Shown here in pieces: positions 1 through 34,629 of a DNA stretch of 34,629 nucleotides (position 1 is its first letter; every line of letters begins with the position of its first letter). The stretch comes from Verrucomicrobiota bacterium. GTDB taxonomy: Bacteria; Verrucomicrobiota; Verrucomicrobiia; Limisphaerales; JADLHS01. The stretch covers positions 1 through 34,629 of the forward strand of contig JANXWY010000055.1 of assembly GCA_025350905.1 (NCBI GenBank). The letters are read 5' to 3'. The position numbers and the translations under genes were made by a program. The notes under the pieces are model-generated. The model saw nothing but the letters and a program-made list of their open reading frames with translations. It was not told the DNA's origin and did no database searches.

Positions 1-173
1 GCCATTTTCACGCGGTCGCCCAGTTTCAACTCCTGCGCGGTTTTGAACAGCGCGTGCACTTGCAGGCCGCGCTGGAATTTTTCAAAGCCCCCGAGGATGT
101 ACATGATGATGAAGGCGGCGAGAATGATAAAGGCCACGAACAGGCCGAGGCGGGTTTCAAGTGTGTTTTTCAT
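1..173 (-). CDS. mlaD: MCE/MlaD-family lipid-binding protein, N-terminal fragment (cut by window edge)
   Basis: Only the first 57 codons are present, read leftward off the window. The protein opens with a short basic cytoplasmic stretch (MKNTLETR), one transmembrane helix at about residues 9-28 (LGLFVAFIILAAFIIMYILG), and the beginning of the extracytoplasmic domain (ALFKTAQELKLGDRV). This matches the start of MCE-domain proteins, whose opening strands usually carry a G-L-x-x-G-(A/D)-x-V signature. MlaD-type proteins form a ring that carries phospholipid between the inner-membrane ABC transporter and the periplasm. The ATG overlaps the stop of the ATPase gene in an ATGA, so translation is probably coupled. 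Assignment rests on context plus the anchor; the MCE domain itself is almost entirely outside the window. Confidence 0.85.
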   Translation of the reverse strand, partial: MKNTLETRLGLFVAFIILAAFIIMYILGGFEKFQRGLQVHALFKTAQELKLGDRVKM

Positions 174-937
174 AGGCTGGTTTTTTCGCGGTGAAAGTCG
201 GCATGGAGAAACTCCCGGATGACCGGATGATGGCTGCGCCGGACCTCGTCGGGCGAGCCGACGGCAAGAATTTCGCCCTCATGGATCACGGCGATGCGAT
301 GGGCAATGCCGAAAGCGAGATCGCGGTCGTGCGAGACGACCAGGGACGTGACGCCGATGCGCTGATTGAGCGTCAGGATTTCCTCGCCGATGACGACGGC
401 GGAAAGCGGGTCCAGCTCGCTGGTGGGTTCATCGTAGAGAATCAACTGCGGTTCAATGATGAGGGCCCGGGCGATGGCGGCGCGTTTTTTCATGCCGCCG
501 GAAAGCTCGCTGGGAAATTTTTCCTCCGTGCCTTTCAAGCCGACCACCGCCAGTTTTTCCGCGACGATGCGCGCGATTTCCGCCGGCGATTTGAGCTGAT
601 GTTCGCTCAGATAGAGGCCGACATTTTCGCCCACCGTGAGCGAATTGAACAAGGCGCCGGACTGAAATACCATGGCCATGCGGAATTTGTCCATCACCCC
701 GGGCGTCAGGATGGATTCGCCGTTGACGAGAATTTCCCCGGCATCGGGCACGTCGAGGCCAATGACATGGCGGAGCAAAACACTTTTGCCACTGCCGCTC
801 GGCCCCATCAGGACGAAGATTTCCCCGGCTTGCACTTCCAGGTCGATGCCCTTGAGGACTTCCTGTTTGCCGAAACTGCGGCGGACGCCGCGCATTTGCA
901 CGCCGACACCTTGGTGAGCATTGGGCGGAGCGTTCAT
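170..937 (-). CDS. mlaF: Mla-type ABC transporter ATP-binding protein
   Basis: A 255-residue ABC ATPase that powers the lipid-transporting MlaE permease from the cytoplasmic face. Visible motifs are Walker A (GPSGSGKS), the signature LSGGMKKR, and Walker B followed by the D-loop (LILYDEPTSELDP), then the switch histidine in VVSHD. The LSGGMKKR signature with M-K-K-R is typical of the MlaF/MKL subgroup. The reading frame stays open 53 codons further upstream, but that stretch is antisense-like and lies in the permease gene. The ATG at 937 is chosen because its last base is the first base of the permease stop codon (TGATG), a usual coupled junction. The 3' end overlaps the MCE gene by ATGA. Confidence 0.93.
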   Translation of the reverse strand: MNAPPNAHQGVGVQMRGVRRSFGKQEVLKGIDLEVQAGEIFVLMGPSGSGKSVLLRHVIGLDVPDAGEILVNGESILTPGVMDKFRMAMVFQSGALFNSLTVGENVGLYLSEHQLKSPAEIARIVAEKLAVVGLKGTEEKFPSELSGGMKKRAAIARALIIEPQLILYDEPTSELDPLSAVVIGEEILTLNQRIGVTSLVVSHDRDLAFGIAHRIAVIHEGEILAVGSPDEVRRSHHPVIREFLHADFHREKTSL

Positions 938-1674
938 CAGTGGAGTAGGATGCGCGTGAGGACGTAGTCGAACATCACGATCAACACGATGGAGTTGACC
1001 ACGGCCTTGGTGACCGAACGCCCAATCCCGCGCGGACCGCCGCGCGTGATGAGTCCTTGGTGGCAGGAAACAATGCCTACAATCCAGGCGAAACAAAAAC
1101 TCTTGAACACGCCGTTGGCGACATCCTTGACTTCCACCACGGATTTCATGTTCGTAAAGAACGACTGGATGGGAATATCAATTTGGCCCGTGACCGACGC
1201 CACGACGGCGCCGCCCAGCCAGCCGACGAGAATCGAAAACGTGACGAGCATCGGCAGCGCGCATGCAAGGGCCACCAGCCGGGGCAACACGAGGTAGTGG
1301 ATCGGGTTGATATTCATGGTGCGCAACGCATCGATCTCTTGATAAACGCGCATGGAGCCAATTTCCGCCGCCATGGCCGAACCGACGCGGCCCGCGATCA
1401 GGATGGACATCATGATGGGCGCGAACTCCTTGGCCATGGCGATACCGACGAGGCCCCCCACGGCATTGTGCAAGCCGCGCTCGGCGAGGAGCGGGCCGGT
1501 TTGCAGGGCGATCACACCGCCCAGGAAAAACGACAGCACGCAGATCATCAACAGGCTGGCGTTGCCAATCTCATAGAACTGTTCAAGGACTTTGGCGCGC
1601 TGTCGCCAAATGAATGGCAACGCGCCCAACGTGCGCCCCAAAAGGAGCACCATTTCACCGATGTTCTGGAACAT
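937..1674 (-). CDS. mlaE: MlaE-family lipid ABC transporter permease
   Basis: A 245-residue integral membrane protein of the MlaE/TRIC permease family, with the conserved core EFAPIMMSILIAGRVGSAMAAEIGSM followed, as in the family, by a Q-E-I-D-A-L element and a ...LPRLVA... element. (The core is quoted in two pieces elsewhere: EFAPIMMSILIAGR and VGSAMAAEIG.) The C-terminus has GGPRGIGRSVTKAVVNS, also family-typical. The open frame extends 25 codons upstream to 1749, but those codons lack family resemblance, so the ATG at 1674 is preferred. With that start the gene overlaps the repeat-protein gene by 20 bases. It is followed by the ATPase and MCE genes, giving the order E-F-D known from phospholipid transport operons. 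No equivalents of MlaB or MlaC are seen in the window. Confidence 0.92.
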   Translation of the reverse strand: MFQNIGEMVLLLGRTLGALPFIWRQRAKVLEQFYEIGNASLLMICVLSFFLGGVIALQTGPLLAERGLHNAVGGLVGIAMAKEFAPIMMSILIAGRVGSAMAAEIGSMRVYQEIDALRTMNINPIHYLVLPRLVALACALPMLVTFSILVGWLGGAVVASVTGQIDIPIQSFFTNMKSVVEVKDVANGVFKSFCFAWIVGIVSCHQGLITRGGPRGIGRSVTKAVVNSIVLIVMFDYVLTRILLH

Positions 1675-3280
1675 GATCGGGACGACCCTGTAATTTTGAC
1701 TGCGGGAGGTAAAATAACCGCCAGCGTTTGGTTTCCGCGCTGGATTCATACTGGATTAGCCCGAACAGGAGCGAGCCTTTTTTCAACGTGGGTGAAGTTT
1801 CGCGGCGGTAAAGATTCCACAGCAGCGACTGGCTGCTCGCGCCGGTCTGGGGATTATTCTCCGCCCGCCACACCGACCAGAGCGGCGAATAATTGCGCTC
1901 AATGCTCTTGCTCGCGGGCAGGATGGGCTCGAGGGGCGCGAAAATTTGCAGGCGGGATTTGCCGTCGTAGTCGCGTTGGTGGGTAAAGAACGGCCAGACA
2001 TCCGTGCGGGTCCGGAAATTGCCCGTCTCCGAGCTCTTCGCCATCGTGTGCGAAGCGAGGAACAGCAGGAGGCGCGTGCGGCTGTAGTCGAGCGGCGGGG
2101 CATGGATGCCTTTGAATTTGTACAGGGGCCACAGATAGAAATTGCTGTCCAACCGGCTTTCCGGCGTGTCGGTATGGACGCGACTGAAAAAAGGCCAGAC
2201 CCGGTTGGCGGTCTTGCCCTCGCCGCGCGTGAAGACGATGAACGGCCACGGGGCGCCCACTTCGTGGTATTTGCGGGTACGATCCTCAGTGATCGTCAGG
2301 CCGATCGGAGTCAGATAACTCGTACTGTCCCGCATCGGCGAGCGCAGCCGGTTGTAAAACGGCAGCACGACCAATTGGTCCTCCTGATTGGTGGTGCCCA
2401 GTTCGCGATGTTGATTGAAGTAAAAGGGCCAGGCTGCGAAACGCTTGTCATAGCCCGGCGTCGTCTCTACCTCGCCCCAAACATTGGTCTTCGTCGTGAC
2501 TTCCTTCTGTTCGCGACCCACCAGTGGCCACAGCTGCCAACCTTTCATCCCGTCGCCGTAGCGTAGGTGAAAGAAGGGGTAAACATAATTGTAGGTCGTA
2601 ACATCGCCGCGGCGAGAGTCCAAAAACTGCCGCCGCAGGTTGGCCTGCGCATCCAGCGGCACCGGACTGGCGGAACCACGCCGGACCGTCTTTACGTAAA
2701 GGGGCCAGAGCGCAAAATCGATCTCGCTCCGAAAGATACGATTTACCAGGTGGCCATAGATCGGGAACAGCGCGGTATAGTTCAGATTGGTATCGACGGA
2801 TCGCTGCTGCATGTAAACCGGGAAAATATTGAACTGATGGCGGGCGACTTCGGCCTGGTTATGCCCGCCGGTAAAGTTCAGCAATTGACCGAGGTGCCAG
2901 CGGTATTCGTGGCCGTAGCGGTCAAAGCTCAACAGGGGATAGAAAAAATCATACTCTTCGGAGTCGGTGTCCGGACGGACCGAGTGCGAAAAGATCGGCG
3001 GGAAGGCCAGAATATTTTCCGATTCGCCGTGCTGAAGGTAAAACAGTGGACCGAGAGCCTCGGTCCGCTCGCCCGCTTCCATCGTCAACGCGTAGCGGGA
3101 GAACAGCAGGCCAGCATCCACGTCGGCGCCACGGCCAACCTGGAGCCCGGAAACGAGCGTCAGCCAGAAAAACAGGCAGACTCGCCGACTTCGCCAATGG
3201 CCATTGAATAACGATACCGCCCGGGCGGATTCGACCGTCCGACGCCAAAACCATGGGGATTGACATTGAGTTCGAATCAT
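1655..3280 (-). CDS. Exported aromatic-proline repeat protein, function unknown
   Basis: A 541-residue protein I cannot assign to a named family. A basic N-region (1-33) is followed by a hydrophobic stretch at about 34-50, consistent with a signal sequence or anchor. The rest contains about sixteen short units of the type (L/V/F)(W/F/Y)P(F/L/I)(Y/F): FPPIF 93, FYPLL 113, IFPVY 152, LFPIY 171, LWPLY 191, VYPFF 233, LWPLV 250, AWPFY 283, VLPFY 305, VWPFF 361, LWPLY 383, VWPFF 428, and degenerate LWSVW 467, LWNLY 487, LFGLI 505. The units are separated by polar 15-45 residue segments. This could be an all-beta fold, such as a beta-barrel or a stacked-strand repeat; that is inference. The ATG at 3280 is the only usable in-frame start before the hydrophobic segment. 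It lies 76 bases after the RND gene and overlaps mlaE by 20 bases, so it belongs to the lipid operon. Confidence 0.85.
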   Translation of the reverse strand: MIRTQCQSPWFWRRTVESARAVSLFNGHWRSRRVCLFFWLTLVSGLQVGRGADVDAGLLFSRYALTMEAGERTEALGPLFYLQHGESENILAFPPIFSHSVRPDTDSEEYDFFYPLLSFDRYGHEYRWHLGQLLNFTGGHNQAEVARHQFNIFPVYMQQRSVDTNLNYTALFPIYGHLVNRIFRSEIDFALWPLYVKTVRRGSASPVPLDAQANLRRQFLDSRRGDVTTYNYVYPFFHLRYGDGMKGWQLWPLVGREQKEVTTKTNVWGEVETTPGYDKRFAAWPFYFNQHRELGTTNQEDQLVVLPFYNRLRSPMRDSTSYLTPIGLTITEDRTRKYHEVGAPWPFIVFTRGEGKTANRVWPFFSRVHTDTPESRLDSNFYLWPLYKFKGIHAPPLDYSRTRLLLFLASHTMAKSSETGNFRTRTDVWPFFTHQRDYDGKSRLQIFAPLEPILPASKSIERNYSPLWSVWRAENNPQTGASSQSLLWNLYRRETSPTLKKGSLLFGLIQYESSAETKRWRLFYLPQSKLQGRPDHVPEHR

Positions 3281-3341
3281 TTAAAATTGTTTTCGCGCTT
3301 GAGGTTCATGTCTCGGCGTGAGGTTTTTACCTCGGTTCCTC

Positions 3342-3381
3342 CCGACCCAGTGTCGATCATGCATTGTCGGCACTGGGTCGG
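3342..3381. terminator. Strong hairpin around the RND stop codon; terminator-like on the plus strand
   Basis: Positions 3342-3352 (CCGACCCAGTG) and 3371-3381 (CACTGGGTCGG) are a perfect 11-bp inverted repeat with an 18-base loop. The loop contains the stop codon (3357-3359) of the RND transporter gene. On the plus strand the right arm is followed by TTTTTCTTCT, so it reads as an intrinsic terminator blocking antisense transcription. On the minus strand, where the genes run, no U-run follows, so there it may instead separate or stabilise the mRNA segments upstream of the repeat-protein gene. A second small hairpin (GAGG TTTTTA CCTC, 3320-3333) lies between this and the next start codon. Confidence 0.6.
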
Positions 3382-6116
3382 TTTTTCTTCTGGGCTCGCT
3401 TTTGCATCAACAGATTCAGTATCGCCGGCAGAAACGTCAAACCTGCGATCATACACGTGGCCACGCCCGTCGCCATCACGTAGCCGAGGCTTTCGATGCC
3501 ACGATGCTTGGCCAGCGCCAGACTGCCAAAGCCGGCAATGGTGGTGAGGCCGGAAACCAGGACGGCCTTGCCGGTGCTCTTGGCCAAAATACTGGGCGTC
3601 TGTTCTTCAGCAAAGCGATTCAGAATGTGAATGCCATTCGTCACGCCGATGCCTATGATGAGCGGCAGCATCATGATGTTCGCCGGATTCAGCGGTATGT
3701 TGAACCAGCCCATCACCCCGCCCAGCCAAAGCGAGCCAATCGCCACCGGCAGCAATGCTAAAATCACGGAACCCAGGGTGCGGAAATGGATGAACACCAG
3801 GATGGCAATCGCAATGAGGGAATACACGGCCGCCTCCTCGTAACTCCGTTTGAGGAGAGTGGTGTACTCCAGCAATTGCACTGGCGTTCCCGTCACATTG
3901 GGATCAATCGTTCGGACCTGGCGGACAAATTCTTCCTGAGGCGCCCGCTGCCAGACATTTTCCTTGGGATAAACCTGCAGCAAAATTTTTCCGTGCACGC
4001 CGACGAAGCGATCTCGCAAGGCGGACGGCAGATCTTCGACGCGCAGCTTTTCGCGGTTATCCTGATGTTGGAGCGCCTCGAAGGTCGAGCGCAGATCATC
4101 GAAGAGCGCGCGTTGATAGTTTCCGAGTTGCGCGCCGACGATCGCCAGATCCGTCGGGTTGCCCTGCAACATTTCTTTGCGGAAAATCTCAATCGCCCGG
4201 TAAAGGGAAGTCAAGCGGGCCGTCACCGCCGCGTCGTCTTTCTGTGCCTCCTCTCGGGCCAAGCCAATGTAGCCATTCAAGGAGTAAAGGCTGCGGCTTA
4301 ACTCCAGAACGTTTACGGGTTGCCGGTCGGCCGCGTCGAAGTGCAGGGCGGACAAATCCTTTTTGACTTCCCCGATCACTCGGAGTTTTTCCGCCTGATT
4401 TTCCGTCAGGAATTTCGCGATGGAATCCACGTCCGCCACTGCCGGCAGTTGCCGGATCCGCTGTTCCAACTCCACCGCCTGCGTCAGGGAATCGGTGACG
4501 ACCGCCGCGAACAAAACCGTGCGGGCGGAAGCGTTGGTGTCGCCGTCCTTGCCGGCTTTCGCCGTCGAATCAATGAGCTTTTTCGCAAACTCAACTGCCG
4601 GCAAACCCTTGCTTTGCATGTTGAGCAGGTTGTAATCAAAAATCACGCGGCGCATCCTCCACGCCGAACCGGCGCACAGAGCCACCGTTACCAGGATCAC
4701 CAGCGCCGGGCGGCGCAGCCAGAGGTTTTCGATTTGCTCGCGCCGGTCCACCTTGCCCGCCAATTCGTGGTCTAATACGTTTTGCCGCCCGCGCAACAGC
4801 AGCACTGGCAGCAACGTCATCATCGGCACCAGACAGACCAGCAAGCCACCGCCGCAAATGATACCCATCTCTTGAATGCCCTTGAAGTCCGTAAAGCCCA
4901 TGGCCAGAAACGCCCCCGCCGTCGTAAACGCCCCCGTAAAAATCCCCTGCCCAGTAAACACCAGCGCCGTGGTCATCGCCTCGGCATCGCTCTTGCCGTG
5001 ATACAATTCCTCCTCATACCGCGTAACCAGATGCACGCCGAAATCAATCGCCAGTCCAATCAGGATGGGAACAAACGTGACCGTCAGAATGTTCAAATGG
5101 CCCACGACCGCCGTGGTGAAGGCCATCGTGTACGCCAGCCCCACCACCAGACAAAGGGTGGCCTTCAGCGGCCGGCCGGTCTGATTGTACCCGTAGATGA
5201 AGATCAGCGCACAGACGATCAGCGAGACGATGCTCGCCACGGTGGTGTCGCTCTGCGACTGCTTCATTTCATCGTGGACCAGCACCGGTTCGCCGGTGAT
5301 ACCCACGTTGATGCCGGGTACCTCCGCCCGCGTTTCCTCGACCAACTGGCGTAGGCGCAGCACGGCGGCACTGTTTTTTTCCTCCGTCACGGCCTGCGCC
5401 GTGACCAGATAAATCTGCCCCCGGGCAAAGGTGATATAAACGCTCCGTTCCGCCTCCGGCCCGGCGGCGAACAAGGCAAACACCCCCGGCGATGGGGGGG
5501 CGCCGTCGCGCCGCAAACTCGCCGTGGCTTGCGTCACGATGCGCTCGAGCGCGGGAATCGCCCGAATGAGCGATTCGGTCTCCGCGTTCCGTTCCCGTTT
5601 GGCCGTGCGGAACTGCGTGTTGATCATGTCGAACAACGACACCAGATTCGTCGTGTGCGTGAAGGGATCGATGAACGGCAGATAGTCGTTCAGTTTTTTC
5701 CTCAGCTGGAGCAGGTCGGGTTCCGGCACGAACAAGAGCGCCTTCGAGCCGAGCATCTTCAGGTCGCCCTTGTAAAAGACGTGCATGAAGAGGTTCGTTT
5801 CCGCCTCCAACTTCGCGCCAATCCGTTCAACAAACTGCCGGTTCTTTTCGCCGTTTTCACTCTCCACCACCACCACCAGATCATCCTGGGTGGGAAATTC
5901 CTTTTTGAACTGGAGAAAATTCTGGTGATATTTCTTGCCGCTGCCGACCAGATCATTGCGGTTGGTCCGGAACTCCAGAAACTTGACCGTGTAGAGAATG
6001 CTGAGTCCGAACAGGATGATCTGCGGCCAGAAAAACCACTGGCGGCGGTGAATCACGGCCCAGGCCAGCTTGCCCAACAGGCGGGCCGAAATACTCCCCG
6101 CGCTCAGGGGTTTCAT
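3357..6116 (-). CDS. HpnN-like RND/MMPL-superfamily lipid transporter
   Basis: A 919-residue inner-membrane transporter with the usual two-fold RND/MMPL layout: a first helix at about 27-48, a large periplasmic loop, a helix bundle with GLAIDFGVHLVTRYEEE, a second periplasmic loop, and a second bundle with LNPANIMMLPLIIGIGV. The NPAN-x-(M)-LPL pattern is like hopanoid transporters of the HpnN type, which move lipids toward the outer membrane using the proton gradient. Asp358 in the first half is the expected proton-relay residue; the equivalent position in the second half is Thr826 (GIGVTNGIHI). The frame extends three codons to a GTG at 6125, but the ATG at 6116 is chosen because it forms an ATGA with a preceding small ORF. 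It heads the transporter part of the operon ending in mlaEFD. The substrate is not shown by sequence; no hopanoid genes are seen in the window. Confidence 0.87.
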   Translation of the reverse strand: MKPLSAGSISARLLGKLAWAVIHRRQWFFWPQIILFGLSILYTVKFLEFRTNRNDLVGSGKKYHQNFLQFKKEFPTQDDLVVVVESENGEKNRQFVERIGAKLEAETNLFMHVFYKGDLKMLGSKALLFVPEPDLLQLRKKLNDYLPFIDPFTHTTNLVSLFDMINTQFRTAKRERNAETESLIRAIPALERIVTQATASLRRDGAPPSPGVFALFAAGPEAERSVYITFARGQIYLVTAQAVTEEKNSAAVLRLRQLVEETRAEVPGINVGITGEPVLVHDEMKQSQSDTTVASIVSLIVCALIFIYGYNQTGRPLKATLCLVVGLAYTMAFTTAVVGHLNILTVTFVPILIGLAIDFGVHLVTRYEEELYHGKSDAEAMTTALVFTGQGIFTGAFTTAGAFLAMGFTDFKGIQEMGIICGGGLLVCLVPMMTLLPVLLLRGRQNVLDHELAGKVDRREQIENLWLRRPALVILVTVALCAGSAWRMRRVIFDYNLLNMQSKGLPAVEFAKKLIDSTAKAGKDGDTNASARTVLFAAVVTDSLTQAVELEQRIRQLPAVADVDSIAKFLTENQAEKLRVIGEVKKDLSALHFDAADRQPVNVLELSRSLYSLNGYIGLAREEAQKDDAAVTARLTSLYRAIEIFRKEMLQGNPTDLAIVGAQLGNYQRALFDDLRSTFEALQHQDNREKLRVEDLPSALRDRFVGVHGKILLQVYPKENVWQRAPQEEFVRQVRTIDPNVTGTPVQLLEYTTLLKRSYEEAAVYSLIAIAILVFIHFRTLGSVILALLPVAIGSLWLGGVMGWFNIPLNPANIMMLPLIIGIGVTNGIHILNRFAEEQTPSILAKSTGKAVLVSGLTTIAGFGSLALAKHRGIESLGYVMATGVATCMIAGLTFLPAILNLLMQKRAQKKNRPSADNA

Positions 6117-6253
6117 GGCAAGCACCGGCGTCCGCCGGTCTCCACCGTCTGGCTCGCGGCCGCGCGGTCGTACCCGGGGTCGGCGCGCCTGGCTCCCGAC
6201 CGCAAACTCCGGCGCCCGGCATTACCGCGTTCCCCTGCCCGTGGGTCAGTCAT
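6113..6253 (-). CDS. Small ORF (46 aa), possible leader peptide coupled to the RND transporter
   Basis: A 46-codon ORF that starts MTDPRAGERG and ends GGRRCLP; it is rich in Arg, Gly and Ala with no hydrophobic segment. It is preceded by a perfect AGGAGG (6264-6269) spaced 10 bases from the ATG, the strongest ribosome-binding site I find in the window. Its TGA overlaps the ATG of the RND transporter as ATGA, the same junction used by several true gene pairs here. Its 3' end contains an inverted repeat (ACCGGCG-TC-CGCCGGT, 6124-6139). It lies 30 bases after the YbjQ gene. No family is recognised. It could be a real small protein, a translational coupling device for the transporter, or a chance ORF in GC-rich DNA. 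Confidence 0.5.
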   Translation of the reverse strand: MTDPRAGERGNAGRRSLRSGARRADPGYDRAAASQTVETGGRRCLP

Positions 6254-6263
6254 TGAGCGAATT

Positions 6264-6269
6264 CCTCCT
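6264..6269 (-). promoter_or_regulatory. Consensus Shine-Dalgarno (AGGAGG) of the small ORF
   Basis: The minus strand reads AGGAGG, then ten bases, then ATG at 6253. Most genes in this window have weak or no Shine-Dalgarno sequence, so this site stands out and is the main reason to call the small ORF. Confidence 0.6.
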
Positions 6270-6283
6270 GGACGGAAAAGTCA

Positions 6284-6622
6284 TCAAGCCAGCGGCTCCA
6301 CCGACACCGCCGTGCCGTAACAAATCACCTCCGTGATGCCATTGCCAATTTCCGTGGCGTCGTAGCGCACGCCGACCACGGCATTCGCGCCCAGTCGTCC
6401 GGCGTGCGCGAGCATCTGATTGAAGGCGTCCTCGCGCGCCCGTTCACAGAGTTCCGTGTAGAGCGTGATGTTGCCGCCGAAGAGGCTTTGAATGTTGGCC
6501 CCGATATTGCCGATGATGGAACGCGAGCGCACGACGATCCCGCGCACGACGCCCCATGATTTCGTCGCCCGATAACCGGGCAAGTCAAACGTGGTCGTGG
6601 TCAGTGGATGCGTCTGATGCAT
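6284..6622 (-). CDS. ybjQ: YbjQ/UPF0145-family protein
   Basis: A 112-residue cytoplasmic protein of the UPF0145 (YbjQ, heavy-metal-binding-like) family, of ordinary length. Characteristic parts are [20 protein letters not shown] near the N-terminus, a following [10 protein letters not shown] segment, the EDAFNQML-like helix and the conserved [15 protein letters not shown], ending with a strand containing ICYGTAV. Biochemical function of the family is not firmly established. The frame extends five codons to a TTG at 6637; the ATG at 6622 is preferred. It is the first gene of the close-packed minus-strand group that continues with the small ORF, the RND transporter and mlaEFD, so it may be cotranscribed with them. 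Confidence 0.88.
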
Positions 6623-6848
6623 GCAGGGATTCAACACCAGGCGGCGGCGGCGAGAAAGCTCTTTTCCATTTAGCTATGGGCCAACATCCGCCAATCCAAA
6701 CCGGCCCGCCGCAGATTCAGCGCCCTCGACTCCTGCGTCTTGCCCGTGGCCTTCCGCGGTCGCCCGTCCGAAAGTCCGGCCCCCCGTGGCGGCGGTTTGC
6801 CCTTGAATCAGGCTAGCGAAAGGAAAGGGTGGCAAAGTTATCGTGGAA

Positions 6849-7733
6849 TCAAAACTTCACCTGTTCCAGAAACTTCAACGTCTGCGGAAGCTGTTCGAGC
6901 ACCGACGGCGACTCGTCCTCGATGAAATAATATTTTACCCCGGCCTGCTTCGATGCCCGCAGCAGCGCCGGCCAATCCACTTGTCCCGTGCCTACCACCA
7001 CGTCGTTTTTCGTATCCGTGCCGCCCGACAGCGAGCCGGTGGCCACCCCTTTCTTCAAATCCTTTACGTGCATCAACGCCCAGCGAGGGCCGTATTTTTT
7101 CATCAACTTGACCGGGTCCTGACCTGGAAACACCGTCCACATCACGTCCATCTGAAAACTGACGAACTCCGGTTTGGTCTCTGCGACAAGCAGGTCGAAG
7201 AGTGTGCCGTCGCCGTGCGGCTCAAATTCGTAACCGTGATTGTGGTAGTAGAACTTGATGCCTTGCTTGGCCAGCACTTCGCCCGCGTGGTTAAAAACCT
7301 TGGCCGTTTCGTGCGCCGTCGCCTCCGTGAAGGGCCCGGTATGCGGCACCCAGGCGAGGCCGGCATATTCCAGCCCGAGGGCTTTGGCTTCCTTGGCCAC
7401 CCCTTCGGGGTCATCGCGGAACCGTTCAAATCCGAAATGTCCCGCCACGCCCTTCAGGCCATTCGCCGCGAGCAAGGCCTTGAATTCTTCCGGCGTCTTG
7501 CCGTACGTGCCGGCTAGTTCGACGTCGTGGAAACCCAAATCACGCACCACGTTAAACGTGCCCGGCACGTCCTTCTTGAATTGCTCGCGCAGACTGTAGA
7601 GCTGCAAGCCAAGCGGTCCTTTGAAACTTGGCCCGGTGCCAACAGCGGCGCCGGGGGCGGCCGCCAACAGGCCGGTGGCGGTTACCAGGAGTGCGGACAA
7701 TATCGTGATCGGGCGAATCAAGTTCGATTTCAT
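6849..7733 (-). CDS. Exported sugar phosphate isomerase/epimerase-like TIM-barrel protein
   Basis: A 294-residue protein of the AP-endonuclease family 2 / xylose isomerase-like TIM-barrel superfamily. Residues 1-25 form a signal peptide (MKSNLIRPITILSALLVTA then an Ala-rich cleavage region). The barrel begins with LGLQLYSLREQF and contains likely metal ligands in FYYHNHGYEF, SFQMDVMW, WALMHVKD and YFIEDE. Family members act on ketoses or inositol-like sugars; the substrate cannot be read here. The frame is open 32 codons further upstream without family resemblance; the ATG at 7733 has a GAGG about 7 bases before it. Periplasmic versions are frequent in Verrucomicrobiota and Planctomycetota, where they accompany sugar oxidoreductases. 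No partner lies adjacent; the nearest Gfo/Idh enzyme is at 27945. Confidence 0.88.
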   Translation of the reverse strand: MKSNLIRPITILSALLVTATGLLAAAPGAAVGTGPSFKGPLGLQLYSLREQFKKDVPGTFNVVRDLGFHDVELAGTYGKTPEEFKALLAANGLKGVAGHFGFERFRDDPEGVAKEAKALGLEYAGLAWVPHTGPFTEATAHETAKVFNHAGEVLAKQGIKFYYHNHGYEFEPHGDGTLFDLLVAETKPEFVSFQMDVMWTVFPGQDPVKLMKKYGPRWALMHVKDLKKGVATGSLSGGTDTKNDVVVGTGQVDWPALLRASKQAGVKYYFIEDESPSVLEQLPQTLKFLEQVKF

Positions 7734-7926
7734 GCCCTCAATTAACACGATTCGCCCGGCAAGGAAAGTGGGATTATTGCAGGCGGCCCGGCCGGTTTTC
7801 CCGTCCCCGGGATTCGACCGCTGCGCCATAACTTCCTTCGCTCGAGCTCGGCGTTTTCGTCCGCGACTTCAACGACCGCTCCGGCCCGATGCGGTCGCCA
7901 TGGCACGGGCTCAGTGCGGCTCGCCT

Positions 7927-9051
7927 TCAAATCGCCGGCGCGGCGAGAAACGGATGGGTGGCGGTGCCGCGTTGGCCTTCGGCACGCAAATCCACTTCGC
8001 GTCCTTTCCAACTCGCCACCCCCACGTGCTTCAGCCTCCCGAGCTGCCAGCGCCACGAGATCCCGTAGAACGGATTGTTCGTCGGCCAGAACGAAATAAA
8101 ATCCAGCTTTGCCGCTCGGGCCATTTCGATGGCGCGCGCGATATGCTGCGGATGATCATTCCAATTGAAGAGCAGATATTTCCACTCGAGGATGGGTTGC
8201 GCCAAACCCCGCGCGTTCCGGTATTCCGCCATCGCTTGCATCGCGGCATACGCTTTCGTGAAACTGCCGCGATGCATGTATTTCTCGGACATGGCATCGG
8301 TGACGCCATGCACGGAGAAAAAAATGTGGCTGAAATTCAAGGCCGCCTCGCGCTTGGCGTCCGTGTTCAACAGCACGCCATTCGTGGAGGTGACGATCCG
8401 GCAATCGGGATTTTTCCTTCGTAACAGCGGCAGCTCCTGGCCAATGGTCGGCGAAAGAAAGGGCTCGCCCAGGTTCAGATAAAAGATCTGCTTCATCCCC
8501 AACTGCCGCATGAGTTCCGCCATCTGCTCCATGTCCGCCAGGGACATCTGCAGTTGTTGATCCACCCGGAGCCCCGCCGCGGTTTCGCGCGCGCAACCCG
8601 TGCAATCCACGTTGCAGCGGACAGTGTTTTCCAAAAGCATGCCCCGATGCGGGAGTCGGATCGCGGGCGGCTGGGCATCGCGCGCCGGCAGCCGCTTTAA
8701 GTCACCACAACGGGTGCAGGTGGGGATGGGCATCTTGCCGCGGGCCAGTTCGTCGCGAAGTTTCTGCGCCACCGGGCCGAAGTAGATTTCCTCGAAGGTA
8801 TTCTTGCGCAAATCGCCCATGTGCCCCGCTCCATCGTAGTCCTGACAGTTACAGGAAACCGTGCGATCCGAGTTGATGGTGATGTTGTATTCCGATTCGC
8901 CGTGCAGGGCGCCGCAGTAGTAGCCACGCCCCGTGAGTTTGGCCTGCCATTCATATTTCCACCCGAGTATCTTGCGGATCCAGTCACTGACGACCCAGTT
9001 GAAACGTGCTTTGGGTTTAAGCCGTTTGGCCGGATTCTGCAGAGTTGCCAT
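7927..9051 (-). CDS. Radical SAM protein with N-terminal SPASM-like domain (reversed domain order)
   Basis: A 374-residue putative Fe-S enzyme. The radical SAM motif is C146-x3-C150-x2-C153 (CNVDCTGC), followed by the glycine-rich LNLGEPFLSP and a strand FFSVHG, which fits a radical SAM core from about 140 to 350. Before it, residues 46-115 look like a SPASM auxiliary-cluster domain: C46, C67-x-C69, the GDLRKNTFEEIYFGP stretch, and C112-x2-C115. SPASM domains normally follow the core, so the order is reversed. Family members modify peptides or other substrates by radical chemistry. The start codon is uncertain: the ATG at 9051 overlaps the preceding Fe-S flavoprotein gene by 35 bases, and an in-frame ATG at 9075 is an alternative. 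Being last in the redox operon, it may mature or serve one of the other proteins. Confidence 0.82.
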   Translation of the reverse strand: MATLQNPAKRLKPKARFNWVVSDWIRKILGWKYEWQAKLTGRGYYCGALHGESEYNITINSDRTVSCNCQDYDGAGHMGDLRKNTFEEIYFGPVAQKLRDELARGKMPIPTCTRCGDLKRLPARDAQPPAIRLPHRGMLLENTVRCNVDCTGCARETAAGLRVDQQLQMSLADMEQMAELMRQLGMKQIFYLNLGEPFLSPTIGQELPLLRRKNPDCRIVTSTNGVLLNTDAKREAALNFSHIFFSVHGVTDAMSEKYMHRGSFTKAYAAMQAMAEYRNARGLAQPILEWKYLLFNWNDHPQHIARAIEMARAAKLDFISFWPTNNPFYGISWRWQLGRLKHVGVASWKGREVDLRAEGQRGTATHPFLAAPAI

Positions 9052-10651
9052 CCACGGAGGTTGCACCGCGGCCATTCGCAGCGGCAAGTTTCTTTTCCGC
9101 GAACACCAACGCCCCGGTCGGGCAATGCTGCACACATTCCGCGGCGACTCGCTCGAGCCCGGCTTCAACCTCAAGGCCAAACGGCGCGCTGATTTTTAAG
9201 TCAAAGCCACGGCCAATGAACGCAAGCCCCAGCGGCTCGGCGGCCATTTCGGTAAGCTTTACACAGATGCCGCACAGGATGCACTTGCCCGGTTCGAAGA
9301 TGATGCCGCCGGGCTGGAGCTGCTGTTCAAATGGTCGCCGTTCCGCCCGGAAGCGGCTCGCGTTCGCGCCATACGTCTGCGCGTAGTGCTGCAGCACGCA
9401 ATTGCCCGAGGAGCGGCAGTCGCAATGCAGGCAGCGCGACGACTCCACCGCCGCCTCCGGTCGCGTGTGCCCCGCGCAGCGATCGCACGGTGCCACGCTC
9501 CCGCCGCTGTGGGTGGAACGGATAAACGCCTTCAACTCGCCAGGATCGATCCGGCCCATGAGGCTGGAAAACGGTTTCTCGGGTCGCCGCGCCGGTTGGC
9601 CGCCCAAAAACCGATGAACACACTCGGCCGCCGCCCGCCCTTCCGCCATCGCCTTAACCAGTTGTTTCTGCGGCCGTACCGCGCTGCCGGCGGCGAAGAC
9701 CTTTTCCAGCGGCGTCTGGCAGGTGTTCGGATCCGCTTTGATCGAATTTCCCGCCAGCGCCAAACCCAACTTCGCGCCCTCCGCCGGGGCGAGTTCACCC
9801 ACGGTAATCAGGACGGCCTCAAACCCGCGCGCCAAACCTTCGGACGTGACGTGTTGGCCAAGTTCCACGCCAAATTTGAAATCAATTCCCAAGCGGGCGA
9901 GCAACGCCACTTCCCGGTCCAGCACGGCGACGGGCAACTGGTTCTCGCCCACGGCGCGCAACGATCCGCCCGCCTGCGCTTGCCGGTCGGCCACGGTGAC
10001 GCTGTGGCCTTCGCGCGCAAGATAGTACGCGGCCGCGAGTCCTGTCGGCCCCGCACCGATGATTACGACGCGCTTGCCCGTAGCCGGTTTGCGCGGGATC
10101 AGGTGCGTTTCCGGCTTCTGAAAATCCTGATCCGTGACGAATTTTTCCATGTCCCGAATTGCGGCCGGATCGTCCCAGTTGCCGCGCCGGCAACCTTGCT
10201 CGCAGGGATGATGACACAGCCGCCCCAGCACCCCCGCCAGGGGCAACGCCTGGCGCACCGTGGCAATCGCCTCGTCCCATCGCTCGGCCTCAAGGTGCCG
10301 CAGCATCAAGGGAATGTTCAGCATCAGGGGACACAGCCGGTGACACGGCGAAAGACAATCGCCCACGTGATCGCTAAACAATAACTCGAGCGCCGTGCGC
10401 CTCGCTTCGTGAACTTCCTCCGTCTCGCTTTCGATCACCATGCCCGGCGTGACCTTGGTGCCGCACGATGGAACGAGCTTGCCGTTGAGTTTGACGAGAC
10501 AGACCTGGCAGGTGTTGAGCGGTCCGCACTTTTCCAGAAAACACAAGGTCGGGATATCAATCGCCAGCTTGCGGGCGGCGGTCAACACGCTTTCGCCCGG
10601 TTGCACGGCGACCGGGCGGCCGTCGATGCTGATGGTGAACGAGTCGCTCAT
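9017..10651 (-). CDS. Fe-S flavoprotein: NuoG-type [2Fe-2S] + GltD-like FAD domain + ferredoxin domains
   Basis: A 544-residue cytoplasmic electron-transfer protein. Order: [2Fe-2S] ferredoxin domain of NuoG type (C37, C48, C51, C63); a GltD-type Fer4_20 domain (C99-x3-C103-x3-C107 and GRLCHHPCEQGCRRG, C146-C154); a Rossmann FAD motif (IIGAGPTGLAAAYYL, 198-211); a shortened remainder; then NuoG-like cysteines (RCLHCDC...GNC, about 407-418) and a final ferredoxin region (C457, C460, C463, C506, C510). The second, NAD(P)H-binding Rossmann motif normally found in GltD is not visible. No molybdopterin or H-cluster domain follows. Its ATG overlaps the stop of the NuoEF fusion gene as ATGA, so the two probably form one complex, with NADH entering at NuoF and electrons passing through this protein. 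The partner or final acceptor is unknown. Confidence 0.87.
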   Translation of the reverse strand: MSDSFTISIDGRPVAVQPGESVLTAARKLAIDIPTLCFLEKCGPLNTCQVCLVKLNGKLVPSCGTKVTPGMVIESETEEVHEARRTALELLFSDHVGDCLSPCHRLCPLMLNIPLMLRHLEAERWDEAIATVRQALPLAGVLGRLCHHPCEQGCRRGNWDDPAAIRDMEKFVTDQDFQKPETHLIPRKPATGKRVVIIGAGPTGLAAAYYLAREGHSVTVADRQAQAGGSLRAVGENQLPVAVLDREVALLARLGIDFKFGVELGQHVTSEGLARGFEAVLITVGELAPAEGAKLGLALAGNSIKADPNTCQTPLEKVFAAGSAVRPQKQLVKAMAEGRAAAECVHRFLGGQPARRPEKPFSSLMGRIDPGELKAFIRSTHSGGSVAPCDRCAGHTRPEAAVESSRCLHCDCRSSGNCVLQHYAQTYGANASRFRAERRPFEQQLQPGGIIFEPGKCILCGICVKLTEMAAEPLGLAFIGRGFDLKISAPFGLEVEAGLERVAAECVQHCPTGALVFAEKKLAAANGRGATSVDGNSAESGQTA

Positions 10652-13281
10652 TTCATCTCCACCGCGTTATGCGGGCACACCAGCCGACACGTGTCGCAAC
10701 GCGTGCATTTCGCATCATCGATCACATGCTGCGCGTACGGCGTCGTCGGAATTGCGTCCACCGGACAATGCTGCGCGCAGAGCGTGCAGCCGGTGCAATC
10801 GCCATTGATCGTGTATTTGATCAGGGTGGTACATTTGCGCGCGGGACAACGCCCGGCCAGGTGCGCCTCGTATTCGTCACGAAAATAGCGCAGCGTCGAC
10901 AGCACCGGATTGGGCGCGGTTTTGCCCAGGCCGCAGAGGCTGCCCGCCCCGACCTGCACCGCCAGCCGCTCCAATTCTTCCAGCTGCGGCCGGGTGGCTC
11001 TACCGGTGCAAAGCCGGTCCAGGATGTCGAGCATCCGCTTCGTGCCGATGCGGCAGAACGTGCACTTGCCGCACGACTGATCCTGCGTGAACTGCAGGAA
11101 GTAGCGCGCGATGTCCACCATGCAGCTCGTATCATCGAGCACCACCAGTCCGCCGCTGCCCATGATCGCGCCCACCTCGCGCAAGGACTCGAAATCCACC
11201 GGCGTGTCCGCGAGGCGCGCCGGCACACAACCCCCGCTCGGCCCGCCAATCTGCACCGCCTTGAACCGTCGCCCGGCCGCCGCCCCGCCGCCAATTTCCT
11301 CCACGATCTCCCGGATCGTCGTGCCCATCGGAACTTCGATGAGTCCGCCGCGGCGGATCTTGCCCGCGAGCGCAAACACCTTCGTGCCTTTGCTCTTGGC
11401 CGTGCCGATGGCCGCGAATTTCTCGGCGCCGTTCCGCAGGATCCACGGTACCAAGGCGAGCGTCTCGACATTATTGATCAGGGTCGGCTGCTCCCATAAC
11501 CCGGCCTGTGCCGGAAACGGCGGGCGCAACTTCGGCATGCCGCGCTCGCCTTCGATCGAAGCAATCAAGGCGGTCTCTTCGCCGCAAACAAACGCGCCCG
11601 CGCCTTCGAAGACCGAGAGCTTGAGCGGATAACTCTGCGGTTGCCCTCCATCCGGCTTCGCCACCCGCTCCCCCTGGGTTGGGGCGAGGGGTGCCCCGAC
11701 ACCGAGCAAACTTTCGCCCAGCCAGCCGCGTTGCTCGAGCTGGGCAATCGCCGCCCGGACGCGCTTCACGGCCAGCGGGTATTCGTGGCGAATATAGAAA
11801 ATCCCTTCCCGCGCGCCGACGGCCACCGCCGCAATCGCCAGTCCTTCAATCACGCGAAACGGGAAGGACTCGAGGATCATCCGATCCATGAAGGCGCCCG
11901 GATCCCCTTCGTCGCCGTTGCAAATGACGTATTTGGTATCGTTGGTTTGTTGGGCGACCACGCGCCATTTTTGTCCGGACGGAAATCCCGCGCCACCCCG
12001 CCCGCGTAGCCCGGACTTCTCGATGGTCGAGATGATTGCTTCCCTTGTAGCAGCCGACGTCAGGAGGCTCTGAGTGATTTTTGAAGTGTGTGTAGCCTCG
12101 CCCTCACCCTGACCCTCTCCCCCGGGGAGAGGGGACAGCTTTCGTCTGCTCTGACTTGTTCGTGAGTCGCATGAGCTATCGCCGACACTCGATTGCTCAA
12201 AAACCGACGAAGGATTCTCCCTCTCCTGGGGGAGAGGGCCGGGGTGAGGGCGGGCCAATAACTCGGTCCCCAAGCACCGCGCCAGCGCCGCGAAACCATC
12301 GTGCGCCAGATACTCATCCAGGTCCAATGGATCAAGCTTGCCAAAATGTTCGGTGGCGATGTGCACTTGCTTGTCCAAAAACGCCCGCACCGCCGGGTCC
12401 CGCTTGCTCATCGAGAAATGCTGCACGCTTCGTTGTTCAGTCGGAGCGTCGAGCAGCAGGCTGTCCAACACGCGCGTCCAGACGCGGCGGGCCTGTTGCA
12501 CTAACCCGCGCGGCTGGAAATGGCGTTGCACGAGCGCTGCCGCATGCTCCGGGGAAAGCCCGGCGTAAAATTCGCCTTTGCCCGCCGCGGTCGTAATCTC
12601 GATCATGGGCGTCCGATGACACATCCCGACGCAGCCGACCCGCTTCACCGCCACGTTCACGCCCCCCGCTTCCGCGCTCTCCCGGAGGGCGTGAAATAAA
12701 CGGTCGCTCCCTTTCGCCATGCAACACGAGCCCAGCCCGACGTGAATTTCCGCCCTCACCCCAGGCCGGTGCTCGCCCTGGTCTTCCGTGGATTTCACCG
12801 CCGTCGCCGTGGCCAGGTTCGCCAGAAAATCGCGCATCAATTCGGGCACTTTTTCCGCCGTGGTGTAACCCAACGTGGATTCACCAATCCGCACCACCGG
12901 GGCCAGCGTGCAGGTGCCCAAGCAAGCCACCGGTTCAATGGTGTACTGGCCGGCACGATCGGTGTCGGCGCCGTTCGGAATTTGCAGGTGCCGGCGGAGC
13001 GAATCCTCGACCCGCTCCGCGCCCGCCACATGGCAGGCCGTGCCTCGACACACGCGCACGACATGTTTGCCCGTCGGCTGCATCCGGAACATGTCGTAAA
13101 ACGACGCCACGCCGGCGACAGCCGCCGGCGTGATGTCCGTGGTCAAGCACACGCGGCGCAAGGCTTCCTCCGGCAGATAGCCGTAACGCTCCTGCAATAT
13201 CTGTAAGATCGGGATTAGCGCCTCGGGTTTTCGCCCCGCGCGCGCCACCGCCGCATCCGCAATGGTCAGGTCAATGGGCAT
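10648..13281 (-). CDS. NuoE-NuoF fusion: NADH-oxidising diaphorase subunit with C-terminal 2[4Fe-4S] ferredoxin
   Basis: An 877-residue cytoplasmic protein like the NADH module of NAD-linked hydrogenases, formate dehydrogenases and complex I. Residues 1-155 are NuoE-like (C78, C83, C120, C124). About 178-255 is a second thioredoxin-like [2Fe-2S] domain (C186/C187, C217, C221). The NuoF part has the FMN/NADH elements GLRGRGGAGFPSGQKW (425-440), NGDEGDPGAFMDR (455-467) and GAFVCGEETAL (562-572), and the [4Fe-4S] ligands C737, C740, C743, C783. Residues 829-869 are a two-cluster ferredoxin. Two stretches (about 343-413 and 528-549) do not belong to NuoF and are translated palindromic repeats. 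They sit before the FMN motif and in a loop before the second NADH motif, and the frame is kept. The gene is coupled by ATGA to the Fe-S flavoprotein gene. No dedicated catalytic subunit is nearby. Confidence 0.92.
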   Translation of the reverse strand: MPIDLTIADAAVARAGRKPEALIPILQILQERYGYLPEEALRRVCLTTDITPAAVAGVASFYDMFRMQPTGKHVVRVCRGTACHVAGAERVEDSLRRHLQIPNGADTDRAGQYTIEPVACLGTCTLAPVVRIGESTLGYTTAEKVPELMRDFLANLATATAVKSTEDQGEHRPGVRAEIHVGLGSCCMAKGSDRLFHALRESAEAGGVNVAVKRVGCVGMCHRTPMIEITTAAGKGEFYAGLSPEHAAALVQRHFQPRGLVQQARRVWTRVLDSLLLDAPTEQRSVQHFSMSKRDPAVRAFLDKQVHIATEHFGKLDPLDLDEYLAHDGFAALARCLGTELLARPHPGPLPQERENPSSVFEQSSVGDSSCDSRTSQSRRKLSPLPGGEGQGEGEATHTSKITQSLLTSAATREAIISTIEKSGLRGRGGAGFPSGQKWRVVAQQTNDTKYVICNGDEGDPGAFMDRMILESFPFRVIEGLAIAAVAVGAREGIFYIRHEYPLAVKRVRAAIAQLEQRGWLGESLLGVGAPLAPTQGERVAKPDGGQPQSYPLKLSVFEGAGAFVCGEETALIASIEGERGMPKLRPPFPAQAGLWEQPTLINNVETLALVPWILRNGAEKFAAIGTAKSKGTKVFALAGKIRRGGLIEVPMGTTIREIVEEIGGGAAAGRRFKAVQIGGPSGGCVPARLADTPVDFESLREVGAIMGSGGLVVLDDTSCMVDIARYFLQFTQDQSCGKCTFCRIGTKRMLDILDRLCTGRATRPQLEELERLAVQVGAGSLCGLGKTAPNPVLSTLRYFRDEYEAHLAGRCPARKCTTLIKYTINGDCTGCTLCAQHCPVDAIPTTPYAQHVIDDAKCTRCDTCRLVCPHNAVEMK
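11635..11700. repeat. Palindromic repeat translated inside the NuoF domain (second insertion)
   Basis: The segment contains CTCCCCCTGGGTTGGGGCGAG-like imperfect palindrome material (about 11659-11697), of the same general type as the repeat at 12102-12254. It encodes residues about 528-549 (VGAPLAPTQGERVAKPDGG), which interrupt the otherwise normal NuoF sequence between WLGESLLG and the strand leading to GAGAFVCGE. Length is a multiple of three within the frame, so NuoF remains readable. Confidence 0.6.
12043..12255. repeat. Composite repeat insertion inside the NuoE-NuoF gene (about 210 bp, in frame)
   Basis: Two arms, 12102-12134 and 12218-12251, are imperfect inverted copies of each other (CCTCACCCTGACCCTCTCC against the complement of the CCGGGGTGAGG side), and each carries its own small palindrome around CCCTCTCC/GGAGAGGG. 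Next to the first arm, 12047-12074 is a half copy of the CCGACGT...AGGAGGC family. The whole stretch is translated as residues about 343-413 (ARPHPGPLPQERE ... LSPLPGGEGQGEGE ... SLLTSAATR), which is absent from ordinary NuoF proteins. It lies just before the FMN motif and does not break the frame. Confidence 0.75.
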
Positions 13282-13362
13282 GGCTTGCTTGCAACTTGCA
13301 AAATATAGGATGAAGCCGAGCCTTCGGGGCGCGGCGCCCCATTTGAGTCAAAGCTTCCCGCT

Positions 13363-15222
13363 TCATTTTGTCGGCTGCCTTTCCATGGCCAGGCACCACA
13401 GGTTCGTTGCCCCGCGCAGATAAACCCGGCCGTTCCCAAATGCCGGGCTGGCGTGGAAGGTGTCAGCGAATTTCGCGCGGCCCAATTCCTTGAACGCCCG
13501 GCCGGCCTCGAATAACAAGGCCTCGCCTTTGGTGCTGAGTACGAATAGCCGGTTGCCCACAATGGCCGGAGACGACTGCACTCCCAGCTCCAAATCCTTT
13601 TGCCAGATCTTTTTCCCGTCTTTGATATCAAAACACGTCAGCAGCCCGCTGGTGGTCACGGTGAAAACCAATTCCCCATTGCTCACCGGGCTCGTCACGT
13701 CCGGAGTGTTTTCCTCATTCGTCCACGCGACCTGTGATTTGGAAACATCGCCGGCACCGTCGGGACGCAGCGCGACAAGTTTACTCGATGGATTCACGAC
13801 CAGTACCAACCCGGCCGCAAAAATCGGTGAGGGCGTGATTTCGCCTTCCATCAATTCCGCCCGCCAGAGTTCCTTGCCATCGGCCAGCGCGTAACTGATA
13901 ACAAAAGGCAGGGCGAGCGTGAGGATCTGGGCTTTGCCCGCGGCCTCGAAGATAATCGGCGAAGCCCACGAGCCATGCGTGGGCTTGGTGCGCTCCCAGA
14001 GGGCGCGGCCGGTCGCACAGTCAAATGCCAGCAGTTTGGAGCCGCCGGGAGCGCCTTCATCTTGATCCAGCTGAACGACCAGTTTGCCCGGCCAGATCGC
14101 CAGCGAACTCGCGTGGCCATACATGTTCTTCGGCACGCCCAGAAATTTGGCCCAGGCCGGCGTGCCATCGAAGTTGAAGGCGGCGAGATCGCCGTTGGCA
14201 AACAGCACGAAAGCGCGCCGGCCATCCACGGCCATCGTGGCGGCGGCGTAACCGGTAGCGTCGGGAATCTCGGGCAGCGTGGCCGGGCTGCCGGGCACCT
14301 TCTCGACCACGCGCTGCCACAGCAGCTTTCCGTCCCCGGCGTCAAAACAAAACACTTCGCGTTTCTTCACGTCACCGCCGGAAAGGAAAACTCGATTGCT
14401 CCACACCACGGGCGAATTGAAACCGAGCGCCGGCACGGGTGATTTCCAGAAGAGGTTGCCATCGGAGGCTGCGTCAAAATTCCAGTTCCCGGCCGCTGGG
14501 GTCGCACCGCCGCCGTCCGGTCCCCGGAAGCGGGGCCAGTTGGCCTGAAACTCCGCCAGTGACGGCAAGGTTGAAGCGACGCCCTCGCTGCCGCCGCGCA
14601 GCTGGTTCAAGTCCCCGGCTCGATCTGACAACGGTGCCTGGCTCGTAAAGGTTAGCGCGAGCAGAACCGTGCCGACCAAGGCCCCGAGGCCCGCCACGGA
14701 CCAGCGTGCGCGAGCCGCCGCTTGCAGGGCCAGCGCTGGCGCGTCCGCCCGGCGCTGCGGTTGCGGAGGCTGCTGCGTCAGTCGCTGCCCGGCTTTTGCG
14801 GCCCAGAGCAGCGCGCCTACTCCGGCCACCAGCAGCCAGCCGCCCGTGACATTGAGGGCGAGCCGACGGAAATAGCGCTGGCGGAATTCGAGATCGAGCC
14901 GGCGGATTTCGCCGCGCAATAATTCATCCGCCGGGGCGGCCCGGAGTTTTTCCTTCAGCGCGAGCAGCTGCGGCGATTTCCACGGGTCATGCTCCGCCGC
15001 GATCTGGTGCTGGTAAAGCATCGCGGCACAAACGAGCCCGCAAAACGCAGCGACGATCCAGGCCGTGCGAGACAATGAACCAGCGTCTTGGAGTGCGGTG
15101 GCAGAGCGGAGCGACGACACCGCTTTTTCGCCGGGCGCCGGAACTGCCGAAGCCGGCGGGGCGCTTCGCTGCCCGGCGACTTCCGATTCGGCTGGCTCCG
15201 TTTTGACGTGGGAAGTCGTCAT
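13363..15222 (-). CDS. Membrane-anchored PQQ-like beta-propeller protein (three N-terminal helices)
   Basis: A 619-residue protein. Three helices at about 54-71, 122-143 and 174-193 are followed by a BamB/PQQ-like propeller beginning WPRFRGPDG at 229 and containing repeated blades such as LLAFDCATGRALWER and LTCFDIKDGKKIWQ. With three helices and a cytoplasmic N-terminus the propeller would be periplasmic. Nothing shows that PQQ is bound; no haem motif is present. The propeller may be a scaffold or a binding partner. The ATG at 15222 is chosen over an upstream extension because it overlaps the NapH-like gene stop as ATGA; codons before it are antisense-like. An 81-base gap containing a GGGGCG-CGG-CGCCCC hairpin (13327-13341) separates it from the NuoEF fusion. 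Confidence 0.85.
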   Translation of the reverse strand: MTTSHVKTEPAESEVAGQRSAPPASAVPAPGEKAVSSLRSATALQDAGSLSRTAWIVAAFCGLVCAAMLYQHQIAAEHDPWKSPQLLALKEKLRAAPADELLRGEIRRLDLEFRQRYFRRLALNVTGGWLLVAGVGALLWAAKAGQRLTQQPPQPQRRADAPALALQAAARARWSVAGLGALVGTVLLALTFTSQAPLSDRAGDLNQLRGGSEGVASTLPSLAEFQANWPRFRGPDGGGATPAAGNWNFDAASDGNLFWKSPVPALGFNSPVVWSNRVFLSGGDVKKREVFCFDAGDGKLLWQRVVEKVPGSPATLPEIPDATGYAAATMAVDGRRAFVLFANGDLAAFNFDGTPAWAKFLGVPKNMYGHASSLAIWPGKLVVQLDQDEGAPGGSKLLAFDCATGRALWERTKPTHGSWASPIIFEAAGKAQILTLALPFVISYALADGKELWRAELMEGEITPSPIFAAGLVLVVNPSSKLVALRPDGAGDVSKSQVAWTNEENTPDVTSPVSNGELVFTVTTSGLLTCFDIKDGKKIWQKDLELGVQSSPAIVGNRLFVLSTKGEALLFEAGRAFKELGRAKFADTFHASPAFGNGRVYLRGATNLWCLAMERQPTK

Positions 15223-16553
15223 GCTTGGAGCGGGGTTGCGACGGCCGCCGGGGTCGGAAGTTCGCTCGCCGGCGACTGGCCGAGGCGAACCAATTCCTGC
15301 GGGCACGAACGAAAACAGCGGGCGCAGGCGAAACACGCGCCGCGGTCCGGCTCGAAATCCGTGCGCCGTCTTTGCATTGAAAGACTCACCAGTTTCACGC
15401 CGAGGACCAAGCCCACCCAGCCGCCAAAGGCCACGCAGGCCAGCCAGAAGCGGTGGCGCAAGTCGGTCGCGGCTTTCATCAAAGCTTCCGGATCGCGCTC
15501 GGCACGCTGGAGGGAAAGGGTCTCGGGCGTCATCACGCCGTAATCCACCCGCGCCTGCTGTTGCTTGAGGTAACGCTCGGCGAGTTCAACCGTCGGATTG
15601 AGCCTGGCGACTGGTACGGCGAGGCGGCCGCCGAGCCCCGCGCCGCCCGCAATGAGCCCGGGCACGAGGAGGAGGAGCCAGCCCAGCCGACGGCGTTCGG
15701 GGGCGAGCAGCTTGGGTTCAACCGTGCCCGGCGAAGGCTCGCGCATCGCACCGAACGGACAGGCGTTCGCGCACAACTGGCATTGCGTGCAATAATCGGG
15801 GGTGACGCGCACGCGCCATTTCGAGACGAGCCCCGCAAGTTTGAGCAGCGCGCCATAAGGGCAAAGGAAGCGGCAATAAGGCCGGCCCACGAACAGGCCG
15901 AGGAGCAACGTGAGCGCCGCGAGCGCGACGAGCAGGCCCGGGCCGTTGAGCCGGAAGATCGGCACGATGGGATCGTAGCGACAGATGGGAAAGCCGGTGC
16001 CCGTGGCGGCGAAGGCAAGCCCGAAGCCAAGAAAGAGGAACGGTAAAACTCCCAGCGCGTGTTCGAGCCAAGCCGGGACCTTGACCGGTTTGATGAGCAG
16101 TAAATCCTGCAACGCGCCATGCGGACAGACCCCCGAGCAAAACGCGCGTCCGGCAAACAACGCAACGATGAGCGGCAGCGCGAAGAACGCAATGACCGTC
16201 AACGGCACGGTGTAGCCGGCATCGAACAGGCCGAGGATAATGTTTTGCGGCGCGCCAATCGCGCAGATACACCCTTGACGCCAGAAGCCGAAATACGCGA
16301 GCGAGAAAATCGAAAGCCAGAATAGTCCCCGGCGCGAGCGGTGTTTGTGGATGAGCCAAACCGCCAGTCCAAGGCATCCCGCCAGCACGGCGACGTCGGC
16401 GTATTGCAGCCAATCCGCGCGGGCGGCGGGCGTGGTGGTGACGGGCAGCTGGTGATTCGTCTCGCTGAAATCGGGCGGGGGAAAGCGGGGCTCGGCGAGG
16501 GAATTGAACGCCAGCAGCGCGAATGCTGCCAGCATGAATAGCGTCGCCTTCAT
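15219..16553 (-). CDS. NapH/NosR-like membrane-bound polyferredoxin
   Basis: A 444-residue membrane Fe-S protein. A signal/anchor helix (1-20) leads to a short periplasmic segment and further helices. Redox motifs: C95-x-C97 (FWRQGCICAIG), two C-x3-C-P motifs at 139-144 and 227-232 (CSGVCPHG, CRFLCPYG) as in the NapH/NosR/MauN group, one classical [4Fe-4S] set C255, C258, C261, C265, and a last set C407, C410, C413, C417 near the C-terminus. Such proteins pass electrons across or along the inner membrane between quinol or ferredoxin and periplasmic enzymes. A long upstream open frame (to 16985) is not coding; it reads through repeats and the NapG-like gene. The start at 16553 has no clear Shine-Dalgarno. 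The stop overlaps the next start as ATGA. Confidence 0.9.
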   Translation of the reverse strand: MKATLFMLAAFALLAFNSLAEPRFPPPDFSETNHQLPVTTTPAARADWLQYADVAVLAGCLGLAVWLIHKHRSRRGLFWLSIFSLAYFGFWRQGCICAIGAPQNIILGLFDAGYTVPLTVIAFFALPLIVALFAGRAFCSGVCPHGALQDLLLIKPVKVPAWLEHALGVLPFLFLGFGLAFAATGTGFPICRYDPIVPIFRLNGPGLLVALAALTLLLGLFVGRPYCRFLCPYGALLKLAGLVSKWRVRVTPDYCTQCQLCANACPFGAMREPSPGTVEPKLLAPERRRLGWLLLLVPGLIAGGAGLGGRLAVPVARLNPTVELAERYLKQQQARVDYGVMTPETLSLQRAERDPEALMKAATDLRHRFWLACVAFGGWVGLVLGVKLVSLSMQRRRTDFEPDRGACFACARCFRSCPQELVRLGQSPASELPTPAAVATPLQA

Positions 16554-16574
16554 TTTGCGGGTCGCGAAAAAGGG

Positions 16575-16703
16575 GTAGGGTCGTTGCGCTGCGACGACCC
16601 CGGCCCGTGCCGGGCCGGAAGGCTGCAACGCAATTTTCGCGGCTTGGGGGGAAGTATTGCGCCGCTGCACGCGGCGCTGGTCGTCGCAGCGCGACGACCC
16701 TAC
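16575..16703. repeat. 129-bp cassette of nested hairpins (putative MITE-like element)
   Basis: The ends 16575-16599 and 16679-16703 are a 25-bp inverted repeat with one mismatch (GTAGGGTCGT...GACGACC). Each end is itself a hairpin (GGTCGTCGC-AGC-GCGACGACC on the right, one mismatch on the left). Between them lie two further perfect hairpins: CCGGCCCG-TGC-CGGGCCGG (16600-16618) and GCGCCGC-TGCAC-GCGGCGC (16659-16677). The cassette sits in the 229-base gap between the NapG-like and NapH-like genes. No ORF of its own is apparent. Confidence 0.75.
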
Positions 16704-16767
16704 CATCGCCGAGGCAGGAGGCCGTTCCGTTTCAGACAGTGCTTCCTCTCGTCGGCAGCTACGATGG
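16703..16767. repeat. Hairpin repeat, CCGACG-AGAGGAAGC variant of the genome's palindromic family
   Basis: The right arm 16741-16767 (GCTTCCTCTCGTCGGCAGCT and flank) is the inverse of the GTAGC-GCCGAC-GAGGAGGC pattern found at 18391, 29567 and elsewhere. The left arm 16703-16722 (CCATCGCCGAGGCAGGAGGC) is a shortened partner. It directly follows the 3' end of the NapG-like gene and abuts the nested-hairpin cassette. Confidence 0.6.
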
Positions 16768-16782
16768 AGAAGGCAGTTCATT

Positions 16783-17358
16783 TCAATGCGCGTGAGTGGT
16801 CTTGAGCAGATACGGCTGGCTCGCCGGCACGCGGCGGAAGGCATCGCCCGGGCAGGTGCGGGCAATGGCGCATTCGTTGCAGTGCACGCAGCGGTCGTGG
16901 CGGATTTGCAGGAACAACGAGCCGTTGCCAAACCGATTGCACCCCTCGACGCACTTCGCGCAACCGATGCAACGTTTTTCGTCAATGGTGTATTCGAAAT
17001 ACGGATCTTCGACGAACGAGCGTTTGATCGCGCCCGTGGGGCAGAGCTGGTTTTCGGCGGCGGTGGTCAACGCGTTCGGTTCCGGCTCGAAGTAGCCGGT
17101 GCAGAGATTGCAATAGCCGCACACGGCAAAGGCGTGGACGCATTTCACCGCGGACTGTTCGAGCACACACTTCGTGGCGCAGTTACCGCAGCGGAGACAT
17201 TTCTGGGGATCAATCTGCCAGACCCAACCTTCGGCCGTGCTGCGAGTGGCCACCACGCCGGCGAGCGCGCCGAGCCCGGTCATCGCGGCAATCCGCGCCC
17301 CGTTGCGCAGAAACGTGCGCCGGCTGGTCGGCTGGTCGGCTGGGGGTCGCGCGTTCAT
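16783..17358 (-). CDS. TAT-exported NapG-like polyferredoxin
   Basis: A 191-residue periplasmic protein with a twin-arginine signal (SRRTFLRNGARIAAMTGLG, residues 12-30). Four [4Fe-4S] cysteine sets follow: C54/C57/C60/C64; C80/C83/C86 with C106; C130/C133/C136/C140; C157/C160/C163/C169; C73 is extra. The arrangement is that of NapG/MauM-type ferredoxins, which pair with NapH/MauN-type membrane partners, and such a partner is the next gene. Length is a little shorter than typical NapG. The ATG overlaps the stop of the NHL-propeller gene as ATGA. Role: an electron carrier at the outer face of the membrane; donor and acceptor are not known. Confidence 0.92.
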   Translation of the reverse strand: MNARPPADQPTSRRTFLRNGARIAAMTGLGALAGVVATRSTAEGWVWQIDPQKCLRCGNCATKCVLEQSAVKCVHAFAVCGYCNLCTGYFEPEPNALTTAAENQLCPTGAIKRSFVEDPYFEYTIDEKRCIGCAKCVEGCNRFGNGSLFLQIRHDRCVHCNECAIARTCPGDAFRRVPASQPYLLKTTHAH

Positions 17359-18368
17359 GCCTTGCGTTTCATCACGCGGACCTCGCCGGTGACGAGGTCC
17401 AGAATGTAAATCCGGCCTTGTGGGTCCACGGCCGCGTCGAGGCCGCCGGCGGTGCAGTCGGCTGGGCCGCAGGCTTTGCCGTTCTCGACGAACGACTCCA
17501 CGCCGGCGACGACCGATTCAAACTGACCGTCGGCACTGTAGATTTTCACGCGCGGCAATCCTTTCTCGCACGTCACGAATCGACCGTCCGGCAGCAGCGC
17601 GAGATTGATGGGATTGCAACACCCGCAAAAGCCCGCAATGCCCATCGAGGCGGAACCCCACGCGCCCTCGAAGTCCCCGTCCGGGGTGTAAAGCTCCATG
17701 CGGTGCCGTCCCGGATTGTTGACGCGCAGCAACCCGTCCCGCGAAACTTCCACGTCAAAGAACGGACTGGGAATGATGAAGCCGGGTATATTGCGTTCCT
17801 TGTTTTTCTCGCCGATGCGGCGGACGATTTTCCCGGATTTGTCGTAACGCAGGATGACGCGGTTCCCGGCGTCGGCCGCAAACAGTTCATTTTCCGTCAC
17901 CGCCATTCCGGTGAGCCAGGATTTCTTCCCGGGCGACTCCCAGGTTGCTCTCCGAACGCCCTTGGGATCGAAGACTTCAATGTGGTCGCGCAGGCCAAGG
18001 TAGATCGTTCCATCCTTGGCAATCGCACAGCAACGCGTCGGTTCGGGTGCAGCGATTTCGACGCCGCGTTCGCCGGAACGACTCAGCGCCGTGAGGTAAT
18101 TGCCGGAGCAGACATAAAGGGAGTCGTCCACCCCCATCGCGATGCGTCGAGCTTCGGCGTGCGGCGCCTTCCAGCGCGCGGTTTCTTCGTAGGTGATGAG
18201 TTTGGGATCGGTGGTCTGGAGATGTGACAGATCGTAGGCGAATGGATTCTTGGCGGCTTTTTCGGCGGCCTGCCCGCGCTGCGCCGCGATCGCGCCCAGA
18301 ATGGCCATCGCGCCGGCGGTCTGACTGAAAAATTCCCGGCGGGAGCCGAGCTGGAATTCGCGTTTCAT
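17355..18368 (-). CDS. TAT-exported NHL-repeat propeller with conserved-looking Cys clusters
   Basis: A 337-residue protein with a TAT signal (SRREFFSQTAGAMAILGAI, residues 9-27) followed by NHL/six-bladed propeller repeats, for example GNRVILRYDKSGKIVRRIG and the DGRIYILDLVTGEV-type last blade (here PQGRIYILDL). Two Cys groups are unusual for a propeller: C248-x-C250-C251 in FCGCCNPINL, and C300-x4-C305 in GKACGPADCTAGG; C113 and C114 form another pair. These could bind a metal or Fe-S cluster, or form disulphides; that is inference. Both ends are joined by ATGA overlaps, to the Cys-rich small protein gene upstream and the NapG-like gene downstream, so it is a dedicated part of the redox locus. 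Confidence 0.88.
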   Translation of the reverse strand: MKREFQLGSRREFFSQTAGAMAILGAIAAQRGQAAEKAAKNPFAYDLSHLQTTDPKLITYEETARWKAPHAEARRIAMGVDDSLYVCSGNYLTALSRSGERGVEIAAPEPTRCCAIAKDGTIYLGLRDHIEVFDPKGVRRATWESPGKKSWLTGMAVTENELFAADAGNRVILRYDKSGKIVRRIGEKNKERNIPGFIIPSPFFDVEVSRDGLLRVNNPGRHRMELYTPDGDFEGAWGSASMGIAGFCGCCNPINLALLPDGRFVTCEKGLPRVKIYSADGQFESVVAGVESFVENGKACGPADCTAGGLDAAVDPQGRIYILDLVTGEVRVMKRKA

Positions 18369-18691
18369 GCGGCTCCTTTCTCCTCCGCCGCAGCCGATGC
18401 GAGGAGGCTCTGATCTTCCCCTGGCTGAGTTTGAGCCTCCTCACGTCGGCTGCTACGAGAATTGAACTGCTTCGCCGAGAGCGCTTGGGGCAGACCGCAA
18501 TCCGCGAACTCGCCACAACCGGGGCAGATTCCCTGATTGCTGCAGGTCTGGCCGGCGAGCTTCCCGCCGCTGCGCCGGATGAGGGTGGCCGACACCGTGG
18601 CCACCGCGGTGAGCAACGCATACCTTGCGCCGCCGCGCAGAAACTCCCGCCGGCTGGCGCTGGCGCCCCGAATTGATTGGTTTGTGTTCAT
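18365..18691 (-). CDS. TAT-exported small Cys-rich protein
   Basis: A 108-residue protein with a twin-arginine signal (SRREFLRGGARYALLTAVA, residues 13-31). The mature part begins with a C-x5-C-x2-C-x5-C pattern (TCSNQGICPGCGEFADCGLP), four cysteines enough for an Fe-S cluster or metal site. The last 35 or so residues (SRSSRREEAQ onward) are encoded by a palindromic repeat at 18391-18452, so the ancestral protein probably ended near residue 72. I do not recognise a named family. Its stop overlaps the NHL gene start as ATGA. It is the first gene of the tightly coupled block, with a 163-base gap to the PQQ-like gene upstream. Confidence 0.78.
   Translation of the reverse strand: MNTNQSIRGASASRREFLRGGARYALLTAVATVSATLIRRSGGKLAGQTCSNQGICPGCGEFADCGLPQALSAKQFNSRSSRREEAQTQPGEDQSLLASAAAEEKGAA
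18391..18452. repeat. Palindromic repeat forming the 3' end of the Cys-rich protein gene
   Basis: Arms 18391-18410 (CAGCCGATGCGAGGAGGCTC) and 18433-18452 (GAGCCTCCTCACGTCGGCTG) are complementary at 18 of 20 positions with a 22-base loop. It belongs to the same family as the repeats at 12047, 16703 and 29567. Confidence 0.8.
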
Positions 18692-18854
18692 GGCGCAAAA
18701 ACTAAATCGCCTCGGCCCGAATCTGGCTTTGGCCCCGGCGCATCTCGGATGGTCGGTTTAACGTAAGCAGGCCCAACCTGCGTTGCTTGCTTTGGATTGG
18801 CAAATAGTGGGCGTTTCTTGCCGCCGCGTTGGCCGTAACGGGTGTCCGAAATGG

Positions 18855-20345
18855 TTATTTCGCAGAAACGTCGAGGCAAACCAAACGGGTGAGGTCGCGC
18901 AGCAACAGGCGGTTGCCCGCCAGCGCCATCGGCGCCCAGGACTCACGGCCCGTCAGCGGCTGCGCTTCCCCGAGCAGATGAAAGCCGGCAGGCGACGCTT
19001 CCAGCAATCGAAGTTTGCCCGAATCGTTCAACGCGAAAATCAAATCCCCGGCGACGAGGAACGAACCCAGACCAAAGGTTTCTCCCGGACCGCTGGCCCA
19101 GACTACTTTGCCATCCAAGCTGAGACAAACGAAGCGGCCATCCGCGCGGGCGCCATAAAGAAAGCTGGCTTTCAAAATCGGCGTGTGCTGCGTCGCGCCG
19201 AAAACTTCGGATGGGAGTTTGAAAATTTGCCGGCTGGAGAACACGGGGACCAGGGGATTGGAATCGCGGCGGCCCGTCCCCCCGTCCTTCTCTCCATCGG
19301 CTAGGGAGAGGGTGGCCGCCGGACGGGTGAGGGGATCGTTTGCGGTGAGTTGCAGCAGCACGCTGCCCGCACCATACCCGCCGGTCAGGAAAATTTTTCC
19401 GTCGGGCAACGGCACGGGGGACGGCACGGTCGCGATGCCGATTTTCCAATCGGTAGTCTCCCAGAGCAACGCGCCATCTTTGGCGTCTACTCCCACCACG
19501 CCTTTATTGGCGCAATAGACGTAGAGTCGGCGGCCCGCAAAATCCATCGGCATGATGCTGGAGTGGGTCATTTTCCACTCGCGCGGATTGGGCGTCTGCC
19601 AGAGCGGCTTGCCGGTGACAAGATCGAGTGCCAGCAGGAGGGCGTTCTTGCCGCCCGCAGCGAGAATCACCTTGTCATCGTCCACGAGCGGGCATTGGCC
19701 GGCGTACCATTCGGGCACGGTGGCGCCGAATTCGCGGACCAGACTCACGCTCCATCGGAGTTCGCCGGTCACTGCATCCAGGCAGAACACATTGCACTTG
19801 GAGTCGAACGCGACCACGAATTTCTCCGTCACCGCTGGCACCGTCCGTGTCATGCCGTGGTTGCGCTTGATTGTAAGGGAGTAGGTGTAGCGCCAAAGCT
19901 CCTTCCCGTCCGCCAGTGAAAGGCAGCGCAGCGCGCTTTGTTTGGTGTCGCGGTCGTAGTCGAGGAGGTAAACCCGACCGGCGCGCACCGCCACGCCGGC
20001 GTAGCCTTCGCCTACGTCGAGGCCCCACAATTCACGCGGCGGCGCGGCCTTCCAATCCCGGGCTAGCCCAGCGATGACCGCCGCCTGGCTGTCGCGATCC
20101 GGCCCACGAAATTGTGGCCACGCGCCGGGCAGCTCGCTGGACTGTCCGCCGCTGGAAATCAGCTTACCCGCAAGGACGGGATTCGTTCCGCCGGTTTCGC
20201 CGCCCGGGGCGGCGTCGGTGCCGGGGATGCGCAGCGCCAATCCATATTGCGAGCGGGAAGTCCACCACAGCGTCAGCGCCACGAGCCCCACCAAGGCGGC
20301 GGCGAGCGGAAGCCGCGGGCCGGGTGATTTCCAATTGTGCTTCAT
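18855..20345 (-). CDS. PQQ-like beta-propeller protein with N-terminal membrane anchor
   Basis: A 496-residue protein. Helix 12-29 (LPLAAALVGLVALTLWW) is an uncleaved anchor or signal. The propeller starts with WPQFRGPDR at 76 and shows blades such as CLSLADGKELWRY, CLDAVTGELRWSV and LALDLVTGKPLWQ, the BamB/PQQ-like pattern. No evidence of bound PQQ. Residues about 336-362 (DPLTRPAATLSLADGEKDGG and following) are a translated palindromic repeat inserted in a loop. The ATG at 20345 follows an AGGGG at a good distance, one of the better ribosome-binding sites here. It is the first gene of the redox locus, 163 bases before the Cys-rich protein gene, and resembles the second propeller at 13363 in design. 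Confidence 0.85.
   Translation of the reverse strand: MKHNWKSPGPRLPLAAALVGLVALTLWWTSRSQYGLALRIPGTDAAPGGETGGTNPVLAGKLISSGGQSSELPGAWPQFRGPDRDSQAAVIAGLARDWKAAPPRELWGLDVGEGYAGVAVRAGRVYLLDYDRDTKQSALRCLSLADGKELWRYTYSLTIKRNHGMTRTVPAVTEKFVVAFDSKCNVFCLDAVTGELRWSVSLVREFGATVPEWYAGQCPLVDDDKVILAAGGKNALLLALDLVTGKPLWQTPNPREWKMTHSSIMPMDFAGRRLYVYCANKGVVGVDAKDGALLWETTDWKIGIATVPSPVPLPDGKIFLTGGYGAGSVLLQLTANDPLTRPAATLSLADGEKDGGTGRRDSNPLVPVFSSRQIFKLPSEVFGATQHTPILKASFLYGARADGRFVCLSLDGKVVWASGPGETFGLGSFLVAGDLIFALNDSGKLRLLEASPAGFHLLGEAQPLTGRESWAPMALAGNRLLLRDLTRLVCLDVSAK
19260..19340. repeat. Palindromic repeat translated inside a PQQ-like propeller gene
   Basis: The stretch includes CTCTCCATCGGCTAGGGAGAG (21-base imperfect palindrome at about 19290-19310, given here by its ends CTCTCC and GGAGAG) and a GTCCTTC/GGACGGGTGAGGGG flank. 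It has the same layout as the CCCTCTCC...GGAGAGGG insertions in the NuoF gene and keeps the reading frame. Confidence 0.6.
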
Positions 20346-20465
20346 GTTCCCCTGGGAGCGACCCTAACGGAAGATTAGGTGCGGGACAACCCAGAGTTGT
20401 CGGGCTGGAATCCAATTCTCGGCGGGGACGCACCCATCCGTGCCATTCGGGACCGCCGCCCATCT

Positions 20466-21353
20466 TCAGGCGAGATTCAAATTTTTCAACACCCGCACGG
20501 TCGAAGCCGCCTTGTTCAGCGTATAAAAATGCAGTCCCGGCGCGCCGGCGCGCAACAAATCCGCACATTGCCGGGTGGCGTACTCGATACCGAACTCCGC
20601 CGCCGCCGCGTCGTCGGTACCCAGGGCATCCAGCTTGGCCCCAAGCGCGGGCGGAATTTTCGCGCCGCAGATCTGGGTGAATTTCTTGATGGCAGTCGCG
20701 CTCACGATGGCGATGACGCCGGGAACGATCGGAACTTTCACCCTCAGCTTGGCGGTCAGGTAGTCGCGAAATTCAAAAAAGTCCGCGTTGTCGAAAAACA
20801 ACTGGGTCAACACGAAATCCGCGCCCGCGTCGATCTTTTGCTTGAGGTGCTGCCAGTCCACGTGCTTGCCAAGCCGACAGGCAATATGGCCTTCCGGAAA
20901 GCCGGCCACCCCGATGCCAAGGCCGCCCTGCTCCCGGATGAATTGCACGAGCTGCGAGGAATACTCGAACCCGCCCGGCGTCGGCTGAAATTCACCGCCC
21001 GCCGGCGGATCCCCGCGGAGCGCCAGGATGTTCTGGCAGCCCATCGCCTTGATCTTTTGAAGCAACTCGCCGACCTGTTCGCGGGTGTGATTGACGCAGG
21101 TCAGATGTGCAAGCGCGGTCAGTTGGTGTTCGCGCTGGATGCGATCTACAATCATCAGCGTTTTCTCGCGCGTGCTGCCACCGGCGCCGTAGGTCACAGA
21201 GCAGAAGTCCGGCTTCGTTTGCATCAGCGCCGGGATATTCTTTTCGAGCAGCGTGCGGTCACCCTCGTCAGTCTTCGGGGGAAAGAATTCGAGCGAGATA
21301 ACGGGGCGTCCGGCAGCGCGTTTGGCCGTGTAGATGTCGCGAATCAATTGCAT
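20466..21353 (-). CDS. metF: Methylenetetrahydrofolate reductase
   Basis: A 295-residue cytoplasmic flavoenzyme that reduces 5,10-methylene-THF to 5-methyl-THF for methionine synthesis. Family marks: SLEFFPPKTDEGDRTL near the N-terminus, FCSVTYGAGGSTREKT, HLTCVNHTREQ, ILALRGDPPAGG, and FVLTQLFFDNADFFEF with the C-terminal PGVIAIVSATAIKKF-like segment and GLHFYTLNKA. Length is typical. The open frame continues 251 codons upstream but there it is antisense to trpD; the ATG at 21353 begins MQLIRDIY, right before the first family strand. No room exists for a riboswitch between this start and the divergent trpD start if trpD begins at 21366. Confidence 0.95.
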   Translation of the reverse strand: MQLIRDIYTAKRAAGRPVISLEFFPPKTDEGDRTLLEKNIPALMQTKPDFCSVTYGAGGSTREKTLMIVDRIQREHQLTALAHLTCVNHTREQVGELLQKIKAMGCQNILALRGDPPAGGEFQPTPGGFEYSSQLVQFIREQGGLGIGVAGFPEGHIACRLGKHVDWQHLKQKIDAGADFVLTQLFFDNADFFEFRDYLTAKLRVKVPIVPGVIAIVSATAIKKFTQICGAKIPPALGAKLDALGTDDAAAAEFGIEYATRQCADLLRAGAPGLHFYTLNKAASTVRVLKNLNLA

Positions 21354-21365
21354 TGGCGGCGGACT

Positions 21366-22511
21366 ATGCCTCAAGTCGGCGGGGAATCCAAGCCCAAGCA
21401 TGCGAGCCGCACCGCGGCTTTTTCCGCTTTGCACGCCGCTGGCCGCATCTATGCTGGTCGCGTGCTGGATGCTTTGACGGGACAACTCACGCGGAACGAA
21501 CCGCTCCCCGCGGGTCGGGTCGCGGACGCGGTGAGCGCGCTCATCTTGGAATCGATTCCCATCGAAAGCAAAGCGGCATTTCTCACGGCGCTGGCCCGAA
21601 AAGGGGAGACGGCGGAGGAAATCGCCGCATTTGCGAATGAACTCTGCGCCCGCGCCATCCTTCCGTCGTTGGAAGCCGGGCTCCGCGCGCGCGAAATCCT
21701 CGATGTCTGCGGCACGGGGGGCGATCAGCTCGGCACCTTCAACATTTCCACGACCGTCGCCCTGGTGTGCGCGGCCGCGGGCGTCACGGTGGCCAAACAC
21801 GGCAATCGCGCCATCACCTCCCGTGCCGGTAGCGCCGACGTGCTGGAAGCCCTGGGGATCCGCACCGACTTGTCGCCGGCCGAGGCGGCGCGGTCCTTGC
21901 GCGAACATGGCTTCGCCTTTTTCTTCGCGCCCCATTATCATCCGGCTTTCCAGCACCTCGCGCCCGTCCGCAAGCTCTGCGCGGAGCGCGGCCAGCGCAC
22001 GATCTTCAACTTCCTCGGCCCGTTGCTGAACCCCGTCCGACCCTCCGCACAACTCATGGGCGTGCCGCGCCCGGAACTGTGCGAACCGATGGCCCGCGTG
22101 CTGCAATCGCTCGGCGTGCGGCGGGCCATGGTGGTGTGTGGGACGGTGCCGTCCGCCGGCCCGGCGGCTTATCTGGATGAACTTTCAACGCTGGGCGACA
22201 ACACCATTGCTGAGTTTTATCAGGAACGTGGGTTCGCGACTTCGACCCTGGATCCGCAGCAGTTTCCACTGCAGCCGGCCACGCTGGCCGACCTCGTCGG
22301 CGGCGACCGGGACGCCAACGCCGAGATCATTCGCCGGATCATGCGCGGCGACGACTCCGGGCCAAAGCGTGATGCCGTCCTGCTGAATGCGGGCGCGGCG
22401 TTGTTCGTGGCCGGCTGCGCGCGCTCCATGGCTGCCGGTTGGGAGCTGGCCGCTGCAGTCATCACGAGCGGCAAGGCGCAAGCGAAACTGGAAGAACTTT
22501 CCGCCCGCTAA
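21366..22511 (+). CDS. trpD: Anthranilate phosphoribosyltransferase
   Basis: Transfers phosphoribose to anthranilate in tryptophan synthesis. Motifs: DVCGTGGDQLGTFNIST (phosphate/PRPP loop; the usual residue after GGD is often G), VAKHGNRAITSRAGSADVLE, FFFAPHYHPAFQHLAPVR and RTIFNFLGPLLNP. With the ATG at 21366 the product is 381 aa, about 30 longer than usual. A GTG at 21462 (VLDALTGQLTRNEPL) would give 349 aa, the typical length, and would free about 100 bases for divergent promoters, so that start is plausible. The frame upstream of 21366 is antisense to metF. No other trp genes are in the window. Confidence 0.94.
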   Translation: MPQVGGESKPKHASRTAAFSALHAAGRIYAGRVLDALTGQLTRNEPLPAGRVADAVSALILESIPIESKAAFLTALARKGETAEEIAAFANELCARAILPSLEAGLRAREILDVCGTGGDQLGTFNISTTVALVCAAAGVTVAKHGNRAITSRAGSADVLEALGIRTDLSPAEAARSLREHGFAFFFAPHYHPAFQHLAPVRKLCAERGQRTIFNFLGPLLNPVRPSAQLMGVPRPELCEPMARVLQSLGVRRAMVVCGTVPSAGPAAYLDELSTLGDNTIAEFYQERGFATSTLDPQQFPLQPATLADLVGGDRDANAEIIRRIMRGDDSGPKRDAVLLNAGAALFVAGCARSMAAGWELAAAVITSGKAQAKLEELSAR

Positions 22512-22524
22512 CGTGGCAGGCCGA

Positions 22525-22556
22525 GCACTGCCATCCCGGCCAGTGCATTTCGTTTT
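22525..22556 (+). terminator. Possible weak terminator after trpD
   Basis: GCACTG (22525-22530) pairs with CAGTGC (22541-22546) across a 10-base loop and is followed by ATTTCGTTTTA. The stem is short, so this is tentative. It lies 14 bases after the trpD stop. Confidence 0.35.
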
Positions 22557-22654
22557 ACAGTGCGGGAGCGTTAGCCTATTCAGGGCGGGACCAACACAAG
22601 AACTGATCTGATATGATTGATCACCCAACCCGACCCCAACCAATTCAAACCTCC

Positions 22655-23563
22655 ATGAAAAAGCTTCTCGGCATCACCCTCTGCCTGGCCTGCGTGGCGA
22701 CGGCCGCCTTGGCGCAATCCACCAACGCCTTGCCGTTCACGCGCGTCGAGGATGTCATCTACGGACGCAAATCCGGCACCGCCCTCACCCTCGATGTGTT
22801 TCGGCCGGCCAAAACCAATGGGTTCGGCATTGTGATGATGGTGAGCGGCGGATGGTTTTCTTCGCACGAGGGAATCAGCCCGGCCATGTTCCAGCCCTTG
22901 CTCAATCGGGGCTATACGGTCTTTGCCGTGGTGCATGGGTCGCAGCCGAAGTTCACCATCACGGAAATCGTGCCCGACATTCATCGGGCGATCCGTTTCA
23001 TCCGGCACCACGCGGCGGAATATGGGATTGACCCCAACCAGCTGGGCATCACGGGCGGGAGCGCCGGGGGACATCTTTCGCTCACGATGGCGGTGCAGGG
23101 CGGTCTTGGGGATCCGAATGCCAAGGATGTGCTCGATCGGGAAAGCAGCGCGGTCCAATGTGTGGCCTGCTTTTTCCCGCCCACCGATTTCTTGAATTAC
23201 AGCCAGCCCGGTGAGGATGCCGTGGGCGTTGGCACGTTGAAGAATTACAAGGCCGCGTTCGGCCCACGCTCCGATACCGCCGAGGAGCGCCAAAAGCTGG
23301 GCCGCGAAATCTCACCGATCTATTTCGTCCGCTCGAACCAGCCGCCGGTGCTCATTATTCACGGTGACGCGGACAAGCTCGTGCCGATCTACCAGGCGGA
23401 AAAGTTTGTCGAACGGAGCCAGGCGGCCGGCGCGACGGCCAGGTTGATTGTGCGCCCGGGGAAAGACCACGGCTGGCCCGAGTTGATCAAGGACGAGGAT
23501 ATCTTTGCCGATTGGTTTGATGAACACCTGCGCGGGTTAAAACCCGTCGCCCCCATTAAATGA
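22655..23563 (+). CDS. Exported alpha/beta hydrolase (esterase/lipase-like)
   Basis: A 302-residue secreted hydrolase. Signal peptide at residues 1-21 (MKKLLGITLCLACVATAALAQ). An oxyanion-type GGW segment occurs in MMVSGGWFSSHEG. The nucleophile elbow is GGSAGGH (the serine), with the acid in IIHGDADKLVP and the base in GKDHGWPE. The family includes carboxylesterases and acetyl-xylan or feruloyl esterases; substrate is not determined by these motifs. The ATG at 22655 is chosen since it begins the signal peptide; an upstream in-frame ATG at 22613 would add 14 residues that spoil it. It converges with fmt. Confidence 0.9.
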   Translation: MKKLLGITLCLACVATAALAQSTNALPFTRVEDVIYGRKSGTALTLDVFRPAKTNGFGIVMMVSGGWFSSHEGISPAMFQPLLNRGYTVFAVVHGSQPKFTITEIVPDIHRAIRFIRHHAAEYGIDPNQLGITGGSAGGHLSLTMAVQGGLGDPNAKDVLDRESSAVQCVACFFPPTDFLNYSQPGEDAVGVGTLKNYKAAFGPRSDTAEERQKLGREISPIYFVRSNQPPVLIIHGDADKLVPIYQAEKFVERSQAAGATARLIVRPGKDHGWPELIKDEDIFADWFDEHLRGLKPVAPIK

Positions 23564-23639
23564 GGATAATCCGACCGGGATTTTCCAACCAACGAATCCA
23601 AGTTTCTGAGTTGGACATCGGTTTGGGTTTGAGAAGTAG

Positions 23640-23760
23640 GAGCGGGCGTGAGGAAAATCCCGCGGCGACCTCGCGGGCTGCGCGGTCTTGAACCGCCCAA
23701 GCCGTCCTGGACTCCGTTGAATTGGCGGCTCCGCTTCCTCCCGTCGGCGGCTATGATAGA
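23640..23760. repeat. Degenerate copy of the palindromic repeat family at the fmt 3' end
   Basis: Around 23727-23756 the sequence GGCTCCGCTTCCTCCCGTCGG followed by CGGCTATGAT resembles one arm of the CCGACGTGAGGAGGC family (read inverted). Upstream, 23655-23700 contains GC-rich complementary blocks (CCCGCGGCGACCTCGCGGG). The fmt stop (23751) falls within the right edge. No complete hairpin partner could be assigned by eye. The quoted first block is 21 bases at most in the genome; only its family resemblance is meant. Confidence 0.35.
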
Positions 23761-24698
23761 ATCTGCCCTGCCGGCAGCGGATGCCCGGCGAGGAAATCGG
23801 CCGCGCTCATGCGCCGTCCCCCTTCGCGTTGCAAGGAGGTAACGCGCAGCGCGTCGTGGCCGCACCCGATGATAATCCCGGTCCGGTCGGCTTGGAGTAT
23901 TTTGCCCGCCGCTCCGGCCTGGGGAACTATTTCGGCACCCCAGATTTTCAGCAGCTGCGGTGGCGGCGGACCGGCTAGAAAGGTGAACGCGCCCGGCCAC
24001 GGGGTGAAGGCCCGGATGCGGTTCCAAATCGCGCGGGCGGGCTGCTGCCAGTCAATCCTTCCAGCCTCCTTCTTGATCTTGCCCACATGGGTGGCGCGGG
24101 CGGCGTCCTGCGGCTGCGGTCGGATTTTTCCGGCGACGTAGTCGGGGATGGTTTGCACGAGCAGCTCCGCGCCGAGGAGTGCCAGCCGGTCATGGAGCGT
24201 CGCGGCGTTATCGGCGTCGTGGATCGGAGTCGTGCGTTGCGTGAGAATGTCGCCGGTGTCGAGGCCCACGTCCATTTTCATGATGGTGACCCCGGTCTCG
24301 GCGTCGCCGTTGAGAATGGCCCATTGGATCGGGGCGGCCCCGCGATACTTCGGCAGTAACGAGGTGTGAACGTTCAGGCAGCCAAAGCGCGGTAACTCCA
24401 GAATGGCCGGCGGCAGAATCTGGCCGAACGCGGCCACGGCGATGAGGTCGGGCGCCCAGGCGCGCAATTCCGCCACGAAGTTTTCCGCGCGCGCTTTTGC
24501 CGGTTGCAACACGGGCAAACCCGCGGTCACGGCGAGCTGCTTTACGGGCGACGGTTGGAGTTTGAGCTCACGGCCCTTGGGTCGGTCCGGCTGCGTGACG
24601 GCGGCGATTATCTGAAAGCCGGGCGCCCGCGATAGCGCGGCGAGACTGGCGGCGGCCAGTTCGGGCGTTCCCATGAAGATGATGCGTAGCGCAGCCAT
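23751..24698 (-). CDS. fmt: Methionyl-tRNA formyltransferase
   Basis: A 315-residue cytoplasmic enzyme that formylates initiator Met-tRNA using 10-formyl-THF. The N-terminal catalytic domain starts RIIFMGTPELAAASL and holds the active-site run CLNVHTSLLPKYRGAAPI and MDVGLDTGDIL with the catalytic Asn, His and Asp. The C-terminal tRNA-binding domain contains IRAFTPWPGAFT. Length is normal. The ATG at 24698 is 54 bases after the adenylate kinase gene, so it is probably the last gene of an nnr - membrane protein - adk - fmt transcript. No deformylase gene is adjacent. Confidence 0.95.
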   Translation of the reverse strand: MAALRIIFMGTPELAAASLAALSRAPGFQIIAAVTQPDRPKGRELKLQPSPVKQLAVTAGLPVLQPAKARAENFVAELRAWAPDLIAVAAFGQILPPAILELPRFGCLNVHTSLLPKYRGAAPIQWAILNGDAETGVTIMKMDVGLDTGDILTQRTTPIHDADNAATLHDRLALLGAELLVQTIPDYVAGKIRPQPQDAARATHVGKIKKEAGRIDWQQPARAIWNRIRAFTPWPGAFTFLAGPPPPQLLKIWGAEIVPQAGAAGKILQADRTGIIIGCGHDALRVTSLQREGGRRMSAADFLAGHPLPAGQILS

Positions 24699-24752
24699 GC
24701 CAGAGCCAAGATGAAAAGGGCGCGCGGCGAAATGACTAATGTGCCGCCCGGC

Positions 24753-25349
24753 TCAACCGCGCGGCGCCACTTTGGCCTTCTCCAGAAGGCGCAGGATGTC
24801 GCACAGGACTTTGGTGGGCGGCTGGGTGGAATTGATGCGATGCACCAGCCGGGGCCCGTAAAAATTCAGTAACGGTTTGGTTTCCTGGTCGTAAACCTGG
24901 AGCCGATGACGAATGACCTCAAGATTGGCGTCATCCAGGCGGTTTTCCTTGAGCGCCCGGCGTTGGAGCCGTTGCACCAGCGAGTCAAAGTTGGTGCAAT
25001 GCAGATAGAAAACCGCCTTCACGTCGAGCGCGTCCGCCAGCATCTCGGCCTGGTGGAGATTACGCGGAATCCCGTCGAGCACCAGCGTATCGGTGTCCGG
25101 ATTAAAGCGGCCCGCGCATTCCCGGCGGATGAACTGCCGCCACAATTTCACGGTTGGTTTGTCCGGTACCAGTTGGCCGCGGCTGGTGTACTCAATGAAC
25201 ACCCGGGCGAGCGGATTCGAGGCGCTCAGGGAGCGGAAAACGTCGCCGCACGCACAATGAAAAAAATTCGGGATGGTGCCCAGGATTTTGCCTTGCGTGC
25301 CCTTGCCGGCGCCGGGCGCGCCGAAGAGGAGAATGGTCTTGTATTTCAT
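24753..25349 (-). CDS. adk: Adenylate kinase-like nucleoside monophosphate kinase
   Basis: A 198-residue P-loop kinase. It has the P-loop GAPGAGKGTQG (11-21 approx.), a nucleotide-binding GDVFRSL, DGIPRNLHQAE (family: DGFPR) and a short LID with RALKENRLDDANLEVIRHRL then TKPLLNFY. These are adenylate kinase marks, but FFHCACGDV in place of the usual (I/L)S(T/S)GD and the Ile in DGIPR are deviations, so it may be a divergent or second copy. The ATG at 25349 begins directly before the first strand; the 47 codons upstream belong to another frame of the membrane protein gene. Confidence 0.82.
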   Translation of the reverse strand: MKYKTILLFGAPGAGKGTQGKILGTIPNFFHCACGDVFRSLSASNPLARVFIEYTSRGQLVPDKPTVKLWRQFIRRECAGRFNPDTDTLVLDGIPRNLHQAEMLADALDVKAVFYLHCTNFDSLVQRLQRRALKENRLDDANLEVIRHRLQVYDQETKPLLNFYGPRLVHRINSTQPPTKVLCDILRLLEKAKVAPRG

Positions 25350-25380
25350 GGCGCGTTTCGCGGCGGCCGGGAGTTGAAGG

Positions 25381-26325
25381 TTAAGGGTCCCGGGGCTTGA
25401 TCTGAATTTCCAGAATTTCGCTGAATGGAATCTGGACTTCCTGCGAAGCGCCGCCCCGGTGAACATCCGCGTGCAGGTCGTTGGTCGCAATCCGCGAGAT
25501 GCGGGTGACGATGAACTCGCCGCGCGCGGACTTGATGAGCAACACCAGGTCCTTTTCCGCTTCCCGCCGGACCAGGCCGAAGAAGCCGGAGAATTTCGTC
25601 TCGAGGAACCGGCGATTGAAAGTGAACTGGCCGCGTTTGAAGATTTGCGTTTCGGGCACGGCGCTGGCGGCGGGGGCGGCGGCGTGCGCCAGGGACAATC
25701 CGCCGGGGCTGGCTTTGGCGGCGGCTTCCGCGGGCGCCTCCCCCGGCGCCACCGGGGCGGCGACCTCCGGAATTTCTTCCTCGGCCGTGGCTTTCATTTT
25801 CGTGGGCAAACAAAGAAAAATCACGGGGCCAATGAGCGGGGCGACCGCCGCGATCCCGCACACCATGCCGGCAGGATAGGCCCGGATGACGGAGATTTCG
25901 TAACCCGCGTAAATATTCGCCGCGTAGAGCAGCAACAGGGCGATCAAGCCCACGGAGGAACTCAACAGCGCCCCGAGGAGGGAACGCTTGGCGGGCCGAT
26001 CGAGGCGCGGCACCGGTTTGATCACCACTTCGGTCTTCTTGATCGTCGCGTCATCCGCCCCTTCGAGATACGGCTGGATCAAGGATTCCAGCTTGAGCTT
26101 GGGATCGCCGGCCAGTTGCTTGAGCGTGGCCTGCGAAAGTTTGTCCCAAGCGATTTTTTCGTAGCGGTTACCGTCGACGCGGATTTGCAGAAACTCCGGT
26201 TTCGCCTGGACGATATCCCCCTCGATTTTCGTGCCGTCCGCGTACTCAAACGGGATGGCCTGCACACGGGCGACAAGGGACACGCCGAGCCACAAACCTA
26301 CGATCAACAATCTGGAGATTCGCAC
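25381..26325 (-). CDS. Membrane protein of unknown function
   Basis: About 314 residues. A signal-like segment (1-23, ISRLLIVGLWLGVSLVARVQA) precedes an N-terminal domain (24-75) with PFEYADGTKIEGDI... and a WDKLSQATLKQL helix, loosely like SLA1/SHD1-type modules. Two helices follow (117-139 and 149-173), then an Ala/Pro/Glu-rich linker (about 180-225) and a C-terminal domain ending in FSEILEIQIKPRDP. No family could be named. The start is unclear: a GTG at 26325 gives a clean signal sequence; a TTG at 26382, three bases after the nnr stop, is possible. It sits between nnr and adk with a 31-base gap to adk. Confidence 0.7.
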   Translation of the reverse strand: MRISRLLIVGLWLGVSLVARVQAIPFEYADGTKIEGDIVQAKPEFLQIRVDGNRYEKIAWDKLSQATLKQLAGDPKLKLESLIQPYLEGADDATIKKTEVVIKPVPRLDRPAKRSLLGALLSSSVGLIALLLLYAANIYAGYEISVIRAYPAGMVCGIAAVAPLIGPVIFLCLPTKMKATAEEEIPEVAAPVAPGEAPAEAAAKASPGGLSLAHAAAPAASAVPETQIFKRGQFTFNRRFLETKFSGFFGLVRREAEKDLVLLIKSARGEFIVTRISRIATNDLHADVHRGGASQEVQIPFSEILEIQIKPRDP

Positions 26326-26384
26326 ACTGCGTTTCGTAGCAGATGGGCGCGGGTAAAGGAAGGAAAAACCCGCGCGCCGCAAGG

Positions 26385-27797
26385 TTAATTCGCCTGACCT
26401 AATTCGTCGGCCAAATCCTCCACCGTCCAGTTGCGCTGCCGCGCGGACAAAACGTCCGCCGCCGCGCCATGTTGCCAGACCGCGTAGCGCAAGGTCCGGC
26501 CCACCGCCACCGCCACCGCCGGCTGCGCGAGCAGACCCGCGATGAACCCGGCCAACAGATCTCCGCTCCCGCCCTGCGCGAGCTGCGGATTGCCGGACGA
26601 ATTAACGAAAAGTTCGCCGGTACTGCGACCGATCAACGTTTGGTGACCCTTGAGGACCACCCAGCAATGGCCGAGGCGCTGCGACAATTCGCGTACGGCG
26701 GCCAGCCGGTTTTCCTGGATCTGCGCGGGGGTCGTTTTCAGCAGCCGCGCGGCCTCGCCCGGGTGCGGCGTGATGACGCGGGTGGCCGGGCCCGGTGCTT
26801 GATCGAGCGGCAGCCAGTCCAGCGCACTCGCATCCACGACGACGGGTCGGAGCGAATCGCGCCATAATTGGCGCGTCGCGCTCCGCAAGGCTTCTGGCAA
26901 ATCCGGCGCCGCCAGGCCCGGCCCCAGGAGCACCGCGGAAAATTCGGCGGGGAATGGGGCGGTGGGCGACCACGGATTGACCATCGCCGACTGCAATTGG
27001 GCGGCCACCGGGTAATAGGCCGGCGCCTGAGTGAGCACGGTGATCAACCCGGGTTGGGCGCGCTGCGCACCGCGGGCCGCCAGCACCGCGGCGCCGTGAA
27101 AACCCGCGCTGCCGGCGAGGATGCCCAGATGCCCGTAATCGCCCTTGTGGCTTGCGACGAGGCGCGCGGGTGGAAAGTTCCTGAAGTCGTCCGGCGTGGT
27201 CCAGTTCAATTCGGCCGTATGCGGACAAGGAATCAAACCGACCTCTGCCGCGACTTCCAGCCGGCCGACGAACTTGGCCGCCCGGAGCTGCAACAACCCG
27301 GGCTTGGGCGCGCCAATCGTCAGTGTGACCGCCGCCTGAATCGCCGCGCTCTGCGCCTCGCCGGTGTCGGCCTGCAGGCCGGAAGGCACGTCTACTGCCA
27401 GGATGGGGGCCGGCGCGGAGTTGAGCCGCCGGATGAAAGCGCACCAATCTGCGTCCAGGGGACGATTGAGTCCGATACCGAGCAAGCCGTCGATGATGAG
27501 TGCCGGTTGGTTCGCGAGTTCGACCTCGAGTTGCGGCTGGCTGACGCTGGGCGAGTCAACGTTCAGCAATACGACGCGGCGATCGGCGAGATGGCTTTGC
27601 GCTGCCCGCGCGTCATCCCCGTTGTGACCTTTGCCCGCCAGCAGGAGAATCAAGTCGTTGGGGCGGGTGAGTTGCAGCGCCCGTTGCGCCAGACACCAGC
27701 CGACCCGCCGGATGACTTCGGCCGCCGTCTGGCCGGTGGCCCAGGTGGCGTTTTCCCAGTGGCGCATCTGCGCGAGGCTGGTGATGGGTACGGACAT
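26385..27797 (-). CDS. nnr: Bifunctional NAD(P)H-hydrate epimerase / ADP-dependent dehydratase
   Basis: A 470-residue metabolite-repair enzyme restoring hydrated NAD(P)H. The N-terminal epimerase domain (about 1-205) includes LLLAGKGHNGDDARAA, where the family usually has GxGNNGGDG, and VDVPSGLQADTG. The C-terminal dehydratase domain (about 215-470) includes HKGDYGHLGILAGSAG, VITPHPGEAARLL, VVLKGHQTLI and GNPQLAQGGSGDLLAG, all family-typical. The epimerase loop deviation is noted but the domain is otherwise complete. The stop is three bases from the earliest possible start of the downstream membrane protein gene. Confidence 0.93.
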   Translation of the reverse strand: MSVPITSLAQMRHWENATWATGQTAAEVIRRVGWCLAQRALQLTRPNDLILLLAGKGHNGDDARAAQSHLADRRVVLLNVDSPSVSQPQLEVELANQPALIIDGLLGIGLNRPLDADWCAFIRRLNSAPAPILAVDVPSGLQADTGEAQSAAIQAAVTLTIGAPKPGLLQLRAAKFVGRLEVAAEVGLIPCPHTAELNWTTPDDFRNFPPARLVASHKGDYGHLGILAGSAGFHGAAVLAARGAQRAQPGLITVLTQAPAYYPVAAQLQSAMVNPWSPTAPFPAEFSAVLLGPGLAAPDLPEALRSATRQLWRDSLRPVVVDASALDWLPLDQAPGPATRVITPHPGEAARLLKTTPAQIQENRLAAVRELSQRLGHCWVVLKGHQTLIGRSTGELFVNSSGNPQLAQGGSGDLLAGFIAGLLAQPAVAVAVGRTLRYAVWQHGAAADVLSARQRNWTVEDLADELGQAN

Positions 27798-27852
27798 GGT
27801 GATAGATTAACCAGGACGCCCCGTTCTAAAAGGAGAAAGGAAGTCCGGTCGC

Positions 27853-27914
27853 ATAAAACAAAAAGTCCGCCAAGTTTTGCCGGGGCAATTTTGCCCTAGC
27901 GAACTTGGCGGACT
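27853..27914 (-). terminator. Intrinsic terminator of the Gfo/Idh gene
   Basis: A perfect 13-bp stem (AGTCCGCCAAGTT at 27864-27876 and AACTTGGCGGACT at 27902-27914) encloses an inner hairpin GGGCAA-TT-TTGCCC (27883-27896). On the minus strand the outer stem is followed by TTTTGTTTTA, a U-rich tail. It lies 30 bases after the stop at 27945. Confidence 0.9.
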
Positions 27915-27944
27915 CCGAGATCCGCGATCGTGCGTGCGATTGAC

Positions 27945-29381
27945 TTAGATCGACCAGCCCTTGCGATTGTCGCGTTTGAGGTAGAGGTCGGCCTCGGGCG
28001 CATTGGTCGCGCGCATGTTCGGGCCGTCCCACTCCAGCTTCTTGCCGGTACGCATGGCGACACAGCCCAGCAGAATGATTTCCGTGAGGTACGCGGCGAC
28101 GTCGAAGTTTGAGTACGGCACCGGCCCGCCTTTGCACCCCGCGATCCATTCGAGATGATGACGCTTGTCCGTGTCGCCGGAGAAAGCGTTGCGGGGAATG
28201 GTTTGCGGTATGGCTTTGACGGCCGCGCTGTTTTTGCTGGCCACAAATTCCTTGTCGTCCGTGAGTTTGACGAAAAAGTTAGCGCCGTAGTCATCGGGCG
28301 AGAACAGTTTGCCCTTATCGCCGACGAGGAGGCAACCACTGCCCGGCACCGAGCCCATCATGGCTTCGATGTCGGCGGTGACGGCGGCCGGCGGTTTATT
28401 ATTGCCATCATGCACGTAGGGATTGTCCGGCTTGGGATTGCCGCCGTCGAACCACCAGAGGGTGACCGGCACCAGATTTTCGCGGGCCGGGAACTGGAAG
28501 CGAATCTTGGATTTGAGGGGGTAGGTTTCCTGGTTGATGGGCGAGGTCCAGGCTTCGACTTCGGTCGGATAGCCGAGGCGCACGGCGCGGAACGGCATGT
28601 TGCAGGTATGGCAGGCCATGTCCCCAAGCGCGCCGGTGCCGAAATCCTGCCAACCGCGCCACTTGAAAGTATGGTAAACGTCCTTCTTGAAGGGGCGAAA
28701 TTTCGCCGGCCCCAGCCAACCGTCCCAATCCAAAGTGGGGGGCACCGGATCAGAACCTTCCGGCCGCGGCATGCCTTGTGGCCAGACGGGGCGGTTGCTC
28801 CAGACATAGACTTCGCGCACGTCACCGATCAGACCAGCCTGTACCACCTCCACGGCCCGGCGCAATCCGTCTTCCGCGCTGCCTTGATTACCCATTTGCG
28901 TCACCACGCCATACTGCTTGGCCAGCTTGCGCAGCAGCCGCGCTTCGGAAATGGTCTGCACCAAAGGCTTCTGGCAATAAACGTGTTTCCCCATTTTAAT
29001 GGCCGTGGCTGCCACCATGGCGTGCATGTGATCGGGGGTGGAGACAATGACGGCATCCAGCGTCGGCTCCTTCTTCAGCATCTCGCGCCAACTCTGATAA
29101 GTTCGGGCATTCGGGTATTTCTTCTTCGCTTGCGCGAGCGTGTCCGCGTCCACGTCACAAAGTGCGACGATGTTTTCAGTGGAACAGTGTTCCGTGTCAC
29201 TGGCGCCTTTGCCGCCGGCGCCCACCACGCCGATATTGAGTTTCTCGCCGGCCGCGAGCTTGCGCGGCGCGGCCGTGGCGCAACCAGTCAGGGTCGCTGC
29301 CCCCACCAGCGCGGTGGTCTGAAGAAATTGACGACGCGTGAAGCCGCCGCGCGGCCCGATAGGGAGATTGTGTAATGCCAT
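27945..29381 (-). CDS. TAT-exported Gfo/Idh/MocA-family oxidoreductase
   Basis: A 478-residue protein. The N-terminus has a twin-arginine motif (TRRQFLQTTALVGAATLTGC, residues 15-34); LTGC also fits a lipobox, so it may be a TAT-exported lipoprotein. The NAD(P)-binding fold begins NIGVVGAGGKGASD, and the family's E-K-P motif is CQKP (HVYCQKPL). The C-terminal half (from about 200) is the long form typical of exported verrucomicrobial and planctomycetal members. Such enzymes are thought to keep their nucleotide and act on sugars or glycosides in the periplasm; the substrate is not known. It is monocistronic: a strong terminator follows and a 295-base spacer precedes. Confidence 0.93.
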   Translation of the reverse strand: MALHNLPIGPRGGFTRRQFLQTTALVGAATLTGCATAAPRKLAAGEKLNIGVVGAGGKGASDTEHCSTENIVALCDVDADTLAQAKKKYPNARTYQSWREMLKKEPTLDAVIVSTPDHMHAMVAATAIKMGKHVYCQKPLVQTISEARLLRKLAKQYGVVTQMGNQGSAEDGLRRAVEVVQAGLIGDVREVYVWSNRPVWPQGMPRPEGSDPVPPTLDWDGWLGPAKFRPFKKDVYHTFKWRGWQDFGTGALGDMACHTCNMPFRAVRLGYPTEVEAWTSPINQETYPLKSKIRFQFPARENLVPVTLWWFDGGNPKPDNPYVHDGNNKPPAAVTADIEAMMGSVPGSGCLLVGDKGKLFSPDDYGANFFVKLTDDKEFVASKNSAAVKAIPQTIPRNAFSGDTDKRHHLEWIAGCKGGPVPYSNFDVAAYLTEIILLGCVAMRTGKKLEWDGPNMRATNAPEADLYLKRDNRKGWSI

Positions 29382-29566
29382 GCCGCTCTTTTAGCACCTC
29401 CGCGTCCGCACACAAGAATTTTTTTCCGAAATCTAAAATCCGCGCCCGCCCGAACTCCGTTTTCACCCCTGCGACCCCCGACGGCGGCCAGCGGATAAAC
29501 CGGGTGGCGGGCCCCCGAGCCGGCCGGCAACCACCGTGCAGGAGCACTGAACATTGCACAAACTTC

Positions 29567-29637
29567 GTAGCCGCCGACGTAAGGAGGCGGACGGGTGTGC
29601 GTCGCGAGGAAGTCCGCCGCCTCACGTCGTCGGCTAC
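29567..29637. repeat. Palindromic repeat between the GDSL esterase and Gfo/Idh genes
   Basis: Arms 29567-29592 and 29612-29637 (GTAGCCGCCGACGTAAGG... and ...CCTCACGTCGTCGGCTAC) pair at 23 of 26 positions around a 19-base loop. It is the most complete copy of the CCGACGTGAGGAGGC family in the window. The rest of the 295-base gap (29382-29676) shows no gene. Confidence 0.82.
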
Positions 29638-29676
29638 ACTCCGTTGGCGTTTCGTGCCCGGTGTGAAATTTCTGGG

Positions 29677-30408
29677 CTAGGGATTCTTGAGTGGCGGCGC
29701 CACGCGGTCCAGGACCGGCTTGAGGATCCCCGCCCACAGTTGGTAGCCGGCCTCATTCAGGTGCAGTTGGTCGCTGACAAATAATTCCGCCCGCGGTTGA
29801 CCATCGACCCCGAGCATCGCAGTGTAGACGTCCACGTAGATGAGTTTCGGTTGGCCCGCGATGAATTCCTGCATCAGCCGGTTTGCGTTTTTAATAGCCC
29901 CGATGAATTTTGAGCGGGAAGGACTCGGCTTTATCGCGATGAAAGCGATGCGCGTTTCCGGCAGTGCGGATAGCACTTTCGCCACGAACTCCTTGTAGTC
30001 GGCCAACACCTGCTCTGGCGATTTGCCTGCGGCGATGTCATTGTCGCCCGCATACAGCACCACCAGCTGCGGTTGATAGGGAACCACGATGCGATCCACG
30101 AACGCCACGGAATCGGACAGGTGCGAGCCGCCGAAGCCGCGATTGATGAGGCGGTGTTCCGGAAACTGGGCCGGCGCGTTGGTCCATTTGACCATGCTGG
30201 AACTGCCGATCAGCAGGATGGCGTTGCGCGGGGGTGGGTTGGTTTTGTCCGCAGCCTCAAATGCTTGGATCGCCGGCTCCCATTGCACATGATGCGGGCC
30301 GTTAGTAGCGGCGATCTCGGCATGAGCCGGCAAAACCAGGAGCAGGAAACTCCCCATCAGGCCAGCGAGTCCGAGGAAAACCAATAAGCGCAGCGATTGA
30401 GTTTGCAC
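29677..30408 (-). CDS. Exported SGNH/GDSL-type hydrolase
   Basis: A 243-residue secreted esterase-like protein. A signal peptide (about 1-30) is followed by the SGNH blocks: ILLIGSSSMVKW (Ser), NRGFGGSHLSD (Gly), VLYAGDNDIAAG (Asn) and SDQLHLNEAGY (Asp and His). Members act as lipases, acetyl esterases or acyl-hydrolases on lipids and glycans. The first possible start is a TTG at 30414; the GTG at 30408 is chosen because AGGA lies seven bases ahead of it. It is divergent to nadC with about 80 bases between the starts, which should hold both promoters. Confidence 0.9.
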   Translation of the reverse strand: MQTQSLRLLVFLGLAGLMGSFLLLVLPAHAEIAATNGPHHVQWEPAIQAFEAADKTNPPPRNAILLIGSSSMVKWTNAPAQFPEHRLINRGFGGSHLSDSVAFVDRIVVPYQPQLVVLYAGDNDIAAGKSPEQVLADYKEFVAKVLSALPETRIAFIAIKPSPSRSKFIGAIKNANRLMQEFIAGQPKLIYVDVYTAMLGVDGQPRAELFVSDQLHLNEAGYQLWAGILKPVLDRVAPPLKNP

Positions 30409-30487
30409 GCGCAAATCCTGTCAGCGCCCCCGATCGCGGAGAAGCTTTTTCCTTTTCCCACGGGGTGGATGCCGCCATGTTCGCGCC

Positions 30488-31342
30488 GTGCAACCACTGG
30501 ACGCTCGAGAAATTCGCACTGCCGTTCGCGCCGCGCTGGCCGAGGACATCGGCAGCGGTGATGTGACCTCGCTCGCGACGGTCCCGGCCGGTACCACCTT
30601 CACCGTCGTCATGCGCGCCCGCGAGCCGCTGGTCGTCGCCGGCCTCGCCTTTGCCGAAGCCGCCTTCCGAAAACTTTCCCCAGCCGCTCGAATCCAACGC
30701 TTCGCCCGTGACGGCCAGCGGGTAAAGGCCGGTGCAGGCTTGTTAAAAATCTCCGGCCCGGCCCGGGCGATTCTCAGCGCCGAGCGGGTGGCGTTGAATT
30801 TTGTCCAACGGCTTTCCGGGGTGGCCACGCTCACGGCGCAATACGTCGCGGCCATCCAGGGCACATCCGCGCAGATTCTCGATACACGCAAGACCACGCC
30901 CGGCTGGCGGCGCTTTGAGAAATACGCCGTGGCCTGCGGTGGCGGACGCAATCACCGCTTCGGGCTGTACGACCTGGTACTCATCAAGGACAACCACCTG
31001 GCGGCGCTCCGGGAGGCAAAGCCCAACGCTGTGGCGGCCGCCGTGCTGCGCGCGCGCAAGAAATTTCCCCGGCTCAAAATCGAAGTGGAGGCGGACACGC
31101 TCGTGCAAGTGAAGCAAGCGGTCGCAGCCGGCGCGGATATTATCCTGCTCGACAACATGACGCCCGCGCAGTTGCGCCAAGCGGTGAGCCTTGTCGCGGG
31201 GCGCGCCCAGACCGAAGCGAGCGGCGGGGTAAATTTGCAAACCGTGAACGCCATTGCCCAGACCGGTGTGGATTTTATTTCCGTCGGCGCGCTGACGCAC
31301 TCCGCCCGCGCGGTGGACATCGGACTGGATTTTGAAAGTTGA
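30488..31342 (+). CDS. nadC: Nicotinate-nucleotide pyrophosphorylase (carboxylating), quinolinate phosphoribosyltransferase
   Basis: A 284-residue enzyme making nicotinate mononucleotide from quinolinate and PRPP in NAD synthesis. Family motifs: LAEDIGSGDVTSLATVP, ERVALNFVQRLSGVAT, the DTRKTTPGWRRFEKYAV run with GGGRNHRFGLYDLVLIKDNH, EVEADTLVQ, IILLDNM and the C-terminal EASGGVNL...ISVGALTHSA. Start is a GTG at 30488 giving a normal length; the ATG at 30477 is out of frame. No nadA or nadB is nearby. Confidence 0.95.
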   Translation: MQPLDAREIRTAVRAALAEDIGSGDVTSLATVPAGTTFTVVMRAREPLVVAGLAFAEAAFRKLSPAARIQRFARDGQRVKAGAGLLKISGPARAILSAERVALNFVQRLSGVATLTAQYVAAIQGTSAQILDTRKTTPGWRRFEKYAVACGGGRNHRFGLYDLVLIKDNHLAALREAKPNAVAAAVLRARKKFPRLKIEVEADTLVQVKQAVAAGADIILLDNMTPAQLRQAVSLVAGRAQTEASGGVNLQTVNAIAQTGVDFISVGALTHSARAVDIGLDFES

Positions 31343-31562
31343 AACGGATCGCGCCGCATCTTTGTCGCGCTGTCACTGCGACTGCTTTATTGTCCGGCGC
31401 ACCTTCCAACACGACCAAGCACCGGCGCCGCGGCAACCAGCGGCCAACAAATTTATGTTGCGCCGACTGCGCTACGCCTGGTCCGGTTGCCGGCAACGGC
31501 TTGGAGTAAATCTTGCCTGGACAGTTTTCGGTTGCGCCACCGGATCGGAGACCGGCGCTCCC

Positions 31563-32495
31563 CTAAATCGCAGTCCTTTTCGACAGGGTCAATAACACCA
31601 CGCCCGCCACGGCAACGGCCCCGCCAAGTAACGAGCGCGCGGTGATATTTTCGCCTTCAAAGATCCGCGCCAGCGGCATCACCGTCAGCGGCGTGAGCGC
31701 CACGATGGACATCACGATGCCCGTGGGCGTGGTTTCCAACGCCCATTGCAGGCAACTCACGCCGAGCGTCTGGCCGGCAAGACTGTTCATCGCCACCCAC
31801 GGCCAGATGCGACGCCACTTGTCACCCACCGACGGCGCGGAAGCATCGTTGTGGGCATCGCCGGGCCGCCGGAAAAACCTGCGCTTGGCGACGAGCAGCA
31901 AAACGGCGGCGATGAGCAGGCCACCGAGGATGCGTTGAAACGCCGCCGTACCGCCGTCGAGGGATTCCTGGTTCGCGTGCGTGACGGCGTAGGCTTTGCG
32001 GCTGATCACCACACCCAGCGCGTTGCCCAGTGCGCCGATCAAAGCAAAGAGGCCGCCGGTGACGAGTTGCGGTCGTGAGGTGGTCAGGTGTTCGCCCGGG
32101 ACCAGCGCCACCGCCACGCCGGCGAGAATGATCAGGGCGCCGGTGATTTGCACCGGGCCGAGCGCGGTGCCAAGCCACAGCCATTCGATGAGCGCCGCGA
32201 GGGGTGCCGTGAAGCACTGAAGCAACAGCAACGACAACCTGGAACCGAGCCGGGGCAGGGCTTGAAATAATCCGGCATCGCCAATGCCGATGCCGATGAG
32301 GCCGCTGAGAAAGAAAAACGGGAAGCCCGCGCCGCTGACGCCGTGGCCGCCGCTGAAGGCCCACGCGCTCAGGAACCCGGTCGCGAGGGTGAGTCGCCAG
32401 AAGTTGGCCTCGACCCCGCCGATGAGCTTGGCCGTGCGGTGGCCGCTGATGACGGAGATCGAGAACAGGAGCGTGGACAGGAAGGCGGCGAACAC
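31563..32495 (-). CDS. EamA/DMT-family membrane transporter
   Basis: A 310-residue protein with about ten helices in two EamA repeats, for example SLLLLQCFTAPLAALIEWLWLG and ALIILAGVAVALVPG in the first half and MSIVALTPLTVMPLARIFEGE in the second. The drug/metabolite exporter superfamily carries amino acids, sugars or metabolites; the substrate cannot be told. The start codon is GTG at 32495. The 220-base gap on its 3' side (31343-31562, convergent with nadC) shows no gene and no clear terminator. On its 5' side, 32530-32582 is a purine-rich tract. Confidence 0.88.
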   Translation of the reverse strand: MFAAFLSTLLFSISVISGHRTAKLIGGVEANFWRLTLATGFLSAWAFSGGHGVSGAGFPFFFLSGLIGIGIGDAGLFQALPRLGSRLSLLLLQCFTAPLAALIEWLWLGTALGPVQITGALIILAGVAVALVPGEHLTTSRPQLVTGGLFALIGALGNALGVVISRKAYAVTHANQESLDGGTAAFQRILGGLLIAAVLLLVAKRRFFRRPGDAHNDASAPSVGDKWRRIWPWVAMNSLAGQTLGVSCLQWALETTPTGIVMSIVALTPLTVMPLARIFEGENITARSLLGGAVAVAGVVLLTLSKRTAI

Positions 32496-32613
32496 GCGGG
32501 CGAAATTACGGCGTCAGTAACCGTGAGTCGAGAGTTCTCGGGAAAAGGAAAGGTGCCGAGGAGAAAGGGAGAAAAGGAGAATTTTCCTGCGCGTGACTCG
32601 GAGTCTCCTCCGC

Positions 32614-33222
32614 CTAAAGTTCAAGGGCCCGCCACATATACCAGGAGGCCACGGTGCGATGGGGTCGCCAGCGTTCGCCGTGCGCAAGCAATTCCTGGGG
32701 CAATGGCAATTCCTTCAATCCATAGACCCGCGCGAAGCCGCTCCGCACGCCGTAATCCGTCGCGGGTAAAACATCCGGCCGCCCCAGCGTGAACATGAGC
32801 AGCATCTCCACCGTCCACGGCCCGACCCCGCGAATCGTGGTCAGTCGCTCGACAATTTCCGCGTCGGACATTTTCGCGATGACGCGCCGCGCGGGCACGA
32901 CCCCCTCCAGCGTCTTGGCGGCAATATCCTTGATGGCGGCGGTTTTGGCGCGAGACAGGCCGGCGCTCCGCAGTTTTTCATCCGGGGCGGCGACAATGTC
33001 CTCGGGGGCGGGAAATTTTGCGTCGGGAAACAGCGCGAGCAGCCGGCGGAAGATGGTTTCCGCGGCTTTGCCGTTGAGTTGCTGATAGGTGACGGATTTG
33101 ACGAGCGCCTGATACGGCGGCACGCCGCGACGGGGCGCGAGCGGGCAGGGGCCGACTTGTTTGATGACGCGGGCGAGAACTTTGTCCACGCGACGCAGAT
33201 GCGCCAGGGCCGGCTGGTTCAC
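32614..33222 (-). CDS. HhH-GPD DNA glycosylase (AlkA/3-methyladenine DNA glycosylase II-like)
   Basis: A 202-residue base-excision repair enzyme. The helix-hairpin-helix is LTTIRGVGPWTVEML (127-141) and the catalytic aspartate is probably D156 in LPATDYGVR. SVTYQQLNGKAA near residue 43-54 is also typical of AlkA-like proteins. The AlkA N-terminal domain is absent, as in the short yeast MAG-like forms. The GTG at 33222 is chosen: it has GAGG six bases upstream and overlaps the preceding stop as GTGA; 36 codons upstream in the open frame read into the neighbour. It is the last gene of the lepB run. Confidence 0.88.
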   Translation of the reverse strand: MNQPALAHLRRVDKVLARVIKQVGPCPLAPRRGVPPYQALVKSVTYQQLNGKAAETIFRRLLALFPDAKFPAPEDIVAAPDEKLRSAGLSRAKTAAIKDIAAKTLEGVVPARRVIAKMSDAEIVERLTTIRGVGPWTVEMLLMFTLGRPDVLPATDYGVRSGFARVYGLKELPLPQELLAHGERWRPHRTVASWYMWRALEL

Positions 33223-33758
33223 GTGAGCCTCAAAGTTTCGCGCCGGTTCGGGTCCGGCGCGCGATTGAGGGTCTTTACGGTATCGACGCGAACGATGATC
33301 CACTCCCCGTCCACCTGGCGCATGGTGCATTTTATTTCCTGCACTACCAGATACTGTTCACCTGGGGTCTCGGCCCGCAAGGTGAGGTCCACGATGGCGG
33401 ACTTTTGATCCGCGCCGAGGGTGATGTTGGGGTCGAGCAATTGGACTTTGAACGATCGGAACATGGTGCGCAGCGCCATCGCACGCGTCATGATCTCATC
33501 CCGGCTGGCGGCCTCGTGGCGGGATTGGTCGGGCAGATCAATGCGCATGGCGATCTCCGGCGAGAAGTAGCCGGCCAGTTTTTGGGCCTTGACCGCCCGG
33601 GCAATCATGCCGCCGGGTTCCGTGTAGGAAGCAGCCCGCGCCACGTCGGCCAGCCGGCGGCGGATGGCTTCCTGTGGAGAGGCATGAAAATAACCCCACA
33701 CCCAGATCCCCAAGGCCGCCAGGACGAGGACGAGCAACACTCGCAGCGCAGATTTCAT
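33219..33758 (-). CDS. Membrane-anchored protein with possible NTF2/SnoaL-like domain
   Basis: A 179-residue protein with an N-terminal hydrophobic segment (ALRVLLVLVLAALGIWVWGYF, 4-24; anchor or signal). The rest has a helix-rich first part (AIRRRLADVARAASY) and a strand-rich end (SAIVDLTLRA, YLVVQEIKCTMRQVDGEWIIVRVDTV), which is compatible with an NTF2/SnoaL-like cone fold; this is structural inference only. It lies between the signal peptidase and DNA glycosylase genes, with an ATGA overlap upstream and a GTGA overlap downstream. Confidence 0.72.
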   Translation of the reverse strand: MKSALRVLLVLVLAALGIWVWGYFHASPQEAIRRRLADVARAASYTEPGGMIARAVKAQKLAGYFSPEIAMRIDLPDQSRHEAASRDEIMTRAMALRTMFRSFKVQLLDPNITLGADQKSAIVDLTLRAETPGEQYLVVQEIKCTMRQVDGEWIIVRVDTVKTLNRAPDPNRRETLRLT

Positions 33759-34279
33759 CGCAAGATTTTGCCGACGATGCGTTCGCGCTTGGCGGCCCCC
33801 TGGGTGTGGTCGAGGTGCGGCATGGAGCGGTTGTCGCCGACGACATAATACTCATCGTCGCCCAGCGTGGAGCGTTCGGGGACGAAGTCCCAGTTGCATT
33901 TGAACTTTACATACGGTTCCTCGAGCGGGCGGCCGTCGACCAGGAGGTGGCCGTTGGAAAACGTGACGGTCTCGCCCGGCAGACCGACCACGCGTTTCAT
34001 AAACATGATGCTCTCCCCGGCGAGCCGGATGGCCACCACGTCCCCGCGGCGGGGCCCATGGCCGAGAAAAGCGAGGCGGTTGACAAAATTGAGGCCGCCG
34101 GAATAAGTGGGCAGCATGCTCGGTCCACTCACGAGGATTGGCAGTACTACGAAGGCCCGCAGCAGCAAGCACGAAACCACGATCACGACAATCCGGATGA
34201 GCGTGCGCCGGGGATGACGGCCGATGATAATCGTCCGCAACCACGAGGGCTGGCGAGCTTGATTAATTTCAGTCTGCAT
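33755..34279 (-). CDS. lepB: Signal peptidase I
   Basis: A 174-residue inner-membrane protease that removes signal peptides on the periplasmic side. One membrane helix (about 27-48). Box B SGPSMLPT has the catalytic Ser54, and box [10 protein letters not shown] has the catalytic Lys95; GDVVAIRL (79-86) and GDNR (148-151) are the other boxes, the last followed by SMPHLDH rather than the usual S.DSR. The size is minimal for the family, with a single helix. A TTG at 34297 is possible, but the ATG at 34279 is preferred. It is the first gene of the lepB - NTF2-like - glycosylase run. Confidence 0.93.
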
Positions 34280-34443
34280 GCGCGGGGCCGTCTGCAACCG
34301 GACGGCAACGCGGCGAAAGTTTCAACGCACCACCCGTTGCGCGCAAGTGCAGACTGAAGCTTGAAGCTGACCGGCAGTTTGGGGGCAATGAAAGGTGGGT
34401 GAGCGAAGCTTTGGGAAGACTGGGCAAAGTCTGCGCTCGGAAC

Positions 34444-34459
34444 GCCGCCTTCAGGCGGC
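34444..34459. repeat. Short perfect hairpin GCCGCC-TTCA-GGCGGC
   Basis: A 6-bp stem with a 4-base loop in the intergenic stretch between lepB and the IS element. It has no following U-run on either strand. The rest of 34280-34489 holds nothing I can identify. Confidence 0.5.
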
Positions 34460-34493
34460 AGCGGCGTACGCGTCCACGGATCATGCCGCCTAA

Positions 34494-34629
34494 GGAAACG
34501 CTGATTTAATCCGCATGGATTTCTTTTGAACGAGGAGGCTGATTTTCTCGTCTGTGTTGCATGACCCACCAGACCAGTTTCACGCACGCCGAGTTTGCCG
34601 CCAAAAAGAAGACCACACGCCGCGAGAAG
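34494..34629 (+). mobile_element. Left end of an IS5-family insertion sequence (continues beyond the window)
   Basis: The presumed terminal inverted repeat starts GGAAACGCTGATTTAATCC at 34494, beginning GGAA as in IS5-group ends. It is directly preceded by CTAA (34490-34493), which fits the YTAR four-base target duplicated by IS5-group elements. The transposase starts at 34561. The right end lies outside, so the repeat pair cannot be confirmed here. Confidence 0.75.
34561..34629 (+). CDS. IS5-family transposase, N-terminal fragment (cut by window edge)
   Basis: 23 codons are present: [20 protein letters not shown] and then REK. The pattern M-(S/T)-H-Q-x2-F-x3-E-F-x2-K-x3-T-R-x-E matches the start of the E. 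coli IS5 transposase as I recall it. The catalytic DDE domain is outside the window, so activity cannot be judged. Confidence 0.8.

Follow-up and report, generated by a model that had tools for sequence, protein, structure and literature searches.

Mla-type lipid transporters and their envelope partners

The closest described systems are MCE-type lipid transporters and the envelope proteins that accompany them. The Mla system of Escherichia coli (MlaA, MlaC and MlaFEDB) has the same MlaE-MlaF-MCE core as the locus analysed here, and we propose that its outer-membrane-side role also has a counterpart at this locus. MlaA, MlaB and MlaC are mostly proteobacterial (PMC10665443). Like the locus analysed here, the minimal MlaEFD system of Veillonella parvula (PMC10665443) has the core without adjacent MlaA or MlaC, the outer-membrane element being the missing piece. 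The V. parvula MlaD carries a C-terminal outer-membrane barrel, which MlaD proteins of the PVC group lack (PMC10665443), whereas the candidate element here is a separate upstream gene, whose product is predicted to have short polar strands. Envelope partners of a further kind are the PqiC-type lipoproteins of approx. 200 aa (PF03886; PMC10897342), whose genes accompany those of an MCE transporter. Our literature search found no paper on a Mla partner in Verrucomicrobiota.

The 541-aa ORF and its genetic context

We analysed a 34,629-nt stretch of DNA (contig JANXWY010000055.1 of a Verrucomicrobiota bacterium of the order Limisphaerales, assembly GCA_025350905.1), referred to below as the window. 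The ORF reported in an earlier note on this DNA was confirmed at positions 1655..3280 and lies on the minus strand. It encodes a putatively exported protein of 541 aa with approx. 20 predicted aromatic-proline beta-hairpins and no named family.

Immediately downstream, also on the minus strand, are genes encoding (i) an MlaE permease (937..1674; PF02405, E = 7.3e-72; TIGR00056 above its cut-off) and (ii) an MlaF-type ATPase (170..940; PF00005, E = 3.9e-30), whose start at approx. 940 was predicted from the sequence. The MlaE reading frame is open to position 1749, and its start was set by homologues at MFQNIGE; the gene overlaps the stop codon of the 541-aa ORF by approx. 20 bp. The MCE gene of the window falls past the contig edge. 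The gene located 76 bp upstream of the ORF (3357..6125, minus strand) encodes an HpnN-like MMPL/RND lipid transporter (PF03176, 2.7e-42), which matches the HpnN model TIGR03480 at 1.5e-169, yet scores under its curated cut-off.

Two further regions of the window were noted. Adjoining minus-strand genes at 7927-13281 encode a radical SAM/SPASM protein, a Fer2/GltD-like protein of 544 aa and an 877-aa NuoE-NuoF-ferredoxin fusion; the top NCBIfam match of the first of these is a tungsten-cofactor oxidoreductase maturase, far under the cut-off. A 710-aa ORF at 20379-22511 contains TrpD in its C-terminal half (above its cut-off), and its N-terminal 370 residues have no NCBIfam match.

A family without named relatives

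The 541-aa protein gave no useful match to Pfam, NCBIfam, PHROGs or PDB sequences, which bears out the earlier statement that it cannot be placed in a named family. In particular, MlaA (PF04333) was found neither in the protein nor in the 68 homologues, PqiC/ABC_trans_aux (PF03886) in none of the 68 members, and the MORN sequence repeat in none of them at E 0.5. Comparison with TamB (PF04357) yielded no Pfam match and an hhalign probability of 0.1%, obtained against only 4 truncated TamB sequences. LptD (PF04453) was considered and rejected, with no Pfam match and an hhalign probability of 0.4% against the LptD proteins of 15 relatives; a separate LptD gene is present in all 15 genomes, including that of the bacterium studied.

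The distribution search covered Verrucomicrobiota and plasmid records. The closest relative, encoded by another Limisphaerales MAG (L002), is 84% identical. Nearly all good genomes of the order (143 of 154) encode a homologue; phylum-wide, 109 of 251 genomes do, and the plasmid records contained none. By sequence, the protein represents a family that has no named relatives and is spread through Verrucomicrobiota.

Linkage to mlaE, mlaF and mlaD

Among 58 loci spread over the phylum, 57 have the gene of the 541-aa protein followed by those of MlaE, MlaF and the MCE protein, in this order and on one strand; the count includes one locus (L069) whose contig stops short of the MCE gene. The arrangement is retained down to approx. 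22-28% identity, with gaps that are mostly small or replaced by overlaps. The single exception (L124) encodes a weak homologue with no MlaE in the 2.2 kb of contig downstream. The MCE (MlaD) domain was verified by Pfam in three of the loci. The earlier suggestion that the protein fits its neighbours is supported, since these lipid-transport genes adjoin it at 57 of 58 loci, and we regard the operon link to mlaEFD, judged from gene order, as strong.

The co-occurrence of the genes points the same way. None of the 21 genomes of the phylum that lack MlaE (one of them assigned to this set by elimination) encodes a homologue, vs 122 of 288 genomes overall (p = 5e-6, a value that ignores relatedness). 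MlaE is present in 267 genomes of the phylum and the 541-aa protein in 122; many genomes with MlaE are thus without it.

In Limisphaerales, an HpnN-like RND transporter gene lies directly upstream at 12 of 14 loci. This position in the cluster raises the speculative idea that hopanoids are an extra cargo in that order. Squalene-hopene-cyclase-type domains were detected in all 58 sampled Limisphaerales genomes, most of the matches being strong and near-full-length.

MlaE lineages and other MlaEFD operons of the phylum

In a tree of 77 MlaE sequences, the MlaE proteins encoded beside the 541-aa family form two clades of their own, and the linkage label requires 2 changes, vs 17 when shuffled. 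Other MlaE copies from the same genomes (that of the window, G310, G566, G435, G420 and G327) fall outside these clades. The tree thereby ties the gene to particular MlaE lineages. The genome of the window has a second MlaE-MlaF-MCE operon without the gene (L128:2525-5056, contig C95), whose MlaE is likewise outside the linked clades.

Operons lacking the gene may carry other partners: one (L141) encodes MlaC and MlaA, and two (L134 and L135) a PqiC-like lipoprotein (E approx. 1e-5, just under the Pfam cut-off). In the latter two (L134:3745-7128 and L135:3785-7218), an N-terminally extended MlaE of approx. 380 aa precedes the lipoprotein; genome G327, the source of L134, has an operon of the type found in the window as well. 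Given that PVC-group MlaD is barrel-less, that MlaA, MlaB and MlaC are mainly proteobacterial and that other operons have other partners, the 541-aa protein seems to stand in the place of the missing partner.

MlaA is encoded away from these operons in 23 of 97 genomes of the order, including that of the window, so the protein is not simply a replacement for MlaA. The MlaA of the window's genome is a 672-aa ORF (L127:2126-4144, contig C434) with PF04333 at residues 68-270 and a long C-terminal part that weakly matches an esterase (E = 9e-4). In most of the 23 genomes, the MlaA frame is of comparable length.

The aromatic-proline repeat and the putative export signal

The earlier note described the protein as composed of about sixteen (W/F/Y)P(F/L/I)(Y/F) units. 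The repeat itself is real: residues 51-541 contain 7 strict [WFY]P[FLI][YF] units (shuffled mean 0.12, maximum 3) and 10 of the form [WFY]P[FLI] (shuffled mean 1.03, maximum 6; 20,000 shuffles each). A total near sixteen is reached only when L/A/T-P-hydrophobic units are included, and it rises to approx. 20 once looser and proline-less copies (LLFL, LWNL, LFGL) are counted. The units are spaced mainly by 17-22 residues, with intervals of approx. 40 at a degenerate unit or a long inserted loop. Alignment of 68 homologues spanning 22-88% identity shows the following columns to be invariant: P78, P115, P154, P173, G176, P193, P235, P252, W284-P285, P307, P346 and W429-P430; nearly all of them lie inside the repeat units and most are unit prolines.

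A hydrophobic, export-signal-like segment occupies approximately residues 34-51 (3128..3181, minus strand), with predicted cleavage near residue 51, as judged from the sequence and the N-termini of homologues. A simple composition window detected such an N-terminus in 67 of 73 homologues, in agreement with the signal-like start noted earlier, and a plausible lipobox in only two (L103 and L117). We conclude from these sequences that the protein has an export-like N-terminus.

Predicted structure

An AlphaFold2 monomer model built from 68 sequences (pLDDT 91.5, pTM 0.81) superseded a first model from 27 sequences (pLDDT 76.9, pTM 0.55). It predicts approx. 45 short antiparallel strands, mostly of 4-8 residues and mostly polar. 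Every second loop is an aromatic-proline tip, the others being polar turns, and on the Wimley-White interface scale the means are +0.40 for the aromatic-proline loops, -0.50 for the loops between them and -0.14 for the strands. The repeat region, in which polar strands are joined alternately by these two kinds of turn, was placed at residues 78-526 (1703..3049, minus strand) on the basis of the invariant prolines, the model (pLDDT 91.5), the loop alternation and the covariation centred on the prolines.

Mutual information revealed symmetric pairing about the prolines (mean 0.56 SD, p = 0.001 vs random centres) and about the polar loops (0.58 SD), and both therefore look like hairpin turns; the covariation shares its alignment with the model, and the proline centres were picked from the sequence. 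The units, which the earlier note had taken for strands, are turns in the model, and the covariation supports this assignment of the tips. Were each of the units a turn, the aromatic-proline tips would all lie on one edge. The fold and its alternating edges are predictions of this model.

Neither Foldseek nor VIA-align found a global structural match. The top Foldseek matches (beta-propeller and ciliary proteins; TM approx. 0.1, rmsd >20) were dropped as generic meander matches. The best local matches, to single-layer sheets, were obtained with VIA-align for both the first model (CPAP Z 12.9, MORN 11.5, OspA 9.8) and the second (ApoB100 Z 9.6 with rmsd 13.2, CPAP 9.5, OspA 8.9, MORN 8.6), although such Z scores may, by the tool's own warning, reflect only a common arrangement. 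The MORN-type hairpin ribbon, for instance, scored 11.5 in the first model and 8.6 in the better one, over approx. 170 residues. The OspA, MORN and CPAP G-box folds and the ApoB100 belt are extended antiparallel single-layer hairpin sheets, which the predicted structure may resemble along a part of its length (Z approx. 8-13), but they have no sequence relation to the 541-aa protein, are not encoded in lipid-transport operons, and match only approx. 150-250 of its residues.

Proposed role and alternative explanations

The 541-aa protein very likely is a component of this MlaEFD system. We favour, with some reserve, the view that it serves the Verrucomicrobiota-type MlaEFD (MCE) lineage as a dedicated partner on the periplasmic or outer-membrane side; since it is encoded beside mlaE-mlaF-mlaD across Verrucomicrobiota, it is probably a missing envelope part of the Mla-type lipid transporter of this phylum. 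The protein would be exported by its signal peptide, and its short antiparallel strands would form a long meander, with one edge polar and the other lined with approx. 20 aromatic-proline hairpin tips. It would work on the periplasmic or outer-membrane side, a location that we infer and hold to be about evenly balanced for the outer-membrane side, and would perform there the job that elsewhere falls to MlaA and MlaC, to a PqiC-type lipoprotein or to a barrel fused to MlaD. It has no sequence relation to E. coli MlaA or MlaC (no Pfam match), and its predicted fold differs from theirs; similarly, the PqiC-type lipoproteins that accompany other MlaEFD operons of the phylum (L134 and L135) differ from this family, in which 0 of 68 members match PF03886. 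The hydrophobic edge might dock on the inner leaflet of the outer membrane or guide lipid to or from MlaD, and may thus contact lipid, membrane or MlaD. Contact of the tip edge with lipid or membrane is a tentative assignment, and since the strands are polar, an edge-on approach to the membrane is offered as a hypothesis. A role in lipid transport is likewise inferred. An extended lipid-binding beta surface, akin to the groove envisaged in the earlier note, would come close to our best reading.

The same features could be read differently. The earlier note had also considered an unusual beta-barrel, and an integral outer-membrane barrel of approx. 22 strands, with the units placed mid-strand in long membrane strands, would pass or anchor lipids. 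The units are indeed rich in aromatics, the last strand of several homologues is aromatic-rich and finishes with F or L, as is common in barrel proteins, and wall segments of porins and LptD were matched at Z approx. 6-8. However, the strands have only 4-8 mostly polar residues and are interrupted at the units by 3-5-residue gaps in the model, and the model had no global match among closed outer-membrane barrels (Foldseek TM normalised by query <=0.19). LptD, moreover, is a separate gene without a profile match to the protein. The antiparallel covariation is turn-like and centred on the prolines, and for this reason, even though it derives from the same alignment as the model, we judge a barrel with mid-strand proline kinks to be quite unlikely. 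A ribbon that spans the periplasm and, together with MlaEFD, lets lipids slide from one membrane to the other, in the manner of LptA, TamB or VPS13-type bridges, would agree with the single continuous hydrophobic edge, with the ApoB100 belt being among the nearest folds and with a length of approx. 210 Angstrom if approx. 45 modelled strands at 4.8 Angstrom were laid out straight. The faces of the strands are, however, polar for the most part, which leaves no evident groove; the pTM suggests a defined shape over a loosely extended one, and the truncated TamB sequences gave no profile match. We hold such a bridge to be unlikely.

Single-layer sheets serve many functions, and the gene might encode an unrelated periplasmic or surface protein (for adhesion or envelope scaffolding) whose only tie to mlaEFD is co-transcription. 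This is very unlikely, in view of the retention of order and strand across the phylum despite strong divergence, the tie to specific MlaE clades and the absence of the gene where MlaE is missing. Besides the preferred reading of a dedicated MlaEFD partner, we entertain, with considerable doubt, a bolder proposal, namely a new envelope lipid-transport element in the form of a long single-layer beta ribbon, whose aromatic-proline comb edge would carry or anchor lipid between MlaEFD and the outer membrane. The family that would form such an element is so far known only from Verrucomicrobiota, the phylum searched along with the plasmid records.

One conserved gene that accompanies particular MlaE lineages across the phylum offers a direct experimental handle on how an MlaEFD transporter with neither MlaA and MlaC nor a barrel on MlaD reaches the outer membrane. 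Its fold, once confirmed, would represent an unusual solution for lipid handling.
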